Positions 1 to 64,000 of a DNA stretch of 64,000 nucleotides are shown piece by piece; the first letter of the stretch is position 1, and each line of letters begins with the position of its first letter. Location: positions 248,001 through 312,000 of the forward strand of contig CALULI010000006.1 in assembly GCA_944321455.1 (NCBI GenBank), written 5' to 3'. The stretch is from an uncultured Eggerthellaceae bacterium. Its GTDB lineage: Bacteria > Actinomycetota > Coriobacteriia > Coriobacteriales > Eggerthellaceae. The position numbers and the translations under genes are program-made. Below the pieces are notes generated by a model. That model did not search any database and was not told the DNA's origin. It saw nothing but the letters and a program-made list of their open reading frames with translations.

Positions 1-787
1 TACCAAGCTGAGCGTAAGCACGGTCAACAACAACATTGCCCGTTACCGTTTGAGGCTTGCCATTATTGGCGGTACCACCTGAATTACCCGTGTTGACAGT
101 ACCGTTATTGATTGCTTCCTGGGCAGCCTGTGCGTTAGCAGCAGATTCAGCTTCTTCGCGCTGTTCCATCAACTGCTGAGCTTCAGCGCTCAAGTTATCA
201 TATACTGCCTGAGCTTCGCTCTGTGCAGCCTGCGCGCTGTTCATAACCTGTTCTGCTTCAGCAGCCTTGTCAGCTGCTAGCTGAGCCTGAGTTTCAGCTT
301 CAGTCTTAGCATTTTCAAGTTCGGTACGCGCATCCTTGGTTTCCTGAACCAGCTCTGCATCGTTTTCATTGAGCTTGTTAAACAGGCTCATGTTGGTTGC
401 AAATTCTTCAAACGTAGAAGAGCCCAGCAAAACGTCAATGATGGACGTGCCGCCGCTGCGATACATTTCCTTAGCGCGGTCACCTAACTGCTTCTGCAAA
501 GCAGCAACCTTTTCTGATGTTTCATCAATCTGAGCCTGCGCTTCAGCTACCTTTTCTTCAGCAGCCTTCTGAGCTTCAATAGCTTCCTGGTAATCGTTCT
601 GCGCAGCATCAAGCTGATCAGAAAGATCGTTGAGCTGAGCGAGTGCTTGATCTGCTTCGCTTTGCGCATCCGTTGCAGGATCTGCTTGCGCTGAAGCGAA
701 AGGAATCATCAAGCCTACCGTCAAGACTACTGCCAGAATGGCGCTTAACAGTGAACGCTTTGTAATTACCTTAGAAGTATGTACCAT
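1..787 (-). CDS. Secreted coiled-coil NlpC/P60-type peptidoglycan hydrolase, N-terminal part
   Basis: The gene runs off the left edge, so its C-terminus is missing. The ATG at 787 follows a GGAGG ribosome site. The product has a signal peptide (Lys-Arg start, hydrophobic stretch, then an AQA cleavage region near residue 32). About 190 residues follow, rich in Ala, Gln and Glu, with the pattern of a long coiled coil; this resembles the N-terminal domain of PcsB/RipA/CwlO-type cell-separation hydrolases. After a Gly/Asn/Thr linker, the last visible residues (VVDRAYAQLG) fit the start of an NlpC/P60 domain. The family cleaves peptide stems in peptidoglycan outside the membrane. The signal peptide and coiled coil are seen directly; the catalytic domain is inferred because its Cys-His residues lie outside the window. 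Confidence 0.8.
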   Translation of the reverse strand, partial: MVHTSKVITKRSLLSAILAVVLTVGLMIPFASAQADPATDAQSEADQALAQLNDLSDQLDAAQNDYQEAIEAQKAAEEKVAEAQAQIDETSEKVAALQKQLGDRAKEMYRSGGTSIIDVLLGSSTFEEFATNMSLFNKLNENDAELVQETKDARTELENAKTEAETQAQLAADKAAEAEQVMNSAQAAQSEAQAVYDNLSAEAQQLMEQREEAESAANAQAAQEAINNGTVNTGNSGGTANNGKPQTVTGNVVVDRAYAQLG

Positions 788-924
788 AACTGCCTGGCCT
801 CCTCACCGAGCAGAGCGATTGTTCTTTACTGCCTTCATCGAAGGTAAAGATAGTTTCATACTAGCAGACTCGCTCGTAAAGAGAAGCGCGGCTTCATAGA
901 TTCTCCGCTTCAACAACACAAGCT

Positions 925-2484
925 TTAACTCATGATTGAAGGAGGCTTCTTGTTTTCAGCCTGAAGCTGCTCGTGCTCTTCCCTGTCACGTTCATCACGC
1001 TGGCGGCGCGCCTCTTCAGCACGCTTGCGGCGACGCTCTTTGCGAGCAGCCTCGTGTGCCACGTGAGTTTGCAGGTTAGAAGCATCAGGAAGCGGTGTTT
1101 CGTAGCGAACACCACGCAAGGCAGCAATTTTTGCCTGCATGAACAGGAAGACGAAGCCCACAATGCCTGCCACAAACGAAGCAGAAAGAATAGCCACTTT
1201 CGCTACTACAATGTGTCCAGGATCCACGAAGGCTAAGTTGGCAACAAAGATTGCCATGGTAAAACCAACGCCGCCTAAAAGCCCCGCTCCTAACATGTGG
1301 CCCCAATTGACGTTTTCAGGAAGCGATGAAATTTTGGTTTTCACAATAATGAAGCTAAGAATCATGATGCCTAGGGGCTTACCAATTAAAAGACCAAAGA
1401 AGACACCGAAAAAGACCGAATCGCCCAGAATTTCTCCTAAGCCGCCGCCCACAAATGACACATCGGCATTGGTAAGCGCAAACAGCGGCAGGATAGCAAA
1501 ATAAACCCACGGATAGAGCAGACGCTCCAACCTGGTTGCAGGAGGAACCACCTGACGAGCCACGCGTGCCAAACGCGCTACCCCTTCAAGATAGTCCGAC
1601 TGGCCAATGATGGGCGTATCGGGTATCAAGTTTTGATGCGATTGACGTACCTGTTCACCCGACCAGTCAACAAATTTGCGAATGTTAACGCGCGAACCAG
1701 AAGGAATGGTAAAAGCAAGCAAAACACCCGCAATAGTTGAATGAACGCCCGACATAAACACGCAATACCACAGCAGCACGCCGCCAATAAGATAGGGCGC
1801 CAATGAATAGATGTGATTGCGGTTCATGATCATAAGAACAACCAGAATCACCAGCGCGCAGACAAGCCAGGCAGGCGATGGGCTTTGACCATAAAAGATA
1901 GCAATAATCAAAATTGCAATGATGTCGTCAGCCACAGCAAGGGTGCTTAAAAACACGCGCACACCACTGGGAACGCGCGATCCTAACAGCGCCAAAATAC
2001 CTAACGCAAACGCGATGTCTGTTGCCGTTGGTACGCCCCAGCCCATAATGGCCTCAGGGTTTTGCGCATTAAATAAAAGATAGATGCCAATTGGGGCTAG
2101 CACGCCACCAATAGCAGCGCCTACGGGCAAAATAGCCTGACGGATGTTGGTCAGTTCGCCAACGGTCATTTCATACTTAATTTCAAGGCCTACCAACAAA
2201 AAGAAGATAGCCATAAAAATGTCATTGATGATATGCGCAAGCGTCATAGAGACCGAGCTGTCTCCAAACCCAAGGGAGACTTCGGTATGCCAAAAATGAT
2301 AGAACTGGTCATAAAACGCCGTGTTAGCAACAACCAGCGCAACAATAGCAGCCAGCAACATTACCGCTGCTGCCTTTGTGGTGGAATGCGTTAATTCAAG
2401 AATGCGGTTATAGCGTTTCTGATGACGCTCCACTTCTTGAATGAAGATGGAATCGTGCCCATCAGGTGTTTTCGTAGTGGACAT
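925..2484 (-). CDS. nhaA: NhaA-type Na+/H+ antiporter
   Basis: Membrane antiporter that exchanges sodium for protons and controls internal pH and sodium. Family hallmarks are visible: the paired aspartates in LAVADDIIAIL (about residues 186-187) and the upstream aspartate in PTATDIAFALG, which match Asp163/164 and Asp133 of the E. coli protein. The protein is about 519 residues, against 388 in E. coli. The extra length lies in a central hydrophilic stretch of roughly 50 residues (near 270-320) and a highly charged Arg/Glu-rich C-terminal tail of about 60 residues. An upstream in-frame start exists at 2526, but the ATG at 2484 has the better ribosome site (AGAAGGA). The hpf terminator lies just upstream, so this gene probably has its own promoter. 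Confidence 0.93.
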   Translation of the reverse strand: MSTTKTPDGHDSIFIQEVERHQKRYNRILELTHSTTKAAAVMLLAAIVALVVANTAFYDQFYHFWHTEVSLGFGDSSVSMTLAHIINDIFMAIFFLLVGLEIKYEMTVGELTNIRQAILPVGAAIGGVLAPIGIYLLFNAQNPEAIMGWGVPTATDIAFALGILALLGSRVPSGVRVFLSTLAVADDIIAILIIAIFYGQSPSPAWLVCALVILVVLMIMNRNHIYSLAPYLIGGVLLWYCVFMSGVHSTIAGVLLAFTIPSGSRVNIRKFVDWSGEQVRQSHQNLIPDTPIIGQSDYLEGVARLARVARQVVPPATRLERLLYPWVYFAILPLFALTNADVSFVGGGLGEILGDSVFFGVFFGLLIGKPLGIMILSFIIVKTKISSLPENVNWGHMLGAGLLGGVGFTMAIFVANLAFVDPGHIVVAKVAILSASFVAGIVGFVFLFMQAKIAALRGVRYETPLPDASNLQTHVAHEAARKERRRKRAEEARRQRDERDREEHEQLQAENKKPPSIMS

Positions 2485-2524
2485 GAATAATCCTTCTGAT
2501 AAGGGATAGTTAAACAATCGTAAC

Positions 2525-2558
2525 AAAAAGGGAACCTTCCTTATTGGAAGATTCCCTT
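2525..2558 (-). terminator. Rho-independent terminator of hpf
   Basis: Read on the minus strand, a 13-base stem with one mismatch (arms 2546-2558 and 2528-2540) is followed by a run of five T. It lies 29 bases past the hpf stop codon and in front of nhaA. Confidence 0.85.
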
Positions 2559-2586
2559 CTAACGATCAATTATTGAACGCCACGTA

Positions 2587-3144
2587 CTACTTTTGCTTGA
2601 TCAAGCCGTAGCCGCCATTGGAACGACGATACAAAATGTTGACTTCATTGGAGTCACGATCAATGTAGGCAAAGAAGTCATGACCCAAAAGATCAATCTG
2701 AATAAGAGCTTCTTCTTCAGTCAGTGGCTCAAATTCAACTTCCTTAACACGAACGATTTCATCATCAGCGGAAAGTTCCTGCATCAAGCCATCAAGGTCA
2801 AGCTCTGTTGGCTTCTTTTCAACAGGCGCGCTTGCAATCTTTTTGTCAATAACACGCGTCTTGTACTTACGAAGCTGACGCAAAACCTTTGCTGCTGCTA
2901 CGTCAATTGCGGCATACATGTTCTCTTCGTATTCTTCTACACGAATAATGTGGCCGCGTGCACGCATCGTAACTTCGCAGCATGCAGGAGTAGGATTAGC
3001 AGGATTCTTTTCCACCTGAAGAACTACTTCAGCGGTCAATGGATCAATGTCCATAACCTTCATGGAGTTGCCAATCTTTTCTTCTGCGTAGGACCGCAGA
3101 GCATCAGTTATAGGCATTTTGCGGCCAGTGATGGTGATATCCAT
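2587..3144 (-). CDS. hpf: Ribosome hibernation promoting factor, long form
   Basis: Binds the 30S subunit and makes 100S ribosome dimers in resting cells. The 185-residue length fits the long HPF form: an N-terminal RaiA/YfiA-type fold (residues 1-100, MDITITGRKMPITDALR) plus a C-terminal dimerisation domain (about 130-185, ending in YRRSNGGYGLIKQK). The ATG at 3144 has a GAGGTG ribosome site. It has its own terminator and sits alone between the ABC transporter operon and nhaA, so it is probably monocistronic. Confidence 0.95.
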   Translation of the reverse strand: MDITITGRKMPITDALRSYAEEKIGNSMKVMDIDPLTAEVVLQVEKNPANPTPACCEVTMRARGHIIRVEEYEENMYAAIDVAAAKVLRQLRKYKTRVIDKKIASAPVEKKPTELDLDGLMQELSADDEIVRVKEVEFEPLTEEEALIQIDLLGHDFFAYIDRDSNEVNILYRRSNGGYGLIKQK

Positions 3145-3320
3145 GACTTCACCTCTTCAACTTGTAATGGATATTTAAGATTGACGACGGAAGGAAACGA
3201 AGCCCTGCATGCATGCGTTCGCACAGGCGGTTGTTTTATCCCCTCGTCAACCGAACTTACTGTTTCTAGTGTATCAAAAGATACGCATCATCTTATGCGC
3301 TGTCAAAAACTAATCTGCAA

Positions 3321-3408
3321 TTCCTTGTTAATCTTCGCTTCCTTGTTGATCGTTGGTCTTAGCTTCCTTGTTGATGGCTAATCTTCGCTTCCCTGTTGAT
3401 AGCGCGAC
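3321..3408. repeat. 25-base degenerate tandem repeat at the 3' end of the ABC ATPase gene
   Basis: Four copies of a TTCCTTGTTGAT-type unit begin at 3321, 3339, 3364 and 3389, with steps of 18, 25 and 25 bases. The last copy is the coding end and the copies at 3339-3388 lie around and after the stop codon (3378-3380). The array therefore looks like a duplicated gene end. See findings for the wider pattern. Confidence 0.75.
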
Positions 3409-4160
3409 AAGAACGACTTGGTGCGATTGTGTTGCGGATTATTGATAACTTCCTGAGCAGGACCCTCTTCCACGATAACGCCGCCATCCATGAACACCAC
3501 GCGATCAGACACGTCACGGGCAAACGTCATTTCGTGCGTCACGATAACCATAGTCATGTGTTCTTCAGCAAGGGAGCGAATAACCTTGAGAACTTCTTGA
3601 GTAAGTTCAGGATCAAGCGCACTGGTTGGTTCATCAAAGAAAAGGATCTGTGGATTCAGGCACAGCGCACGCGCAATAGCAACACGTTGCTGCTGACCAC
3701 CCGAAAGCTCACAAGGGTAGTTGTCTTCTTTGCCCTCAAGCCCCATCTGCGCTAAAAGCTTGCGCGCCTGCGCTTCAACTTCGCCCTTTTCGCGCTTTTG
3801 CACGGCAATAGGTGCATCCATCACATTGCGAAGCGCTGAATAGTGAGGGAACAGGTTGAAGTTCTGGAACACCAAACCAAAACGCTGACGTGCTGCTTGG
3901 TCTGCTTCTTTACCTTTATAAACCGCAACGCCCTGATCATTGTTTTCCGCAACGACGACATCCCCGTAGCGCAAGGAGCCACCTTCGAAGCGCTCAAGCA
4001 ATGTGGCGCAACGCAGCAAGGTTGACTTACCCGATCCTGAAGGACCAATGATGGAAACCACTTCGCCTGGATGAACCGCAAGCGAAATATCCTTCAGCAC
4101 TTCGGTGTTATTAAATCTTTTCTGAATATGATCAAGGCTGATAACTGCTTGTGTGGTCAT
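3378..4160 (-). CDS. Polar amino-acid ABC transporter, ATP-binding subunit
   Basis: ATPase of an amino-acid importer (GlnQ/HisP type). Walker A is GPSGSGKST (near residue 41), the signature is [15 protein letters not shown], Walker B is [14 protein letters not shown], and the switch histidine is in VIVTHEM. The ATG at 4160 is preferred over a TTG two codons upstream because it follows AAGGACGGGG. It is the last gene of a three-gene set (binding protein, permease, ATPase), 15 bases after the permease. An extra stretch near residues 75-90 ([18 protein letters not shown]) lies between Walker A and the Q-loop. Substrate cannot be told from sequence. Confidence 0.93.
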
Positions 4161-4175
4161 GAACAATCCCCGTCC

Positions 4176-4829
4176 TTAATCGTGATAGTAGCTCAAGCGC
4201 TTTTCGATGCGTGCGATGATAGCTTCCACCACAAAGGTGAACACCCAATAAAACGCCGCCGCAACAATAAACGCTGTCAAGACGCCTTGCGAAGAAACAA
4301 TTGCACGTGCCGTGGTGAAGAGTTCCGCCACGCCAATCGTAAAGGCAAGGGACGTATCCTTAACCAACACGATGATTTCGTTGCCCATTGCAGGAATGAT
4401 GCGCTTAATAACCTGAGGCATGATAATTTTCATGAACGTCTGAGCGCGTGAATAGCCCAAGACTTGCGCGGCTTCGCGCTGGCCTACGGGAATAGACTGA
4501 ATGCCGCTTCGGTAGATTTCTGCGAAATAGGCAGAGTAATTCAAAACGAAGGCAACAATGGTCGCCCCGAATTTCCATTCGGTGCTTAACTGAACACCAA
4601 ACACATACCATGGCGCGAAGTAAATAAACATCAGCTGCAGCATTAACGGCGTGCCGCGCATGATAGAAATATAGACGCGCGTCAGAGCTGATAGCACCGT
4701 AAAGCGCGACATGCGGCACAGGGCAACAAGGACACCCAAAGGCAGAGCGCCTACCAGTGTGCAGGCAAAAATCTGCAGGGTGACCACAAAACCCTCAGTC
4801 AACATAGAGAGCATGGTGACAAAATCCAT
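4176..4829 (-). CDS. Polar amino-acid ABC transporter, permease subunit
   Basis: Inner-membrane subunit of the HisM/GlnP family (217 residues, about five membrane helices). The family loop that docks on the ATPase is visible as EAAQVLGYSRAQTFMKIIMPQVIKRIIPAMGNE (motif EAA---G, near residues 138-160). The ATG at 4829 has a GGAGGG ribosome site. Only one permease gene is present, so the pore is probably a homodimer. Confidence 0.93.
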   Translation of the reverse strand: MDFVTMLSMLTEGFVVTLQIFACTLVGALPLGVLVALCRMSRFTVLSALTRVYISIMRGTPLMLQLMFIYFAPWYVFGVQLSTEWKFGATIVAFVLNYSAYFAEIYRSGIQSIPVGQREAAQVLGYSRAQTFMKIIMPQVIKRIIPAMGNEIIVLVKDTSLAFTIGVAELFTTARAIVSSQGVLTAFIVAAAFYWVFTFVVEAIIARIEKRLSYYHD

Positions 4830-4883
4830 TGCTCGCTTCCCTCCTCAAAGCGTCCCATTAAGGCAATAGGACGTCATAACACG

Positions 4884-4918
4884 AAAAATACGGGCCCGAG
4901 TTACCTCGCGCCCGTATT
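4884..4918 (-). terminator. Terminator-like hairpin between binding-protein and permease genes
   Basis: On the minus strand, a 14-base stem (one mismatch; arms 4905-4918 and 4887-4900) is followed by five T. It sits in the 109-base gap between the binding-protein gene and the permease gene. Such internal hairpins usually let more binding protein than membrane subunits be made; that role is inferred here. Confidence 0.8.
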
Positions 4919-4938
4919 CCAACAAGCATCGTTATTGA

Positions 4939-5760
4939 TTATTCAAGAATCCAGTTTTCCATATTAATGGCTTCGTACTTGCTTGCGATTTCTTCAACCG
5001 TTCCGTCTTCATACATTTCACGAAGCGTCTGCTCTACCTGAGAAGCAAGATCTTCGTTACCCGTCTTGAATGCTACGGCATAGCTTTCTGTGGAAAGCTG
5101 TTCGTCAAGAATGGTGTAGCCTTCCTGGCCAGCAATCAAATTGCTTGCAACGGGCAAGTCAAGAGCGATAGCGTCAACTGCGCCTGACTCAAGCTGCATA
5201 AAGGCTGTGTTGTAATCAGCGATAGTTTCAAGGTTGGCAAAGGTTGCAGCAAGCTCAGCCTGGTCTCCACCTTCAGCCAACAGGTTATATGCTGCCGAAT
5301 TTACCTGAGCCAGTACCGTCTTGCCTTCAAGATCTGCAAGAGAAGAGATGCCAGAATTATCACGAACAAGCACTACCTGGCTGTTTGAATAGTAAGGAGC
5401 GGTAAATGAGTACTGATCTTCACGGCCTTCCATAGTAAAGCCATTCCAGATGCAATCAATGGTGCCAGAATCAATCAAAGAGTCCTTTGCGTCCCAGTCA
5501 ATAGCATTGAGTTCAATTTCCCAACCCTTACGCTCACAAACCTCAGCAGCAAGGTCAAGGTCAAAACCGGTGTAGTTGCCATCATCGCCCACATAACCAA
5601 ATGGTGGGAAGTTCTGGTCAAAGCCAACCGTCAGTGTTCCATCAAAGCTGGATGCTTCTTCGCTTTTTTCTTCGTTTCCAGAAGAGCAGCCAACCATAAC
5701 AGCTGCCGTCAGACACACCATGCAGGCCAACGTAAGCAGCATCAGAAGTTTCTTTTTCAT
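4939..5760 (-). CDS. Amino-acid ABC transporter substrate-binding lipoprotein
   Basis: Extracellular binding protein (SBP_bac_3 family) tethered by lipid. The start ATG at 5760 gives a clean lipoprotein signal: MKKKLL, a hydrophobic core, and a lipobox ending MVGC (Cys near residue 25). The mature part has the family features: TVGFDQNFPPFGY, YTGFDLDLAAEVCER and IDCIWNGFTMEGRE. Length (273 residues) is normal. A longer start at 5817 would spoil the signal peptide; AAGAGGA precedes 5760. First gene of the transporter operon. The motif set fits cystine/glutamine/His-type binders, but the ligand is not assignable. Confidence 0.93.
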   Translation of the reverse strand: MKKKLLMLLTLACMVCLTAAVMVGCSSGNEEKSEEASSFDGTLTVGFDQNFPPFGYVGDDGNYTGFDLDLAAEVCERKGWEIELNAIDWDAKDSLIDSGTIDCIWNGFTMEGREDQYSFTAPYYSNSQVVLVRDNSGISSLADLEGKTVLAQVNSAAYNLLAEGGDQAELAATFANLETIADYNTAFMQLESGAVDAIALDLPVASNLIAGQEGYTILDEQLSTESYAVAFKTGNEDLASQVEQTLREMYEDGTVEEIASKYEAINMENWILE

Positions 5761-5839
5761 GAGATTCCTCTTTCTATTCGACCTAACAGACCTTGCCAAC
5801 ACGTGCGTCGCAGCCACAGCAAAGACTGATATGGAATAA

Positions 5840-5904
5840 GTACTTTATGACTCTACCGAGCTAAAGTACGAGCAGTATAGCACACTTACCGCAGGTAAAC
5901 TCAA
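5840..5904 (-). promoter_or_regulatory. Likely promoter and leader hairpin of the amino-acid transporter operon
   Basis: Minus strand: a -35-like TTGAGT (5899-5904), 19 bases, then TATACT (5874-5879). An inverted repeat TTACC-gca-GGTAA lies inside the spacer and could be an operator. Just downstream of the expected start, GTACTTTA and TAAAGTAC (5840-5847 and 5862-5869) form an 8-base perfect stem. Promoter assignment is by pattern only. Confidence 0.5.
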
Positions 5905-5976
5905 ACGAATGGTCAAACGGTAGTTGTTGAACACTCTCATCAAAGTGACAAGTTCGCAAATTATTCAAAAAAGAGG

Positions 5977-6006
5977 TTGCCCACCGTAAGCTGTGCGCTA
6001 TACAAT
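5977..6006 (+). promoter_or_regulatory. Likely promoter giving a leaderless acetyltransferase mRNA
   Basis: TTGCCC (5977-5982), 18 bases, TACAAT (6001-6006). Transcription would start about base 6013, next to the ATG at 6014. No ribosome site stands in front of that ATG, so a leaderless message is plausible; actinobacteria use many. Confidence 0.5.
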
Positions 6007-6013
6007 TCGCATC

Positions 6014-6616
6014 ATGAATACTTCAGCACATATCAGAGTCGCCACAATCGAAGATGCTCCTGAAATCTTAGCGGTATATGCTCCCTATGTGGAAACTACT
6101 GCTGTCACGTTTGAGCTTACCGTCCCTGATCAGGAAACCTTTACGGACCGTGTTCGTAATACGCTTCAGCGCTTCCCCTATTTGGTAGCTGAAGACGAAT
6201 CGGGCATTGTTGGTTTCACCTATGCTTCACCCTATCGTCCGCGCGAAGCATACGTCCGCACGATTGAAACATCAATCTACGTTAAGCAAGGATATAAGGG
6301 CAAAGGACTTGGCCGACGCCTTTATAACGCTCTTGCTGCTGTTTTGAGCATGCAAAACGTTTACAACATGAACGCCTGCATTGCCTACATTGAGCCTGAA
6401 GATGAATATGTCACTCGCGCAAGCGTCCATTTTCATGAGCGTGTCGGATTTAGGGTTGTGGGCCATTTCACCCGATGCAGCCGCAAATTTGATCGCTGGT
6501 ACGACGTGGTCTGGATGGAGCGCTTGCTTGGCGATCACGATGATAATCCAGGAGATTTTATTCCGTTTCCTGAACTGGACCGTGCCGAAGTGGACAAGGT
6601 GCTCGAACAGCAATAG
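6014..6616 (+). CDS. GNAT family N-acetyltransferase (phosphinothricin-acetyltransferase-like)
   Basis: Transfers an acetyl group from acetyl-CoA to an amine. The protein reads as one GNAT domain: an N-terminal IRVATIEDAPEILAVYAPYV, the sub-group feature TAVTFELTVPD, and the acetyl-CoA loop YKGKGLGRRLYNAL (near residue 95-108), then FHERVGFRVVGHFTRCSRKF. This order matches the Pat/YncA branch, whose members acetylate methionine sulfone-like or phosphinothricin-like compounds; the true substrate is unknown. Start: ATG 6014 fits the promoter next to it; an in-frame GTG at 5993 is the alternative and has an AAGAGG 16 bases upstream. Confidence 0.88.
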   Translation: MNTSAHIRVATIEDAPEILAVYAPYVETTAVTFELTVPDQETFTDRVRNTLQRFPYLVAEDESGIVGFTYASPYRPREAYVRTIETSIYVKQGYKGKGLGRRLYNALAAVLSMQNVYNMNACIAYIEPEDEYVTRASVHFHERVGFRVVGHFTRCSRKFDRWYDVVWMERLLGDHDDNPGDFIPFPELDRAEVDKVLEQQ

Positions 6617-6682
6617 AGCTTTTGTCCTATAAGCCGCATTTTGAAGTCAAATCTTCCAGGACAAACGATTAAGTGAAAAAAC

Positions 6683-6716
6683 AAAGGCCTGATAGATATT
6701 TCTATCAGGCCTTTTT
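6683..6716. terminator. Bidirectional terminator
   Basis: A perfect 14-base stem (6683-6696 with 6701-6714) has a 4-base loop and runs of T on both strands. It lies between the convergent acetyltransferase gene and the Pro/Ala-rich protein gene and can stop both. Confidence 0.85.
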
Positions 6717-6744
6717 CAGGTTTTCGTTAGATGATAACGGGGCG

Positions 6745-6783
6745 CCTTTATGTGTCTTTACTTAATTCAAAGACACATAAAGG
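6745..6783. repeat. Second perfect hairpin in the same convergent gap
   Basis: A 15-base perfect inverted repeat (6745-6759 and 6769-6783) with a 9-base loop. It lacks a T run, so it is not a plain terminator. It would protect the 3' end of the message from 7303 or pause transcription. Confidence 0.7.
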
Positions 6784-6811
6784 TCTGCAGAACCAAACGC
6801 ACGCGTTTGGC

Positions 6812-7303
6812 CTACATCATGCTCATCAAAACGACAAAGTTAAACAGCCACACAATAACGCTGAGCGCTAAGCCGATGATACCCATGATCATGCCTGGCT
6901 TTGACTTTGATGCAGGACCGTAAATGCGCTGATCCTTACGAGCCAAAACGATAGCGATGATACCAGCGATAACACCAACCAGCGGAATGAAAAGAGCACC
7001 CAAGATAGCAACGATGCCCAAAATAAGCGTTGGAACCATGCTTGGTGCAGGTGCGCCAGGCTGTGGCTGCTGCGCTTGCTGACCCTGGTAAGGAGCCTGA
7101 TTTGGCTGAGCGCCAGGCTGCTGTGGTTGCTGAGGTGCAGCTTGTGGTGCAGCCTGTGGAGCAGCCTGAGGTGCAGCTTGTGGAGCTGCCTGAGGTGCAG
7201 CCTGTGGAGCTGGTGCAGGAGCTGGTGCAGGAGCTGGTGCAGGAGCTGGTGCTGGCTGAGCAGCATTCTCTGCCTGAGGGGTGTTGTTCTGTTCTTCTGC
7301 CAT
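6812..7303 (-). CDS. Pro/Ala/Gln-rich small membrane protein (DUF4190-like)
   Basis: A 163-residue protein in two parts. Residues 1-90 are low complexity: (PA) dipeptides, then six AAPQ-type units, then Gln/Pro/Gly. Residues 90-163 hold two membrane helices (LILGIVAILGALFIPLVGVI and MIMGIIGLALSVIVWLF) joined by a short polar loop with KDQRIYG, the layout of DUF4190-type proteins. Function is unknown; the family is common in actinobacteria next to many kinds of genes. The N-terminal tail is predicted to be disordered and to face the cytoplasm or wall. The ATG at 7303 follows AAGGAGA. Confidence 0.75.
   Translation of the reverse strand: MAEEQNNTPQAENAAQPAPAPAPAPAPAPAPAPQAAPQAAPQAAPQAAPQAAPQAAPQQPQQPGAQPNQAPYQGQQAQQPQPGAPAPSMVPTLILGIVAILGALFIPLVGVIAGIIAIVLARKDQRIYGPASKSKPGMIMGIIGLALSVIVWLFNFVVLMSMM
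7116..7250. repeat. Coding low-complexity tandem repeat
   Basis: Tandem short units (Gly/Ala-type GTGCAGCCTGTGGAG and GGAGCTGGTGCA steps) encode AAPQ and PA repeats. The unit lengths are multiples of three, so copy-number change would alter length without breaking the frame. Confidence 0.8.
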
Positions 7304-7393
7304 GATATATCTCCTTATGCCTAATGGCTTATAGATCTTTGACCGTGTGACTATACCATATCACCAGCCAAATTATTCCCGTATCTAAGAAGC

Positions 7394-8770
7394 TTAATTA
7401 CTTTTAACTTTTGCGATCACCACTACAAACATCAGCACCGCAAATAGCGCCGAAACGCCAAAGGCGCACTGGTAACCAAGTGCAGCAATGCCGCTGATCG
7501 TAGGCACCACTGTGATCATAAACACCATCAACGCGGTACCCATGGATGCCCCTGCTTGACGCACGGCGGTGCTAAATGACGATCCGTCGGTCATAATCTG
7601 GTGCGGCAATTCTTCAAGAGACCACGACGTCAACGGACCAATCAAACCTGAAACTCCCGACGCGCGTAAACTCTGCATTGCTACAACCGCCCAAAACGGC
7701 GTATTTTCATCAACAAACACCATGGCAACCGAGCCGCCAACCAGCGCGATCGAAAACACAACAACAACGGGCCGAATGCCTATTTTGTCCGTCAACACAC
7801 CCGCAAGCGGATTAAAGATAAGCGCTGCAATCGTGCCTGGTAAAAGCGCAAGTCCTGCTTCAAAGGCCGTTCCACCGCACAGTCCTTCAATATAGAGCGG
7901 AATAATAAGGGTGATACCTAAAAAGCTGGTGAACAAAAAAGTTGTTGCCCAAAATCCAATTACGTATTTGCGCGACGCAAAAATATCCATGCTAATAAGC
8001 GGATGATCTACGCGTTTTTGTCGCGCAATAAACCCTATCAAAGCAACAACGCCCACAATAATGGGTACCCATACGAAGGGTTCGGTAAGGGAAAAACTTG
8101 AAGCATTTGAAAAGCCCAACAGCAGGCAACCAAAGGCAAACGCGGACAGGAGCAAAGAAAGCACATCCAAGCGCGCCTGCGCATCAGACGTGCCGCTATC
8201 TTTAATAAGAAAGGCTCCTGCGATAATCAGCAACAGCGCTGCCGCCGAAAGGGCAACGAAAAAGCTTCGCCATCCTGCCGCATCAATCATCCAGCCACCA
8301 ATGGTAGGACCAATGTTGGGCGCAAACCCCATGGCAATGCCAGAGACACCCATAGCCGTAGCTTGCTGACCAGGAGGAAATGACACCATGATGACGCTCA
8401 TCATCAACGGCATCGTAATGCCTGCTGCCATAGCCTGAAAGACACGCCCGATGATAAGTGTGACAAAGTCCTGCGCCAGCATGTCAATAACAGCGCCAAC
8501 AAACATGAGAGAAAAAGCAGCAAGCGCAACCTGCTTTTTCGTAAAACGGCGCGATAGATACGTCACCGCAGGAACGGTCACGCCCAGCACCAACATATAC
8601 AGCGTTGTTACCCATTGACCCATACCAACGCTGACGCCGAAATCGGTAGCAATGCCTGAAAACATAGCGTTGAGCGCTGTTTGAGACAGATTGCCAAAGC
8701 ATGATCCCAGGATAACCAGCGCAACCAAGAGCAAAACTGATCGTGGTACTGTGCTCTGCGCTTTTTCCAT
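7394..8770 (-). CDS. MFS multidrug exporter, DHA2 family
   Basis: Proton-driven exporter with 14 predicted membrane helices. The sequence has the DHA2 opening (LNAMFSGIATDFGVSVGMGQWVTTLYML), motif A (SRRFTKKQV) and motif C (GFAPNIGPTIGGWMID, antiporter motif). Drug specificity cannot be read. The ATG at 8770 has GGAG at good distance; a second ATG stands directly before it at 8773. The upstream open frame to 8953 covers a repeat-rich intergenic stretch and is not expected to be translated. Transcribed away from yhdT. Confidence 0.9.
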   Translation of the reverse strand: MEKAQSTVPRSVLLLVALVILGSCFGNLSQTALNAMFSGIATDFGVSVGMGQWVTTLYMLVLGVTVPAVTYLSRRFTKKQVALAAFSLMFVGAVIDMLAQDFVTLIIGRVFQAMAAGITMPLMMSVIMVSFPPGQQATAMGVSGIAMGFAPNIGPTIGGWMIDAAGWRSFFVALSAAALLLIIAGAFLIKDSGTSDAQARLDVLSLLLSAFAFGCLLLGFSNASSFSLTEPFVWVPIIVGVVALIGFIARQKRVDHPLISMDIFASRKYVIGFWATTFLFTSFLGITLIIPLYIEGLCGGTAFEAGLALLPGTIAALIFNPLAGVLTDKIGIRPVVVVFSIALVGGSVAMVFVDENTPFWAVVAMQSLRASGVSGLIGPLTSWSLEELPHQIMTDGSSFSTAVRQAGASMGTALMVFMITVVPTISGIAALGYQCAFGVSALFAVLMFVVVIAKVKSN

Positions 8771-8779
8771 CATGCTCCG

Positions 8780-8905
8780 TTCTTTCCCGCGCGTGTTCGC
8801 TGCACTATTCGTTCGCCGCAATGCGTCCGCCGTATCGCGCATCCACCGCAATGCAAGCTCGCCGTGCTGCGTGTTCAACGTACTTTCTTCTTGTATCGTC
8901 ACACA
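8780..8905. repeat. Degenerate ~16-base repeats upstream of the MFS gene
   Basis: Six or so loose copies of a CGTTCGCCGCAATG-type unit, stepping by roughly 14-18 bases, fill the start of the divergent gap (8771-9048). Apart from these I see no gene or clear signal in the gap. Confidence 0.5.
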
Positions 8906-9048
8906 AGTGCGTACTAACTCGCCGCTCAAACAGGCAAATGGCGCAAAATCCAATCTTGTCCCCGCTTGCTTCTATTTCATGCGCTACCATGCACGCAACA
9001 GCACTAACCATGCATTTAACTACGCATGGTGCACTAAAGGACAACAAC

Positions 9049-9303
9049 ATGGCTACCTACAAAGAAAAAATGAAGCAAGCAAACCGTGAAGCGAAGTATA
9101 CGGTTGTGGGCCTTGTGGCAACCATTGTGGTATGGATTGCCCTTGGCTTTGGACTGTCAGGGAGTTCCTTTGAGATCTTTCACACTCCCATCTGGATTAT
9201 CGCAGGCTGCATTGGAACCTGGCTTTTTGCCATTGTGGTAGCCGTTGTTATTAGCAAGGTAGTCATGAAAGACTGCGATCTTGACGAAGAGGAGTCCGAA
9301 TAA
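9049..9303 (+). CDS. yhdT: YhdT family small membrane protein (DUF997)
   Basis: An 84-residue protein with two membrane helices and charged ends (MATYKEKMKQANREAKYT at the front, KDCDLDEEESE at the back). YhdT proteins are encoded directly before PanF in many bacteria, and that is the case here: its TAA and the next ATG share one base (TAATG), so translation is coupled. It is taken to be a small partner of PanF; the exact role is not established. AAAGGAC is the ribosome site. Confidence 0.87.
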   Translation: MATYKEKMKQANREAKYTVVGLVATIVVWIALGFGLSGSSFEIFHTPIWIIAGCIGTWLFAIVVAVVISKVVMKDCDLDEEESE

Positions 9304-10790
9304 TGGAACAGCTCACGTCTTTGATCCCTATTACCCTGTTCTTGATCCTGTGCGCAGGCGTTGCGTTTTATGTTCATCGCAAGCACACAGGCGGCAACTT
9401 TGTTCAGGAATACTTCATTGGAAACCGCTCTATGGGCGCCTTCGTCTTAGCAATGACCACCATTGCAACCTATGGTTCGGTCAGTTCGTTTGTCGGCGGC
9501 CCTGGTCAGGCATGGGAGTATGGCTTTGGCTGGGTGTATATGGCCGTCTGCCAGGTCACGGCGCTATTTTTGCTCTATGGCATCATGGGCAAAAAGCTTG
9601 CCTTAATTGGCCGCAAGATTAACGCCGTCACTATTATTGATGTTATTCGAAACCGCTACCAATCTAATCTTTTAGCCAACCTGTCTGCCCTTGTTATTGT
9701 GATTTTCTTCATTGCCATGATGGTTGCTCAGTTTGTTGGTGGCGCGAAACTGTTTGAAGCGGTTACGGGTTATTCCTACTTAATTGGCCTTCTCATCTTT
9801 GGTGGCGCCGTCATTATTTACACCACGGTTGGCGGATTCCGCGGCGTTGTGTTGACCGACGCACTGTGCGGCATTGCTATGCTGGTTGGTATTGGCGTGT
9901 TAGCGTTTGGTATTTTCAGCGTTGGTGGTGGCTATGAAAACATCATGGCTACCATCTCTCAGACCAAGCCAACCTTGCTTGAAATTGAAGCGGACGGCAA
10001 CATGCCCCTAGGCCTGTACTTTACCCAGTGGCTGCTGGTTGGTGTTTTGACATTCGTTCTTCCGCAATCAACCGTGCGCTGCTTAGGCTTTAAGGACACC
10101 AAATCTTTGCGCAACGCCATGATTTTAGGCACGGTTATCATGGGCGCTATGATGATTGGTGTTACCTCTTTAGGAGTGTTGGCTCAGGGCGTTTTGCCAG
10201 GCACGCTTGAGGAATACGGTTCAAGCGTAGACAACATCATCCCGCTTACCATTGTTGCTTCGCTTCCACCTTGGCTTGCAGGCATCACCATCATTGGTCC
10301 TATTGCTGCTTCTATTTCAACGGTATCGTCTCTTTTGATTGCGTCGTCTTCAGCCATCATTAAGGACGTCTATCTGCACCACTGCGAAGAAAAGGGTAAG
10401 GAAGTCAAAGAAAAGACCGTTGCTTATTCCAGCCAGATTATCACCCTGATTATTGGTCTGTTCGTTTTTGTTTTAGCAATCGTGCCACCTGATGTTATTT
10501 GGCGCATCAACATGTTCTCATTCGGCGGACTTGAGACGGCATTTTTCTGGGTCATGGTGATGGGACTGTTCTGGAAGCGCGCGACCAAAACAGGCGCCAT
10601 CCTTTCGATGGCAGGCGGCGTTATAGCCTACTGCGCCACCATGGCAATGGGCATTACCTTTATGAGTTTGCACCAAATTGTGATTGGTATAAGCGTGTCC
10701 TTTATTTTGATGGTCGTAGGATCGCTGCTGACGAAACAGCAAAACAACGAAACAGTTCAGGCGGTTTTCTTCCCCGAGTATGACAAGTAG
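9303..10790 (+). CDS. panF: Sodium/pantothenate symporter
   Basis: Sodium-driven uptake of pantothenate, the precursor of coenzyme A and the ACP arm. The 495-residue protein is a 13-helix SSS family member with FIGNRSMGAFVLAMTTIATY, FVGGPGQAWEYGFGWVY and AASISTVSSLLIASSSAIIKD (sodium-site region near 340). YhdT pairing strongly supports PanF rather than another SSS carrier. Its C-terminus overlaps the next gene by 11 bases. Confidence 0.92.
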   Translation: MEQLTSLIPITLFLILCAGVAFYVHRKHTGGNFVQEYFIGNRSMGAFVLAMTTIATYGSVSSFVGGPGQAWEYGFGWVYMAVCQVTALFLLYGIMGKKLALIGRKINAVTIIDVIRNRYQSNLLANLSALVIVIFFIAMMVAQFVGGAKLFEAVTGYSYLIGLLIFGGAVIIYTTVGGFRGVVLTDALCGIAMLVGIGVLAFGIFSVGGGYENIMATISQTKPTLLEIEADGNMPLGLYFTQWLLVGVLTFVLPQSTVRCLGFKDTKSLRNAMILGTVIMGAMMIGVTSLGVLAQGVLPGTLEEYGSSVDNIIPLTIVASLPPWLAGITIIGPIAASISTVSSLLIASSSAIIKDVYLHHCEEKGKEVKEKTVAYSSQIITLIIGLFVFVLAIVPPDVIWRINMFSFGGLETAFFWVMVMGLFWKRATKTGAILSMAGGVIAYCATMAMGITFMSLHQIVIGISVSFILMVVGSLLTKQQNNETVQAVFFPEYDK

Positions 10791-11331
10791 ACTGCCGCAA
10801 ACATCCAAGACATCCCCTGCCACAACAGCGCACGCAGCTACGGCAAAACCCACTACCCGCTTCGTTGTTGCCAGCTGGCTTGCGGTGGTTGTGGTGGCAG
10901 GGCTTATCTTTTTTCTGTCTGCCCATACCGGAGATGAACTTGATACCTCAAGCGGCATTATTACGCTTATTCGTGATTGGCTTGAACAAGGGGCGCTTCT
11001 GTTGTTCGGAAAGCCTGTTGATATTTCGCCCGTGGGCCATTTTTGCGAATACTTCCTCTTAGGCGTGGTACTGACCAACGCCCTGCGTCTTCACGTGCCG
11101 TATCGCCGTGCAGGGGTGTTCGCCCTGCTTGTTGCAAGTGCCTATGGCATCACGGACGAACTTCACCAGCTCTTTGTGCCGCAAAGAAGCTGCGATCCGC
11201 TTGATTGGGTGGTTGACACACTAGCGGCAGGCATTGCGTGTTTGATAGCGTGTGCGATTATCGCGCATCGCGCGAAAGAGCATCGTTCGGGCGCGAATCA
11301 CACGCAATCCAAACGCGATAGTAATCTTTAG
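10780..11331 (+). CDS. VanZ-like membrane protein
   Basis: A 183-residue protein with a Thr/Ala/Pro-rich N-terminus and about four membrane helices. VanZ family marks are visible: FFLSAHTGDEL, GHFCEYFLLGVVLTNAL and GITDELHQLFVPQRSCDPLDWVVDTL. VanZ of enterococci gives low teicoplanin resistance; most members have no proven role. It overlaps panF by 11 bases and so belongs to the yhdT-panF operon. Its last 74 bases overlap the end of the convergent MerR gene. Confidence 0.85.
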   Translation: MTSRLPQTSKTSPATTAHAATAKPTTRFVVASWLAVVVVAGLIFFLSAHTGDELDTSSGIITLIRDWLEQGALLLFGKPVDISPVGHFCEYFLLGVVLTNALRLHVPYRRAGVFALLVASAYGITDELHQLFVPQRSCDPLDWVVDTLAAGIACLIACAIIAHRAKEHRSGANHTQSKRDSNL

Positions 11332-12094
11332 GGCCCTTCCAATACGCAGAAATCAAGAAATGCCCAATGGCATAGCGGGGAACCCTCCCCTGCTCTTCAG
11401 CCAAGTCGAACAGCTTCTTCACTTCATCGCGCACATTCATAACGCCCTTTTCGCCACCAGAACCAACGCAGCAGATTGCCCCCTCAAAGAAATCGAGTGG
11501 CTCTTTAACCGCCTTGCGCCGCTCCCACAAAAGAATGCGATCCTCTCCCTTGTCGAAGGTAGGGGCGCTGCCCGCAAAATCAATGCACCCTTCAATAGGA
11601 TTATCAAGATCATCAGCGCGAACAAAAAACGCATAGCGCTGCATGTCGCCAATGAGCGTTTTCAGCTGACGTTCAGAAGAAGGATTGTATTGCGCTAAAC
11701 GAATGGCAGCAGGTTTTGCAGGCGCTATGCCGCGTTCAAACAGCTCAAGGGCATGCGCACCCAATTTCCGCTGGTGGTTTAAGCGCTTAAGGATTACCTC
11801 AAGCGACGCAATACGCTCTTCGATGGCATCTTTGGTTATGTCCAGCGCACCCACCATATCCGTTAAAGAATACGACCGCGATTTTTCAATCATCTTGATT
11901 GACACGCCCATTTTGCGAAGAAACGCCACGTCACTGGCGTTAAAGAGCGCGCGCAGGGAATACTGACGATAGTTGCCTTCCTTGGTGCGTTCTGCATGAA
12001 TAAGTCCTAGATCTTCCCAATAGCGCAGGGTCGAAGGCGTGACATCAAGAAGCTGAGCGGCTTCCTTTATGGAGCATGTTTTGTTCTGGAGCAT
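11258..12094 (-). CDS. MerR family regulator
   Basis: DNA-binding regulator with an N-terminal winged helix-turn-helix (CSIKEAAQLLDVTPSTLRYWEDLGLI, residues 6-31), a dimer helix (about 85-120) and a C-terminal effector domain of about 150 residues not identified by eye. It is divergent from the MATE exporter at 12276, with an inverted repeat between them, which suggests it controls the exporter and itself. Aromatic/acidic residues in the C-terminal part would suit binding of an organic cation; that is inference. The gene end overlaps the VanZ gene by 74 bases on the opposite strand. Confidence 0.88.
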   Translation of the reverse strand: MLQNKTCSIKEAAQLLDVTPSTLRYWEDLGLIHAERTKEGNYRQYSLRALFNASDVAFLRKMGVSIKMIEKSRSYSLTDMVGALDITKDAIEERIASLEVILKRLNHQRKLGAHALELFERGIAPAKPAAIRLAQYNPSSERQLKTLIGDMQRYAFFVRADDLDNPIEGCIDFAGSAPTFDKGEDRILLWERRKAVKEPLDFFEGAICCVGSGGEKGVMNVRDEVKKLFDLAEEQGRVPRYAIGHFLISAYWKGPKDYYRVWIACDSRPNDALSRDAR

Positions 12095-12139
12095 GGCTAA
12101 CCTCCTTGCCTAAAACAGCGCTCAAAACACGCAAGCACA

Positions 12140-12209
12140 GCGTACCTGTGAACTTTTTATGGAGTCATCATATACCCTCTAAACATTAAAGCAACTTGAA
12201 AGTTTAGAG
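12140..12209. promoter_or_regulatory. Candidate MerR operator in the merR/MATE divergent gap
   Basis: CTCTAAAC (12177-12184) and GTTTAGAG (12202-12209) form an 8-base inverted repeat with 17 bases between. On the minus strand one arm sits between a -35-like TTGCTT and a -10-like TATGAT with 16-base spacing, so binding would affect the merR promoter. The plus-strand promoter of the MATE gene is not clear. Confidence 0.6.
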
Positions 12210-12275
12210 TGTGTCCGCGCCTGAGAAAAGGCACCGCACAATGAGCCCAACCGATCGCGTTATAAGGAGAGAAAA

Positions 12276-13622
12276 ATGATCGATCGCTCAATGGTGAAGC
12301 CGTATTTGCACTATGTTATTCCGGCCACCATCGCGTTTACGCTGACCTGCGTATATTCAATTATTGACGGTCTTTTTGTTGGTAACGTGGTTGGAGATGC
12401 GGGCCTTGCAGGCATCAATGTTGCCTGGCCTATTTATGCCGTGGTCCTTGCGGTTGGCACGGGCATTGGTATGGGCGGCGCTATTATTTCTTCCATTCGC
12501 TCTGGTTCAGGAAATGCCGAAGGCGCTCGCCGTGCTGTTGCCCATACGCTCAGCTTGTTGGCCTTGGCTTCAATTCCTGTCACAATTGGCATAGTGCTTC
12601 TTGCACGTCCGCTTTGTGCTCTGTTTGGCGGTTCAGGCGAAACGCTCAACCAAGCAACCTTATACTTGAGCACTCTTGCGTTCGCAGCACCATTCCAGGT
12701 TATGGTCACGGGCTGCCTGCCGCTTCTTCGCAACTGTGGTCATGTCAAATACGCCATGTGCGCAAGTCTTATCTGCAGCGTTTTTAAAATAATGCTGGAC
12801 TACACGTTTATTGTGGTCTTCCACTGGGGCATTGTTGGCGCAAGCTTTGCCACCGTTGTGGCCCAGGCTATTAGCTGCTGCTTTATCCTGATGTTCTTTG
12901 TTCGTAAGTCGCAGCGTATGCGCTTGGCTGATTTTCGCCTTAATACAGAATTGACCGCGCAGTCGCTCAAGCTGGGTGCTGCTCCCTTTGGCTTGACGCT
13001 TCTTCCTGAATTAACGGTTGTTGCTATCAACGTTAATGCCATGCTCTACGGTGGCGAAACGGCCGTAGCTGCGTATGCGGTCATATCGTATGTTGCCTAC
13101 ATTGTTCAGATTCTGATTCAAGGTATTGGCGATGGCAGCCAGCCGCTCATTAGCCAATGCTATGGCGCTGGCAAGTATGAAATAGTTCGCAAACTGCGTA
13201 ACACCAACTTTGTGGTGGCGCTTACCATAGGTGCCGTGAGTTTGGTGGTAATTTATCTGTTGCGCTGGGACATTCCTGTGTGGTTTGGCGCTTCAGCTAT
13301 CACAACCAACATGATTGCCGCAGCCCTGCCAGTGTTTGCCTTTGCCTACATGCTCTTCGGCTTCACGCACATCAGCAGTTCGTTTTTCTACGCAACCGAA
13401 AATATCCAAGCATCATCTATTTTGGTATATGGCGAAGCCTTGCTGGTCATGATTATGGCGACTGTCTTGGGCTTCTTAGTTGGCATTCTTGGTGTCTGGT
13501 CTTCTGTAGTGGTTGTTCAAATCACGCTGTCAGGTATGGCGTTGGTGCTCCACCACTTCGCACGCATCAAGTTGGGTCTTACACCTGCCCATCAAAGTGT
13601 CCTACATCGTCATCGCGCCTAG
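12276..13622 (+). CDS. MATE family multidrug/Na+ exporter
   Basis: A 448-residue protein with about 12 helices. MATE hallmarks are IDGLFVGNVVGDAGLAGINVAWPIY (helix 1-2 region) and the pseudo-repeat in the second half (LTLLPELTVVAINVNAMLYGG; GDGSQPLISQCYGAGKY). It exports organic cations in exchange for sodium or protons. ATG 12276 follows AAGGAGA. Divergent from its likely MerR regulator. Confidence 0.9.
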   Translation: MIDRSMVKPYLHYVIPATIAFTLTCVYSIIDGLFVGNVVGDAGLAGINVAWPIYAVVLAVGTGIGMGGAIISSIRSGSGNAEGARRAVAHTLSLLALASIPVTIGIVLLARPLCALFGGSGETLNQATLYLSTLAFAAPFQVMVTGCLPLLRNCGHVKYAMCASLICSVFKIMLDYTFIVVFHWGIVGASFATVVAQAISCCFILMFFVRKSQRMRLADFRLNTELTAQSLKLGAAPFGLTLLPELTVVAINVNAMLYGGETAVAAYAVISYVAYIVQILIQGIGDGSQPLISQCYGAGKYEIVRKLRNTNFVVALTIGAVSLVVIYLLRWDIPVWFGASAITTNMIAAALPVFAFAYMLFGFTHISSSFFYATENIQASSILVYGEALLVMIMATVLGFLVGILGVWSSVVVVQITLSGMALVLHHFARIKLGLTPAHQSVLHRHRA

Positions 13623-13655
13623 CAATCGTTTATCTCTATCGTTTATCGATACTAC

Positions 13656-14624
13656 TTATTTCGTATGAGCGGAAGCAGGTTCAGTTTGCTCCTGCTTTTC
13701 TTTACGAGGCACGCAGGATACAAAGTAGCGCAGATAATACACCAATACGTAGCACACCATAAATGCTGCAATCAGCGTTTCAACCAGCTCAACAATACCA
13801 ATCCACGAAGAAAGCATCCAACCAATTGACGCGAAGAACGCTTCGGCCTTAGTAAGACCCAATGCGGTCACGACAAAAGGGAAGGTCATTGCTGCATAGC
13901 TGGGATAAAAGTTCAGCTTCATCAAGCGAGGCACAACCAGCAGCACAAACAGGTAGAGCAACTGCGCTGCCACCAACAACACCGCAACAAACAAAGGCTG
14001 AGGATTGTCGCATGCGCTCAAATAACCAACCAAAGACAAGCTCATGGGCGCAGCATAGATGCAGATCAAAGGACGAGCAGCTTCAGGAACTTCGTGCTTG
14101 ATATAGCGCAGGGTAACAACAACCAGCAAAATCAAATAGCACACAAAACCAAACCAGAACACACCCATGCCAAAGGCTTCGGCACCAAACGCAGGTGAGG
14201 TCAGCGACGCAACAATAATGCCCACGTACGCAATGAAGTAGGTAGGAAATACGTGCAGCAAGCTGAAGTGAAGGATGTAGGTCTTGGTAAACCAAATAAT
14301 CAGCGCGAAATGGCACGCAATAGCAGCACACCAGATAACGAACGCCACGTTGTGAACAACAGGCTCAATATAAACCGCCAGCTGCATGATTGCCATAAAG
14401 CAGGTTGCGCTTACGCTTGCCAAAATGGAGTTTTCGAAGTCATGCTTAACGGTACGAGGATGAACACACACTTTTGCCAGCAGCAAAACAACTAAGCAGG
14501 CAGCAATAATGCCGCACAAAATATGAAAGATTTCCGAAAATGGTTGCAGCAGAGATCCAAGAGCAACAACGCCCAGCGCTACACCCGCAGTTGGAATAGG
14601 AATCTTCGATAAAAATTCGCGCAC
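13656..14624 (-). CDS. TDT family transporter (TehA/SLAC1-like)
   Basis: Ten-helix membrane protein of the tellurite-resistance/dicarboxylate transporter family. Visible features are IPIPTAGVALGVVALGSLLQ near the start, FGMGVFWFGFVCYLILL, and YPSYAAMTFPFVVTALGL (family FP motif). Family members carry tellurite, malate, sulfite or anions; nothing here decides. The GTG at 14624 is chosen because GAAAGGA stands five bases before it. Divergent from a LysR regulator. A strong hairpin (14665-14697) is in the leader. Confidence 0.82.
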   Translation of the reverse strand: MREFLSKIPIPTAGVALGVVALGSLLQPFSEIFHILCGIIAACLVVLLLAKVCVHPRTVKHDFENSILASVSATCFMAIMQLAVYIEPVVHNVAFVIWCAAIACHFALIIWFTKTYILHFSLLHVFPTYFIAYVGIIVASLTSPAFGAEAFGMGVFWFGFVCYLILLVVVTLRYIKHEVPEAARPLICIYAAPMSLSLVGYLSACDNPQPLFVAVLLVAAQLLYLFVLLVVPRLMKLNFYPSYAAMTFPFVVTALGLTKAEAFFASIGWMLSSWIGIVELVETLIAAFMVCYVLVYYLRYFVSCVPRKEKQEQTEPASAHTK

Positions 14625-14664
14625 ATCGATCCTTTCATATCGACACAGCCCTCTACACATAAAG

Positions 14665-14697
14665 GCGCCGATGCGAGAGGGGCATCACATCGGCGCA
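14665..14697 (-). promoter_or_regulatory. GC-rich hairpin in the leader of the TDT transporter gene
   Basis: GCGCCGATG and CATCGGCGC form a 9-base perfect stem with a 15-base loop, about 40 bases before the GTG start. It is not followed by a good T run. It may be a leader structure or an attenuator remnant. Confidence 0.5.
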
Positions 14698-14814
14698 AAC
14701 AAAGGGGTTTGACCCGCCTTGTCTTCTCATTAGTACTTTCATTGTGTCATGCTCTTGATAAAAAGAGAACTCATAAATTATTATTTTTATATAAGTATTT
14801 CTTATGGAGTGCCC

Positions 14815-15723
14815 ATGTTTGATACCCGTATAAAAACATTCCTGAACGTCTGCCAAACGCTCAACTACACACAGTCAGCGCGCGAGCTTAACATCACCCA
14901 GCCGGCGGTGTCGCAGCACATCGCGTTTCTTGAAAAGGAATATGGCCTCAAGTTGTTTAACTACCAGAACCGCCATCTTTCTCTAACCAGGGCAGGAGAA
15001 ATCCTGCGCGATGCGGCTCAGCTGTTTACCCATAACGAAGACCTGTTGCGCCGCAAGCTTGAACAGCTCCAAGGCGGCGAGCGCCACCTGACCATTGGTG
15101 CCACCCTTACCGCGGGCGAGTATTTGATTGCCGATCCTCTTGCCCACTACCTCAAAAGCGAACCAACGCTCAACATTCGCTTTGTTTCGGGCGATACCAC
15201 TGATCTGCTTGAGCAAATTCAGCATGGCCAGATAGATTGCGCCCTCATAGAAGGCTTCATTGATAAAAGCGCGTTCGACTGGCGCATCCTTAAAAAGGAG
15301 TCTTTCATCTGTATTGCTGGACCAAACACGCCGTTTGAGCGCTGCCATTTGGAAGACGTGCTGGACCAGCACCTTTTGATTCGTGAAAAGGGCTCGGGTA
15401 CGCGTGCTGTTTTGGAGCATAAACTTCGCGAAAAGAACTTGTCACTTTCTTCGTTTTCGCGGGTGAGCGAAATTACCAGCATCAACGTTATTAAGCGCTT
15501 GGTTGCCAATGATTATGGCATTTCGTTTCTCTACGAATCTGCGGCTCATAAAGAACTTGAATCGGGTGAGCTTAAGACTATCGCTCTGGCCGAAAAACCC
15601 GTCACTCACGACATTACCTTTGTCTGGCTGAAAGGGTCGCACTACACCGAAGAAATTGATCGGCTGATCGACGGGCTGCAAAGTACCCAATTAGGTGACG
15701 CGTCTTTGGACAAGAACCGATAA
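14815..15723 (+). CDS. LysR family transcriptional regulator
   Basis: N-terminal helix-turn-helix (FLNVCQTLNYTQSARELNITQPAVSQHI, residues 7-34) and a C-terminal effector domain of about 210 residues of the periplasmic-binding fold. The CysB/CbbR-like passage LTIGATLTAGEYLIADPLAHYL is typical. ATG 14815 follows GGAG and gives MFDTRIKTFLNV, the usual family start; the open frame extends to 14749. Divergent from the TDT transporter, which it probably regulates. Confidence 0.9.
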   Translation: MFDTRIKTFLNVCQTLNYTQSARELNITQPAVSQHIAFLEKEYGLKLFNYQNRHLSLTRAGEILRDAAQLFTHNEDLLRRKLEQLQGGERHLTIGATLTAGEYLIADPLAHYLKSEPTLNIRFVSGDTTDLLEQIQHGQIDCALIEGFIDKSAFDWRILKKESFICIAGPNTPFERCHLEDVLDQHLLIREKGSGTRAVLEHKLREKNLSLSSFSRVSEITSINVIKRLVANDYGISFLYESAAHKELESGELKTIALAEKPVTHDITFVWLKGSHYTEEIDRLIDGLQSTQLGDASLDKNR

Positions 15724-15919
15724 GCAACGCGCAGAAAGCCTCTCGCAACGAATCCAGCAGCAGCCCTTCGCGCATCGCACATCACTTCAGGTCGAAATGA
15801 TTTTCGCTCCGTTTGTTTACCATCGCGTTACCAATGATGCCCTTCAGGCCTTTTTGGGTTGCATCAGCATTGAATGGTGAGATAATTGCGAAAAGATAAC
15901 CAACAGAGAGGGGTTTTTC

Positions 15920-16396
15920 ATGGGCTTCAAGAATATTTTGGTTCCCTATGATGGATCGGAACATGCTAATCGCGCTTTGGCGGCAGCGAAAGATTTAGTC
16001 CAGGATTGTCCTGATGCCAAAGTTACCGTACTCAACGTTATTCCCATGAGCGTTGCCCCTACTGTTTCTGAGAGCGATCCTGTTCTTGGATCTGCCGCAA
16101 CCTTTATTGACTATCGCGACTACGAAGAGCTCTTTGATGACACCTTGAAGCGTCTTCGTGATGACATGATCAAGCAGGTAGGCAGCACCCTTGATGGTCT
16201 TGGCGAAGGTCAGGTTGAATACAACACCATCGCTCATCCCTCTGCTATTCAGGGCATTTCCGAATATGCAACCACTCATGAGTGCGATCTTATTGTTATG
16301 GGTCGTCGTGGTTTGGGCGCTATTCGCGGCATGCTGGGCAGCGTAAGCTACGGTGTTCTGCGCACGGTTGACTTGCCTGTACTCACCATCAAGTAA
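15920..16396 (+). CDS. Universal stress protein, UspA family
   Basis: A single 158-residue Usp domain: ILVPYDGSEHANRAL at the start and the ATP-binding motif GRRGLGAIRGMLGSVSYGVL near the end (G-x2-G-x9-GS pattern). ATP-binding Usp proteins support survival in starvation and stress. The GAGAGGGG ribosome site is strong. A second, distant Usp gene lies 0.6 kb away on the other strand. Confidence 0.92.
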   Translation: MGFKNILVPYDGSEHANRALAAAKDLVQDCPDAKVTVLNVIPMSVAPTVSESDPVLGSAATFIDYRDYEELFDDTLKRLRDDMIKQVGSTLDGLGEGQVEYNTIAHPSAIQGISEYATTHECDLIVMGRRGLGAIRGMLGSVSYGVLRTVDLPVLTIK

Positions 16397-16431
16397 AGGG
16401 ATAGAGGACAAATAAAACGCAGCGAAACTGA

Positions 16432-16502
16432 GCAATCACCGCTGCAACACTAGTCAACCATCACCGCGGCGTTAATCAATCACCGCTGCGGTACTAATCA
16501 AC
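16432..16502. repeat. Three copies of a ~22-base repeat between uspA and ybaK
   Basis: Degenerate units built on TCACCGCTGC...CTAATCA step by 22-25 bases. The last unit holds the ybaK stop codon. Nothing else is seen in this convergent gap. Confidence 0.7.
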
Positions 16503-16979
16503 CACAATATCAGCAAGCGTTAACGGAAGCGCCTTTTGAAGAGATTCAAGGGGCGTTTCTATTTGGCATCCAATTTTGCCCCCCGAAAAAATAATGGTGT
16601 CAAACAGCTGCGCTGTTTCATCAATGGTGGTAACGAAGCGCTTCTTCATACCTAAAGGCGAACAGCCACCATGGATATAGCCTGTCAAACCAAGCAACTC
16701 TTTCGACTTGACCATGTGAATGGATTTTTCGCCAACAACGCCAGCAGCTTTCTTCAGATCAAGTTCCTCTGCAACGGGAACCATAAAGACGTAATGTTCG
16801 CCGCTTTTGCCTACCGTCACCAATGTTTTAAACACATGGTCAGGGTTTTCGCCTACTAATTCAGCTACTTCTATCCCCGATAGAGCCGACGAACATTCGA
16901 AAAGATGATACGTATAAGGTTGACCAATGCGATCCAATTCACGCATCGCATTGGTCTTTTTATCCGTTTTCTTAGACAC
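16494..16979 (-). CDS. ybaK: Cys-tRNA(Pro)/aminoacyl-tRNA deacylase, YbaK type
   Basis: Trans-editing enzyme that removes mischarged Cys from tRNA(Pro) and hydrolyses related aminoacyl-tRNAs. The 161-residue protein carries the YbaK marks: VFKTLVTVGKSGEHYVFMVPV with the conserved Lys, AAGVVGEKSIHMVKSKELL, and TGYIHGGCSPLGMKKRFVT (conserved GGxSPxG). GTG at 16979 is the likely start, 14 bases after the Usp stop, so the two genes may be co-transcribed. Confidence 0.92.
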   Translation of the reverse strand: MSKKTDKKTNAMRELDRIGQPYTYHLFECSSALSGIEVAELVGENPDHVFKTLVTVGKSGEHYVFMVPVAEELDLKKAAGVVGEKSIHMVKSKELLGLTGYIHGGCSPLGMKKRFVTTIDETAQLFDTIIFSGGKIGCQIETPLESLQKALPLTLADIVVD

Positions 16980-16993
16980 GAATCACGCGATTC

Positions 16994-17437
16994 CTAGATG
17001 TCCTTAACAACCAAAACATCACAACGAAGGTGACGAATCAGATACGTTGAAACGCTGCCAACAAACACATATGTCAAGTTGGACAAACCGCGCTCACCGC
17101 AAATTACCAAGTCAGGATCGAAAGGCTTAATGATGCGCTCATGAAGCGTTTCTTGAATGTTGCCCACCTGAACAACTATTTCAACAGATGGAATGTTTTG
17201 ATCATCACGTGCTTCTTGCAAAATATCTGCCAGTGATTCTTCCATGCGCTTCTTAACTGCTTCAGAAAGTTCTTTGTAGTCAGAGCCCGTCAGCGTATCT
17301 GGCATAGAATCAACAACATGACCAAAGCACAAAGCTGCATTGTTGTCTGAAGCAAGCTGAATAGCACGCAAGGCAACTTGTTCTTGCGTTTTACCGCCAT
17401 CAAGAGCAGCAAAGATACGTTCATATTTCTTAGCCAT
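16994..17437 (-). CDS. Universal stress protein, UspA family (second copy)
   Basis: A 147-residue Usp domain: KYERIFAALDGGKTQEQVALRAI and CGERGLSNLTYVFVGSVSTYLI (nucleotide-binding loop). It differs widely from the Usp at 15920, so it is not a recent duplicate. ATG 17437 follows GGGAGG; the frame extends to 17467 without a better start. Followed by ybaK. Confidence 0.9.
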   Translation of the reverse strand: MAKKYERIFAALDGGKTQEQVALRAIQLASDNNAALCFGHVVDSMPDTLTGSDYKELSEAVKKRMEESLADILQEARDDQNIPSVEIVVQVGNIQETLHERIIKPFDPDLVICGERGLSNLTYVFVGSVSTYLIRHLRCDVLVVKDI

Positions 17438-17600
17438 GTAAAACCTCCCTCGTAGGAATCCCCTCATATGAGCAGGGATGCTCTGTACTCATATTAAAGC
17501 ACCGACGGTCACATTACCGTGAGAATTCACAAGGACCACGAGTTTAAAGCTTAATCGAAGCTGGTGTTTTCTTTACAAAACGATTTCAGTGCCACCAAAA

Positions 17601-17713
17601 TTCTGCCTGTATCTGTTTGCGGGAGTACAATAAAGCTACATCTGCATTATTTTTATTCGTTTTCTTACTGAGCTAGACAAACATGATCTAGCCAATAATG
17701 CAGATCAAGGGGG
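17601..17713 (+). promoter_or_regulatory. Promoter and 5'-end hairpin leader of the MFS gene
   Basis: TTCTGC (17601-17606), 18 bases, TACAAT (17625-17630) predict a start near 17637. From 17640 to 17705 the leader forms a 12-base perfect outer stem (17640-17651 with 17694-17705) with an inner 6-base stem GCTAGA/TCTAGC (17672-17677, 17687-17692). The structure ends three bases before the GGGGG ribosome site, so it may control access to it. Confidence 0.6.
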
Positions 17714-17720
17714 CTCAATT

Positions 17721-19067
17721 ATGAAAAAGTTCGACGAGCTAGCCATGACTCCTTTTGTGAAAAAGGTAACTATCTTTTCCAGTGGCGGAGCTTTCCTCGA
17801 CGGCTACGTGCTATCCATTATTGGCGTAGCCTTAGTTCAGCTCAATGTTGAACTACAACTAACAGCTACCTGGAGTGCTCTTATTGGTGCAGCAGCGCTC
17901 GCAGGTATTTTTGTTGGCACCATTTTAGGTGGCTATCTGACAGATATCATCGGTCGTAAACGCATGTTTACCCTTGATGTTATTGCTATTGGCGTCTTGT
18001 CAATCCTTTGCATCTTTCTGGGATCCGCCCTTCAACTTGCCATTTTGCGCTTCTTGATTGGCTTTTTCGTTGGTGCCGACTACCCCATTGCCACGTCCTT
18101 AATTGCCGAATACACACCAAAGCATCACCGTGCTAAATCCATGGGTGCTGTTGCGGCTTCGTGGTACCTGGGTGCAACCGTTGCGGCTCTTGTTGGCTAT
18201 GCGTTCTACAGCGTTAATGGCGGTTGGCAGTGGATGCTGGGCAGCTCTGCCCTGCCAAGCCTTATCCTTTTGATTGGCCGTCATGGTATTCCAGAATCTC
18301 CTATGTGGCTTGCCCGCAAAGGTCGCTCTGAAGAAGCGCGCCGTGTTGTCTATGAAGTTTTTGGACCTGATGTCATTTTTGAATACGAAGAGCCACGAGA
18401 CATACGCCTCTCCACCCTGTTCAAGAAGGGCTACTTTGGTCGCGTTATGTATCTAGGCGTTTTCATTTTGTGTCAGGTTGTTCCGATGTATGCCATCTAT
18501 ACCTTTGGTCCCGATATCATGAGCGCCTTTGGTTTAGGTGAAGGTCATGAATCAATTTTGGGCGAAGCTATTATTAGCATCATGTTCTTGGTGGGTTCGT
18601 TCCCTGCCATGTATTGGCTCAACCGCTTTGGCAGAAGAGATACCGTGCTGGTAAGCCTTGCCCTTATGACAGTTGGTCTATTGATCTTAGGTCTTTGGCC
18701 TGACGCCCCCATCTATATCATTGTGTTTGCTTTTGCGCTGTATGCCTTCTTCCAAGGTGCACCCAGCATTCTGCAGTGGCTTTATCCAAACGAATTGTTC
18801 CCTACCGAAGTGCGCGCTTCAGCAGTAGGAATTGCTATTGGCTTCAGTCGTGTTGGTACGGTTATTTCAACCTACTTACTTCCGATAGCTCTTGAACAAT
18901 GGGGCGTTGGGATAACCATGTTAGTTGGTGCTGCATTGGTATTCATAGGTTTTGCGTCTTCGTTTTTCTTGGCACCAGAAACAACCAACAAGTCGCTCCA
19001 AGAAACCAGTTCATTAAACATGAAGGTAGAGCATCATCATTTACCTATTCATCAGAGCAAGAAATAG
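17721..19067 (+). CDS. MFS transporter, metabolite:H+ symporter (sugar-porter-like)
   Basis: A 448-residue, 12-helix carrier. Marks of the sugar-porter/metabolite symporter group: LTDIIGRKRMF after helix 2 (motif A), the central GIPESPMWLARKGRSEEARRVV, and GRRDTVLV in the second half. Substrate is unknown; sugars, organic acids or phosphate are possible. The ribosome site is GGGGG. The structured leader upstream hints at regulated expression. Confidence 0.87.
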   Translation: MKKFDELAMTPFVKKVTIFSSGGAFLDGYVLSIIGVALVQLNVELQLTATWSALIGAAALAGIFVGTILGGYLTDIIGRKRMFTLDVIAIGVLSILCIFLGSALQLAILRFLIGFFVGADYPIATSLIAEYTPKHHRAKSMGAVAASWYLGATVAALVGYAFYSVNGGWQWMLGSSALPSLILLIGRHGIPESPMWLARKGRSEEARRVVYEVFGPDVIFEYEEPRDIRLSTLFKKGYFGRVMYLGVFILCQVVPMYAIYTFGPDIMSAFGLGEGHESILGEAIISIMFLVGSFPAMYWLNRFGRRDTVLVSLALMTVGLLILGLWPDAPIYIIVFAFALYAFFQGAPSILQWLYPNELFPTEVRASAVGIAIGFSRVGTVISTYLLPIALEQWGVGITMLVGAALVFIGFASSFFLAPETTNKSLQETSSLNMKVEHHHLPIHQSKK

Positions 19068-19099
19068 AGCTCGTATAAGACAAATAGGCACAACAAATA

Positions 19100-19132
19100 A
19101 GGCTGCCGATTATCCATCGGACAGCCTTAATA
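19100..19132. terminator. Hairpin between MFS and accDA genes
   Basis: AAGGCTG-CCGAT pairs with ATCGG-A-CAGCCTT (one bulge, 5-base loop). T runs are short on both strands. It lies between convergent genes and likely stops both. Confidence 0.6.
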
Positions 19133-19140
19133 CCATTTAC

Positions 19141-19222
19141 GTTAGTAGCCACTAAGACTTTATGTTGGCAGCACTAAAACAACTGCTAACAGCACTAAAA
19201 CCACGGTTGGTAGCGCTCAGGC
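19141..19222. repeat. Four degenerate ~21-base repeats after accDA
   Basis: Copies of GTTGGCAGCACTAAAAC (first at about 19141, the others at about 19164, 19185 and 19206) fill the gap up to the accDA stop codon. The unit is not found elsewhere in the window. Confidence 0.7.
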
Positions 19223-19229
19223 AACCTAC

Positions 19230-21710
19230 CTAGAACGCGCGGAAACGATCGTAGCGGTCTTCGCGCAGCTCTTCAGGCGATAAGCTTTCAAGTTCATGAA
19301 GTGAGCGAACCACAAATTCCTCAACCGCGTCTGCTGCTTCTTCAGGATTTTCGTGTGCAGGCTTTTCACCTTCACTCAAGACCTCTTCAATAAGGCCCAT
19401 CTCACATGCTTCAGCAGCACTCATCTTCATAACGGCAGCTGCTTCAGCTGCACGGGATCTATCCTTCCACAAAATGGAAGCAAAGCCTTCAGGAGACAAA
19501 ACGGAATAAACGGCATGCTCCTGCATAGCAACACGATTGCCAACCGCCAGTGCCAAAGCACCACCCGATCCGCCTTCGCCCAAAACAACACAGACAACAG
19601 GAACCGTCAAACCAGCCATAGCAACCAGATTGTCTGCAATAGCATTGCCCTGGCCGCGCTCTTCAGCTTCCATGCCACAGAAAGCGCCTTGCGTATCAAC
19701 TAAGCACACAATAGGACGACCAAACTTTTCAGCCTGCTTCATCAAGCGAAGGCTTTTGCGATAACCCTCTGGCTGAGGGCAACCGAAGTTGCGCTTGATG
19801 CGCTGGTCCAAATTAGCACCCTTTTCTTCGGCAATAATGGTGACAGGCTGAGCGCCAATCCAACCAATACCCGCCAAAATAGCGCCGTCATCAGCAAAGC
19901 TACGATCGCCATGAAGCTCAATAAAGCCATCAATCATGTGCTTGATGTAGTACTGAGCCGTTGGGCGGTGAACATTACGCGCCAACAGCACGCTTTCCCA
20001 GGCGGGGTTGCTTTCATCTTTGTTGCTTACCTTCACTGGTTTGATGCTTGGAGCGTCAGCAACGCCGCGCTTCATCAGCGCACGGCGCATCTTGGCCGAG
20101 GTGTTGCGAGAGAACAACGTTGTTGACTCAGATTCGTTGTCTGCCGTCATCACCGAAACAATTTCATCTGATCCATCAGCAGAGGTAAAGCGATTCAGAA
20201 GCGCGCGCAGCGGTGAAACAGGAGCGGTCGAGCGCTGTACGCGGCGCGACAAAACAGATGTGTTGCTCATGCCCGTGCCCTCAAGCTTTTCCTCAATAGT
20301 GTTAAAGCTGTACAGCTCGCGCTCGGAACCGTCTTCAGCAGGCGCACTTGCCAAGTGAAGCGCAATGATATGAGCAAGCGTTGCACGCATTTGTTCGCGC
20401 TTAACAATGGCATCAATCAGGCCATGCTCAAGCGCAAATTCTGCCGTCTGGAATTCATCAGGCAAGGTCTGCTTAATGGTGTCCTGGATAACACGACGAC
20501 CCGCAAAACCAATCAGCGCGTGAGGTTCAGAAATAATGATGTCACCCTGCATAGCAAACGATGCAGTAACACCACCTGTTGTTGGGTCCGTGATAACCGA
20601 AACGTAGAGCAAGCCCGCTGCGCTATGGCGCTCAATAGCAGCGCTGATTTTGGCCATCTGCATAAGGGACACCAAGCCCTCCTGCATACGCGCACCACCT
20701 GACGCCGTGAAGATAACCAGCGGCAATCCTAAAGCCGTTGCGCGTTCAACCGTGCGGGTAATCTTTTCGCCAACAACGGAACCCATAGAGCCCATCATAA
20801 ACGTAGCTTCCATGATGCAAACCGCCACATCCATGCCAACGATGCTTGCCTTGCCGCAGCGCACAGCTTCTTCCAAGCCGCTCTTCTTGCTGTTAGATGC
20901 CAGCAGGTCAGGATAGCCAGGGAAATCAAGCGGGTTGGTTTCTTCAATGCCGCTATCCCATTCCTCAAAGCTGTCCTTGTCGAAGGTTTCAGCAATGCGC
21001 TCATTGGAATTCAAGCGATACAAACTGCCACACGTTGGGCACGTGCCGTGGTCTCCCAAGACTATGCGGCTATCATGGTAGAGCTTACACTTAGGACAAC
21101 GTGTCCAGATTACCGAATAGTCAGGCAACGTATCAGGAGTTTCGCAGCGAACCCAAATCTGATTGGTCTTGTCACCTTCCATGGCAACGTAGAGCCCCAG
21201 GCCTTTTTGCTTAGCCAGCATCAATAGCAGTTCGCTTTCGGCAATCTTCGGGTCAGCCAGTAAAAGAGCCCCTGCCTCACATTCCTCAGCAGCCTTCATG
21301 ATGGCGTACTCGTTCGAGAACAAACGCTTATCAAACGTCTTACCCAGCATTGCAACTTGAGCTGCACCTGAAAACGAAAAGCCACGACGCTTATCTTCTG
21401 TTCCCGTAACCCAAATAGTTGCAACTTTTGCCTGCACGCATGCTTTAACAACTGCCTTCATAGGGTTGCCGTAGCCAACTACCAGCAACAGACCACTGAC
21501 AGAATCAGCCAAAGCGGTAAGCTGATAGACCACCGGCGCCCCATCGGCTTGGCTTGCAAGCGCTGACTGCGTTACATGAAGCACCGCGTCTTCAGGAATT
21601 TCAGACTCAACAACAATCTCAACTTCCGATTCTTGGGCTTGCGCCTGTTCGGTTACTTCCTGGGATTTTTCGGGAATAACAATATATTTTGTACGATTGT
21701 TTCGCGCCAC
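19230..21710 (-). CDS. accDA: Fused acetyl-CoA carboxylase carboxyltransferase (AccD-AccA) with extra N-terminal region
   Basis: Moves CO2 from carboxybiotin to acetyl-CoA to give malonyl-CoA, the first step of fatty-acid synthesis. About 826 residues from GTG 21710 (GGGAGG seven bases before). Order: (1) about 200 residues with no carboxylase similarity that I recognise; (2) AccD with the zinc ribbon CPKC (205-208) and CPTCGS (224-229), then [16 protein letters not shown] and [12 protein letters not shown]; (3) a Ser/Asp-rich linker near 500-560; (4) AccA from about 600 with [27 protein letters not shown] and [15 protein letters not shown]. Beta-alpha fusions are known in several bacteria, but a normal AccD begins about 25 residues before the zinc ribbon, so the leading region is extra. 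AccB and AccC are not in this window. Last gene of the fab operon, 16 bases after fabZ. Confidence 0.93.
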
Positions 21711-21726
21711 AATAAAACCTCCCTCT

Positions 21727-22179
21727 CTATTGGGCAGGAGCCATGACGTATTTCTGAGTGGCTTGAGCGCAAACCAAGTCACCCTTTTTGGCAACAACGT
21801 CCGCTATACACAAACGCTTGGAGTTTTTGGTAATAGTAGCTTCAAGCGTGATGGTGTCACCAGGAAGAACCTGGTTGCGAAACTTGGCCTTATCAATTCC
21901 TGCCAAAAAGCCAATACGTCCCGCCATACCTGGTTCAACCAACAAGCAGCATGATGCAGCCTGTGCCAGCGCCTCCATAATGATGACGCCGGGCAAAACA
22001 GGATGGCCAGGAAAATGGCCTTTGAAAATATCAAGTTCAGGATCTACATCCAATTCCGCAACAACCGATTTGCCTGGTTCGCAGCTTATGATTCTGCTCA
22101 CCCACACAAATGGATCGCGATGAGGAAGCAGCGCTAACACGCCGTCTTTTTCGCAAGGGATTTGAACAACGGTATCCAT
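21727..22179 (-). CDS. fabZ: 3-hydroxyacyl-ACP dehydratase
   Basis: Removes water from 3-hydroxyacyl-ACP in chain elongation. The hot-dog fold motifs are present: [14 protein letters not shown] and the active-site helix [20 protein letters not shown] with catalytic His; length 150 residues is normal. ATG 22179 follows AAAGGAG; the open frame extends to 22245 inside fabF's end and is not used. FabZ acting with FabF and no FabA means straight-chain or non-classical unsaturated products. Confidence 0.95.
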
Positions 22180-22192
22180 ACTACGTGCTCCT

Positions 22193-23476
22193 TTAAGCGC
22201 TATAGGGCGAAAACGCCACTGATGCATTGTGGCCACCGAATCCAAGTGAATTGGAAAGCGCGACCTTTTGCGGGTAGTTTGTCAGAGGCGAGGTAGCCAC
22301 GTTAACGGGGCTTTCTGGATCAGGCGTTTCAAAACCAATGGTTGGAGGAACAACACTGCGAGAAACCGACAGCGCCGTAATGATTGCCTCAAGGGCACCT
22401 GCCGCACCAAGCGTGTGGCCAATACAGCCCTTAATAGACGTTACCGGAACCTGAGGCGCCTCTTCGCCAAACAAAGCCTGTAATGCAGCCGCTTCGGTCT
22501 TGTCATTAGCAGGGGTTGACGTGCCATGCGCGTTCAAATGACCTAGGTCTGCTGGCGTGAATCCGCCCTCTTCCAAAGCCAACTTCATGGCGCGTGTAAT
22601 GCCTTCACCGTGAGGCTCAGGTGCGGTGATGTGATACGCATCACCCGTTGAGCCAAAGCCCGTAATTTCAGCAATGATGTTGGCGCCACGTGCCAGGGCA
22701 TGATCAAGCGATTCAATGACCAGCGCACCTGCGCCTTCGCCTGCTACAAAGCCAGAGCGGTTTGCGTCAAACGGACGGGAAGCATGGTTTGGATCCTTTT
22801 CACGCGTCAATGCACCAAGATTGCCAAAGCCTGCCAAAGCAACATCAGCAATGCCTTCTTCGGTGCCTCCCGCAAGGGCTACATCAGCATAACCAAAGCG
22901 AATCAAACGATATGCTTCACCCAAACAATGAGAGCCCGTTGCACAGGCGGTCACTGTATTGGTGCATTCACCACGAAGGCCATAACGAATTGCCAAATCA
23001 CCTGCAGCCATGTTGGAAATCATGGTTGGGATAAACAGTGGGCTTACGCGTTTGGGGCCTTTTTCATGAATGGTGATAGATTCATTCTTAAAAATTTCAA
23101 TGCCGCCAATACCTGAGCCAAACACGCAAGCAAAACGCGTCAGGTCTTCGTCTTCAAGATTAATCTGCGATTGCGCCATGGCCTCATCTGAAGCGACGAT
23201 AGCATACTGCACAAACTTGCTAAAGCGGCGTGCTTCCTTTTTCGTGAAGCCCAGTTCATACGGATCATACCCAGGGATGCAACCAATAACGCCAATGTTG
23301 AATCGCTCCTGATCTTCTTCAGGCAAAACAGAAAGAGCGCTTTTGCCTTCCATCAGATGCGACCACAAAGCATCAACGCCCACACCTGCAGGCGAAATTG
23401 CCCCTGTACCCGTAATAACAACACGACGAAGCGGAATACTCATTCCTGCACGAGCAGGCTGGTTGGTTTCGCTCAT
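22193..23476 (-). CDS. fabF: 3-oxoacyl-ACP synthase II
   Basis: Condenses malonyl-ACP with acyl-ACP. Catalytic triad is visible: Cys178 in TACATG, His in LNAHGTSTPANDKTE, and His in GCIGHTLGAAGALEAI. The 427-residue length is normal with an N-terminal extension of about 12 residues; M12 is the other possible start. The ATG overlaps the fabG stop (ATGA), indicating coupled translation. FabH is not in this operon. Confidence 0.95.
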   Translation of the reverse strand: MSETNQPARAGMSIPLRRVVITGTGAISPAGVGVDALWSHLMEGKSALSVLPEEDQERFNIGVIGCIPGYDPYELGFTKKEARRFSKFVQYAIVASDEAMAQSQINLEDEDLTRFACVFGSGIGGIEIFKNESITIHEKGPKRVSPLFIPTMISNMAAGDLAIRYGLRGECTNTVTACATGSHCLGEAYRLIRFGYADVALAGGTEEGIADVALAGFGNLGALTREKDPNHASRPFDANRSGFVAGEGAGALVIESLDHALARGANIIAEITGFGSTGDAYHITAPEPHGEGITRAMKLALEEGGFTPADLGHLNAHGTSTPANDKTEAAALQALFGEEAPQVPVTSIKGCIGHTLGAAGALEAIITALSVSRSVVPPTIGFETPDPESPVNVATSPLTNYPQKVALSNSLGFGGHNASVAFSPYSA

Positions 23477-24234
23477 AGTGACATACCTCCATCTACCGAA
23501 AGAACCTGTCCGGTGATATAGCGTGCTTCAGGGCTTGCCAAAAAAGTAACCGCGCAGGCAACATCTTCAACTTTGCCAAAATTACTGCACGCAATTCTTT
23601 GCTTAATAGCTTCTTGCTGCTCTTCGTTTAACGCGTCGGTCATGTCAGTTTCAATGAAGCCAGGTGCAACCGCGTTGACCGTCACGCCACGAGCAGCAAG
23701 TTCTTTAGCGGCGCTTTTCGTAATGCCAATCACGCCCGCTTTTGACGCAGCGTAGTTTACCTGACCAGCATTGCCCGCAATGCCAACCACGCTTGAGATG
23801 TTGACAATGCGACCATAGCGCTGCTTCATCATGATCGATGCCACATGGCGAATGCAGTTAAAGGTCCCCTTCAAATTGACTTCGATAACCTTGTCGAAGT
23901 CTTCTTCGTGCATACGCATCAGTAAGCCATCGCGTGTAATACCCGCATTGTTGACCAACACATCAATGCGGCCCCATGTTGCTTTTACCTCTTTAATCAG
24001 CGCTTTTGCTTCATCAAAGTGAGAAACGTCAGCCTGGAATGCCTGTGCTTGTACGCCAAATTCCTGCTGAAGATCTGCAGCAAGCGAAGCTGCCGCTTGG
24101 GCGCTGTGAGATCCTGAATGGTTGATGGCAACGGCATATCCTTGAGCCGCAAAGGCGCGCGCAATACCTGCGCCAATACCGCGGCTTGCTCCCGTTACCA
24201 GGGCAACCTTGTAGTCTTGTTCGTTGGTTGTCAT
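23473..24234 (-). CDS. fabG: 3-oxoacyl-ACP reductase
   Basis: NADPH-dependent reduction of 3-oxoacyl-ACP. Classic SDR: TGASRGIGAGIARAF (NADP site), NNAGITRDGLLMRM, catalytic Ser in VNISSVVGIAG, Tyr-Lys in YAASKAG. 253 residues. Strong ribosome site AGAGGGA. Operon position between fabD and fabF confirms FabG rather than another SDR. Confidence 0.95.
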   Translation of the reverse strand: MTTNEQDYKVALVTGASRGIGAGIARAFAAQGYAVAINHSGSHSAQAAASLAADLQQEFGVQAQAFQADVSHFDEAKALIKEVKATWGRIDVLVNNAGITRDGLLMRMHEEDFDKVIEVNLKGTFNCIRHVASIMMKQRYGRIVNISSVVGIAGNAGQVNYAASKAGVIGITKSAAKELAARGVTVNAVAPGFIETDMTDALNEEQQEAIKQRIACSNFGKVEDVACAVTFLASPEARYITGQVLSVDGGMSL

Positions 24235-24249
24235 AACATTTCCCTCTTC

Positions 24250-25164
24250 TTACAGCGTCTCACACAGCGCATCAAATTCGTCCTTGGTGCCCACCTTGGA
24301 ACGATCCAGCGTCTTGTCGATGCGCTTGAGCAAGTTAAACAGCACACCGCCAACGCCTGCTTCAATAAAGCGCGTCTGGCCCTGTGCAGCAAAATAGCGA
24401 ACACTCTGATAGAACAGCACGGAAGATTTCACCTGATTTTTCAGGCGCAGTGCTGCCTCTTCTGCCTTAAATGGCTCTGCGTCGGTATTGCACACCAGCG
24501 TGATCTTAGGCTGAGCAAACGTCAGCGTTTCGCAGAAGTCACCCAGCGTTTCAGCTGCCGATGACATCAATGGCGAATGGAAGGCACCTGCCGTTTTCAG
24601 GCGAGCGCTGCGCTTACCTAACTCTTTCCACGCAGCTTCCGCTCTATCAATAGCGGACACTTCCCCTGAAATAACAATCTGGCCAGGAGAATTAAAGTTT
24701 GCAGGCACCAACACCTCATCGTTTGCGCAATCAGCACAAAGCTTGTAGGCAGATTCTTCATCGGCACCAAGCAGTGCCAACATGGCACCAGGATGTTCCT
24801 TGCACGCTTCATCCATGGCCTGCGCACGTACCTTCAACAGACGATACGTGTCTTCCAGAGACAGCACCTCGGCCAGAGCAAGAGCGCTAATTTCGCCGAG
24901 CGAAAAGCCCACCAAGCCATCAACACTCAAACCGCGTGCCATCAAAGCGCGAGCAATACCAACCGAAACGGTCATGGTTAGCGCCTGCGCATTAAACGCG
25001 TCGTTGATCTCTTCGGCGCTGCCTTCACGTGTCAGCTTAACCAAGTCAACACCTAAAACATCGCTGCCACACGCAAACGTATCAGCAACTTCAGGAATGC
25101 CCAAAAGATCAGCACCCATGCCAGGCTTTTGAGCACCCTGACCAGAACAGAGCAGAACGGTCAC
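24250..25164 (-). CDS. fabD: Malonyl-CoA:ACP transacylase
   Basis: Loads malonate onto ACP. GQGAQKPGMG at the start, catalytic Ser88 in GFSLGE, His in GAFHSPLM. 304 residues. Begins with GTG at 25164, preceded by AAGGAGGG. Follows fabK by 12 bases. Confidence 0.95.
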   Translation of the reverse strand: MTVLLCSGQGAQKPGMGADLLGIPEVADTFACGSDVLGVDLVKLTREGSAEEINDAFNAQALTMTVSVGIARALMARGLSVDGLVGFSLGEISALALAEVLSLEDTYRLLKVRAQAMDEACKEHPGAMLALLGADEESAYKLCADCANDEVLVPANFNSPGQIVISGEVSAIDRAEAAWKELGKRSARLKTAGAFHSPLMSSAAETLGDFCETLTFAQPKITLVCNTDAEPFKAEEAALRLKNQVKSSVLFYQSVRYFAAQGQTRFIEAGVGGVLFNLLKRIDKTLDRSKVGTKDEFDALCETL

Positions 25165-25176
25165 CGTAAACCCTCC

Positions 25177-26193
25177 TTATGCTCTCCACGCACGCTGCGC
25201 GTTGCGATCAGCCATCTGCTGCAAGTCAAACGCAGACCAAGCGCATGCTTCGCGCATCAGATCAGCAACAATGTCTTGAGCAGATTTTTCATCATGAACC
25301 AAGCAGGCAACCTGGCCGCTCATCATAGAGCCGTTATCAACATCACCCACAACAGCACGATGAAGCGATCCAGCCAGCGCTGCTTCAATTTCTTCAAGCG
25401 TTGCCGTGCTGTCAGCTTCCATCTTGCGAATATCGCGGGAGAACTTATTCTTCAGCTGGCGAACGGGATGGCCATTGTTGCGACCCGTCACAATAGTGTC
25501 AGCGTCTTTAGCAGAAATAACCTTTTTCTTATAGTCTTCGTGGATGCCACATTCAAATGCGGTCAAGAAGCGCGTGCCAACCTGGACACCTTCGCCACCA
25601 AGAGCAAACGCTGCTGCCATGCCGCGGCCGTCACCAACGCCGCCTGCCGTAATAACAGGAATGGAAACCGCATCGCACACCGCAGGAGTAAGCGCCATGG
25701 TAGTCAACTCACCAATGTGACCGCCTGCTTCGCATCCTTCAGCAACAACAGCATCAACGCCGCAGCGCTCCATGCGCTTTGCCAATGCCGCAGAAGCAAC
25801 CACAGGAATTACCTTGCAGCCTGCTTCTTTCCACATGCCAATGTAGTTGCTGGGGCTGCCAGCACCCGTTGTGATCACGGGCACGTGCTCGTCAGCCAGA
25901 AGCTTTGCCAACTCAGGAGCTTCAGGGTTCATCAGCATGATGTTTGCACCAAAAGGCTTGTCAGTCAGGCTGCGGACCAAATCAATCTGCTCTTTAACCC
26001 AGGAAAGAGGCGCGCTACCACACGCGACGATGCCCAATCCGCCTGCATTGCTTACCGCTGCAGCCAGACGACCATCAGCGATCCATGCCATGGCGCCTTG
26101 AATGATGGGGTACTTGATACCCAGCAGGCGGGTTACACGCGTATCAACGGTAGGGACTTCTTTACCTGTTTCTGTTGTAGACGTGGTATCCAT
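25177..26193 (-). CDS. fabK: Enoyl-ACP reductase II (flavin type)
   Basis: FMN enzyme that reduces enoyl-ACP in the last elongation step. TIM-barrel motifs: IKYPIIQGAMAWIADGRLAAAVSNAGGLG, GGHIGELTTM, and the FMN phosphate site AGGVGDGRGMAAAFALGGEGVQVGTRF. Nitronate monooxygenases look alike, but location between acpP and fabD points to FabK. ATG 26193 with AGGAAAGGA; the frame continues to 26223 across the hairpin, which is unlikely to be coding. No FabI, FabL or FabV is seen here. Confidence 0.93.
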   Translation of the reverse strand: MDTTSTTETGKEVPTVDTRVTRLLGIKYPIIQGAMAWIADGRLAAAVSNAGGLGIVACGSAPLSWVKEQIDLVRSLTDKPFGANIMLMNPEAPELAKLLADEHVPVITTGAGSPSNYIGMWKEAGCKVIPVVASAALAKRMERCGVDAVVAEGCEAGGHIGELTTMALTPAVCDAVSIPVITAGGVGDGRGMAAAFALGGEGVQVGTRFLTAFECGIHEDYKKKVISAKDADTIVTGRNNGHPVRQLKNKFSRDIRKMEADSTATLEEIEAALAGSLHRAVVGDVDNGSMMSGQVACLVHDEKSAQDIVADLMREACAWSAFDLQQMADRNAQRAWRA

Positions 26194-26212
26194 CCGATTT
26201 CGTTCCTTTCCT

Positions 26213-26244
26213 AAAAATCGCAAAGCCCTCTAGAGGGCTTTGCG
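26213..26244 (-). terminator. Terminator/attenuator between acpP and fabK
   Basis: A perfectly self-complementary 24-base stretch (26220/26221-26243/26244, core CCCTCTAGAGGG) is followed on the minus strand by a five-T run. It lies 20 bases after the acpP stop and ends about 20 bases before the fabK start. Transcripts probably end here often, so more ACP than enzymes is made. Confidence 0.8.
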
Positions 26245-26265
26245 CTACGTATCTCTGGCAGAGTT

Positions 26266-26487
26266 TTACAGAGATTCGATATATTCGACCAAGTCGCCAA
26301 CGGTATTGAGGCCTTCTGGCTCACCGAAGTCGTCAATGTCAAACTCTTCTTCTACAGAGCAGATCAGTTCTGCCATGTCCAAAGAGTCAATACCCAGGTC
26401 CTCAAACGTTGCTTCTTCAACGACCTTTTCAGGTTCGATGTCAAGGTTGTCATTGAGGATAGTCTGAAGAGTTTCGAGAGTTGCCAT
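26266..26487 (-). CDS. acpP: Acyl carrier protein
   Basis: A 73-residue acidic protein carrying the growing acyl chain on phosphopantetheine at Ser in GIDSLDMAELI (about residue 35). AAAGGA site. First gene of the fab set after the MarR gene. Confidence 0.97.
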   Translation of the reverse strand: MATLETLQTILNDNLDIEPEKVVEEATFEDLGIDSLDMAELICSVEEEFDIDDFGEPEGLNTVGDLVEYIESL

Positions 26488-26660
26488 AGCGGTTCCTTTC
26501 TTATGTTGTATATGTAAGGCATCCCTAATGCCTTATTCCCTTTGTTCTTAAACGTGATGGCCCAAAGCGTAATGGCGAAGTGCCCTGAGCGTTACACGCC
26601 CTGTGCCTTACCCAAGCGCCACGCCATCGCGCGGCGTTGCACCTTACGCCACCGTATCAA
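26488..26660. repeat. Degenerate repeats in the marR-acpP gap
   Basis: Loose copies of GCCC-(N)-GCGTTAC-type units run from about 26540 to 26660 and reach into the end of the marR gene. No palindrome like the one upstream of marR was found here. Confidence 0.4.
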
Positions 26661-27180
26661 TTGCTCCTTGCGCCTTGCGCTTTGCGTCCTTTTGCTGAGA
26701 TGCACGCATGTGTTCGTATTCTTTGTCAAAGAATTCTTTGACCTTTTCTAGCCCCAGCAAAAAAGCTTCCTCTTCTTCGGGGCTCAAGCCTGCCAGCGCC
26801 GTGTCTACCATGTTGCGATGAAAAGCATCGTGTGCACGGTAGGCTTTACGGCCCTTGGTGGTTAACTTAACCAACACCTTGCGGCGATCTTCTTCGCTGC
26901 GAATACGGCACATAAAGCCCTTGCGAACCAATTTGTCGATAGCCACCGTCACCGTTGCCAGCGTAACGTTGAGACGCTCTGCAATAACCTTCATAGGATT
27001 GCATTCGTACAAGCCAACAGCGTAGATGGTGTGCAGTTCTGCAATAGAAAGGCCTTCCGTCAAACGATTAGACAGGGAAGCGCGCTCTACGTATTGGATG
27101 GAATTGAAGGTTTTGGACAGCATGTCATCAACCATCTTGCGGCGCTTCTTGCAAGCCTCATCAAGATTGTTTTTATCCAT
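26644..27180 (-). CDS. MarR family regulator at the head of the fab operon (FabT-like position)
   Basis: A 178-residue winged-helix regulator: LSIAELHTIYAVGLYE, then the recognition region MKVIAERLNVTLATVTVAIDKLVRKGFM and the wing with RIRSEEDRRKVLVKLTTKGRKAY. Gene order MarR-AcpP-FabK-FabD-FabG-FabF-FabZ-Acc is that of the FabT regulon of streptococci, where FabT represses the operon when acyl-ACP is plentiful. I call function by position; the protein need not be orthologous to FabT. ATG 27180 follows AAAGGAG. A large inverted repeat lies upstream. Confidence 0.87.
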   Translation of the reverse strand: MDKNNLDEACKKRRKMVDDMLSKTFNSIQYVERASLSNRLTEGLSIAELHTIYAVGLYECNPMKVIAERLNVTLATVTVAIDKLVRKGFMCRIRSEEDRRKVLVKLTTKGRKAYRAHDAFHRNMVDTALAGLSPEEEEAFLLGLEKVKEFFDKEYEHMRASQQKDAKRKAQGAIDTVA

Positions 27181-27240
27181 TGCGCACAACTCCTTTCCTG
27201 CCTCTTCCGCTTAACGGACGTACCGTTCTTTTGAGCAAAT

Positions 27241-27275
27241 TAGTTAGAAAGACAAATAGTTAGTCTTTCTAACTA
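27241..27275. promoter_or_regulatory. Operator-like inverted repeat upstream of the fab-operon MarR
   Basis: TAGTTAGAAAGAC and GTCTTTCTAACTA (27241-27253, 27263-27275) are perfect 13-base arms with a 9-base spacer that contains another TAGTTA. The length and place (61 bases before the start) fit binding by a MarR dimer pair. Confidence 0.75.
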
Positions 27276-27433
27276 TTTGGGCATATTACCGATAAAGAAG
27301 CGAAAGGTAAACCTCTGTTATGCCATCATCACGATTTGTCCACGAATTAAAGAAAGCACGCACGGTGGATACAGAATGTGATTGGATAACACACCTCCGT
27401 AATGCGCTTGCCCGATGTGTTTGCACAGCCCAC

Positions 27434-27958
27434 TTACACAATGCGATTAAAGTTCGCACCCATCACAATCAAGCTAATGCCGCGAACGATGGTGAAAAAG
27501 GCCAGGTAATACACAAGCAAGGACGGCCACACGAACAAGCCCACGCCCAACAGTGCTCCTGCAGCACCCGAACACAGCGTCCACGGCCACAGCTGGGCAC
27601 CAGCACGACGAAGCACAAATGACGTGGCCACTTCGAACAAACCAAAGGCCAGTACAAAGAAACCCACCAGCCACGGCAGCACAAACGCTGCAGCAAGAGG
27701 ATGGAAAAAGAGCATAAGCGCAATCAAAATATCAATGAGCGCATAGGCTAAAACCCACCCAGAAGTTTCGATTAGCTTGCGCTGCTTAAAGTAGGTCATC
27801 AGGTCAATAATGCCTGCAACAAGAAAACCCGCCGCAATAATAAAGGTAATGCTTACCAGCGTAAGGCCGGGGAAAAGAGCTGCAACCAGCGCAAAGAAGA
27901 CAAGCAGAAGACCGCCCACAATCATGGACCAATTTTTCGTGGTATCACGTGTTGTCAT
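27434..27958 (-). CDS. HdeD/DUF308-like membrane protein
   Basis: A 174-residue protein with six closely spaced membrane helices (for example GLLLVFFALVAALFPGLTLV). HdeD of E. coli helps acid tolerance at high cell density; most relatives have no proven role. GGAG site. Monocistronic by appearance. The 250 bases to its left hold only the marR operator and an unassigned stretch. Confidence 0.82.
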   Translation of the reverse strand: MTTRDTTKNWSMIVGGLLLVFFALVAALFPGLTLVSITFIIAAGFLVAGIIDLMTYFKQRKLIETSGWVLAYALIDILIALMLFFHPLAAAFVLPWLVGFFVLAFGLFEVATSFVLRRAGAQLWPWTLCSGAAGALLGVGLFVWPSLLVYYLAFFTIVRGISLIVMGANFNRIV

Positions 27959-28140
27959 GCCATCATCTCCTTCATCTTATCCCCTCCACCTTAGCGCTTG
28001 CCTGCACCTTTAGGCACGTCATTAGCAAAACGTAACTATTATGAAAGAACTAGGGCCAAGCGCTGTCTGTTTACGGTATTGTTAGAGCAAGCGATCGCAT
28101 TCGCTTCAACGCATGAATCTGCTTCAAGGAGGTACCTGTT

Positions 28141-28938
28141 ATGACGAAGCTTGCATTTATTGGATGCGGAAACATGGCCCAAGCCATGGTCAAAGGAATT
28201 CTTTCACAGGGCATCGTAGGTCCTGATGATATTTACGCTACCAATGCCACTGAAGAACACGCCTTGCGCGTTCGTGAGCTTTTCGGCATTCATACCTCCA
28301 CCAACAATTGCGAAGCTGTGCGCCGCGCAGACATTGTGTTTTTGTCCGTTAAGCCACAAAACTACGAAAGCGTTCTGTATGAAATTCGCGACCATCTGCG
28401 TGATGACCATATCCTGGTAACGGTTGCCCCTGGCAAGACGATTGCCTGGCTTGAAGAGCGCGTTGGTAAGCCACTCAAAATTGTGCGCACCGCTCCTAAC
28501 ACGCCAGCACACGTTGGCGAAGGCATGACCGCCTATTGCGAAAACAAGATGGTAGAAGCATCTGATCTTGCGTTGGTTGAGCAGTTTTTGTCCAGCTTCA
28601 GCACCACCATGCACTTAAGCGAACATCTCCTTGATCCTGCCAGTTCAGTTGGCGGAAGCGCTCCTGCATATGTTTACCAATTTATTGAGTCCTTGGCTGA
28701 CGGCGGCGTTGCAGAAGGTCTTCCCCGCCAAGCTGCCTACACCATTGCAGCACAAGCGGTTCTTGGCAGCGCAAAGATGGTTCTTGAATCGGGCAAGCAT
28801 CCAGGCCAGCTGAAAGATGAAGTGTGTTCCCCTGGCGGATCCACCATCAAAGGTGTTGAAGTACTTGAAAATGGCGGCTTCCGTGGCACCATCATCAGCG
28901 CAATTCGCACCTGCATTCAAGCAGCCCGTAGCCTCTAA
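28141..28938 (+). CDS. proC: Pyrroline-5-carboxylate reductase
   Basis: Last step of proline synthesis: pyrroline-5-carboxylate to proline with NAD(P)H. Dinucleotide site IGCGNMAQAMVKGIL at the start, GSAPAYVYQFIESLADGG and VCSPGGSTIKGVEVLE (family signature, residues 220-235). 265 residues. AAGGAGG site. Its stop is two bases before the -35 of htpG. Confidence 0.95.
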   Translation: MTKLAFIGCGNMAQAMVKGILSQGIVGPDDIYATNATEEHALRVRELFGIHTSTNNCEAVRRADIVFLSVKPQNYESVLYEIRDHLRDDHILVTVAPGKTIAWLEERVGKPLKIVRTAPNTPAHVGEGMTAYCENKMVEASDLALVEQFLSSFSTTMHLSEHLLDPASSVGGSAPAYVYQFIESLADGGVAEGLPRQAAYTIAAQAVLGSAKMVLESGKHPGQLKDEVCSPGGSTIKGVEVLENGGFRGTIISAIRTCIQAARSL

Positions 28939-28939
28939 C

Positions 28940-28967
28940 TTGACATAGCCTTCAGAGCAACTACAAT
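28940..28967 (+). promoter_or_regulatory. htpG promoter
   Basis: TTGACA (28940-28945), 16 bases, TACAAT (28962-28967): near-consensus sigma-70-type promoter. The start is expected about 28974, inside the CIRCE element. Confidence 0.8.
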
Positions 28968-28972
28968 TCCTT

Positions 28973-28999
28973 TTAGCACTCTCCTTCAGAGAGTGCTAA
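28973..28999 (+). promoter_or_regulatory. CIRCE element (HrcA operator) upstream of htpG
   Basis: TTAGCACTC, nine bases, GAGTGCTAA: a perfect match to the CIRCE consensus. It overlaps the expected transcription start. HrcA bound here would block transcription until heat or misfolded protein ties up GroE. Confidence 0.93.
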
Positions 29000-29048
29000 T
29001 TTATATATAAACACGTAGTTACAACGTAGACGAGGAAAGGGTTGCTCC

Positions 29049-30974
29049 ATGAAGAAATTCAAGACGGAGAGCAAAAAGCTTCTCGACTTGATGATTAATT
29101 CCATTTACACCAACAAGGAAATCTTTTTGCGCGAATTGATTTCTAACGCATCTGATGCGGTTGACAAGCTCTATTTCAAAAGCCTGACCGACACATCGGT
29201 TGCCATTAGCAAAGATGACCTGTCTATCAACGTTGCCTTCGATAAAGATGCCCGCACCATCACCGTTTCCGATACGGGCCTTGGCATGACCAAGGATGAG
29301 CTGGAAACCAATCTGGGCACCATCGCTCATTCAGGCAGCCTTGATTTCAAGACGGAAAACGCCGATCAGCAAGGCGAAGACGTTGACATTATTGGTCAGT
29401 TTGGCGTTGGCTTCTATTCAGCATTCATGGTTGCCAAGCACGTCAAGGTAGTTTCTCGCGCCTATGGCAGCGACGAAGCTTATCAGTGGGAAAGTGATGG
29501 CATTGAAGGCTACACCGTTACCGCATGTGAAAAAGCATCTCATGGCACTGACGTTATCTTGACGCTTAAGGACAACACCGAAGAAGACCACTACGATCTG
29601 TTCCTTGACGAACATGAACTGAAAGCGCTGATCAAGCGCTACAGCAACTATGTTCGCTACCCCATCAAGATGGAATGCAGCGTTACGCGCCAAAAGCCAA
29701 AGCCTGAAGATGCGGGCGATGATTGGAAACCTGAATATGAAACCGTTCAGGAAATTCAGACCATCAATTCCATGATTCCTATCTGGAAGCGCCATAAGTC
29801 TGAGGTTACCGACGAAGAATATAACGAATTCTACAAGTCTGATTTCCACGACTTTAGCGATCCTCTGCGCACCATCACCGTTCATGCAGAAGGCACGCTG
29901 AGCTATGACGCCTTGATGTTTATCCCAAGCCATGCACCATTTGACCTGTACAGCAAGGACTACAAGAAGGGCCTGGCGCTCTACAGCTCCAACGTCTTGA
30001 TTATGGAAAAGTGCGAAGAACTGCTACCTGACTATTACAACTTCGTTCGCGGCGTGGTTGACAGCCAGGATCTGACGCTCAACATTTCGCGTGAGACGCT
30101 TCAGCACAACAGCCAGCTGCATGCTATTGCTAACAAGCTGGAAAAGAAGATTCGCTCTGAGCTTGTTAAGATGCGTGACAACGAACGCGAAACCTACGAA
30201 AAGTTCTTCGAAAACTTTGGTCGCGGCTTGAAGTATGGCATCTACTCCAGCTATGGCATGGATCGCGATAAGCTTGCTGACTTGCTGCTGTTCTATTCCG
30301 CTAAGCAGGAAAAGATGATCACGCTTGATGAATATCTTGAAGCAGCGCCTGAAGATCAGAAAGCTATTTATTATGCCGCAGGCGACACGACCGATCGCCT
30401 TGTTCAGACCCCTATTGTTAAGTCTGTCTTGGCTAAGGGCTACGACGTTTTGCTGTGCACCGAAGACGTTGACGAATTCTGCATGACCTCTATGCACGAA
30501 TACGGCTACAACGAAGAGGGCAAAAACGGCAAAGAACTCAAGAATATCGCGGGTGGCGATTTGGGTCTTGAGACAGAAGACGAAAAGAGCGCTGCGGAAT
30601 CCATTACCAAGGACAACGAAGCGCTGTTCACCACCATGAAGGAAGCTTTGGGCGACAAGGTTTTGCGCGTTGCGGTATCTGCTCGCCTGACAGATGCTCC
30701 TGCTTGCATTGTTGCTGAAGGTCCTATCAGCTTGGAGATGGAGCGCGTCTTGGCTATGGGTCCTGGTGGCGACCAGGTCAAGGCTGACCGCGTATTGGAA
30801 ATCAACGCTAACCACGACATTTTCAAGACCTTGCAGAAGGCTCAAGAAGAAGGCAACACCGAAAAGATCAAGCAGTACACCACGATTCTTTATGATCAGT
30901 CACTGCTGGTAGAAGGCTTGCCAATTGAAGATCCTGCAGCCTACGCTGAGGCCGTTTGCTCACTCATGAAATAA
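29049..30974 (+). CDS. htpG: Chaperone HtpG (Hsp90)
   Basis: ATP-dependent chaperone, 641 residues. Bergerat-type ATP site: ELISNASDAVDKL, DTGLGMTKDEL and IGQFGVGFYSAFMV; middle domain with the arginine motif NISRETLQHN; C-terminal dimer domain. Start ATG 29049 follows GAGGAAAGG. It is controlled by CIRCE and ends in a strong terminator, so it is a single-gene unit. Confidence 0.96.
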   Translation: MKKFKTESKKLLDLMINSIYTNKEIFLRELISNASDAVDKLYFKSLTDTSVAISKDDLSINVAFDKDARTITVSDTGLGMTKDELETNLGTIAHSGSLDFKTENADQQGEDVDIIGQFGVGFYSAFMVAKHVKVVSRAYGSDEAYQWESDGIEGYTVTACEKASHGTDVILTLKDNTEEDHYDLFLDEHELKALIKRYSNYVRYPIKMECSVTRQKPKPEDAGDDWKPEYETVQEIQTINSMIPIWKRHKSEVTDEEYNEFYKSDFHDFSDPLRTITVHAEGTLSYDALMFIPSHAPFDLYSKDYKKGLALYSSNVLIMEKCEELLPDYYNFVRGVVDSQDLTLNISRETLQHNSQLHAIANKLEKKIRSELVKMRDNERETYEKFFENFGRGLKYGIYSSYGMDRDKLADLLLFYSAKQEKMITLDEYLEAAPEDQKAIYYAAGDTTDRLVQTPIVKSVLAKGYDVLLCTEDVDEFCMTSMHEYGYNEEGKNGKELKNIAGGDLGLETEDEKSAAESITKDNEALFTTMKEALGDKVLRVAVSARLTDAPACIVAEGPISLEMERVLAMGPGGDQVKADRVLEINANHDIFKTLQKAQEEGNTEKIKQYTTILYDQSLLVEGLPIEDPAAYAEAVCSLMK

Positions 30975-30999
30975 AGTGCTCAAAACACACTACCTGCTT

Positions 31000-31026
31000 G
31001 GCCCCGCACCATGCGGGGCCTTTTTT
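31000..31026 (+). terminator. Rho-independent terminator of htpG
   Basis: GGCCCCGC and GCGGGGCC form an 8-base GC stem with a 5-base loop, followed by six T. Confidence 0.9.
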
Positions 31027-31197
31027 GTGCACAGGCTTTCGTGCTGTTTACGCAACAAGATTTCGTGCTTTTCTGCGCACGGCAAGCTTTCGTACCTGGT
31101 AGAAGTCTTTGGTTGTGGTTTGGTAACCAAGCTAGACCGTTCGCACATTTGAGCCAACATTAGGCTACGATAAAGCCATCAACCGAAAGGGGGCTTT

Positions 31198-32373
31198 ATG
31201 GAACACGAACACTATCCCTCTTCAATCCTGTCCTACATCAACGAAGAAACGCAGACGTTTCACGAAAAACCCTTTGGCTTCTTAGATGGATTCGTCTATT
31301 CGCTGTGTTCCTATTTCCTTTTCGAAAACAGCCGAGCCGCCAACAGCACCACGCCCTTTTCGTTTGAGAAAGCACTCGGTTCTCTTTCCAACGAAGATTT
31401 AGCAGACCTGTTTTGGTTTAACGATATTGCCCCGCTCTTTCGCGAGGTACTGCTTGCCAGTCCCCGTTATGCTCCCAGCGCCGTTTCCCGCGCTGAAGCC
31501 ATCTTGAGCCCTCAGGATTATGGCCAGTTTGCAGCCTGCTGCATCCACGTTCCTGATGGGTCGCTGTTTTTATCCTTCCGCGGAACGGATGACACCATTA
31601 CGGGCTGGGAAGAAAATTTCACAATGAGTGTCCTTGAAACGACCACCAGCCAAGAACAGGCTCGCGCCTATACCGCGCGAATCCTTGCGTCGCTTGCAGA
31701 CCCTAACGCTGACGACATCTCCAACAACACTCAACACCGCAGCGCGGCAGACGCGCCCGTAGTTCGTCTTGGTGGCCATTCAAAAGGTGGCAACCTTGCC
31801 TTTTACGCAACCCTGACCGAGCACGCTGCGCTCCATCCTTACCTTGCGCGTGCCTATAGCTTCGATGGGCCAGGATTTAGTCAATCGTTTTTGAACCGCT
31901 TTGCGGATAGATCCATTACCTCGCGAATGGTTAAGATTACGCCGTCGTATTCGTTTTTCGGATCCTTTTTCAATGACACCGTTGTGCCCCGCGTTGTTGA
32001 ATCAAACGAATGGGGTCTGATGGAGCACATGCCATTTTCGTGGGTTATCAAAAACGATGATTTTGTTTGGAGCAAACAGGCAAACCCCCTGACCGCCATT
32101 ACCGACAAGACCTTCGCTCGTTGGCTTGACGTGCTTCCCCTTGAAGAGCGCATTACCTTTTTGAGCATTTTGTTTGGCACGGTTGAATACGCTGCCACAT
32201 CAAAGCGCATCGTTGATCTACCGATGGACCTCTTGAAGAAAGCGCCTCTTATCACCTATGCGTACCAGTCTCTTGACAAGGCTCTGCGCAAGAACTTGAC
32301 GAAAGTTCTTTCCGCTCTGGTGGAAGGTTTTACCGAATCAACCCAGGAAGTCATTAAAGAACAGCTGCGCTAG
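31198..32373 (+). CDS. Mbeg1-like/DUF2974 alpha/beta hydrolase
   Basis: A 391-residue cytoplasmic protein with a lipase-like core. LSFRGTDDTITGWEENF is the oxyanion-side motif and GGHSKGGNLAFYA (193-198) carries the nucleophile Ser195; a DGPGF motif (about 228) follows with the family aspartate. Members of this family are common in Firmicutes and Coriobacteria and have no proven substrate. Ribosome site AAAGGGGG. Single gene, no partner in sight. Confidence 0.85.
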   Translation: MEHEHYPSSILSYINEETQTFHEKPFGFLDGFVYSLCSYFLFENSRAANSTTPFSFEKALGSLSNEDLADLFWFNDIAPLFREVLLASPRYAPSAVSRAEAILSPQDYGQFAACCIHVPDGSLFLSFRGTDDTITGWEENFTMSVLETTTSQEQARAYTARILASLADPNADDISNNTQHRSAADAPVVRLGGHSKGGNLAFYATLTEHAALHPYLARAYSFDGPGFSQSFLNRFADRSITSRMVKITPSYSFFGSFFNDTVVPRVVESNEWGLMEHMPFSWVIKNDDFVWSKQANPLTAITDKTFARWLDVLPLEERITFLSILFGTVEYAATSKRIVDLPMDLLKKAPLITYAYQSLDKALRKNLTKVLSALVEGFTESTQEVIKEQLR

Positions 32374-32444
32374 AGAATGCCGCATTAGCGCAAGCCGCAT
32401 TAGTCTTCGTCACAGCAACGAAAGCTATGCGCATAAATGCTGAG

Positions 32445-33422
32445 TTAGTGAACGAAGAACGACCAGCCCTGTTCGCTTTTACGGCGAATGAGTTTTCCCT
32501 GATGAACAAGGTGGTTGAGGTACCCAACAATCTCGCACATCATATTCCACTGGAAACCAACAGGGTACTGTTCCCATCTGCGGCGCTGACCTGTATAGGT
32601 AAAGGAATACGCAATATCCATTACGTCATGATGACCCCGTGACACCATGCGATAGACATCGTTCACGCGCCGCTGATGATGATCGCGCGCCTGTTCGCAC
32701 GCATCAACTAACTCTTGGGTATCCATGCTGCTGCCATGACCCATGTAGACAACAGATGGCTTCAGCGTTTTCAAGCGCTCAAGTGTATCAAAATAGTCTT
32801 GTACGTCATCGCGCGAAAAATCACGCGGATAGATATTGGTGTAGGCACCCTTCAGAATTAAGTCCCCTGCAAAAAAGATGCCGTTTTCTTCGTCCCACAA
32901 ACTGATTTCGCAGCGCTCATGACCAGGCGTTTCAAGAACGCGAAACGAATAGGGTCCATACGTTAAGGTGTCACCTTCACTCAGACGAATAACAGGAATG
33001 TCCTTTTTGATGGTGTAATACGCATATGACAGTTCCCTCTCAGGCAGCACCGTAACACCTGATTTCTGCTCATACGCATCAAAGGCAGGAAAGAACAAAC
33101 CGAAGCGCGTTTCCACATCTTCTTGCTGTTCGCGAAACGACGACGTTCCCGCAAACACACGCATGCCAGGACGCCAAAGCGCTTCAACCGCGCCAAAGTG
33201 ATCCACATGAAGATGGGTCACAAAAATATCAAGGCGCTCAAGCGGAACCGCTAACGATTCAAGCGCCTCAGATAACAGATCAACCGACTCTTGGATTACA
33301 TTGCCCGAATCAATCAAAAGAGATCGATCAGGCGTCATAATCAAATACGTGTTTGCTGGCGTATAGGATTTTTGCATTGGTAAGGTAATCTCATAAAATC
33401 CTTCGCTTAATTTCTGCACCAC
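32445..33422 (-). CDS. MBL-fold metallohydrolase
   Basis: Metallo-beta-lactamase fold: VTHLHVDHFGAVEAL (HxHxDH, metal ligands), a further His in ETPGHERCEISL, and an Asp in FFAGDLILKG. The C-terminal third is an extra helical domain with MGHGSSMD. 325 residues. Reads GTG GTG at its start, with weak ribosome signal; exact start is uncertain. Substrate is unknown (glyoxalase II-like, phosphodiesterase or lactonase are possible). Confidence 0.82.
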   Translation of the reverse strand: MVQKLSEGFYEITLPMQKSYTPANTYLIMTPDRSLLIDSGNVIQESVDLLSEALESLAVPLERLDIFVTHLHVDHFGAVEALWRPGMRVFAGTSSFREQQEDVETRFGLFFPAFDAYEQKSGVTVLPERELSYAYYTIKKDIPVIRLSEGDTLTYGPYSFRVLETPGHERCEISLWDEENGIFFAGDLILKGAYTNIYPRDFSRDDVQDYFDTLERLKTLKPSVVYMGHGSSMDTQELVDACEQARDHHQRRVNDVYRMVSRGHHDVMDIAYSFTYTGQRRRWEQYPVGFQWNMMCEIVGYLNHLVHQGKLIRRKSEQGWSFFVH

Positions 33423-33500
33423 ACATCACCAGATTGTTGTTCGTTCTTATATCGTCTGTATTATCGCCCTTTATAGTATCTGTCGTGCACGGTCCTCTCT

Positions 33501-34463
33501 TTACATAAACGCACTCATGACCACTAAAAGAATAGGAATAATCACAAACGACGAAATGGTGCTCACAATTAGACCCTTGGTGGGCAGAACAGCATCATGA
33601 CCAAACTGGGCGCAAAACAGTGGAACCATCGTGCCAATGGGCATAGCAAACATCAGTACCGCAACCCCGACAACCAGCGGATCGTGCACGAAGAAGCTCA
33701 CGCAGAAAAAGACAATCACAGAGCCTATGAGCTGACGCACCACCACGAATACGTAGATGCGCCATTCGCTAAAGATTTCGCGGAATTTCACTGTGGTCAG
33801 CAAAATACCAACCACCATCATGGCAAGAGGCGCAGTAATGCCACCCACCATGCTCATGGCTTCGTTAAGCACATAGGGCAAGTGAACCTGCGCGAAGAAC
33901 AACGCAAGCGCCAACAAAGACGCAAACATAGCGGGGTTGAACATAGAGCGCCAGGGGATTTTGAGGGCATGCTTTTCGTCCTCTTCGCCAGATGCGTGAC
34001 TACCTGTTGCAGCAAGCGACATAAACCCAACACTGTAAAGAAGCACGCCTTGCAGCATGACATACAAGCTGGACAGAATAACGCTGTGCTCCCCAAAGAT
34101 TGAAGACACAACAGGAATTCCCATAAAGCCCAGATTGGTGCAGAGCGACATAACCATATAAACAGAAATTTCTGAGCGCTGAGAGCGCAGAACAAACCCC
34201 AGCAGCAAACCAACGGGAATCATAACAACCAAGAGAATACTTGCCAGCGCCACCGTAAGAGGGATCTGGCTTTGCGCGGAAGCAAAATCCATTTCGGTGA
34301 CCGAAGAAATAATCATGCATGGCAGCGTGACGTTAACCAAAAGCGTCGTGAAGCGTGAGCTAAGGCTTTGGTCTAAATAGCCAATTTTGGTGAGCACAAA
34401 CCCAAGGACAACAATCAGAAAGAGAACACCCATCTGAGATATGGCGGCGCCTAAATCTCCCAT
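33501..34463 (-). CDS. AEC family (auxin efflux carrier-like) permease
   Basis: A 320-residue, ten-helix permease. Family features: VTLPCMIISSVTEMDF near residue 50 and AMPIGTMVPLFCAQFGHDAV near 280. AEC members move malate, malonate or other organic acids; specificity is unknown. ATG 34463 follows AAAGGAGG. Confidence 0.85.
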   Translation of the reverse strand: MGDLGAAISQMGVLFLIVVLGFVLTKIGYLDQSLSSRFTTLLVNVTLPCMIISSVTEMDFASAQSQIPLTVALASILLVVMIPVGLLLGFVLRSQRSEISVYMVMSLCTNLGFMGIPVVSSIFGEHSVILSSLYVMLQGVLLYSVGFMSLAATGSHASGEEDEKHALKIPWRSMFNPAMFASLLALALFFAQVHLPYVLNEAMSMVGGITAPLAMMVVGILLTTVKFREIFSEWRIYVFVVVRQLIGSVIVFFCVSFFVHDPLVVGVAVLMFAMPIGTMVPLFCAQFGHDAVLPTKGLIVSTISSFVIIPILLVVMSAFM

Positions 34464-34698
34464 ACAAGCATCCTCCTTTCGCAATAAAAATCCATGGGTA
34501 CAACTTCGCTATCATCCTCTTGCCCGTGCGACATTTCAACCGTAATGGTCAAGAAGTCATTGATTTCATCAAATCAAAAGTAACCGTTCAGTAATCTCTA
34601 TTCAGAACGCTGATTCTTTGGCTTTGCGCTCCGTATAATGAAGCCCATCTAGTCGTTGTAATGCGCCCGCCTTTTGAGACACCCGTTATGAGGAAGCC

Positions 34699-35500
34699 AT
34701 GAACACCTATTCATCTCAAAACCCTGAAGAACCAATTGATGTTGTTCCCGAAGTTTTGCCCCTTGATGACGAAGGTGCTTCGCAGGCTTCTTCAGCAACT
34801 TCGCATGCCACAACAGGCAACACGCATACGGCAACAAATGCCACCTACACCACATCGTCAAGCGCTCCTAAGGCTGAACCAACTGCTGCGCAAAAGGCAA
34901 AGGGCGTAGCTCAGATGGCTGCGGGCGCTGCCATAGGCGTAGCAGGCATTCCGCTGCTGGTGCTACCAGGACCAGGTGCTGTTGCCATAGTTGGTGGAGC
35001 TGCTTTAGCCAGCAAAGGTCAGCGCACGTATTCGGGCCGCGAAGCCACCGCTGTTGAAGAAAAGATTGATGCCGCTGCAGCAAAATTGGGCGAAGTCGCC
35101 AAAGAACAGGCAAAGCAAACAGCACACGTAGCAGCTCAAAAAGCTCCTGAAGTCGCGCGTGATATTGCTACCAAAGCCCCGCAGGCAGCAAAAGTAGTTG
35201 CCAGCAAAACCTCTGACGTGGCAAAAGTGGTTGCTGCTAAAGCTCCACAGGCAGCAAAAACTGTTGCTGCTAAAGCGCCTGACGTGGCCAAAGTGGTAGC
35301 GGAAAAAGCACCTCTTGCGGCTCAAACCGTTGCGGACAAGGCGCCCAAAGTAGCGAAAAAAAGTTGCTCAGGAAGCGCCTGTTATTGCGCACAAAGCAGC
35401 CAAAGACGCAGCACGCGTCGCAGGTCCTGTTGCAAAAAGCGCTGCCCAATCAGCACGCAAGGTAGCGGAAAAAGTGACTCACTCCATCTTCTCCAAGTAG
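34699..35500 (+). pseudogene. PGPG membrane protein with hendecad repeats, interrupted by a one-base frameshift
   Basis: N-terminal Ser/Thr/Ala-rich tail (1-60), a hydrophobic hairpin with LLVLPGPGAVAIVGGAAL (about 84-110, PGPGW-like), then 11-residue repeats from residue 148 such as KAPQAAKVVAS and KAPDVAKVVAE. At 35356-35362 a run of seven A leads, in the written frame, to SCSGSACYC and a stop at 35583. Dropping one A lets the repeats go on (units beginning VAQEAPV...) to a stop at 35498-35500, ten units in total. So the intact gene ends at 35500. The seven-A run could be a sequencing error, a phase switch or a slippage site. The hendecads predict a long amphipathic helix or coiled coil, as in LEA-type proteins. 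No function is assigned. Confidence 0.72.
35140..35470 (+). repeat. 33-base tandem repeat encoding 11-residue hendecads
   Basis: Ten imperfect units, each beginning with Lys/Glu-Ala-Pro in most cases. Units are in phase with the protein until the seven-A run. Confidence 0.75.
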
Positions 35501-37374
35501 CTCTTCATGGAGTAGTGCGTAATATCGGAACGATTAATAACGCCCACAATCTTGCCATCCTCAAGAACGGGCGCCTTCTTTAAGTGGTTGTCGCCCAAGA
35601 CACGGCAGATTTCATCAAGATCATCGTGAATATCAACGCCAATGATGCCCTTGGTAGAAATGTCGGTAATCTTCATTTTCATCAGGCCATCAAGCTTTTC
35701 ATCAAAGCCTGTATCATCGCGCTGAGCGCGCATGATCATGACAACAGGATCTACATAAATCTGTGAGCGCTTTGACAGGTGACGTAAAATGTCACCATCA
35801 GAAATAAAGCCTGTTGGAACACCCTTCGAGCTCACCACAGGTGCTGCACTGATGTTCTTTTCAACAAACAGACGAACCGCATCAAGCACCGTTGCGCTGG
35901 TAGGCAGCGTGTACACATCACGCTTCATGATGGATTCAACCAAGGACTTCTTTTCGCCCTCAGGGTCAGCGCTCTCACGGTCGCTAGGCTTGTCTTTGAC
36001 GAAAGCAACGGTCAGCACCAAACCAACCAAGCACAGCACGCCCGCTGCAAAGAAGGCTGCGTTGATGCCCGTGATGTTAGCGTGCAAACTGTCCGTGCCG
36101 CCCGTTACCAAACCAGCCGTTACCAGCGTAGAAACCGAAACCAACACGGCGGTACCCAGAGAACCCGACACCTGACGGAAGGTGTTGTTAACCGACGTGC
36201 CGTGATTGAGCAATTCGTCATCAAGCGCGTTCATGGCCCACGTGGTAATAGGCATGTTGATCAGCGAAAGCGAGAACATACGTACCGCAAAGAGAACGGT
36301 CAGGAAAACAATGTCAATGCTGTCGCCAAGCGTTGCGAATATAAAGGTGGAAATGGTCAGAATAATCATGCCAACCAAGCTCAACGCGCGCGGGCCATGC
36401 TTGTCGAACAAACGACCCGCAATAGGACCCATGATACCCATGAGAACCGCGCCTGGCAAAATTACCAAACCAGAAACAGTTGCCGAATAGCCCAGCAAGG
36501 ACTGCAAATAAATAGGAATCAAAATGCCTGCTGCCAGCAGTGATGCCTGAACCAGCATGCCAATGATGGTACCAATCAGGAACTTTCGATTCGCCAGTAC
36601 GCGAACCTCCAGCATAGGATTTTCCATCTTCAACTGACGACGGAAGAAGAAGAACAAAATCACCGCACCAACAGCAGCTGAAATCAGCGCTTCAGCGCTA
36701 ATGCCATAGGAACCAATGATACTGAAGCCATAGAGTAGCGTGCCAAAGCCAAGCGAGGACAAAATAACTGATGGCTTATCAAGCGTAACGCCCCTGCTTT
36801 CTTTGTTGGCTTTCTCCAGAGCAAAGATGGAAGCAATTACCACGATAAGAGCCAGCGCCACAATAGCAAAGAACATGTCGCGCCAGCTGTAGTGGTCAAT
36901 CACTAAACCTGCAACGGTAGGACCAATGGCAGGCGCAAACGCAATAACAATACCGAAGATGCCCATGGCCGTGCCGCGACGTTCCACGGGAAACATCAAC
37001 ATCAGCACCGTCTGAACCATTGGCATCAGAATGCCCGCTCCCGCTGCTTGCGCCAAACGGCCAACTAGCAGAATGGGGAAATTAGGCGCCAGGCCGCACA
37101 TTAACGAACCCAGCGCAAACAGGCCCATCGAAAAGATAAACAGAATACGCGTTGAAAAACGGTCAATCAAAAAGGCCGTGATGGGGATCATGATGGCATT
37201 AACCAACGTAAAGCCCGTGGTTAGCCATTGCGCCGTTGCCGCATCAACGCTCATTTCTGCCATGATGGGCGGCAGCGCTGGTGTCACAATAGTCTGATTG
37301 AGAATCGTAACAAAGGTGCCGAAGACCAATATAACGAGGGTGATTTTTTGCTTCTGTGTTAATCCCCAGTCCAC
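35479..37374 (-). CDS. DHA2-type MFS transporter fused to a C-terminal CBS pair (copy A)
   Basis: A 631-residue fusion. Residues 1-470 form a 14-helix DHA2 exporter (TPALPPIMAEMSVDAATAQWL; antiporter motif FAPAIGPTVAGLVID; helix-joining DRFSTRIL). Residues 485-631 hold two CBS domains (MKRDVYTLPTSATVLDAVRLF... and ITDISTKGIIGVDIHDDLDEI...). CBS pairs bind adenine nucleotides and gate other channels and transporters; fusion to DHA2 is not a standard layout. GTG 37374 follows GAAGG. Lies 29 bases after copy B and overlaps the hendecad gene's true end by 22 bases. Confidence 0.9.
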   Translation of the reverse strand: MDWGLTQKQKITLVILVFGTFVTILNQTIVTPALPPIMAEMSVDAATAQWLTTGFTLVNAIMIPITAFLIDRFSTRILFIFSMGLFALGSLMCGLAPNFPILLVGRLAQAAGAGILMPMVQTVLMLMFPVERRGTAMGIFGIVIAFAPAIGPTVAGLVIDHYSWRDMFFAIVALALIVVIASIFALEKANKESRGVTLDKPSVILSSLGFGTLLYGFSIIGSYGISAEALISAAVGAVILFFFFRRQLKMENPMLEVRVLANRKFLIGTIIGMLVQASLLAAGILIPIYLQSLLGYSATVSGLVILPGAVLMGIMGPIAGRLFDKHGPRALSLVGMIILTISTFIFATLGDSIDIVFLTVLFAVRMFSLSLINMPITTWAMNALDDELLNHGTSVNNTFRQVSGSLGTAVLVSVSTLVTAGLVTGGTDSLHANITGINAAFFAAGVLCLVGLVLTVAFVKDKPSDRESADPEGEKKSLVESIMKRDVYTLPTSATVLDAVRLFVEKNISAAPVVSSKGVPTGFISDGDILRHLSKRSQIYVDPVVMIMRAQRDDTGFDEKLDGLMKMKITDISTKGIIGVDIHDDLDEICRVLGDNHLKKAPVLEDGKIVGVINRSDITHYSMKSYLEKME

Positions 37375-37403
37375 GTGTACCTTCTTTCGCGTGTGCTATG
37401 CAT

Positions 37404-39356
37404 TTATTGTTGCTGAGTCTGTTTAGCTTGTTGTGCTTCCTTAGCAATATAGTCCTGAACCACTTCGTCTTTCATTACATCAGACAAAAAGTCCATTAAA
37501 TCATGACGATGAAGCGTACCAACCAACTTGCCGTCCTCTATAACGGGAAGCTGCTTTAAGCGCTTTTCGGCCAACATATTACATGCCTCTTCAAACGAAG
37601 CATTAGGTTGAATACCCACAACGTTTTTCGTTGCAACCTTAAGCGCACTAATCTGAGACATACGTGCAACACGCTTGCGAATATCTTCGTTATCAAGATA
37701 ACGAACAACGGTGATACCATTACCGCCACTGATAACGCTTGTTTCGTCGCTGAAGAAGCGCAAGATATCGCTGTTTGAAATAAAGCCACATACGTGCGAT
37801 TCGTCATCCACCAAGATGGCGCCACTGGCATCATTGTCTGACAAAACCTGCGTTGCTTCATTCATGGTGGCGTTAACAGGAATGGTAAGCGGATTGCTGT
37901 TCATAACTTCTGCTACACAGTATGAACCTTCCTTTTTCTGAGCAGGAGCGCCTGCGTTAGGTACGGGATCACTTTTACGGTTGCGAACAAAGCAGACCAC
38001 CAGAATAAGAACAATGGTCATCAAAACCGCTACAACACCAAACGACATGTGATATCCCGCAAAAATCAAATCGACGCCTTCCTTGCCAACAGCCAGCGAA
38101 GAGCCAACAGCAGAAAACGACATAATGAGCGCAGTACCTAAAGAACCACCAACCTGGTTAACCGTATTGGTAACTGATGTTGCATGCTGAACCAGATCGT
38201 TATCAAGCGAATTGACGCCCCAGGTGTTGATAGGCGTGGTCAAGAATTGCAAGCTGACGCCGTTCAAAACATTAGCAAGAATGACAAGCCACACAGGACT
38301 GGATACGCCGTAGAGCACCATGCCAATGCCACTTAAGAAGCCCACAATGGCACCGAGAATGGTGATCATGCGAACACCATGGCGGTCAAACATCTTGCCT
38401 GCCCACAAACCTGCAAGAGCACCCAAGACTGCGCCAGGCAAGGTGATCAAACCAGAAATGGTAGCGGAATAGCCCAAAACATTCTGAATGTAGAGCGGCA
38501 TCAAAACGCCAAGACCAATCATGGTGGCCTGCAAGAACATAACCGTTACCGCGCCAGTACGATAACGACGGCTCTTCATGATTTCCAAACGCAGCAGTGG
38601 CTCATCAATAGAGAACTGGCGGTGAGCAAACAGCGCCAAGAAAATAAGACCGAAGACAATCAAGCCAATGCATACTTCAATATGATCGCTAGATGCAAAC
38701 GATGAAAGCCCGTAGAGCAGCGGCGCCAAACCCAGCGTTGAAAAGATAACCGAGATTACGTCAAAGCGTGAGCGGGGAAAGCCCTCATAGTTTTCAAGCG
38801 AGCGAAGTGCCAGAAGAATAACCACAACGCTCAAAACGACCACTACGCAGAACAGGGCACGCCAACCAATGAGGTCTACCAACAGACCACCAACGGTAGG
38901 GCCGATAGCAGGAGCAAAGCCAATAACCAAACCAACAATGCCCATAGCAGCGCCGCGGCTTTCGCGCGGAAACGAAAGAAGGATGAGCGAAATAACCATA
39001 GCCATCATGACGCCCGTTGCCATAGCCTGCATGATGCGGCCCAGCAAAATAAACGCGAACGCAGGGGCAATGGCTGCTACCAAGCTGCCCATAGCAAACA
39101 AACTCATGGCGCCCACAAACAAAACGCGCGTGCTAAAGCGCCCCATAAACCAAGCAGCCAGCGGAATGATAATGGCTTCTACCAACGCATAGGCACTGGT
39201 CAGCCACTGAACCGTTGTTGCATCAACGTTTAAATTGGCCATAATGGAAGGCAGCGCTGGCGACAACAACGTCTGGTTGAGCACTACCAATACCGCGCCC
39301 ATCAAAAGGGTGATGACCATTTTCTTTTGTTCTTTTGAAAGTCCTAGAGACTCCAT
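37404..39356 (-). CDS. DHA2-type MFS transporter fused to a C-terminal CBS pair (copy B)
   Basis: 650 residues, same layout as copy A: 14 helices (LSPALPSIMANLNVDATTVQWL; FAPAIGPTVGGLLVDLIGW) and a CBS pair at about 490-640 (VMNSNPLTIPVNATMNEATQVL; VVGIQPNASFEEACNMLAEK), ending in a Gln/Ala/Lys-rich tail. The two copies are clearly paralogous but diverged, so the duplication is old. Divergent from a MarR gene across paired palindromes, which makes MarR the likely controller of the pair. Start ATG 39356. Confidence 0.9.
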   Translation of the reverse strand: MESLGLSKEQKKMVITLLMGAVLVVLNQTLLSPALPSIMANLNVDATTVQWLTSAYALVEAIIIPLAAWFMGRFSTRVLFVGAMSLFAMGSLVAAIAPAFAFILLGRIMQAMATGVMMAMVISLILLSFPRESRGAAMGIVGLVIGFAPAIGPTVGGLLVDLIGWRALFCVVVVLSVVVILLALRSLENYEGFPRSRFDVISVIFSTLGLAPLLYGLSSFASSDHIEVCIGLIVFGLIFLALFAHRQFSIDEPLLRLEIMKSRRYRTGAVTVMFLQATMIGLGVLMPLYIQNVLGYSATISGLITLPGAVLGALAGLWAGKMFDRHGVRMITILGAIVGFLSGIGMVLYGVSSPVWLVILANVLNGVSLQFLTTPINTWGVNSLDNDLVQHATSVTNTVNQVGGSLGTALIMSFSAVGSSLAVGKEGVDLIFAGYHMSFGVVAVLMTIVLILVVCFVRNRKSDPVPNAGAPAQKKEGSYCVAEVMNSNPLTIPVNATMNEATQVLSDNDASGAILVDDESHVCGFISNSDILRFFSDETSVISGGNGITVVRYLDNEDIRKRVARMSQISALKVATKNVVGIQPNASFEEACNMLAEKRLKQLPVIEDGKLVGTLHRHDLMDFLSDVMKDEVVQDYIAKEAQQAKQTQQQ

Positions 39357-39425
39357 GCACGCTCTCTTTCTGTATCTCTTATGTGTGTATCGCCACAGTA
39401 ATAAGCAATAAGCACTAAAAATTAC

Positions 39426-39456
39426 TTGACGATAATCAATGTTTGACGATAATCAA
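39426..39456. promoter_or_regulatory. Paired MarR-type operators between the MFS-CBS pair and marR
   Basis: TTGACGATAATCAA occurs twice (39426-39439 and 39443-39456), 17 bases apart. Each has palindromic ends TTGA/TCAA. Two sites in register suggest cooperative binding between divergent promoters. Confidence 0.8.
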
Positions 39457-39501
39457 GTATATTAACGCCACAAAGGATGTCAACCTGAATCGGGAGAATC
39501 T

Positions 39502-39978
39502 ATGATTTCCGAAGAAAATGTTCGCGATATTTTACACGCTACCCTGCTCTACAACGAGCTGTATAAAAAGACGCTTCAGGGATCGTTTCCTGCCTGCATA
39601 AAAACAAAAACACAGATGGATATTTTGCTTGTTCTGTATGCCCGCGGTGCTATGAACATGCGCACGCTTAGTTCTCACTTGAGTATTGCTCCCGAACAGA
39701 CCACCCGCGCCATCAAAACTTTGAGCGAAAACGATTTGGTGGTCAGCCAGCGCAATCCCGACAACCTTCGTGAGGTTATTGCTCAGGTAACCAGCAAGGG
39801 CAAGCAGCTTATTAAGGATCATATGGAAGACTTACACCAGCGCCTGGAAGCCTGTTTGTTTGATCTTGATGAAAAAGAATTAGAGGCCTTCGAAAAGGCC
39901 TCTCATGCTGCTGTTGATATTTTAAGCACGACCAATTTTGGATCAGGCGTTATTCACGACAGAACAACCAACCAATAA
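39502..39978 (+). CDS. MarR family regulator
   Basis: A 158-residue winged helix protein. ARGAMNMRTLSSHLSIAPEQTTRAIKTLSENDLVV is the recognition region, with the wing in SQRNPDNLREVIAQVTSKG. Divergent from the two MFS-CBS genes; the twin palindromes in front suggest that it represses them until a ligand, perhaps one of the exported compounds, binds. Confidence 0.87.
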   Translation: MISEENVRDILHATLLYNELYKKTLQGSFPACIKTKTQMDILLVLYARGAMNMRTLSSHLSIAPEQTTRAIKTLSENDLVVSQRNPDNLREVIAQVTSKGKQLIKDHMEDLHQRLEACLFDLDEKELEAFEKASHAAVDILSTTNFGSGVIHDRTTNQ

Positions 39979-39984
39979 AGCGTT

Positions 39985-40045
39985 GTAAACCACACACGAT
40001 CCACGCAAGGCGCGCCACGACCTACGCGACACGCTTCACGCTATG
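39985..40045. repeat. Loose CACGC-rich repeat between marR and corC-like genes
   Basis: Degenerate units around CCACGC/TACGCGACACGC repeat every 12-16 bases in the convergent gap. Confidence 0.35.
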
Positions 40046-41429
40046 AACGGTCTTCCTTTTTGTCTTGCTTACGATCCGAACGCTTATCCTGCTTCTTGGA
40101 ATCTTCGTCGTTTGCGTCTTCTTCAGGCACCCAATCTTCAATTTCGACACCAATCTTGTCGATGCGCAAATTATCCATCACCTTTGCTACCAGGTGATAC
40201 TTCTTGCGGTCGTGATACAAGTCAATGGAGTCGCCCTCTTCAGGAATCTTGTCCAGCAGATCAAGCATCAAACCGCCTGCTGTTTCATAGTCAAGAATAG
40301 GCACGGGCTCAAAGCCTATGAATTCGACCAGCTGGTCAACGGGCAAGGAACCATCAACTTCGTAGTTGCCTTCAGAAAGCTTGAGAATTTCATCTAGGTC
40401 ATCATGCAAGTATTCGTCTTCAACACGGCCGATAATCTGCTCAACAATGTCACTCATCGTAACGATGCCTGACGTGCCACCATGTTCGTCAACAACAACC
40501 GCAATCTTGGTGCGGTTTTCCTGCAAAACCTGCAACAGCTTAGACAGCGAAATACTCTCAGGCACTGGATGAATTGTGCGAATCTTCAAGTCCTTCATGG
40601 AGCTACCAGGAGGAAGCAGGTAGGCATCCTTTACGTGCACGAAACCAATAATGTTGTCTTTATCCTCCTTGAACACAGGGTAACGCGTGAATTTGTTCTT
40701 ACCCATGAAATCAAGGTTAGTTTCAAGATCATCGTCGTAATCAACGCACATCAATTCGGTACGAGGAGTCATGATTGACTTAGCGTCCTTGTCGTCCAAG
40801 TCAAAGATGTTGTCCATGTATTCGTACTGTTCCTGCTCAATTGAGCCGCTTTCAGCGCTTTCTTCAAGCAGGATCTTTATTTCTTCTTCGGTGTATGCGT
40901 CATGTTCTTTAGAAACATCGTGGCCCGTGATGCGCATAATGCCGTTGGTCAACGCATTAAACAGCACCATGATGGGGTAGGTCAGCATGTAGAACGCATG
41001 CAGCGGTGCTGCCGTATGAAGTGCATAGCTTTCCGTATTCAAAATAGCCATGGACTTTGGCACCAACTCACCAATAACAACGTGCAACGCCGTCATGATG
41101 AAGTAACCAATTGCTACCGAAATTGCCGTGACCGCAGTGTCGGGCAAGTTAAGCGCAGAAAATACCGGATGGAACAGCGCCGAAATTGCTGGTTCACCCA
41201 ACCAACCTAAGGCCAGAGATGCCAACGTAATACCAAGCTGACATGCCGAAAGATACGCATTAACGTTTTCGGCAATGTGTGCGGCACGCTTAGCGCCTGG
41301 CTTGTTTTCTTCTACTAAAAGCTCAATCTGAGATTTGCGAACGCGCACCAAAGAAAATTCAGCAATAACGAAAAACGCATTCATCAAAAGAAAGACAACA
41401 ACTAACAGTAAACTCACCCAGATGGGCAT
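40041..41429 (-). CDS. HlyC/CorC family membrane protein (CNNM type) with CBS pair
   Basis: A 462-residue protein: an N-terminal DUF21 domain with four helices (to about 190), a CBS pair (about 210-335; MTPRTELMCVDYDDDLE and HGGTSGIVTMSDIVEQI), then a CorC_HlyC domain (about 350-435) and a Lys/Asp-rich tail. Family members affect magnesium or cobalt export. GAGGAG site. The upstream gap of 507 bases is treated separately. Confidence 0.92.
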   Translation of the reverse strand: MPIWVSLLLVVVFLLMNAFFVIAEFSLVRVRKSQIELLVEENKPGAKRAAHIAENVNAYLSACQLGITLASLALGWLGEPAISALFHPVFSALNLPDTAVTAISVAIGYFIMTALHVVIGELVPKSMAILNTESYALHTAAPLHAFYMLTYPIMVLFNALTNGIMRITGHDVSKEHDAYTEEEIKILLEESAESGSIEQEQYEYMDNIFDLDDKDAKSIMTPRTELMCVDYDDDLETNLDFMGKNKFTRYPVFKEDKDNIIGFVHVKDAYLLPPGSSMKDLKIRTIHPVPESISLSKLLQVLQENRTKIAVVVDEHGGTSGIVTMSDIVEQIIGRVEDEYLHDDLDEILKLSEGNYEVDGSLPVDQLVEFIGFEPVPILDYETAGGLMLDLLDKIPEEGDSIDLYHDRKKYHLVAKVMDNLRIDKIGVEIEDWVPEEDANDEDSKKQDKRSDRKQDKKEDRS

Positions 41430-41936
41430 ACAATCACTCCTCTAAAGACCCTGATCTACCGCCATACACGCTGCGTATCACACGGGGATCCCCTCCCCAG
41501 CACATTCGTTAGTGCTTCTCCATTTTGTGCTTCTACGCATGGGCAAATGCAGGCAATAAGAGCTTTTGCGCTTCAAACAAAGCAACGCAACACAAACCCT
41601 TCGCACAGGATTTGGCTGCGTTGAGTAGATCTTGCTATTCAATTTTGAACTGTTACTTCGAACAGCACTGGAATCGCCAGTGCAACATCGACCAACATCG
41701 CCATCGGAATGCACGATAGCTTCAGCTCCTTATCAAATAAACCCTGCGGCTTAATTACGTAACGAAAATCAGTGAATACTATTATACCGATAGCGCCTGC
41801 TCTTTGCAGCGACGTCGCTACACTTTGCTAAATTGTGTTATTTCGCCACAAACACGCCCCGCGAGGCGACATTTACCGCAAATTTGTTCATAAAAAAATA
41901 AGTTGAAAGCTATAATTAAGCAGTTCAAACGCATTT
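41430..41936. other. 507-base gap upstream of the CorC-type gene
   Basis: No convincing gene. On the minus strand TATAAT lies at 41778-41783, which would give the CorC-type gene a leader of roughly 340 bases. Within it, GCACTGG/CCAGTGC (41665-41683) forms a 7-base hairpin and a GGGGATCCCC palindrome lies near 41488. AGCGACGTCGCT, a perfect 12-base palindrome, is at 41808-41819, close to the promoter. On the plus strand TATAAT at 41911-41916 serves the next gene. Confidence 0.55.
41911..41916 (+). promoter_or_regulatory. -10 box for the serine-hydrolase gene
   Basis: TATAAT, with only weak -35 candidates. Transcription would begin about 41923. Confidence 0.45.
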
Positions 41937-43463
41937 TTGCCCCGCAATACAACGTTAGGAGTACGTATTAGCCCGTCGGCTAACAGAAAAAGACGTCAGC
42001 CATCGCGCTCTCGTGGCTATGATCGTGACACTGGTCGCGATCTCGTGCGTAGCAGTAATCGTGATCTTGTTCGCGACGACAGCCATGATCACGGGCGCGA
42101 TCATGCTCGTGGTCGCAACCGCGATTCTGAGCGCACCGTCAACCGAAGCCGCAGGCATACGCACAACCAAGATAATTTTCCACCTGCACAGGATAACCGC
42201 CACGCCAACAAGAGCCGCGGACAGCACTCGGCACCTACCCAAAGCGTGCCGCAACGCATTCTTGCCGTTATTGCCGCAATTTTTGTAAGCATCAAAAATA
42301 TCATTATGTTCGTGGTGGATATTGTTTTGAATACACTGCGCACTATTGCGTCTTCCCCGTTGGGGCGGTTGCTCCTTCTTATTGTTGCGGTTGTCATTGT
42401 TGCGCTTGCTGTTGTTACGGGTGTAAACCACTGCTCACAGCCCGCCACCACCGAACAAGCAAGCGAAGAATCAAGCGAATCTATTACCGAAGATTACTAT
42501 CCCGACACGGCAGCACTTGCTTCTTTGCAGCTTGCTAGCACCGACACAACACCGTTTACCCTCAACCAAAATCGCGCCGATATTGTTCCGGTGCTCTCTG
42601 ATGATCAAACGCAGGCCATCAATAGCGCTACGCAGGTTTTGACCGATCGGGGTCATACCGTTGGGTTTGTTTTCATCAACCTGCAAACAGGCATGGGTGT
42701 TGCACGCGATGTAGACACTGACGTCTACGCAGCCTCTTCCATCAAAGGGCCTTACGCTGCTTTCGTCTGTTCGCTCATTGATCAGGGCCAAATCTCACGC
42801 GACACTCAGTGCGCAAACACGTGGGTTCTTGATGAAGGAAGTTCGCGCACCGAATCAAGCTATTCGGTTGAATCGCTCATGAAAGACATGGTGGAAGATT
42901 CCAACAACGATGCGCTCAGATTCTTGCGTTCGGCCTACGATTCTCTTGGGTTTGAACAGTACTTGGCCAACATGCATGCTGATGTGGCTATTGCTCAAGA
43001 GGCTGGTTCCTTTGCCCACTACGATGCACGCAATTCCGCCATCATGTGGATGAGTATCTACCAATACATCACTCAGGCCGAAACCAACGAAAACGCTGCC
43101 TGGCTTGCTGAAATGATGAGCTCCACCAATTTGTCGTTCGTGCGCAACGCTACCGAAATAGACGGCATGGAAGCTACTGTCTACAACAAGGGCGGTTGGT
43201 GCGTTGGCGAAAACTACAACAGCGTTTGCGATAGCGCTATTGTGTACGAAAATGGCGTGCCTTACTTGCTCACCGTTATGACTGATGCACCCGACGGATC
43301 AAACAACGAAGAAGCGGTCACCAATGTTGCGGCCGCCCTGTTAAACGCACGTTATTCGCTTGATGACCAAACGGCTGCTGCCTTCAACGGATCAAACGAT
43401 GCAAAAACGGCACTTCGCCAGGGCGTTACAAATATAGGATCGGTCAGCGTTTTGACTGACTAG
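41937..43463 (+). CDS. Membrane-anchored beta-lactamase-like serine hydrolase
   Basis: About 500 residues. A basic, Arg/Asp/His-rich N-terminal tail (1-105), then two membrane stretches (about 107-135 and 144-162), then an outside domain of beta-lactamase fold. That domain has the S-x-x-K box in AASSIKGPYAAF, an SNN box in VEDSNNDALRF, and KGGW in place of the KTG box. This fits class A beta-lactamase/PBP-like hydrolases, with unproven activity on beta-lactams. The start is unsettled: no ATG is near. A TTG at 41937 has no ribosome site; an ATT at 41967 has GGAG five bases before. A novel start codon is possible. Confidence 0.82.
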   Translation: MPRNTTLGVRISPSANRKRRQPSRSRGYDRDTGRDLVRSSNRDLVRDDSHDHGRDHARGRNRDSERTVNRSRRHTHNQDNFPPAQDNRHANKSRGQHSAPTQSVPQRILAVIAAIFVSIKNIIMFVVDIVLNTLRTIASSPLGRLLLLIVAVVIVALAVVTGVNHCSQPATTEQASEESSESITEDYYPDTAALASLQLASTDTTPFTLNQNRADIVPVLSDDQTQAINSATQVLTDRGHTVGFVFINLQTGMGVARDVDTDVYAASSIKGPYAAFVCSLIDQGQISRDTQCANTWVLDEGSSRTESSYSVESLMKDMVEDSNNDALRFLRSAYDSLGFEQYLANMHADVAIAQEAGSFAHYDARNSAIMWMSIYQYITQAETNENAAWLAEMMSSTNLSFVRNATEIDGMEATVYNKGGWCVGENYNSVCDSAIVYENGVPYLLTVMTDAPDGSNNEEAVTNVAAALLNARYSLDDQTAAAFNGSNDAKTALRQGVTNIGSVSVLTD

Positions 43464-43764
43464 CTTTTGCCTGGCTTATTTACCGCATTAAAGCAGGCTC
43501 TTTTCGAATCCTCGTGCCTCTTGCCTTGTTGCAGCCTTATATCTGTTATTTGTGACGATCTTCTTACAGTCTTCAGGTATATATGGCGAACGCTCTGTCT
43601 TTTTTCTATCATGGTGTTTTGTTTATTTGGTCATGTGCCTCCTGACACACCCTGTATCTTTATGGTTACGGCGTCTTCATGAATGCACACCACCATTGGC
43701 GCGACCTATGAACTGTTTACTATGCGCTGTTCGCACCCGTTGCACCAGAAAGGAGCTGTTTGTC
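43464..43764. other. 301-base gap before the CmpB-like gene
   Basis: The reading frame of the next gene continues upstream through most of it, but without a good start. I see no RNA gene, hairpin or promoter that I would trust. Confidence 0.4.
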
Positions 43765-44460
43765 ATGGAGAGTGTTGCTCATTTTGTTCGCAGCATCAGC
43801 AAACCTCAGCCGCGCACCCATGTGGCAAGCAGCTGGAAAAAAATTGTGTGGCTCTTTGCAATCATGTCGGTTGCGGGCCTCATTGGTGAAACGATCCAAC
43901 ACTTTGTTGCGTTTGATGAATGGGAAAGTCGCCCTGGCTTAATCTGGGGTCCTTTTTCACCCATCTATGGCTTAGCGGCAGTGCTTCTTACCGTTGCCCT
44001 TGAGCCTTTATCAGGAAAACACGCCTGGCTCCAATTCCTGGTAGCCATGCTTATTGGTGGTGGCCTGGAGTATATAGCTGCTTGGGCAATGGAAACATTC
44101 TGGGGCGTTGTGGCCTGGAGCTACATCAACGAACCGTTTAACATCCATGGCCGCATCTGTTTAGGGCAGACGATAATCTGGGGTCTTTTGGGTCTTTTGT
44201 GGGTTCGCGTTGGCATTCCTTTGACGGACAAGATTTTCAACAAGATTGATATTGAGAACAGAACGTTTCATTGGCTCACCGTTTTGTTGACGGTATATCT
44301 GGTTCTGAACATCATCACCACCGTGATTGTTCTTATTCGCGCTGACGAACGTGCCGAAGGCGTACCTCCTGCTAATGCCATTGAATTACTTGTTGATCAG
44401 GTTTATCCCAGCGATCAATTGCAAGACCGTTTCGAAAACATGGGCGGACTTGGTCAGTAG
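43765..44460 (+). CDS. CmpB-type (putative ABC transporter type IV) membrane protein
   Basis: A 231-residue protein with about five helices. GLIGETIQHFVAF and GLIWGPFSPIYGLAAVLL match the ABC_trans_CmpB/DUF1113 pattern, as does YIAAWAMETFWGVVAWSY. The name is historical; no ATPase is near. ATG 43765 follows AAAGGAG and is preferred to an open frame starting at 43552. Confidence 0.8.
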   Translation: MESVAHFVRSISKPQPRTHVASSWKKIVWLFAIMSVAGLIGETIQHFVAFDEWESRPGLIWGPFSPIYGLAAVLLTVALEPLSGKHAWLQFLVAMLIGGGLEYIAAWAMETFWGVVAWSYINEPFNIHGRICLGQTIIWGLLGLLWVRVGIPLTDKIFNKIDIENRTFHWLTVLLTVYLVLNIITTVIVLIRADERAEGVPPANAIELLVDQVYPSDQLQDRFENMGGLGQ

Positions 44461-44497
44461 CCCTTGATGGCGTTTACACGCAAAGATCAATTCGCGC

Positions 44498-44712
44498 AAG
44501 AAAAGAAATGGGGCTTATTTCTTTTCTTAATCTGTAGCATTAGCCCCTTAAGGAAAATAGATTTTCCTTAAGGGGCTCTTTTTAGTATGTAAGGAAAGAA
44601 TTTCGCGAATTTCTTTCCTTAAGGAAGGAAAATAGCCCTGTAACGAAAGCAGACTTTCGTTATTTCGTAAAAATTCCCTTTAACGAAAATAATCATCTCT
44701 TTTCTTTCGTTA
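44498..44712. repeat. Five consecutive hairpins in one intergenic gap
   Basis: Perfect or near-perfect stems: 44498-44528 (12 base pairs), 44542-44577 (17 base pairs), 44591-44620 (10 plus inner pairs), 44641-44662 (9) and 44681-44712 (8). The second is followed by TTTTT and works as a plus-strand terminator. Arms of the last two are interchangeable: TAACGAAA occurs at 44641 and 44681, and CTTTCGTTATTT at 44654 and 44704, so alternative pairings can form. Confidence 0.85.
44542..44583 (+). terminator. Rho-independent terminator of the CmpB-like gene
   Basis: AGCCCCTTAAGGAAAAT and its complement form a 17-base stem with a tiny loop, followed by five T. Confidence 0.85.
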
Positions 44713-44739
44713 TTTAGACATTCTTGAAGTGGGTACGGA

Positions 44740-45867
44740 TTAATCTTCGTAAAGATCTGCAGCCTCTTCAAGCTGATTGATGATATCAATGCTCTGAGGA
44801 CACATGTCTTCGCAGGTGCCACACTGAGTGCAGCGCGAAGCAGGACCTGCAGCGGTCTGCCATGAGTACAGTCCCTTTACGAACTCATGGTTTTCTGTCA
44901 TCTTTTCAAGATTCATCAAGCTCAAAATCTCAGGAATCTTAACGCCTGCAGGGCAGTCCTTTACGCAATAGCGGCATGCGGTACACGGAATGGTACCCAC
45001 ACTTTTCAGCGCCTCAATAGCGTCATCAATTGCTTTCTTTTCGGCATCCGTGAAAGGCGCGTTGGCCTTGAAGTCCGCAACGTTTTCTTTCACCTGGTCA
45101 AGGGTGGACATGCCAGAAAGCACCGCAATTACGTTAGGCAGGTTGTAGCAGAAACGATATGCCCATGAAGCCAAACTCTTGTCAGGATCAACTGCCTTCA
45201 GTACCTCTACTGCGCGCTCTGGCAGCTCAACCAAACGGCCACCGCGAGCAGGCTCCATAATCACAACAGGCACGTTGTGCTTTTGAGCAACTTCCATGCA
45301 CTTGCGCGACTCAACCACAGGATCGTCCCAGTCCAGGTAGTTAACCTGCAACTGAACAAAGTCCATGTCGGGGTGAGCTGTCAGCAATTCGTCAAGAACG
45401 TCGGCGCCGTCATGGATGGAAAAGCCAACATTTTTGATAAGGCCTTCCTCTTTCTTCTGACGGGCAAATTCCCACATGTCGTATTCGTCAAACTTGACGG
45501 TACGGTTGCCACCAACATTGTGCAGAAGATAGAAGTCAACGTAGTCAACACCAAGACGCTCAAGTGAAGTAGCCAAGTTACTCTGCGCGGATTCCTTGTC
45601 AGGCTGAGCCCAGGCTAAGCACTTAGTTGCGATGGTGTAGGATTCGCGTGGATAGCGATCAACCAGCGCTTCTTTAAGCGCGGTTTCCGAAGCGCCATCA
45701 TGATAGACATACGCCGTATCAAAATACGTGCAGCCTGCTTCCATAAACACATCAACCATCTGCTTAAACTGCTCGATGTCGATAGCCGTTGGATCATCAG
45801 GATTGGTCTGCGGAAGGCGCATGCAACCAAAGCCTAGTTTAGGCGTAGCTTCAAGATCAGATCTCAT
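44740..45867 (-). CDS. Aldo/keto reductase with ferredoxin-type iron-sulfur domain
   Basis: A 375-residue protein. Residues 1-270 form an aldo/keto reductase barrel (FDTAYVYHDGASETALKEAL; ATKCLAWAQPDKE; VGFSIHDGADVL). Residues 285-345 hold two cluster motifs: CTACRYCVKDCP and CTQCGTCEDMCP. Such AKR-ferredoxin fusions are common in anaerobes and act as oxidoreductases of unknown substrate. GGGGGA site. Confidence 0.92.
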   Translation of the reverse strand: MRSDLEATPKLGFGCMRLPQTNPDDPTAIDIEQFKQMVDVFMEAGCTYFDTAYVYHDGASETALKEALVDRYPRESYTIATKCLAWAQPDKESAQSNLATSLERLGVDYVDFYLLHNVGGNRTVKFDEYDMWEFARQKKEEGLIKNVGFSIHDGADVLDELLTAHPDMDFVQLQVNYLDWDDPVVESRKCMEVAQKHNVPVVIMEPARGGRLVELPERAVEVLKAVDPDKSLASWAYRFCYNLPNVIAVLSGMSTLDQVKENVADFKANAPFTDAEKKAIDDAIEALKSVGTIPCTACRYCVKDCPAGVKIPEILSLMNLEKMTENHEFVKGLYSWQTAAGPASRCTQCGTCEDMCPQSIDIINQLEEAADLYED

Positions 45868-45949
45868 GGTGATAGTTCCCCCTTATTCCATACAAACTGG
45901 AATCATTTTAAAGGGTGAAGTTTAATTCAGGTCAAGAAGTTTTTTAGAT

Positions 45950-46630
45950 CTACGCTTGAGCACCATATTGTTCGTAGTAGGCATCCAGCGCACCCTTGAT
46001 AGCGTCATCAATCACAACGCGACCTTGGCATTCGCGGTTGTACAGGTAGTCGGTCACTTCCTGCATGGTAACAATGGCTGCCGTGGGGAAACCGTAACGC
46101 TCGGACACTTCGTCAAGCGCACACTTAACGCCGCCCTTGCCCACTTCCATGCGGTTGAGCGAAACCATCAAGCCCTTAACCTCAACATCTGCCTGGGATT
46201 TCAGGATAGGATACGTCTCTTCAATAGACTTACCCGAAGTTGTAACGTCTTCAACCATAATGACGCGATCGCCATCATTGAGGTTGCTGCCCAGCAAAAT
46301 GCCTGTATCGCCATGATCTTTAACCTCTTTGCGGTTAGAGCAATAGCGAACTTCTTTGCCGTAGAGTTCATGAATGGCCATCGTGGTTACAACGCTCAAC
46401 GGAATGCCCTTATAGGCAGGTCCGAATACCACGTCAAAATCAAGACCAAAGTTATCGTGAATAGCACGCGCATAATACTGGCCTAAACGATGGAGCTGAT
46501 CGCCCGTCACGTAGGCACCTGCGTTCATAAAGAAAGGCGACTTGCGTCCGCTCTTCAGCGTAAATTCGCCAAACTTAAGCACTTCGCTTTCCACCATGAA
46601 TTCGATAAATTCCTCTTTGTATGCTTCCAT
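45950..46630 (-). CDS. pyrE: Orotate phosphoribosyltransferase
   Basis: Makes OMP from orotate and PRPP. 226 residues. PRPP motif VIMVEDVTTSGKSIEET (near residue 125), substrate loop YCSNRKEVKDHG, and FTLKSGRKSPFFMNAGAY near the start. GAAAGG site. It stands alone, with no other pyrimidine gene here. Confidence 0.95.
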   Translation of the reverse strand: MEAYKEEFIEFMVESEVLKFGEFTLKSGRKSPFFMNAGAYVTGDQLHRLGQYYARAIHDNFGLDFDVVFGPAYKGIPLSVVTTMAIHELYGKEVRYCSNRKEVKDHGDTGILLGSNLNDGDRVIMVEDVTTSGKSIEETYPILKSQADVEVKGLMVSLNRMEVGKGGVKCALDEVSERYGFPTAAIVTMQEVTDYLYNRECQGRVVIDDAIKGALDAYYEQYGAQA

Positions 46631-46878
46631 GAGGGGCCTTTCTCTTGATAAAACTTCCCTGACACTCTGAACAGGGGCATGTCATACCGTATCTATTATG
46701 CGACACGCGTCATGCAGCACGATGCTGTATGCTTGATTTACTATTGTGCCAGAAAATGCGAAGCGCTGGCATATGAAGCGGAAATTGAGCAGCGCTGGCA
46801 TATGAATGCGGCGCTGATGCGCCCATACGAGGCAATGCGCACATGTGCTGCTGCACATAAGCGGAAGAAAGGGACGTC
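46631..46878. repeat. Gap between pyrE and panE with 29-base direct repeat
   Basis: AGCGCTGGCATATGAA is repeated exactly at 46762-46777 and 46791-46806, and a third, weaker copy (GGCGCTGATGCGC) follows. Nothing else is clear. Confidence 0.65.
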
Positions 46879-47790
46879 ATGGAAACAATCTCAACAGCTA
46901 TTGTAGGAAAAGGAGCTCTTGGGCTTTTGTATGCCGACATCATCACCACACACGATCCTAAACATGAGGTCTTTTTCGTCATGGACAACGCCCGCTATGA
47001 GCGCCACCGCAACGAACATGTTGTTATCAATGATGTTCCCTGCACCTTTACCACGCTTCCGCTTGATCAGGCTAAAAAGGCAGACCTGGTGCTGGTTGCC
47101 ACCAAAACCACGGGACTTATAGATGCGCTTGATATCATCGAGCCGCTCCTTAAACCTGACACACTTGTGGTGTCAGTGCTCAACGGCATTACGAGCGAAG
47201 AGTACCTTGCGCAGCGCTTCGGCTGGGATCGCGTTGTTCCCTGCGTAGCTCAAGGCATGGACGCTATGCGCTTTGGATCCACCATGACCTATTCGCAGTT
47301 AGGTGCGCTCCACATTGGGCGCTTTGAACAAACGTCCGCCAAATCCTATGAGCGTCTGCGCGCGATGTTTGATGTTTTAGGGATTCCCTCTGTGGAGGAA
47401 GCTGACATTCGCTACCGCATGTGGGCCAAGTTCTTGCTTAACGTTGGTCTTAACCAAACGTGCGCGGTATACAACTACACGTATGCTGACGTGCTTAAAG
47501 AAGGCGAAGCCAACCGCGTCATGATTGCCGCAATGCGCGAAGTGCTGGCGCTAGCCCAAGCAGAACAGGTTGCCCTAACCGAAGCGGAACTTAATCACAT
47601 GGTTGGCTTAATCAGCACGCTTGACCCACAGGCTACGCCATCTATGGGGCAAGATCGCATCAATCATAACCTTTCAGAAGTTGACGAATTTGCAGGAGAA
47701 GTTATCCGACGCGCCGAAAAGCACCACCTTTTGGTGCCTACCAATCGCTATCTCTATGACTGCATGAAGCGCATTGAAGCGCAGTACTAG
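46879..47790 (+). CDS. panE: Ketopantoate reductase (PanE/ApbA family)
   Basis: Family reduces ketopantoate to pantoate with NADPH. GKGALGLLYADII is the dinucleotide loop; the C-terminal domain has KFLLNVGLNQTCAVYNYTYADVL with the family KxxxNxxxN pattern (Lys and Asn). 303 residues. The pair with panF in this window would fit pantothenate supply, but this family also includes other reductases. Ends overlapping the next gene by four bases. Confidence 0.82.
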   Translation: METISTAIVGKGALGLLYADIITTHDPKHEVFFVMDNARYERHRNEHVVINDVPCTFTTLPLDQAKKADLVLVATKTTGLIDALDIIEPLLKPDTLVVSVLNGITSEEYLAQRFGWDRVVPCVAQGMDAMRFGSTMTYSQLGALHIGRFEQTSAKSYERLRAMFDVLGIPSVEEADIRYRMWAKFLLNVGLNQTCAVYNYTYADVLKEGEANRVMIAAMREVLALAQAEQVALTEAELNHMVGLISTLDPQATPSMGQDRINHNLSEVDEFAGEVIRRAEKHHLLVPTNRYLYDCMKRIEAQY

Positions 47791-49037
47791 CGCTTACGGA
47801 TAGGCTTTTTACCCCAATAGAAACGAATAAAGCGCTTCTTGAGTGGGTTTACATGTCCCACTAAATCAAGCGTTGCCTTAGCCACATCATCTGCTGAATG
47901 AGGACGGCGAATAACGGATGCCTTCTTGATCATCCTTTGCAGCAGGCTTGGTTCGTTGTCTACCCTATCAAGTTCGCGAATTAATTGTTCGGTTGTTTCT
48001 ACATGAACCGCTGCACCAATTTCAACCACGGTGGAGGTGTTTGCACGCTCCTGCCCAAACGATTCGCCAACCAAGACCACGGGCAAGTGAGCACAGATGC
48101 ATTCGGTAACGGTCAGACCGCCTGACTTGGTAACAGAAAGATCCGCCGCTGACATGAGCGCAGCAATGTTTTCCACATAATTAAACACCGTTGCATTCGT
48201 GATGTTGTACGCGTCAAATTCGCGCTGAACGCGTGCGGCATATTCGTCATCAGCGCCCGCCATAAAGGCGAAGTGCATCTGCGGATACATGGACAGATGC
48301 GGAATAATTTTGTCCACCACGTCACGAAAACGCAGGTAGGGTTCACGATACTTGGCACCCGCCATAACCAAAACCACAATTTTGTCCTGCGGAAGACCAA
48401 AGCTTTGCAACACATCTGCACGGTCATACTCTTGGGTGAAACCACGACGCACCGGAATGCCCGTTACCATAATTTTTTCTTCAGGAACGCGACGCGGCAG
48501 CAGTTCTGACTTCATCATTTCATCAGCAGCACAAAACAGATCCGCTTCCCGATGAGGCCAAAGGCCTTCGGTGCCATAGTCAGTAGGAACGCACACCACG
48601 GGGAATGCTTGCTGAGTCAGCATGCGCGCCGCAATGGCTTCGTTAGCAGCCACAATGTGCGTGGCAACAATAGCGATAGGATGGCGCTGTTCAACCATTT
48701 TGGTGAAGCGCGAAAACATCAAAGGCGACCACGCATAGCCGCCGCCCCACAAAAGGCGTCCCGTCAAAACGTAGTGCCACGTAATGTCATACACGCGACG
48801 ACCAATGCCCGTAAACAAATTGACGGTTGTTTCTCCGTTGAAGCGAATATAGCCATAGTCAAGAATATCGACCACTTGAATTTCGGCGTTAGCAGGCAAA
48901 GCAGGATGCACGCCGCGCAAGGACTCCATAGCTTGAGCCACCGCTTGAGCCGCGCTGCGATGTCCTGAGCCAACCGAAGCATGTGCCACGATGACCAAAG
49001 GACGTTGCGAATTGCTTTGTTGGATTGTATCTGTCAT
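47787..49037 (-). CDS. MGDG-synthase-like/diacylglycerol glycosyltransferase
   Basis: Family GT28-like: N-terminal domain HASVGSGHRSAAQAVAQAM and C-terminal sugar-nucleotide domain with SAADLSVTKSGGLTVTECICAHLPVV. 416 residues. Members make mono- or diglycosyl diacylglycerol or lipoteichoic anchor lipids; which sugar is used cannot be seen. ATG 49037 follows GGAGGA at a long distance. Confidence 0.85.
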   Translation of the reverse strand: MTDTIQQSNSQRPLVIVAHASVGSGHRSAAQAVAQAMESLRGVHPALPANAEIQVVDILDYGYIRFNGETTVNLFTGIGRRVYDITWHYVLTGRLLWGGGYAWSPLMFSRFTKMVEQRHPIAIVATHIVAANEAIAARMLTQQAFPVVCVPTDYGTEGLWPHREADLFCAADEMMKSELLPRRVPEEKIMVTGIPVRRGFTQEYDRADVLQSFGLPQDKIVVLVMAGAKYREPYLRFRDVVDKIIPHLSMYPQMHFAFMAGADDEYAARVQREFDAYNITNATVFNYVENIAALMSAADLSVTKSGGLTVTECICAHLPVVLVGESFGQERANTSTVVEIGAAVHVETTEQLIRELDRVDNEPSLLQRMIKKASVIRRPHSADDVAKATLDLVGHVNPLKKRFIRFYWGKKPIRKR

Positions 49038-49062
49038 GCGGTGTAAAAATCCTCCGCCTTAT

Positions 49063-49144
49063 GCCTTAGTGGCGTTTCTGCCTTAGTGCCGTTTTCCCTA
49101 ATGGCGTTTCTGCCCCAAAGGCGTTTTGCCATAATGGCGTTTCC
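49063..49144. repeat. Five degenerate ~16-base tandem repeats
   Basis: Units GCCTTAGTGGCGTTTCT, GCCTTAGTGCCGTTTTC, CCTAATGGCGTTTCT, GCCCCAAAGGCGTTTT, GCCATAATGGCGTTTCC step by 15-17 bases. They start 26 bases before the glycosyltransferase gene and so lie in its leader or promoter. Confidence 0.85.
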
Positions 49145-49256
49145 CTTTTTGTATTAAGCCTGCTTGCGGCTTTAACCGTACTCCATACGATAGCAAACCT
49201 TGCGCCATCTGCCACCAAGGCGTAAACAAACGGTTTAATCTGTTAGAAACGCGTCA

Positions 49257-49295
49257 ACAAAAAAGGCTCTTTCTACACAATGCAGAAAGAGCCTT
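49257..49295 (-). terminator. Rho-independent terminator of the lactate permease gene
   Basis: AAGGCTCTTTCT and its complement form a 12-base stem (9-base loop) followed on the minus strand by at least six T. Confidence 0.88.
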
Positions 49296-49342
49296 ACGTG
49301 ATTCAGAAGAGTATGAAGCCGCCAGCTTAGCTTTGCACGCCC

Positions 49343-51022
49343 TTATGCAGGAAGGATGAAGCCAAGAATCGAAGACTGAGCAAATACCAGCAAGCACAGC
49401 GCAGCCAGGAAGCCCAAACTCCAAGGAAGAACTGCCTTGAACAGCGTGGATTCCTTTTCGCTGGTAGCGCCCGCTGCAATAGCCAACGACTGAGGCGAAA
49501 TCATCTTGCCAACAACACCACCCATGGTGTTTGCTGCCAGGAACAAGTCAGGCGTGGTATGAGCAAGCGAAGCGTTTGCATTTGCTGCTTCGTACTGCAA
49601 GCTGGAGAACAGAGCGTTTGCCGACGTGTCCGAACCAGTAACTGCCGTACCAACCCAGCCAAGAACTGGCGAAAGGAACGCGAACAATCCGCCCGTGCCT
49701 GCCAAGAACTGACCAATAGAAATGGTCTGACCAGAGAAGTTCATAACGTATGCCAAACCAAGAACCAGGAGAATAGTCAGGGCAGAATAGCGCATGCTGT
49801 AGGCGGTAACCGCAATCTCACGAAATGATGCACCAATGGAAAGCTTATATTCGCCCTTCGCATTAAAGATGCAGTAGATAACCGTCACAATAATGCCTGC
49901 AATCAGAAGCAGTGAACCAGGGTTGGACAGCCAATTAAACGTGAACGTTGTTCCTGGATCAGCGCCTGCAGCGTTCAAGACGTTGCCCGCCAAGCCTGGC
50001 CATGGAATCTTGATGTCCACGCTGGAAAGCAGTGTTGGAATACCCAGCTTAGCAATAGCGAATACCACTACAACAATGACGTAAGGAAGCAGCGCCATCC
50101 ACGTGCGAGCAGGCGTCAACTTAACTTCTTCCATTTCTTCCAGTGGAGGAACGCCAAAACGCTCACGAGCTTCCGCAACACCGCGAGGCTTCCAGAAGTG
50201 CATGAACACCACGATAACGCCCAGAGAAACCAGCGCAGCAACAACGTCAGTAAGCTCGTAGGCGAAGTGCGTTGAGCACCACCACTGAGTTACCGCAAAC
50301 GAAGCGCCCAACACAAGCGCAGGCACCCAACAATCACGAATGCCCTTCTTGCCGTCCAGCACGCCGAAAACCATCAAAGGAACAATCAGCGCGAAGAAAG
50401 GCGCCTGAACACCAACAATAGCTGCTACGTGTTCGGACGTCTGTGCCGCCAAGACAGCATCGCCACCAGCAACCATGTTGCCAGCCGTAATGATAGGCGT
50501 TGCAATAGCGCCGTATGCAACAGGTGCCGTGTTAGCAATCAGGACTGCCATTGCCGCACGCAAGGGCTTAACGCCCAAAGCCAGCAACATAGTTGCCGTA
50601 ATAGCAATAGGCGCACCAAAGCCAGCTAATGCTTCCAGCAAAGCGCCGAAACAAAACGCAATTAACACGGCCTGGATACGAATATCGCCGCCACCGATGA
50701 TGTCAAAGAAGCGACGAAGGTCTTTGAAGCGACCAGAAATAACAGAAATGCGGTAGAACCATACCGCCATCAAAATGATGAAAACAATAGGGAATGCACC
50801 ATAGGCAATACCCTGCGTTGCCGAAAGAGCCGCCAGATGAGCAGGCATCTGAAAACCGAAAATAGCAACTAACAATGCAGCGATCAACGCCACCAAAGCA
50901 GAAATATGAGCCTTAGCCTTAAGTCCCACCAGCATAACGAAAAACGTCACCAGCGGAATACAAGCAACTAATGCTGAAAGCCCAAGATTACCTGCAACAG
51001 GACCAATTGATGCTTGAAACAT
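49343..51022 (-). CDS. lctP: L-lactate permease (LctP family)
   Basis: 559 residues with about 13 helices. Family passages: GALLEALAGFGAPIAITATML, GVVGKMISPQSLAIA and FNWLSNPGSLLLIAGIIV. Moves lactate with protons. AAGGAG site. No lactate dehydrogenase or LldR-type regulator lies next to it; the next gene upstream is an SDR. Confidence 0.93.
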   Translation of the reverse strand: MFQASIGPVAGNLGLSALVACIPLVTFFVMLVGLKAKAHISALVALIAALLVAIFGFQMPAHLAALSATQGIAYGAFPIVFIILMAVWFYRISVISGRFKDLRRFFDIIGGGDIRIQAVLIAFCFGALLEALAGFGAPIAITATMLLALGVKPLRAAMAVLIANTAPVAYGAIATPIITAGNMVAGGDAVLAAQTSEHVAAIVGVQAPFFALIVPLMVFGVLDGKKGIRDCWVPALVLGASFAVTQWWCSTHFAYELTDVVAALVSLGVIVVFMHFWKPRGVAEARERFGVPPLEEMEEVKLTPARTWMALLPYVIVVVVFAIAKLGIPTLLSSVDIKIPWPGLAGNVLNAAGADPGTTFTFNWLSNPGSLLLIAGIIVTVIYCIFNAKGEYKLSIGASFREIAVTAYSMRYSALTILLVLGLAYVMNFSGQTISIGQFLAGTGGLFAFLSPVLGWVGTAVTGSDTSANALFSSLQYEAANANASLAHTTPDLFLAANTMGGVVGKMISPQSLAIAAGATSEKESTLFKAVLPWSLGFLAALCLLVFAQSSILGFILPA

Positions 51023-51147
51023 AGAACCCTCTCCTTTTTACGAACAAGAAGAGATACTACGTCAGAGCACCATTGATCCTGTTGAAATTAACGGCAGACG
51101 CACCGAATAGGTGCCTTTTGTACAAGATTTGACCCGTACAGGCGCTT

Positions 51148-51990
51148 TTACTCGTCAAACGAACAATCGCGCAAACGGTCACGATACGGCTGAATTGCTT
51201 CAACCATTTGTGCGAATTTGCGCTCGTATTTCTTGACCGCATCGCGCCCAATAGGCAGCCACAAAGGCAGCGGATCTTCGGAAGAAACAATGTCATATAC
51301 AACTGCTGCAGCCTTTTGTGGATCACCATATTGCAGGTGATTGTGGCTCAAACAGTAGTCCATAGCACCACGAGCAGGGGTTCCATCGTAGGCATCAATC
51401 GTGTGTTCAGGGGTGCGAATGGAAGATCCGTCAAAGAAGTCCGTGCGGAACATGCCAGGTTCTACCACCATTGATTCAATGCCGAAAGGCTTCATTTCTA
51501 ACGCAAGTGCTTCGCTCATAGCGGCAACCGCAAACTTGGTTGCATCGTAGGCAGATCCACCAGGATCGCATGCAAAGCTTGCCATGGAACCCATAAAGAC
51601 CACGCGGCCTGATTCTTGAGCGCGCATGTGAGGCAAAACCGTGCGGGTCAGCGACATACCGCCAAAGAAATTTGTATCAAAAAGCGCACGAACTTCGGCA
51701 TCGCTTACTTCTTCGAGCGCACCAAAGATGCCGTATCCTGCATTGTTGAGCAGCACATCAATGCGACCAAAACGATCCAACACAGCCTGCACCGCTGCAT
51801 CAATTTGCTCCTGCTTGGTTACATCTAAAGACAGCGGCAGCAAATTTTCGTGTTCACCTAATGCGGCAGTCACCGTTTCAGACTTACGCGCCGTTGCCGC
51901 AACCATGCAACCCTCTTCAAGTGCACGCTGCGCAAATGCCTTACCAAATCCGCGGCTTGCTCCTGTAATAAACCAAACCTTTGTACCCAT
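51148..51990 (-). CDS. Short-chain dehydrogenase/reductase
   Basis: About 280 residues from ATG 51990, which follows AAGGTG. NAD(P) site TGASRGFGKAFAQRA, NNAGYGIFGALEE, catalytic Ser in VFMGSMASFAC and Tyr-Lys in YDATKFAV. The classical 'SDR-oxidoreductase of unknown substrate' family; long C-terminal part suits a bulky substrate. An open frame extends to 52173 over a 21-base repeat array and is probably not translated. Confidence 0.88.
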   Translation of the reverse strand: MGTKVWFITGASRGFGKAFAQRALEEGCMVAATARKSETVTAALGEHENLLPLSLDVTKQEQIDAAVQAVLDRFGRIDVLLNNAGYGIFGALEEVSDAEVRALFDTNFFGGMSLTRTVLPHMRAQESGRVVFMGSMASFACDPGGSAYDATKFAVAAMSEALALEMKPFGIESMVVEPGMFRTDFFDGSSIRTPEHTIDAYDGTPARGAMDYCLSHNHLQYGDPQKAAAVVYDIVSSEDPLPLWLPIGRDAVKKYERKFAQMVEAIQPYRDRLRDCSFDE

Positions 51991-52003
51991 GCCGTTCACC
52001 TTC

Positions 52004-52066
52004 TTATTCTTGTTTGTCGAGCTCTTATTCTTGCCTGCCGTGCTCTCATTCTTGTTCGCCGTGCGC
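52004..52066. repeat. Three 21-base tandem repeats upstream of the SDR gene
   Basis: Units TTATTCTTGTTTGTCGAGCTC, TTATTCTTGCCTGCCGTGCTC, TCATTCTTGTTCGCCGTGCGC in exact 21-base register. If the longer frame were translated they would encode 7-residue Asn/Lys repeats. Confidence 0.85.
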
Positions 52067-52126
52067 ATCCACGTTTGAGGCACTAGCTCTTGTGTGGCGC
52101 ACCGTGTTGTCGCCGACGCAGCAGAG

Positions 52127-53656
52127 CTACTTAAGCCCAACCGATTCACCGTTGAGATCCATTGAATCCTCAAGATATTCTCTCATGGGCTCAGGACCAA
52201 CATCTTCTAGCTGATTGCTTTCCACATGCCAACATTCGGTAGGAGGCATGCCTTCAATAGTCTCAGACACAAACACGGGATTCTTGCCTGCTTTTTTCTG
52301 CGCCGTAAAGTCGTCCAACGCTTTGAACGCCCACTTGCCCAGCAAAAAGATTGCTATCAAGTTCACTATGGCCATGAATGCCATGGTGATATCGGCAAAG
52401 TTCCATGCAAGCGTAAAGTTGTTCAAGCAGCCAATCATGATGGCAATCAGGCACGTAATGCGGAAGATGGTCAGCACCACATTGCTCTTCGTGATAAAGC
52501 GGATGTTGCCTTCCGCATAGAAGTAATTACCAATCAAGCTGGAGAATGCGAAGCAGAAAATGGCGAACGTAACCACATGGATGCCAATTTCGCCAATGGA
52601 GGAATTAATAGCCATCTGCACCAATGGCATGCCGTTAAGATCGCCAAAGGTTCCGCCTTGTTTCACAAAGAAAATCAAAACAATGAAAGCAGAGCAGGTG
52701 CAAACGAGCATCGTGTCAATGTAGACCGAAAGCGTCTGGACCAGACCTTGCTTGCAGGGATGCGATACGCTTGCCGTTGCCGCAGCGTTTGGTGCAGAAC
52801 CCATACCTGCTTCGTTGGAGAACAAGCCGCGCTTGATACCCAACACAATTACCGAACCAGCAAAGCCACCAAAAATGGATTGGAAGTCAAACGCTGACTG
52901 GAAGATATACAAAAATGCTTCAGGAAGCAGATTGATGTTGGTGATGGTAATAAACAAACCCAGCGCCAAGTACGCAAGCGCCATCACAGGAACCAAAACC
53001 GAAGAAATAACACTGATGCGCTTAGAGCCACCAAAGATAACAAAGGCGGTCATAACAATAAGCACCAGGCCCAGCGCAAAAGCCGTGCCGTTGGTGGCAT
53101 AGTCAGGAATGTAATACTCAAGCGCGCTTGCCATGTTGTACGCCTGCAGGCCGTTGAAGCCATACGCATAGCAGATAATCAGCAACACGGCGAAGATAAT
53201 GCCTAGCCAACGCTGGCCTAAGGCCTGTTCAATGTAGTAGGCAGGACCACCGCGGAATTCGCCATCTTTACCGCGCACTTTCCAAATCTGTGCCAAGGTG
53301 GATTCCACAAATGCCGAAGCCGCACCAAAGAGCGCCATCAGCCACATCCAGAAGATAGCGCCAGGACCGCCAAGCGCCACCGCCGTTGCAATGCCTGCAA
53401 TGTTGCCCGTGCCAACGCGCGATGCGGTGGAGACCATCATTGCCTGAAACGATGAAATGGACTTCTTGCCAGGAACATGCTTCTTTTCAAAGAGCTGCGT
53501 AAACATGTCCTTGATGTAGCGAATCTGCACAAAGCGTGTGCGAATGGTGAAATAAATTGCCACAAAAACAAGTAAGAATACCAAGATATAGGTATACAGG
53601 AAGTCATCAACGGCTCCCGTAATAGAGATAAGTGTTGCCGACAAATCTTCGGTCAT
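52127..53656 (-). CDS. Alanine/glycine:cation symporter (AGCS family)
   Basis: 509 residues, about 10-11 helices. Family signatures: GTGNIAGIATAVALGGPGAIFWMWL (about 80-105), FRGGPAYYIEQALGQRW and SNEAGMGSAPNAAATA. Sodium- or proton-driven uptake of alanine or glycine. ATG 53656 with AAAGGAG eight bases before. Divergent from a MerR regulator. Confidence 0.93.
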   Translation of the reverse strand: MTEDLSATLISITGAVDDFLYTYILVFLLVFVAIYFTIRTRFVQIRYIKDMFTQLFEKKHVPGKKSISSFQAMMVSTASRVGTGNIAGIATAVALGGPGAIFWMWLMALFGAASAFVESTLAQIWKVRGKDGEFRGGPAYYIEQALGQRWLGIIFAVLLIICYAYGFNGLQAYNMASALEYYIPDYATNGTAFALGLVLIVMTAFVIFGGSKRISVISSVLVPVMALAYLALGLFITITNINLLPEAFLYIFQSAFDFQSIFGGFAGSVIVLGIKRGLFSNEAGMGSAPNAAATASVSHPCKQGLVQTLSVYIDTMLVCTCSAFIVLIFFVKQGGTFGDLNGMPLVQMAINSSIGEIGIHVVTFAIFCFAFSSLIGNYFYAEGNIRFITKSNVVLTIFRITCLIAIMIGCLNNFTLAWNFADITMAFMAIVNLIAIFLLGKWAFKALDDFTAQKKAGKNPVFVSETIEGMPPTECWHVESNQLEDVGPEPMREYLEDSMDLNGESVGLK

Positions 53657-53813
53657 ATATACACTCCTTTCGGTATTGAGCAATCTCAAATTCTACCAGA
53701 GAAGAAGAGGATGCTATAATTGCGCTACGATAAACCTGGCTTAAGATTTATGTGGTGCACGCCCTTACACCACACGGATTTTGTCTACTATGGCACGCGT
53801 AAAGGACTCAATC

Positions 53814-54263
53814 ATGGCTTATTCAATTGGAGAAGTTGCAAAAATTACGGGACTGCCCGTATCTACCTTGCGCTACTACGATCGCAACGGCCTGATCCCC
53901 AGCCTGGAGCGCAGCCAAGGCGGCACGCGAACCTTTACCGACCAAGAAATTGAAACCATTCGCGTTATTGAGTGCTTAAAATCTACGGGCATGCAACTTA
54001 AAGACATCAAGCAATTCATGGCGTGGTGTTCCGAAGGTGACAGTACCATTGATAAACGCCTTGCCATGTTTCAAAATCGCCTTCAAGAAGTTGAAGAACA
54101 GATGCGCGATCTTCAGCACGTGAAAGATATTGTCCGTTTTAAGTGCTGGTACTATCAGACGGCAAACGAAGAAGGCACCACAGAGCGCGTCGATCATGCT
54201 CCTTTAAGTGATATTCCTGAAGAGTATCGCCAGGCTGCAGCCTATTTGCGCAACCAAAACTAA
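53814..54263 (+). CDS. MerR family regulator
   Basis: A 149-residue protein with YSIGEVAKITGLPVSTLRYYDRNGL (winged HTH), a coiled coil near 80-110 and a short C-terminal part with a single Cys in KCWYYQT. The size fits AdhR/NmlR-like regulators sensing aldehydes or redox stress, but that is weak. ATG 53814 with AAAGGAC. TATAAT at 53715-53720 may serve it. It is convergent with feoAB and divergent from the alanine symporter. Confidence 0.88.
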   Translation: MAYSIGEVAKITGLPVSTLRYYDRNGLIPSLERSQGGTRTFTDQEIETIRVIECLKSTGMQLKDIKQFMAWCSEGDSTIDKRLAMFQNRLQEVEEQMRDLQHVKDIVRFKCWYYQTANEEGTTERVDHAPLSDIPEEYRQAAAYLRNQN

Positions 54264-54273
54264 CGCTTTGCCC

Positions 54274-56649
54274 TTACGCTAAGCCGATAAGCAACCCGAT
54301 ACTGTGAACGGCAAAGGCCACCAGCCACGCAACAACGCACTGCATAACCACAACGCCCACGGCGCGCGCGGGGCCTAATTCGTTTTTCACCGCCGCAATG
54401 GCAGCAACGCAAGGAGTGTAGAGCAGCGCAAACACCAAGAAAGTAAATGCCGTCAGCGGCGTAAACAGCGTTGAGAGCGCTGCCGTTGATCCACCCAACA
54501 AAACCGTCAAGGTAGATACAACACTTTCCTTTGCCGCAAAGCCCGTGATAAGTGCTGTCGAAGCGCGCCAGTCATCAAAACCAAGCGGCGCAAATACGGG
54601 CGCAATCAAGCCGCCAATCATAGCCAACAGGCTATCAGCCGAATCAACCACCACGTTGAAGCGCAGATCAAAGGTTTGCAGGAACCAAATAATAACGGTT
54701 GCCAAGAAAATGATGGTGAACGCGCGCGTCAGAAAGTCTTTCGCCTTTTCCCACACCAAACGCACCATATTCCCCAAGGAAGGCATGCGATAGTTCGGCA
54801 GCTCCATAACGAAGGGAACAGGTTCGCCCCTAAACATGGTCTTCTTCAAGATAAGCGCCACCAGCACGCCTACTACCATGCCCAGCACATACAGCGAAAT
54901 CATAACCAGGGCACCATATTGCGGGAAGAAGGCTGCGGTGAACAAAGCGTAGATAGGAAGCTTTGCCGAACAGCTCATAAACGGCGTCAGCATAACGGTC
55001 ATGGTGCGGTCGCGCTCAGACGGAAGCGTGCGCGTTGCCATGATAGCGGGCACCGAACAGCCAAAACCAATCAGCATAGGAACAAAGCTGCGGCCTGAAA
55101 GACCAAGCTTGCGCAGCAGTTTGTCCATAACGAAAGCAACGCGGGCCATATATCCTGAATCTTCCAGCAGAGACAGGAAGAAGAACAGCACTACGATAAT
55201 GGGCAAAAAGCTTAGAACGCTGCCGACGCCTGCGAACACGCCGTCAATGATGAGCGAATGAACAACAGGGTTAACATCCCACAGCGTCAATCCTTGATCC
55301 ACAAGGTCGGTCAGCCACGTAATGCCTGCATCAAGCAAGTCCGAAAGCCCCTGCCCCAGCACACCAAAGGTAAGCCAAAAGATAAGCGCCATGATAAGAA
55401 TGAATACAGGCAGCGCCGTATACTTGCCCGTTAAAATGCGGTCCACCGCCACACTGCGCTGGTGTTCTTTACTCATGTGGGGCTTAACAACAGTTGCCGC
55501 ACACACCTCACCAATAAAAGCAAAACGCATATCGGCCAGAGCCGCCATACGGTCCTTGCCCGATTCCTCTTCCATCTGAGACACCACGTGCTCTATGGCT
55601 TCTTTTTCGTTTTGCTCAAGATTGAGCGCTTCAATAATAAGACTGTCATCTTCTACCAGCTTGGTAGCCGCAAATCGCAGCGGAATGCCCGCGCGCTGCG
55701 CATGGTCTTCCACCAAGCGCGAAATACCGTGAATACAGCGATGAAGAGCACCCTTGTCAGACCCATCGGACGGACAAAAGTCCATGCGCCCTGGACGTTC
55801 CTGATAACGCGCAACGTGAAGCGCATGCTGCACCAGTTCGTCAATACCTTCGTTGCGGGCAGCCGAAATAGGAACAACAGGAATGCCTAGTTGCAGCTCC
55901 ATTGCGTTGATATCAATTGATCCACCGTTAGCGCTCACTTCGTCCATCATGTTAAGCGCCAACACCATAGGAATATCAAGCTCCATCAGCTGAAGCGTGA
56001 GATACATATTGCGCTCGATATTGGTGGCATCAACAATGTTGATAATGCCATCGGGCTTGTCCTTCAGCAAAAATTCGCGCGTCACCACTTCTTCGCCCGT
56101 ATAGGGAGAAAGCGAATAGATGCCCGGAAGGTCTGTGATGGTTGCGTTATCGTGCCCGCGAATAACCCCGTCCTTGCGACCAACGGTAACCCCTGGAAAG
56201 TTACCAACATGCTGGTTTGATCCCGTCAGCTGATTGAACAAGGTGGTTTTGCCGCAGTTCTGATTGCCTGCCAGCGCAAACCGCAGCGGTGCATCATTGG
56301 GAAGCGGATGCGCTTCGCCACGAGGCTGAAAGCCTGACTCGCCCTTGCCAGGATGAGGCGTTGCTGAAGAGACAGGATTAGGACGCGGTGTGTTGTGCGC
56401 GTCGTGAATGTTGATTATTTCGATATGGGACGCATCTTCACTGCGCAGCGTCAGTTCGTATCCGCGCAAGCGCAACTCAATAGGGTCACCCATAGGGGCG
56501 CGCTTAACCAGCATGACTTCAGTCCCTGGCGTAAGGCCCATATCAAGAATGTGCTTTCGGAGGGCAACATCAGTGCAGTTGACAGCAGAAATAATTGCAT
56601 CTTTTCCTGGCTCTAACGTGTCCAGTGTCAACATAGTCTGATCCGCCAT
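54274..56649 (-). CDS. feoB: FeoA-FeoB fusion, ferrous iron transporter
   Basis: A 791-residue fusion. Residues 1-80 form a FeoA SH3-like domain (LDTLEPGKDAIISAVNC; LRLRGYELTLRSEDA). Residues 125-300 are the FeoB G domain: GNQNCGKTTLFNQLTG (P-loop), VGNFPGVTVGRKDG, DLPGIYSLSPYTGEE. Then about eight to ten helices with the gate motifs FVPMLIGFGCSVPAIMATRTL and MSCSAKLPIYALF. Moves Fe2+ under low oxygen. ATG 56649 follows GGAG. No Fur box was identified by eye. Confidence 0.95.
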   Translation of the reverse strand: MADQTMLTLDTLEPGKDAIISAVNCTDVALRKHILDMGLTPGTEVMLVKRAPMGDPIELRLRGYELTLRSEDASHIEIINIHDAHNTPRPNPVSSATPHPGKGESGFQPRGEAHPLPNDAPLRFALAGNQNCGKTTLFNQLTGSNQHVGNFPGVTVGRKDGVIRGHDNATITDLPGIYSLSPYTGEEVVTREFLLKDKPDGIINIVDATNIERNMYLTLQLMELDIPMVLALNMMDEVSANGGSIDINAMELQLGIPVVPISAARNEGIDELVQHALHVARYQERPGRMDFCPSDGSDKGALHRCIHGISRLVEDHAQRAGIPLRFAATKLVEDDSLIIEALNLEQNEKEAIEHVVSQMEEESGKDRMAALADMRFAFIGEVCAATVVKPHMSKEHQRSVAVDRILTGKYTALPVFILIMALIFWLTFGVLGQGLSDLLDAGITWLTDLVDQGLTLWDVNPVVHSLIIDGVFAGVGSVLSFLPIIVVLFFFLSLLEDSGYMARVAFVMDKLLRKLGLSGRSFVPMLIGFGCSVPAIMATRTLPSERDRTMTVMLTPFMSCSAKLPIYALFTAAFFPQYGALVMISLYVLGMVVGVLVALILKKTMFRGEPVPFVMELPNYRMPSLGNMVRLVWEKAKDFLTRAFTIIFLATVIIWFLQTFDLRFNVVVDSADSLLAMIGGLIAPVFAPLGFDDWRASTALITGFAAKESVVSTLTVLLGGSTAALSTLFTPLTAFTFLVFALLYTPCVAAIAAVKNELGPARAVGVVVMQCVVAWLVAFAVHSIGLLIGLA

Positions 56650-56723
56650 GCACAAACTCCACTATTATCGATGTTTTACCCTAGTTCCGCTTATATTGTA
56701 GCGATGTTAGTGGAGTAATGCCG

Positions 56724-58256
56724 CTACTCTTGCAAAGTTACCTTGGATCCAACAGGATGTTCATCCGAATTCGACTGAACCACAATGTCATGCGAACCAT
56801 ACGCATACGAACCTAATTCGTAGGGACGTGTGATAATCACCAGGCCATAATCGGTCAGATAGTAGCGTGTGGAGTCAGCCACGATGTCATCAATCAAGCT
56901 GTTAAGTTCTGCCGTCGAAGAAATATCGCTTGGGTTAGAGGCCAAGAACGTCTTGATGGCAGAGGATGCCTGACTGCGCAGTTCGCTATTACTAATTCCC
57001 AAAACCGACTCAGGGGTTACCAAGGTGCCCGTATTCAGATCATAAATTTGACCTGAAATATTGTTGACGCCATGGGGTCCCCATCCTGTGACGTACAAGT
57101 CTGTGCGAATGCTGGCTGTTGGACCATTCAAATACGTTACCGTTTGCGTGTAGTTAGTGCACTGGGAATAGCTGGAGCTGGTCGACCAATTTTTGGTGTC
57201 TTCCAATGTAGAGTCAAAAGCACTCTTCAGCGAACTATTGAGCGAATCCATACCCGTGCTGCCCGTGGCGGACGTGAACTGCGGATAGCGCCAGGTTTCA
57301 TTCAGACGCGTAGTGCCGTAGTAGTCATTATGAACAATCTGTACATCAGTTGTTATATAGCTGTATTCGTACTGTGCTGCCCCCTTGGCTCCTTCGGGGT
57401 TGTTAGGATCAGGACGAAGGATAACGTCTTGGATCTTTTCTTCCGTGGTGGTTACCTGAACATCAGGGCAGTAATAGACTTCGTTCGTTCCGCTGGTATC
57501 GGTAGTGTCTGTGATAGACATGGAGTAGGTGCCAGCGGTCATGTTTTCAACATCGGAAAGATTAAAGCCGTCAGTGCCATCAACCTGAACCGTAATGCGC
57601 ATCCACGCAGGATCGTCAGCATCCACATCCTTTGGCGTCAGAGCAACTACGTAGTGCGCCAGCGGCTCATCGCTTTCGCTGTACGCGATGATGGTTGTGT
57701 CGCGCGCAACGGTGATGGGCTCTTCGGATCCGTAATACACTTCGGTGGTTGCAGGACCGCGCGTCAAAAGGAAAATTGCCACCGCAATGATTGCCAGAAT
57801 TACTACCGCACCCGCGATGATGCCAGCCAAAAGCGGTTTGTTTTCCGTTAGCTTTCGTTTAGGTTTGTTGGTGTTTGCTGTTTGCGGTGCCGAAAAATGC
57901 TGTTGAGTTGCATGCGCCACAGGTGCACCGTATGCAGTTGCAGAAGAGCTTCTTGGCGAATCAACACGCGATGAAGCCACAGGTGGTGGCGCAACGGGCG
58001 GCTGATACATTGGTTGTGTTTGAGGTTCGAACGCGCTTTCAGGTAAAGGCTCGGCAACATAGTCGTCTTCGAAATCATCCGCTGTGCTTACAGGCGGCAT
58101 AACCGTTGTGTCCGCGCTTGCCGTTTGAGTTTTAGCAGCATCCTGAGCGGCTTCTTGAGACACTTCATCAACTTCAGGCAATTCGACAGGCGCACCACAT
58201 TCGGTACAAAACTTTTGGCCCTCTTCAATGGAAGCGTTGCATTTCTTGCAAAACAT
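56724..58256 (-). CDS. Zinc-ribbon membrane protein with outside domain
   Basis: 510 residues. An N-terminal zinc ribbon (CKKC at 3-6, CTEC at 17-20), a disordered Pro/Ala/Ser-rich stretch (30-135), one membrane helix (about 141-166), then about 345 residues outside the cell with a Tyr/Thr/Ser-rich domain. Topology is Nin-Cout. Such zinc-ribbon single-pass proteins are common in Coriobacteria and have no proven role. GGAGG site. Divergent from the unknown gene at 58591. Confidence 0.75.
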   Translation of the reverse strand: MFCKKCNASIEEGQKFCTECGAPVELPEVDEVSQEAAQDAAKTQTASADTTVMPPVSTADDFEDDYVAEPLPESAFEPQTQPMYQPPVAPPPVASSRVDSPRSSSATAYGAPVAHATQQHFSAPQTANTNKPKRKLTENKPLLAGIIAGAVVILAIIAVAIFLLTRGPATTEVYYGSEEPITVARDTTIIAYSESDEPLAHYVVALTPKDVDADDPAWMRITVQVDGTDGFNLSDVENMTAGTYSMSITDTTDTSGTNEVYYCPDVQVTTTEEKIQDVILRPDPNNPEGAKGAAQYEYSYITTDVQIVHNDYYGTTRLNETWRYPQFTSATGSTGMDSLNSSLKSAFDSTLEDTKNWSTSSSYSQCTNYTQTVTYLNGPTASIRTDLYVTGWGPHGVNNISGQIYDLNTGTLVTPESVLGISNSELRSQASSAIKTFLASNPSDISSTAELNSLIDDIVADSTRYYLTDYGLVIITRPYELGSYAYGSHDIVVQSNSDEHPVGSKVTLQE

Positions 58257-58301
58257 GGCGCCCTCCTTGTCCCATCTTGCCTAAGCGAGAAATTGTATCT
58301 G

Positions 58302-58344
58302 CGCTAAAACCTTGTCCGCGCTAAAGCCTCATACACGCTAAAAC
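58302..58344. repeat. Three repeats with an exact 17-base period
   Basis: CGCTAAAAC, CGCTAAAGC and CGCTAAAAC at 58302, 58319 and 58336, each followed by variable bases. They lie in the leader or promoter of the zinc-ribbon gene. Confidence 0.7.
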
Positions 58345-58545
58345 GCAGAATTGCAACTGATCGCTCATTCCTTCACAACAGGCGCAATCACCTATTTGGC
58401 ATACACAAATCTGCGCTGAATGTACGTGAAATGATACGTTTCTAGGATACCTGCAAACGACCCTGTAACAGCTCACTATTTCAACAGAACAGTGACACAC
58501 GAAGTTTTTTACCTTTTTTGTATGCAAATTCCCCTCGGTACGTTA

Positions 58546-58570
58546 CAATGTATACATTGGTGACGTCACC
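58546..58570. promoter_or_regulatory. Two abutting perfect palindromes
   Basis: CAATGTATACATTG (58546-58559) and GGTGACGTCACC (58559-58570) are both perfect and share one base. They sit 21 bases before the ATG of the next gene and overlap or follow a -10-like TACAAT (58544-58549). Very likely operator sites for one or two dimeric regulators. Confidence 0.75.
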
Positions 58571-58590
58571 TAAACATAAAGGAGGCACAA

Positions 58591-59319
58591 ATGGGCCGTA
58601 AAAATACCCACAACCGCATGACATTAAGCTTCGACGAAGACCGCCTTCGCAAGTTGGTTAAAGGTCTTGCAGCCGATGAGGCATACGCACAAAACACTTC
58701 CGACAGCCGCGTGATTATTGACCGCTTCTTGGGGTCGCACAACTTCCCTGCCAACAAGGATGCGCGCTACTTTATTGAAAATCTCTACATTGGCGCAGGC
58801 ATCAAGCAGACGCTGGAAGACTTCTTCAGCTTCAATGCAGCAGGTGTGGGCTGGCAGCCGCGCTACGCAAACGCCAAGCCTATCATCCAGTTTGCTCATG
58901 ACATCGCGCTTCGTTGGCATGTTGAGGTTGACTGCGAAACCACCACGATAAGTAACGTCGTGACCAACTTGGAAGAAATTACGAACTTGATTAAGACAGA
59001 AGCCGAAGAGTCGCCCGAGGCTAAGAAACAAAAGCTTTTGAGCGAAGTTAAGATTGGCGAAAACCTCTGCGCGCTTCTGCAAAGTGAAACGCGTCTGTCC
59101 TATGCCATGGTTTTGTCCTACGTTTTGAACAACTGGGAAATTGCAAATACATCAACGTCAACCTTTAGGCTATTGGTTGCTCTGACTCGCACATCTCTTA
59201 ACTGGCAAGATCAGGACACGCAATCAAAAGAAGCTGCCAACACCATTAGCGAAGATGCTATTGCAGCGCGCAAGCAGCTTGCCGAAATTTTCACTGCTAT
59301 GGGCAATGGCTGGGGATAG
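58591..59319 (+). CDS. Unknown 242-residue protein with possible N-terminal DNA-binding segment
   Basis: I do not recognise it. The first 25 residues (MGRKNTHNRMTLSFDEDRLRK) show a basic tip, a short beta-like RMTLSF and an acidic-start helix, somewhat like ribbon-helix-helix proteins; this is a guess. The rest is mostly helical, with no signal peptide and no membrane segment. AAAGGAGG site. It is behind two palindromes and followed by a terminator, so it is a single-gene unit that may control itself. Confidence 0.7.
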   Translation: MGRKNTHNRMTLSFDEDRLRKLVKGLAADEAYAQNTSDSRVIIDRFLGSHNFPANKDARYFIENLYIGAGIKQTLEDFFSFNAAGVGWQPRYANAKPIIQFAHDIALRWHVEVDCETTTISNVVTNLEEITNLIKTEAEESPEAKKQKLLSEVKIGENLCALLQSETRLSYAMVLSYVLNNWEIANTSTSTFRLLVALTRTSLNWQDQDTQSKEAANTISEDAIAARKQLAEIFTAMGNGWG

Positions 59320-59362
59320 TCCCGCAGGACGCTAATAATAAACTTAAAGGCTAAAACAGCTC

Positions 59363-59399
59363 AAACGGCAACAGTCCATTAATCGACTGTTGCCGTTTT
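59363..59399 (+). terminator. Rho-independent terminator
   Basis: AAACGGCAACAGTC and its complement form a 14-base perfect stem, followed by TTTT. Ends the unknown 58591 gene. Confidence 0.88.
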
Positions 59400-59475
59400 G
59401 TCATTGCATTTAAGCGCTCCGCCATATATGTTAGTAAAGTAGTCCCATTTCAAAACAGAATAGGAGGATACGATC

Positions 59476-59809
59476 ATGAATATGCATACGTTATCTTCGC
59501 AATCCCCCTGGAAAAAGATTCTTGCTTTTGGTGTGATGACTCTGCTTTCTTTAGGCACCGCTTTTGTCTTAGTGGGCTGCAGCAATAACGATGACGCCCA
59601 GCGCACGCATTGATGCCTTCTTCGCATTGGATAGCGAATTCAATCAGCTAGAACTTGATACGTATGAAAACCAAAAGGAAGCTGAATACCGCAATGGATC
59701 GCTTTCATGGGAGCAGTATCGTACGTTAGAGCTGCAGTTGGAGCAGATTGAAGATCGTCTTGACAATGCTCAAGATTCCCTTGAATTACACTTTGGCGTA
59801 GATGATTAG
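59476..59809 (+). pseudogene. Small lipoprotein split by a one-base frameshift
   Basis: ATG 59476 follows TAGGAGGA and opens a 45-residue frame with a lipoprotein signal (KKILAFGVM..., lipobox LVGC, then SNNDDAQRTH and a stop at 59611). The next frame continues without break from the same point: if one C of GCCC near 59597-59600 is removed, the frame reads on as ...DDASARIDAFFALDSEF... to 59809, giving about 110 residues with a long acidic helix. The second part alone could start at ATG 59591 but would lack a ribosome site. I take it as one broken gene or a base-calling error. Confidence 0.7.
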
Positions 59810-59848
59810 TCTATGCCCTGTTGGTATATAACCTGACAACATAAACGA

Positions 59849-61360
59849 TCATTCTTGCCAAGTTGGCATATAACCTGGCAAAAATGCGTTTTCATGAAGC
59901 GGCTTAGGACGCGATATTGGATAATCGCCGTCAAAGCAGGCACTACAATACGAAGGATGCTCTGCATAAATGCAGGACTTCAACCCTTCAAGAGAAAGAT
60001 AGGCAAGAGAATCCGCTCCTATATATTCGCGCGTTTCTTCCAAGGTATGTGTTGCAGCAATGAGTTGCTCTTGCGTATCAGTGTTAATCCCTAAAAAGCA
60101 TGGCCAAATAATTGCTGGCGAAGTAATACGCAAATGAACTTCCGCTGCTCCCGCATCGCGAAGCATTTGAATAAGCTGTTTTGACGTACTGCCGCGAACA
60201 ATTGAATCATCAACCACAATGATTCTACGGTTGCGCACAGCATAATGAAGAGGATTCAGCTTGATGCGAATACCCTGCTCACGCAAATCTTGTGTTGGCT
60301 GAATGAAGGTGCGATCAATATAGCGATTCTTAACAAGACCCTCTGAATATGTTACGCCGCTTTCGCGCGCATAACCGATTGCAGCAGGAATTCCTGAGTC
60401 TGGCACACCAATAACAATATCAGCATCAACGGGCGCCTCGTGAAAAAGTCGACGCCCCATTGCTTCTCGCGCTCGGTACACATTGGCCCCATCGATCACT
60501 GAATCAGGACGCGCAAAATACACATATTCGAACAAGCAGTGTGCCTGTCGTGCAATGGGTTGCGACTGAGCATCAGAAGCAACAAGCGTGCAAATGCCCT
60601 TGCTGTCGATACGAAGCAGCTCTCCTGGCTCAACTTCACGAAGAGGCTCTGCTCGAATAAGATCAAGTGCACACGTTTCGCTTGCGACAACCCAGCCAGA
60701 TCCTTCGGAAAGCCTACCCACGCAAAGAGGACGAATGCCAGAATAATCACGAAGGACATAGAGGGCCTTGTTAGTAAGTACCACCATCGAATAGGCGCCC
60801 CGCATTATGCCCATCAAACGCATTATGGCTGTTGGCATATCCTGTGTTTCGCTGTAGTACTGAGCGAGTAAGTCAGTAGCAAGTTGAGTATCGCTTACCT
60901 GTTGGTTGGAATTAGTATCACGCGGCAACCTCTTAAGCTCTTTGATCAAATCATCCACATTGGTCAGTGTTCCATTATGAGCAAGGGCAAAAGACCGATT
61001 GCCGTTAGAACCGATAAGCGGATGAGCCATCTGGAAACTGATTTCGGGGTCTTTTCCACTTGTTGAATAGCGTACGTGCCCAATAGCCGCAACACCTTGG
61101 AGCTGCGCAATAGTTTTATCATCAAAAACTTCACGTGCAAGACCAAGTCCTTTTTTGCAAACAAGATTGGTACCATCAGTAACCGCAATACCTGCTGACT
61201 CTTGTCCACGATGCTGAAGGGCTTGCAAACCGAAAAAAGTTAAACGTGAAACATCAAGCTGAGGTGCCCAAACACCAAACACGCCGCACGCTTCATGCAG
61301 AGAATCATCGTTGATGTCATGTGATGTTGTGGTGTTTAATGCCATCATAGAAGAAACCAT
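59849..61360 (-). CDS. purF: Amidophosphoribosyltransferase
   Basis: First committed step of purine synthesis. About 503 residues. A short propeptide of about 22 residues precedes the catalytic Cys in HEACGVFGVWAP; the glutaminase part has GHVRYSTSGKDPE; the PRPP site is VVDDSIVRGSTSKQLIQML; C-terminal Cys (YCSACFDGDYP) fit the iron-sulfur form of the Bacillus type. ATG 61360 follows GAGG; the open frame to 61594 is not used. Third gene of dapF-dapL-purF. Confidence 0.94.
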   Translation of the reverse strand: MVSSMMALNTTTSHDINDDSLHEACGVFGVWAPQLDVSRLTFFGLQALQHRGQESAGIAVTDGTNLVCKKGLGLAREVFDDKTIAQLQGVAAIGHVRYSTSGKDPEISFQMAHPLIGSNGNRSFALAHNGTLTNVDDLIKELKRLPRDTNSNQQVSDTQLATDLLAQYYSETQDMPTAIMRLMGIMRGAYSMVVLTNKALYVLRDYSGIRPLCVGRLSEGSGWVVASETCALDLIRAEPLREVEPGELLRIDSKGICTLVASDAQSQPIARQAHCLFEYVYFARPDSVIDGANVYRAREAMGRRLFHEAPVDADIVIGVPDSGIPAAIGYARESGVTYSEGLVKNRYIDRTFIQPTQDLREQGIRIKLNPLHYAVRNRRIIVVDDSIVRGSTSKQLIQMLRDAGAAEVHLRITSPAIIWPCFLGINTDTQEQLIAATHTLEETREYIGADSLAYLSLEGLKSCIYAEHPSYCSACFDGDYPISRPKPLHENAFLPGYMPTWQE

Positions 61361-61370
61361 AATGCGCCTC

Positions 61371-62528
61371 TTACACGAGTGATTTAATTCGATCAACCGC
61401 TTCAAGCAAGCGATCATCAGGCGTGGTAAGCGAAATGCGAATATAACCTTCACCCTGTGGACCGTAACCATTACCAGGGGTAACAACAACGTGCGCTTCT
61501 TCAAGAAGTTTTGTTGCAAACGATTCTGATGTCTCACCTTCGGGCACCTTTGCCCAAACATAAATTGTCGCTTTTGGCGATTCACATTCAACACCTAACG
61601 CACGTAGTGCATCAACAATAAGATCTCGTCGCCTCTGATAGAGCAAGCACATCTCTTCAACACAGGTTTGAGAACCCGTTAAAGCAGCAATGCCTGCTTC
61701 TTGAATTGCTGTGAACTGTCCTGAATCAAGATTGTTTTTTACCGTGCCAAGCGCCTCAATTGCTTGCTGGTTACCACAGGCAAAACCAATGCGCCAACCC
61801 GTCATGTTGTATGACTTGCTTAAGCTAAAGAATTCAATACAGCACTCCTTGGCATGAGGGCGCTGCAAAATAGAAGGCGCACTGTAGCCGTTATAACAAA
61901 TATCACAGTAGGCGTTGTCGTGAGCAAGCAAGATATCATGTTCACAACAAAATGCTATTGCGCGATCGAAATACTCCGCTGTCGCACAAGCTCCCGTTGG
62001 ATTGTTGGGATACCCAAGAAACATTATTTTTGCGCGCTTGAGCACCTCTTCAGGAACAGTGCCAAAATCAGCTAAAAAGCCATTTTCTTTATTCATGGGC
62101 ATAAAGTACGTATTGGCATTTTGTAGCGTTGCACCGCCAGAATAAACGGGATAACCAATAGCGGGAGCAAGTACGTAATCTCCAGGATTTACAAAAGCAG
62201 TATGTAAATGCGCAATGCCTTCTTTACTACCAATGAGCGCAAGAATCTCTGTTGCAGGATCAAGATCAACATCAAACCTGCGCTTCATATAGGTTGCACA
62301 CGCCCTGCGATATTCAAGCGAACCGGCATAATCGGGATATTGATGGTTTTCAGGCTTGCGAATAGCCTCGGCCATTGCATCAACAATGTGACTTGGCGTT
62401 GGCTTGTCGGGATCCCCAATACCAAGCGAAATAACATCTATACCTTGCTCGATAAGCGCTGCTTTTTTTGCATCAATCTGAGCAAAAAGATAAGGAGAAA
62501 GATGATTAAGACATTCTGCTGTTTGCAT
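61371..62528 (-). CDS. dapL: LL-diaminopimelate aminotransferase
   Basis: PLP enzyme that makes LL-diaminopimelate from tetrahydrodipicolinate in one step. 385 residues from ATG 62528. PLP lysine in SLSKSYNMTGWRIGF, GIGDPDKPTPSHIVDAM and FLGYPNNPTGA. Presence right after dapF strongly supports DapL over other aspartate aminotransferases. Ribosome site AAGAAAG is modest; the frame extends to 62588. Confidence 0.9.
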   Translation of the reverse strand: MQTAECLNHLSPYLFAQIDAKKAALIEQGIDVISLGIGDPDKPTPSHIVDAMAEAIRKPENHQYPDYAGSLEYRRACATYMKRRFDVDLDPATEILALIGSKEGIAHLHTAFVNPGDYVLAPAIGYPVYSGGATLQNANTYFMPMNKENGFLADFGTVPEEVLKRAKIMFLGYPNNPTGACATAEYFDRAIAFCCEHDILLAHDNAYCDICYNGYSAPSILQRPHAKECCIEFFSLSKSYNMTGWRIGFACGNQQAIEALGTVKNNLDSGQFTAIQEAGIAALTGSQTCVEEMCLLYQRRRDLIVDALRALGVECESPKATIYVWAKVPEGETSESFATKLLEEAHVVVTPGNGYGPQGEGYIRISLTTPDDRLLEAVDRIKSLV

Positions 62529-62595
62529 TGATAACTTCTTTCTTAAAGAGATGAATAAACCGTAAAGCGCCTTACCGCTAATTAGCACCGTGCCA

Positions 62596-63594
62596 TTAGG
62601 ACGTTTTAATTGTTGCAGGGGGCTTTGTTTCTACATCAACCGTTCCACTAAACCGCTCACATGCAGGTCCCGTCATAAAAACAGTGCCGTGATCAAGCGC
62701 GATATGTAGTGTTCCGCCCCGCAAATAAAGATCGGACTCAAGATCGGTCTTGCCTAACAAGTAGGCAGCTACCTGTGTCGCACATGCTCCAGTCCCGCAT
62801 GCCTGCGTCTCACCACAACCTCTTTCAAAAACACGCATCTCTATAGTGTTGCGGTCATACACCACGGCAAACTCTACATTTGTTTTTTCAGGAAAAAGCT
62901 CATGCGCCTCAAAAAACGCGCCGATGCTATCAACGTCAAGATTGCTCAGAGAGCGCTTATAATCTGTTTCTGTCTCTGTTGTGTCAATACAGGCACTCAT
63001 GTTAGTAAAACAATCAGCAGGAAGCCTCTGCATTGTATCTTCATCAAGAAAGCAAACAGCATGAGGGTTTCCCATACTTACACACGTAAAGGCAAACGAA
63101 CCCCAAGGAGAATCAATCTCAGATTCCTTTACGTATTCGATGCCTTCGGAATTTGCTGCATTGGCGCAAAGAGTAGTTGGAATAAGCGCTGGATCAAGAA
63201 TGGGGTTTCCCATATCAACCGTTGCCGAAATCAGTTTTTTGTTTTCATCTACGCTAAACGAAATTGATTTTGGACCAGCAAGCGTATCAACAACAAGAAA
63301 ACCAGAATCGGGATTGACGTAGCCATGATCTACTAAGAATTTTGCAAAACAGCGCACTCCGTTGCCACACATTTGGGCCAAAGTTCCATCGGCATTGATA
63401 TAGTGCATATAACCATCACATTCAGGCCTCGCCGATGGCTTTACCACAATAATGCCATCGGCTCCAATCCCTGTGTGACGATCGCACAAAGCGATAACGT
63501 CCTGGGTAGAAATTTCAAAAGGATCTTTCATGGAATCAAAAAAGATAAAGTCGTTTCCAAGACCATGAAGCTTCCAAAATGATCGAAGAGACAC
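62596..63594 (-). CDS. dapF: Diaminopimelate epimerase
   Basis: Turns LL- into meso-diaminopimelate for peptidoglycan and lysine. Catalytic cysteines in CGNGVRCFAKFL and GCGETQACGTGACA; HGLGNDFIFFDS at the start. 332 residues, about 55 more than the E. coli enzyme, mainly from a loop in the middle. GTG 63594 follows GGAAAGG. Confidence 0.94.
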   Translation of the reverse strand: MSLRSFWKLHGLGNDFIFFDSMKDPFEISTQDVIALCDRHTGIGADGIIVVKPSARPECDGYMHYINADGTLAQMCGNGVRCFAKFLVDHGYVNPDSGFLVVDTLAGPKSISFSVDENKKLISATVDMGNPILDPALIPTTLCANAANSEGIEYVKESEIDSPWGSFAFTCVSMGNPHAVCFLDEDTMQRLPADCFTNMSACIDTTETETDYKRSLSNLDVDSIGAFFEAHELFPEKTNVEFAVVYDRNTIEMRVFERGCGETQACGTGACATQVAAYLLGKTDLESDLYLRGGTLHIALDHGTVFMTGPACERFSGTVDVETKPPATIKTS

Positions 63595-63849
63595 GTTTTG
63601 ACACCTTTCCTACACATCCAACTCGCAGACACAAAATGCCTCTCAGAAAAAGATGCACATAAAAATGATGAGCATTTACAATACAAATCATCGAGATTGC
63701 AGGACAAAGACAAGCACCGCTTTTGAGTTTGTCGAGGAGCTCTCAAAGTGCAGCCATCGCGATTTAAAAAATTGGGCGGAAAACAGTGTCTCTTAAAAAA
63801 CGACGGTTGCAGTGCGGTTAATGTCTCTGTCCTGCTTATCGCAAAGCCC
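63595..63849. other. Gap between glnN tail and dapF
   Basis: 255 bases. On the minus strand a weak promoter (TTGTCC, 18 bases, TATTGT) can be drawn about 100 bases before dapF. No terminator-like hairpin was seen after glnN. Confidence 0.35.
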
Positions 63850-64000
63850 TTATACGTAGAACAACATATTGTTGTAGCTTGGTACGGGCCAGTGCGAACG
63901 ATCAGTGATAGTCTCCGTGTAGTCGACTACCTCGCGTAAGTTATCCATGATAGGAATAACGGTATGAGCGTAATAGTTAGCACGTTCTTGCTGATTTTCA
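63850..64000 (-). CDS. glnN: Type III glutamine synthetase, C-terminal fragment
   Basis: Only the last 50 codons lie in the window. They read ...ANYYAHTVIPIMDNLREVVD and end with WPVPSYNNMLFYV, the usual C-terminal pattern of type III glutamine synthetases (WPxPxYxxxLF). The stop is TAA at 63850-63852. The gene continues past the right edge. Confidence 0.8.
   Translation of the reverse strand, partial: ENQQERANYYAHTVIPIMDNLREVVDYTETITDRSHWPVPSYNNMLFYV

Follow-up and report, generated by a model that had tools for sequence, protein, structure and literature searches.

Two adjacent genes of the window (the whole stretch of 64,000 nucleotides that was analysed), here referred to as A and B, encode major facilitator superfamily (MFS) exporters of the DHA2/EmrB type that carry a pair of CBS domains at their C-terminus. 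This architecture is established, and it agrees with an earlier note on this DNA, which had described tandem DHA2-plus-CBS genes with an adjacent MarR gene; the positions of the genes and, by Pfam and NCBIfam, their domains were confirmed. With moderate confidence, we further propose that the tail of these exporters senses adenylates and that expression of B and A is under the control of the MarR-family regulator. The features of the two exporter genes are the following:

35479..37374, minus strand: gene A, DHA2/EmrB-type MFS exporter with a C-terminal CBS pair, 631 aa, GTG start, clade I; 14 TM helices at residues about 7-458 and CBS pair at residues about 478-630 (AlphaFold2 model, Pfam)
35482..35967, minus strand: CBS pair of A, residues 470-631, with GFISDGD (522-528) in CBS1 and GVINRSD (611-617) in CBS2
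37404..39356, minus strand: gene B, DHA2/EmrB-type MFS exporter with a CBS pair, 650 aa, clade II
37446..37943, minus strand: CBS pair of B, with GFISNSD in CBS1 and GTLHRHD in CBS2

B is located upstream of A on the same strand, with 29 bp between them. It is probably the first gene of a B-A operon, in which the two genes would be co-transcribed. Pfam detects MFS_1 in A (E 1.8e-60) and in B (E 3.1e-55), as well as two CBS stretches (PF00571) in each (E 1.3e-22 in A and 1.2e-22 in B), and both whole proteins pass the NCBIfam cut-off of 230.2 bits for TIGR00711 (DHA2/EmrB), with 353.6 bits for A and 280.9 bits for B. The DUF21/CNNM membrane domain was not detected by Pfam in A or B, which exhibit MFS_1 instead. 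In the AlphaFold2 model of A (mean pLDDT 87.7), 14 long helices end at residue 458 and are followed by the CBS pair. As the tail follows an even number of helices, the CBS pair should face the cytosol, assuming the usual DHA2 topology. The nearest solved folds of the exporter are EmrB, QacA, and EfpA; with the model of A as Foldseek query, no solved exporter matched over the full length, the best being EmrB (TM 0.65 on the query). Elsewhere in the window, a DHA2-like exporter of 519 aa without CBS tail is encoded on the minus strand (7394-8953). An Ala/Lys-repeat ORF on the plus strand (34699-35500) changes frame where seven A follow one another (35356-35362), which could reflect a sequencing indel or real slippage. 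Skipping one base prolongs the repeat up to a stop codon at position 35500, giving 266 aa; without this correction, the frame extends to 35583 and overlaps the end of gene A.

With regard to the distribution of the fusion, at least one match spanning both the exporter and the CBS parts is present in 51 of the 61 sampled Eggerthellaceae genomes, and 55 of the 61 contain a strong match. The present genome encodes eight proteins with CBS matches, four of which are MFS-CBS fusions: A, B, L009:4295-6190, and L010:3486-5399. The named relatives, i.e., Gordonibacter, Eggerthella, Slackia, Paraeggerthella, and Adlercreutzia/Enterorhabdus, all belong to the Eggerthellaceae. In a class-wide sample, the matches listed comprise Eggerthellaceae and three from one other family of the order, two of which extend into the CBS part. 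In a phylum-wide sample, most of the best relatives of the tail beyond the Eggerthellaceae are stand-alone CBS proteins of small size (~150-180 aa). The closest CBS-less exporter sequences are mostly Bacillota pumps. CBS domains fused to MFS transporters are already noted in the available part of a 2023 review (PMC10710835), which cites a survey of C-terminal MFS fusions (Willson et al. 2019) and names no characterised member there. Our literature search for a characterised MFS-CBS protein or Eggerthellaceae exporter returned nothing specific and no report on the function of the tail. The MFS-CBS proteins are a known kind, which is uncharacterised in the literature found. The earlier description of the architecture as rare, and as impossible to match to a described system, does not hold for a fusion that is found family-wide, with two further copies in the same genome.

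Based on a comparison of the exporter domains of 98 non-redundant fusions, we distinguished clade I (n=37, including A), clade II (n=40, including B and the L009 and L010 fusions), and a distant set III (n=21). A first FastTree tree had suggested that the CBS tail was recruited several times independently, an idea that we abandoned, as a better model joins clades I and II (support 82) and the AU test does not reject that all fusions arose once (p = 0.29). A and B share 36% identity over their full length and 24% in their tails. They are diverged paralogs, as proposed earlier, in the sense that they are members of two old clades; a recent local duplication is ruled out by the trees and by the 36% identity. 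In one 19-kb region of a relative (L179, on contig C7 of genome G009), ~12 kb of sequence holds three fusions, one from clade I, one from clade II, and one from the distant set III. In Paraeggerthella (L019), a clade I exporter without CBS domains (3413-4855) precedes a clade I fusion (5998-7926) by 1.1 kb and offers a natural tail-less comparison for it.

The pairing of exporter and CBS domains also exists as separate genes. In eight genomes, the gene downstream of a CBS-less exporter encodes a CBS pair of its own, which is related to the tail. The spacing between the two genes ranges from -37 to +14 bp in the seven genomes in which both ends are resolved, the CBS reading frame of the eighth case (L211) being called too long for its spacing to be given, and a 4-bp overlap, typical of coupled translation, is observed in three of these seven. 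Pfam confirmed the CBS pair in both cases scanned (L185 and L208). As the pairing occurs both fused and separate, it provides independent support for a CBS pair that works with the exporter.

In an alignment of 106 tails covering both CBS domains, the ribose-site motif G-h-h-S/T-x-x-D of CBS1 is invariant (106/106, A and B included). D528 and a serine or threonine at position 525 (A numbering) are each present in all 106 tails, and the segment G522-F-I-S-D-G-D528 is nearly fixed; the adenine motif h-y-y'-h'-P is present in most tails. The loss of the binding residues from all homologs, which the earlier note had named as a way to refute its reading, is therefore not what is seen. The equivalent ribose motif contacts ribose in CNNM proteins, and CorC and MgtE have it as well; together with the adenine motif, it determines ATP/AMP binding (PMC6429129). 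CBS2 is more variable, with S..N in most of clade II and N..D in clade I. Its ribose motif is degenerate, with an asparagine at the S/T place in clade I and a histidine in B, and in the split form it is degenerate as well, mostly reading GVVRRAT. Judging from these motifs, each chain would have at most one universal canonical nucleotide site. B is atypical, as the proline of the CBS1 adenine motif is absent in addition to the CBS2 histidine. The model of the tail (pLDDT 87.5) adopts the CBS fold, and its best fold matches include AcuB with AMP, ADP, ATP, or Ap4A and CBSX2 with AMP. AcuB is an energy-charge sensor in Bacillus (PMC13121692).

Regarding the identity of the ligand, a diadenylate cyclase (DAC) domain was detected in none of 41 Eggerthellaceae genomes (the present genome and 40 relatives, G000-G040), with the control positive in 11 of 14. 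Since this domain was not found, cyclic di-AMP is an unlikely ligand of the tail and was discarded as a candidate, which narrows the nucleotide-like messenger of the earlier note by this one molecule. This negative result across all 41 sampled genomes is also of interest for cyclic di-AMP biology.

CBS pairs commonly dimerise. The tail could accordingly be a dimerisation or stability module, or it could sense another adenosyl ligand, such as SAM, MTA, NADH, or Ap4A, rather than the energy state. The fold matches include both MJ0100 with SAM/MTA and AcuB with Ap4A, and the degenerate CBS2 sites are consistent with such a role. However, a purely structural module would have no need for the ribose-binding aspartate and the serine/threonine that are invariant in the 106 tails, and we consider this reading unlikely.

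The neighbourhood of the clade I genes raises another explanation, in which the tail senses Mg2+ or Mg-ATP, or acts with a neighbouring CNNM/CorC Mg2+ transporter, so that clade I would belong to a magnesium/membrane-homeostasis locus and not to a drug-defence locus. The gene concerned in the window is:

40041..41429, minus strand: CNNM/CorC gene (DUF21, CBS pair, and CorC_HlyC by Pfam), with MarR and B lying between it and A

A CNNM/CorC gene is located within 3 kb of 15 of the 37 clade I fusions, compared to 0 of the 60 clade II/III fusions outside the window (Fisher p = 6e-8, a significance that is overstated because the related genomes are not independent). The arrangements differ, with same-strand pairs at gaps of 0, 4, 26, and 48 bp and divergent pairs at gaps from 2 bp. 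CNNM proteins are themselves regulated through their CBS domains by Mg-ATP (PMC10710835). Nevertheless, 11 clade I fusions adjoin a TetR gene of one type instead, nearly always divergent, and another 11 have neither TetR nor CNNM; shared synteny between related genomes accounts for part of the count, and clades II and III lack the CNNM link. We consider this magnesium-linked explanation improbable. The CNNM gene of the window shares its strand with A, and in a congener (L125) the A-type gene follows CNNM by 4 bp; insertion of a MarR-B unit between these two genes is the simplest reading of the two genomes. In four relatives (L158 and L169 and, by the start of the sequence, L166 and L176), the A-type fusion is preceded, at a distance of 24-135 bp, by a gene whose start resembles that of an AMP-binding ligase. 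In L158 and L169, the two cases scanned, this gene additionally encodes an enolase-superfamily domain (AMP-binding + MR_MLE) and resembles MenE-MenC of menaquinone synthesis.

That A and B form an obligate heterodimer and are adjacent for this reason, as suggested earlier, is highly improbable: the genes lie side by side on one strand, 29 bp apart, but this adjacency of clades I and II is observed only here among the 98 fusions, A orthologs are usually single, the two types are 7.6 kb apart in a congener, and the identity is only 36% (24% in the tails).

For the proposed transcriptional level of control, the window contains a regulator gene, putative operators, and predicted promoters:

39502..39978, plus strand: MarR-family regulator, 158 aa, divergent from B (PF01047, E 1.4e-11; 44.5 bits for a gathering score of 24.6 bits)
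39426..39439: putative operator copy 1, TTGACGATAATCAA, a TTGA-N6-TCAA palindrome overlapping the predicted -35 of the marR promoter
39443..39456: putative operator copy 2, TTGACGATAATCAA, abutting the predicted -10 and covering the start region of the B promoter, and overlapping the predicted -10 of marR
39456..39483, minus strand: predicted sigma-70 promoter of B-A, TTGACA-16-TATACT, a consensus match of 11/12
39426..39453, plus strand: predicted sigma-70 promoter of marR, TTGACG-16-GATAAT, a consensus match of 10/12

Only two exact copies of TTGACGATAATCAA exist in the 1.55-Mb genome, both at this locus and 17 bp apart from start to start. A MarR of the same type is found upstream of 4 of the 98 fusions, the other three being 30-37% identical to that of the window. 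The TTGA-N6-TCAA motif, which has a background of 0.025 per kb, occurs upstream of exactly these four MarR-linked fusions among the 98, in 2, 3, 2, and 1 copies. MarR control is well supported, and this exact coincidence makes autoregulated repression by MarR, as read from the sequence, the best-supported part of the mechanism. The earlier proposal that the MarR gene and its twin sites control expression is strengthened by this match across species. MarR covers the promoter region of B and, through B, probably the B-A operon. As a regulator of the entire fusion family it was rejected, since it is found at 4 of the 98 fusions and no TTGA-N6-TCAA site is present upstream of the L009 and L010 fusions of the same genome.

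For the complete mechanism, we infer the nucleotide binding, the gating, the direction and substrate of transport, and the binding of MarR and its inducer as follows. A and B would be proton-coupled exporters of small amphipathic compounds. Their cytosolic Bateman (CBS-pair) module would bind adenine nucleotides, i.e., AMP, ADP, ATP, or Mg-ATP, but not cyclic di-AMP, and would adjust transport to the adenylate state of the cell. The divergent MarR repressor would bind the twin operators overlapping its own promoter and that of B, and its release by an inducer would add control at the level of transcription, as a second layer acting on B and, via read-through, on A. The DHA2/EmrB membership, the EmrB/QacA/EfpA folds, the CBS1 motif, the AcuB/CBSX2 folds of the tail, the eight two-gene genomes, the DAC result, and the operators at exactly the four MarR-linked fusions argue for this mechanism; the degenerate CBS2, the missing CBS1 adenine proline of B, and the possibility of other CBS ligands (SAM/MTA in MJ0100) or of dimerisation only argue against it. 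A more far-reaching version, in which an entire superfamily of Eggerthellaceae exporters (at least three MFS clades and the two-gene version) is under direct allosteric adenylate control, possibly tied to Mg2+ via the CNNM neighbour, so that energy charge switches drug efflux at the protein level, is conceivable, though we find it rather doubtful.

If the exporters are energy-gated, the tail would allow gut anaerobes to slow drug efflux quickly and at the level of the protein, in a family that includes Eggerthella and Gordonibacter. This lineage constitutes a test bed, as it has both fused and two-gene forms, the nucleotide-site motif is invariant, a cyclic di-AMP synthase was not recognised, and the MarR operator is compact. 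The ligand of the tail is now easy to test.

Several known systems share parts of this module. The LmrB/EmrB-type DHA2 drug:H+ antiporters (TIGR00711; LmrB, EmrB, QacA, EfpA) have the 14-TM exporter domain in common with A and B, but the solved relatives found all lack a CBS pair. The MFS transporters with C-terminal CBS domains mentioned in PMC10710835, citing Willson et al. 2019, exhibit the same overall architecture. AcuB of Bacillus/Geobacillus resembles the tail in its CBS-pair fold and in having a ribose-binding aspartate, which AcuB carries in each CBS domain; in contrast to the tail, to which it is ~24% identical, it is a stand-alone, soluble protein that acts on the deacetylase AcuC and has no transporter. 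In CNNM/CorC, MgtE, and OpuA, a cytosolic CBS pair regulates a membrane transporter, as proposed for A and B, although their membrane domains (DUF21, MgtE, and ABC, respectively) are unrelated to the MFS domain; the ligand of OpuA is cyclic di-AMP, for which no recognisable synthase was found in the 41 Eggerthellaceae genomes. Finally, divergent MarR-efflux pump modules exhibit the same arrangement as here, with a divergent regulator gene and palindromic operators over both predicted promoters, whereas the pump of the present module carries a CBS tail.
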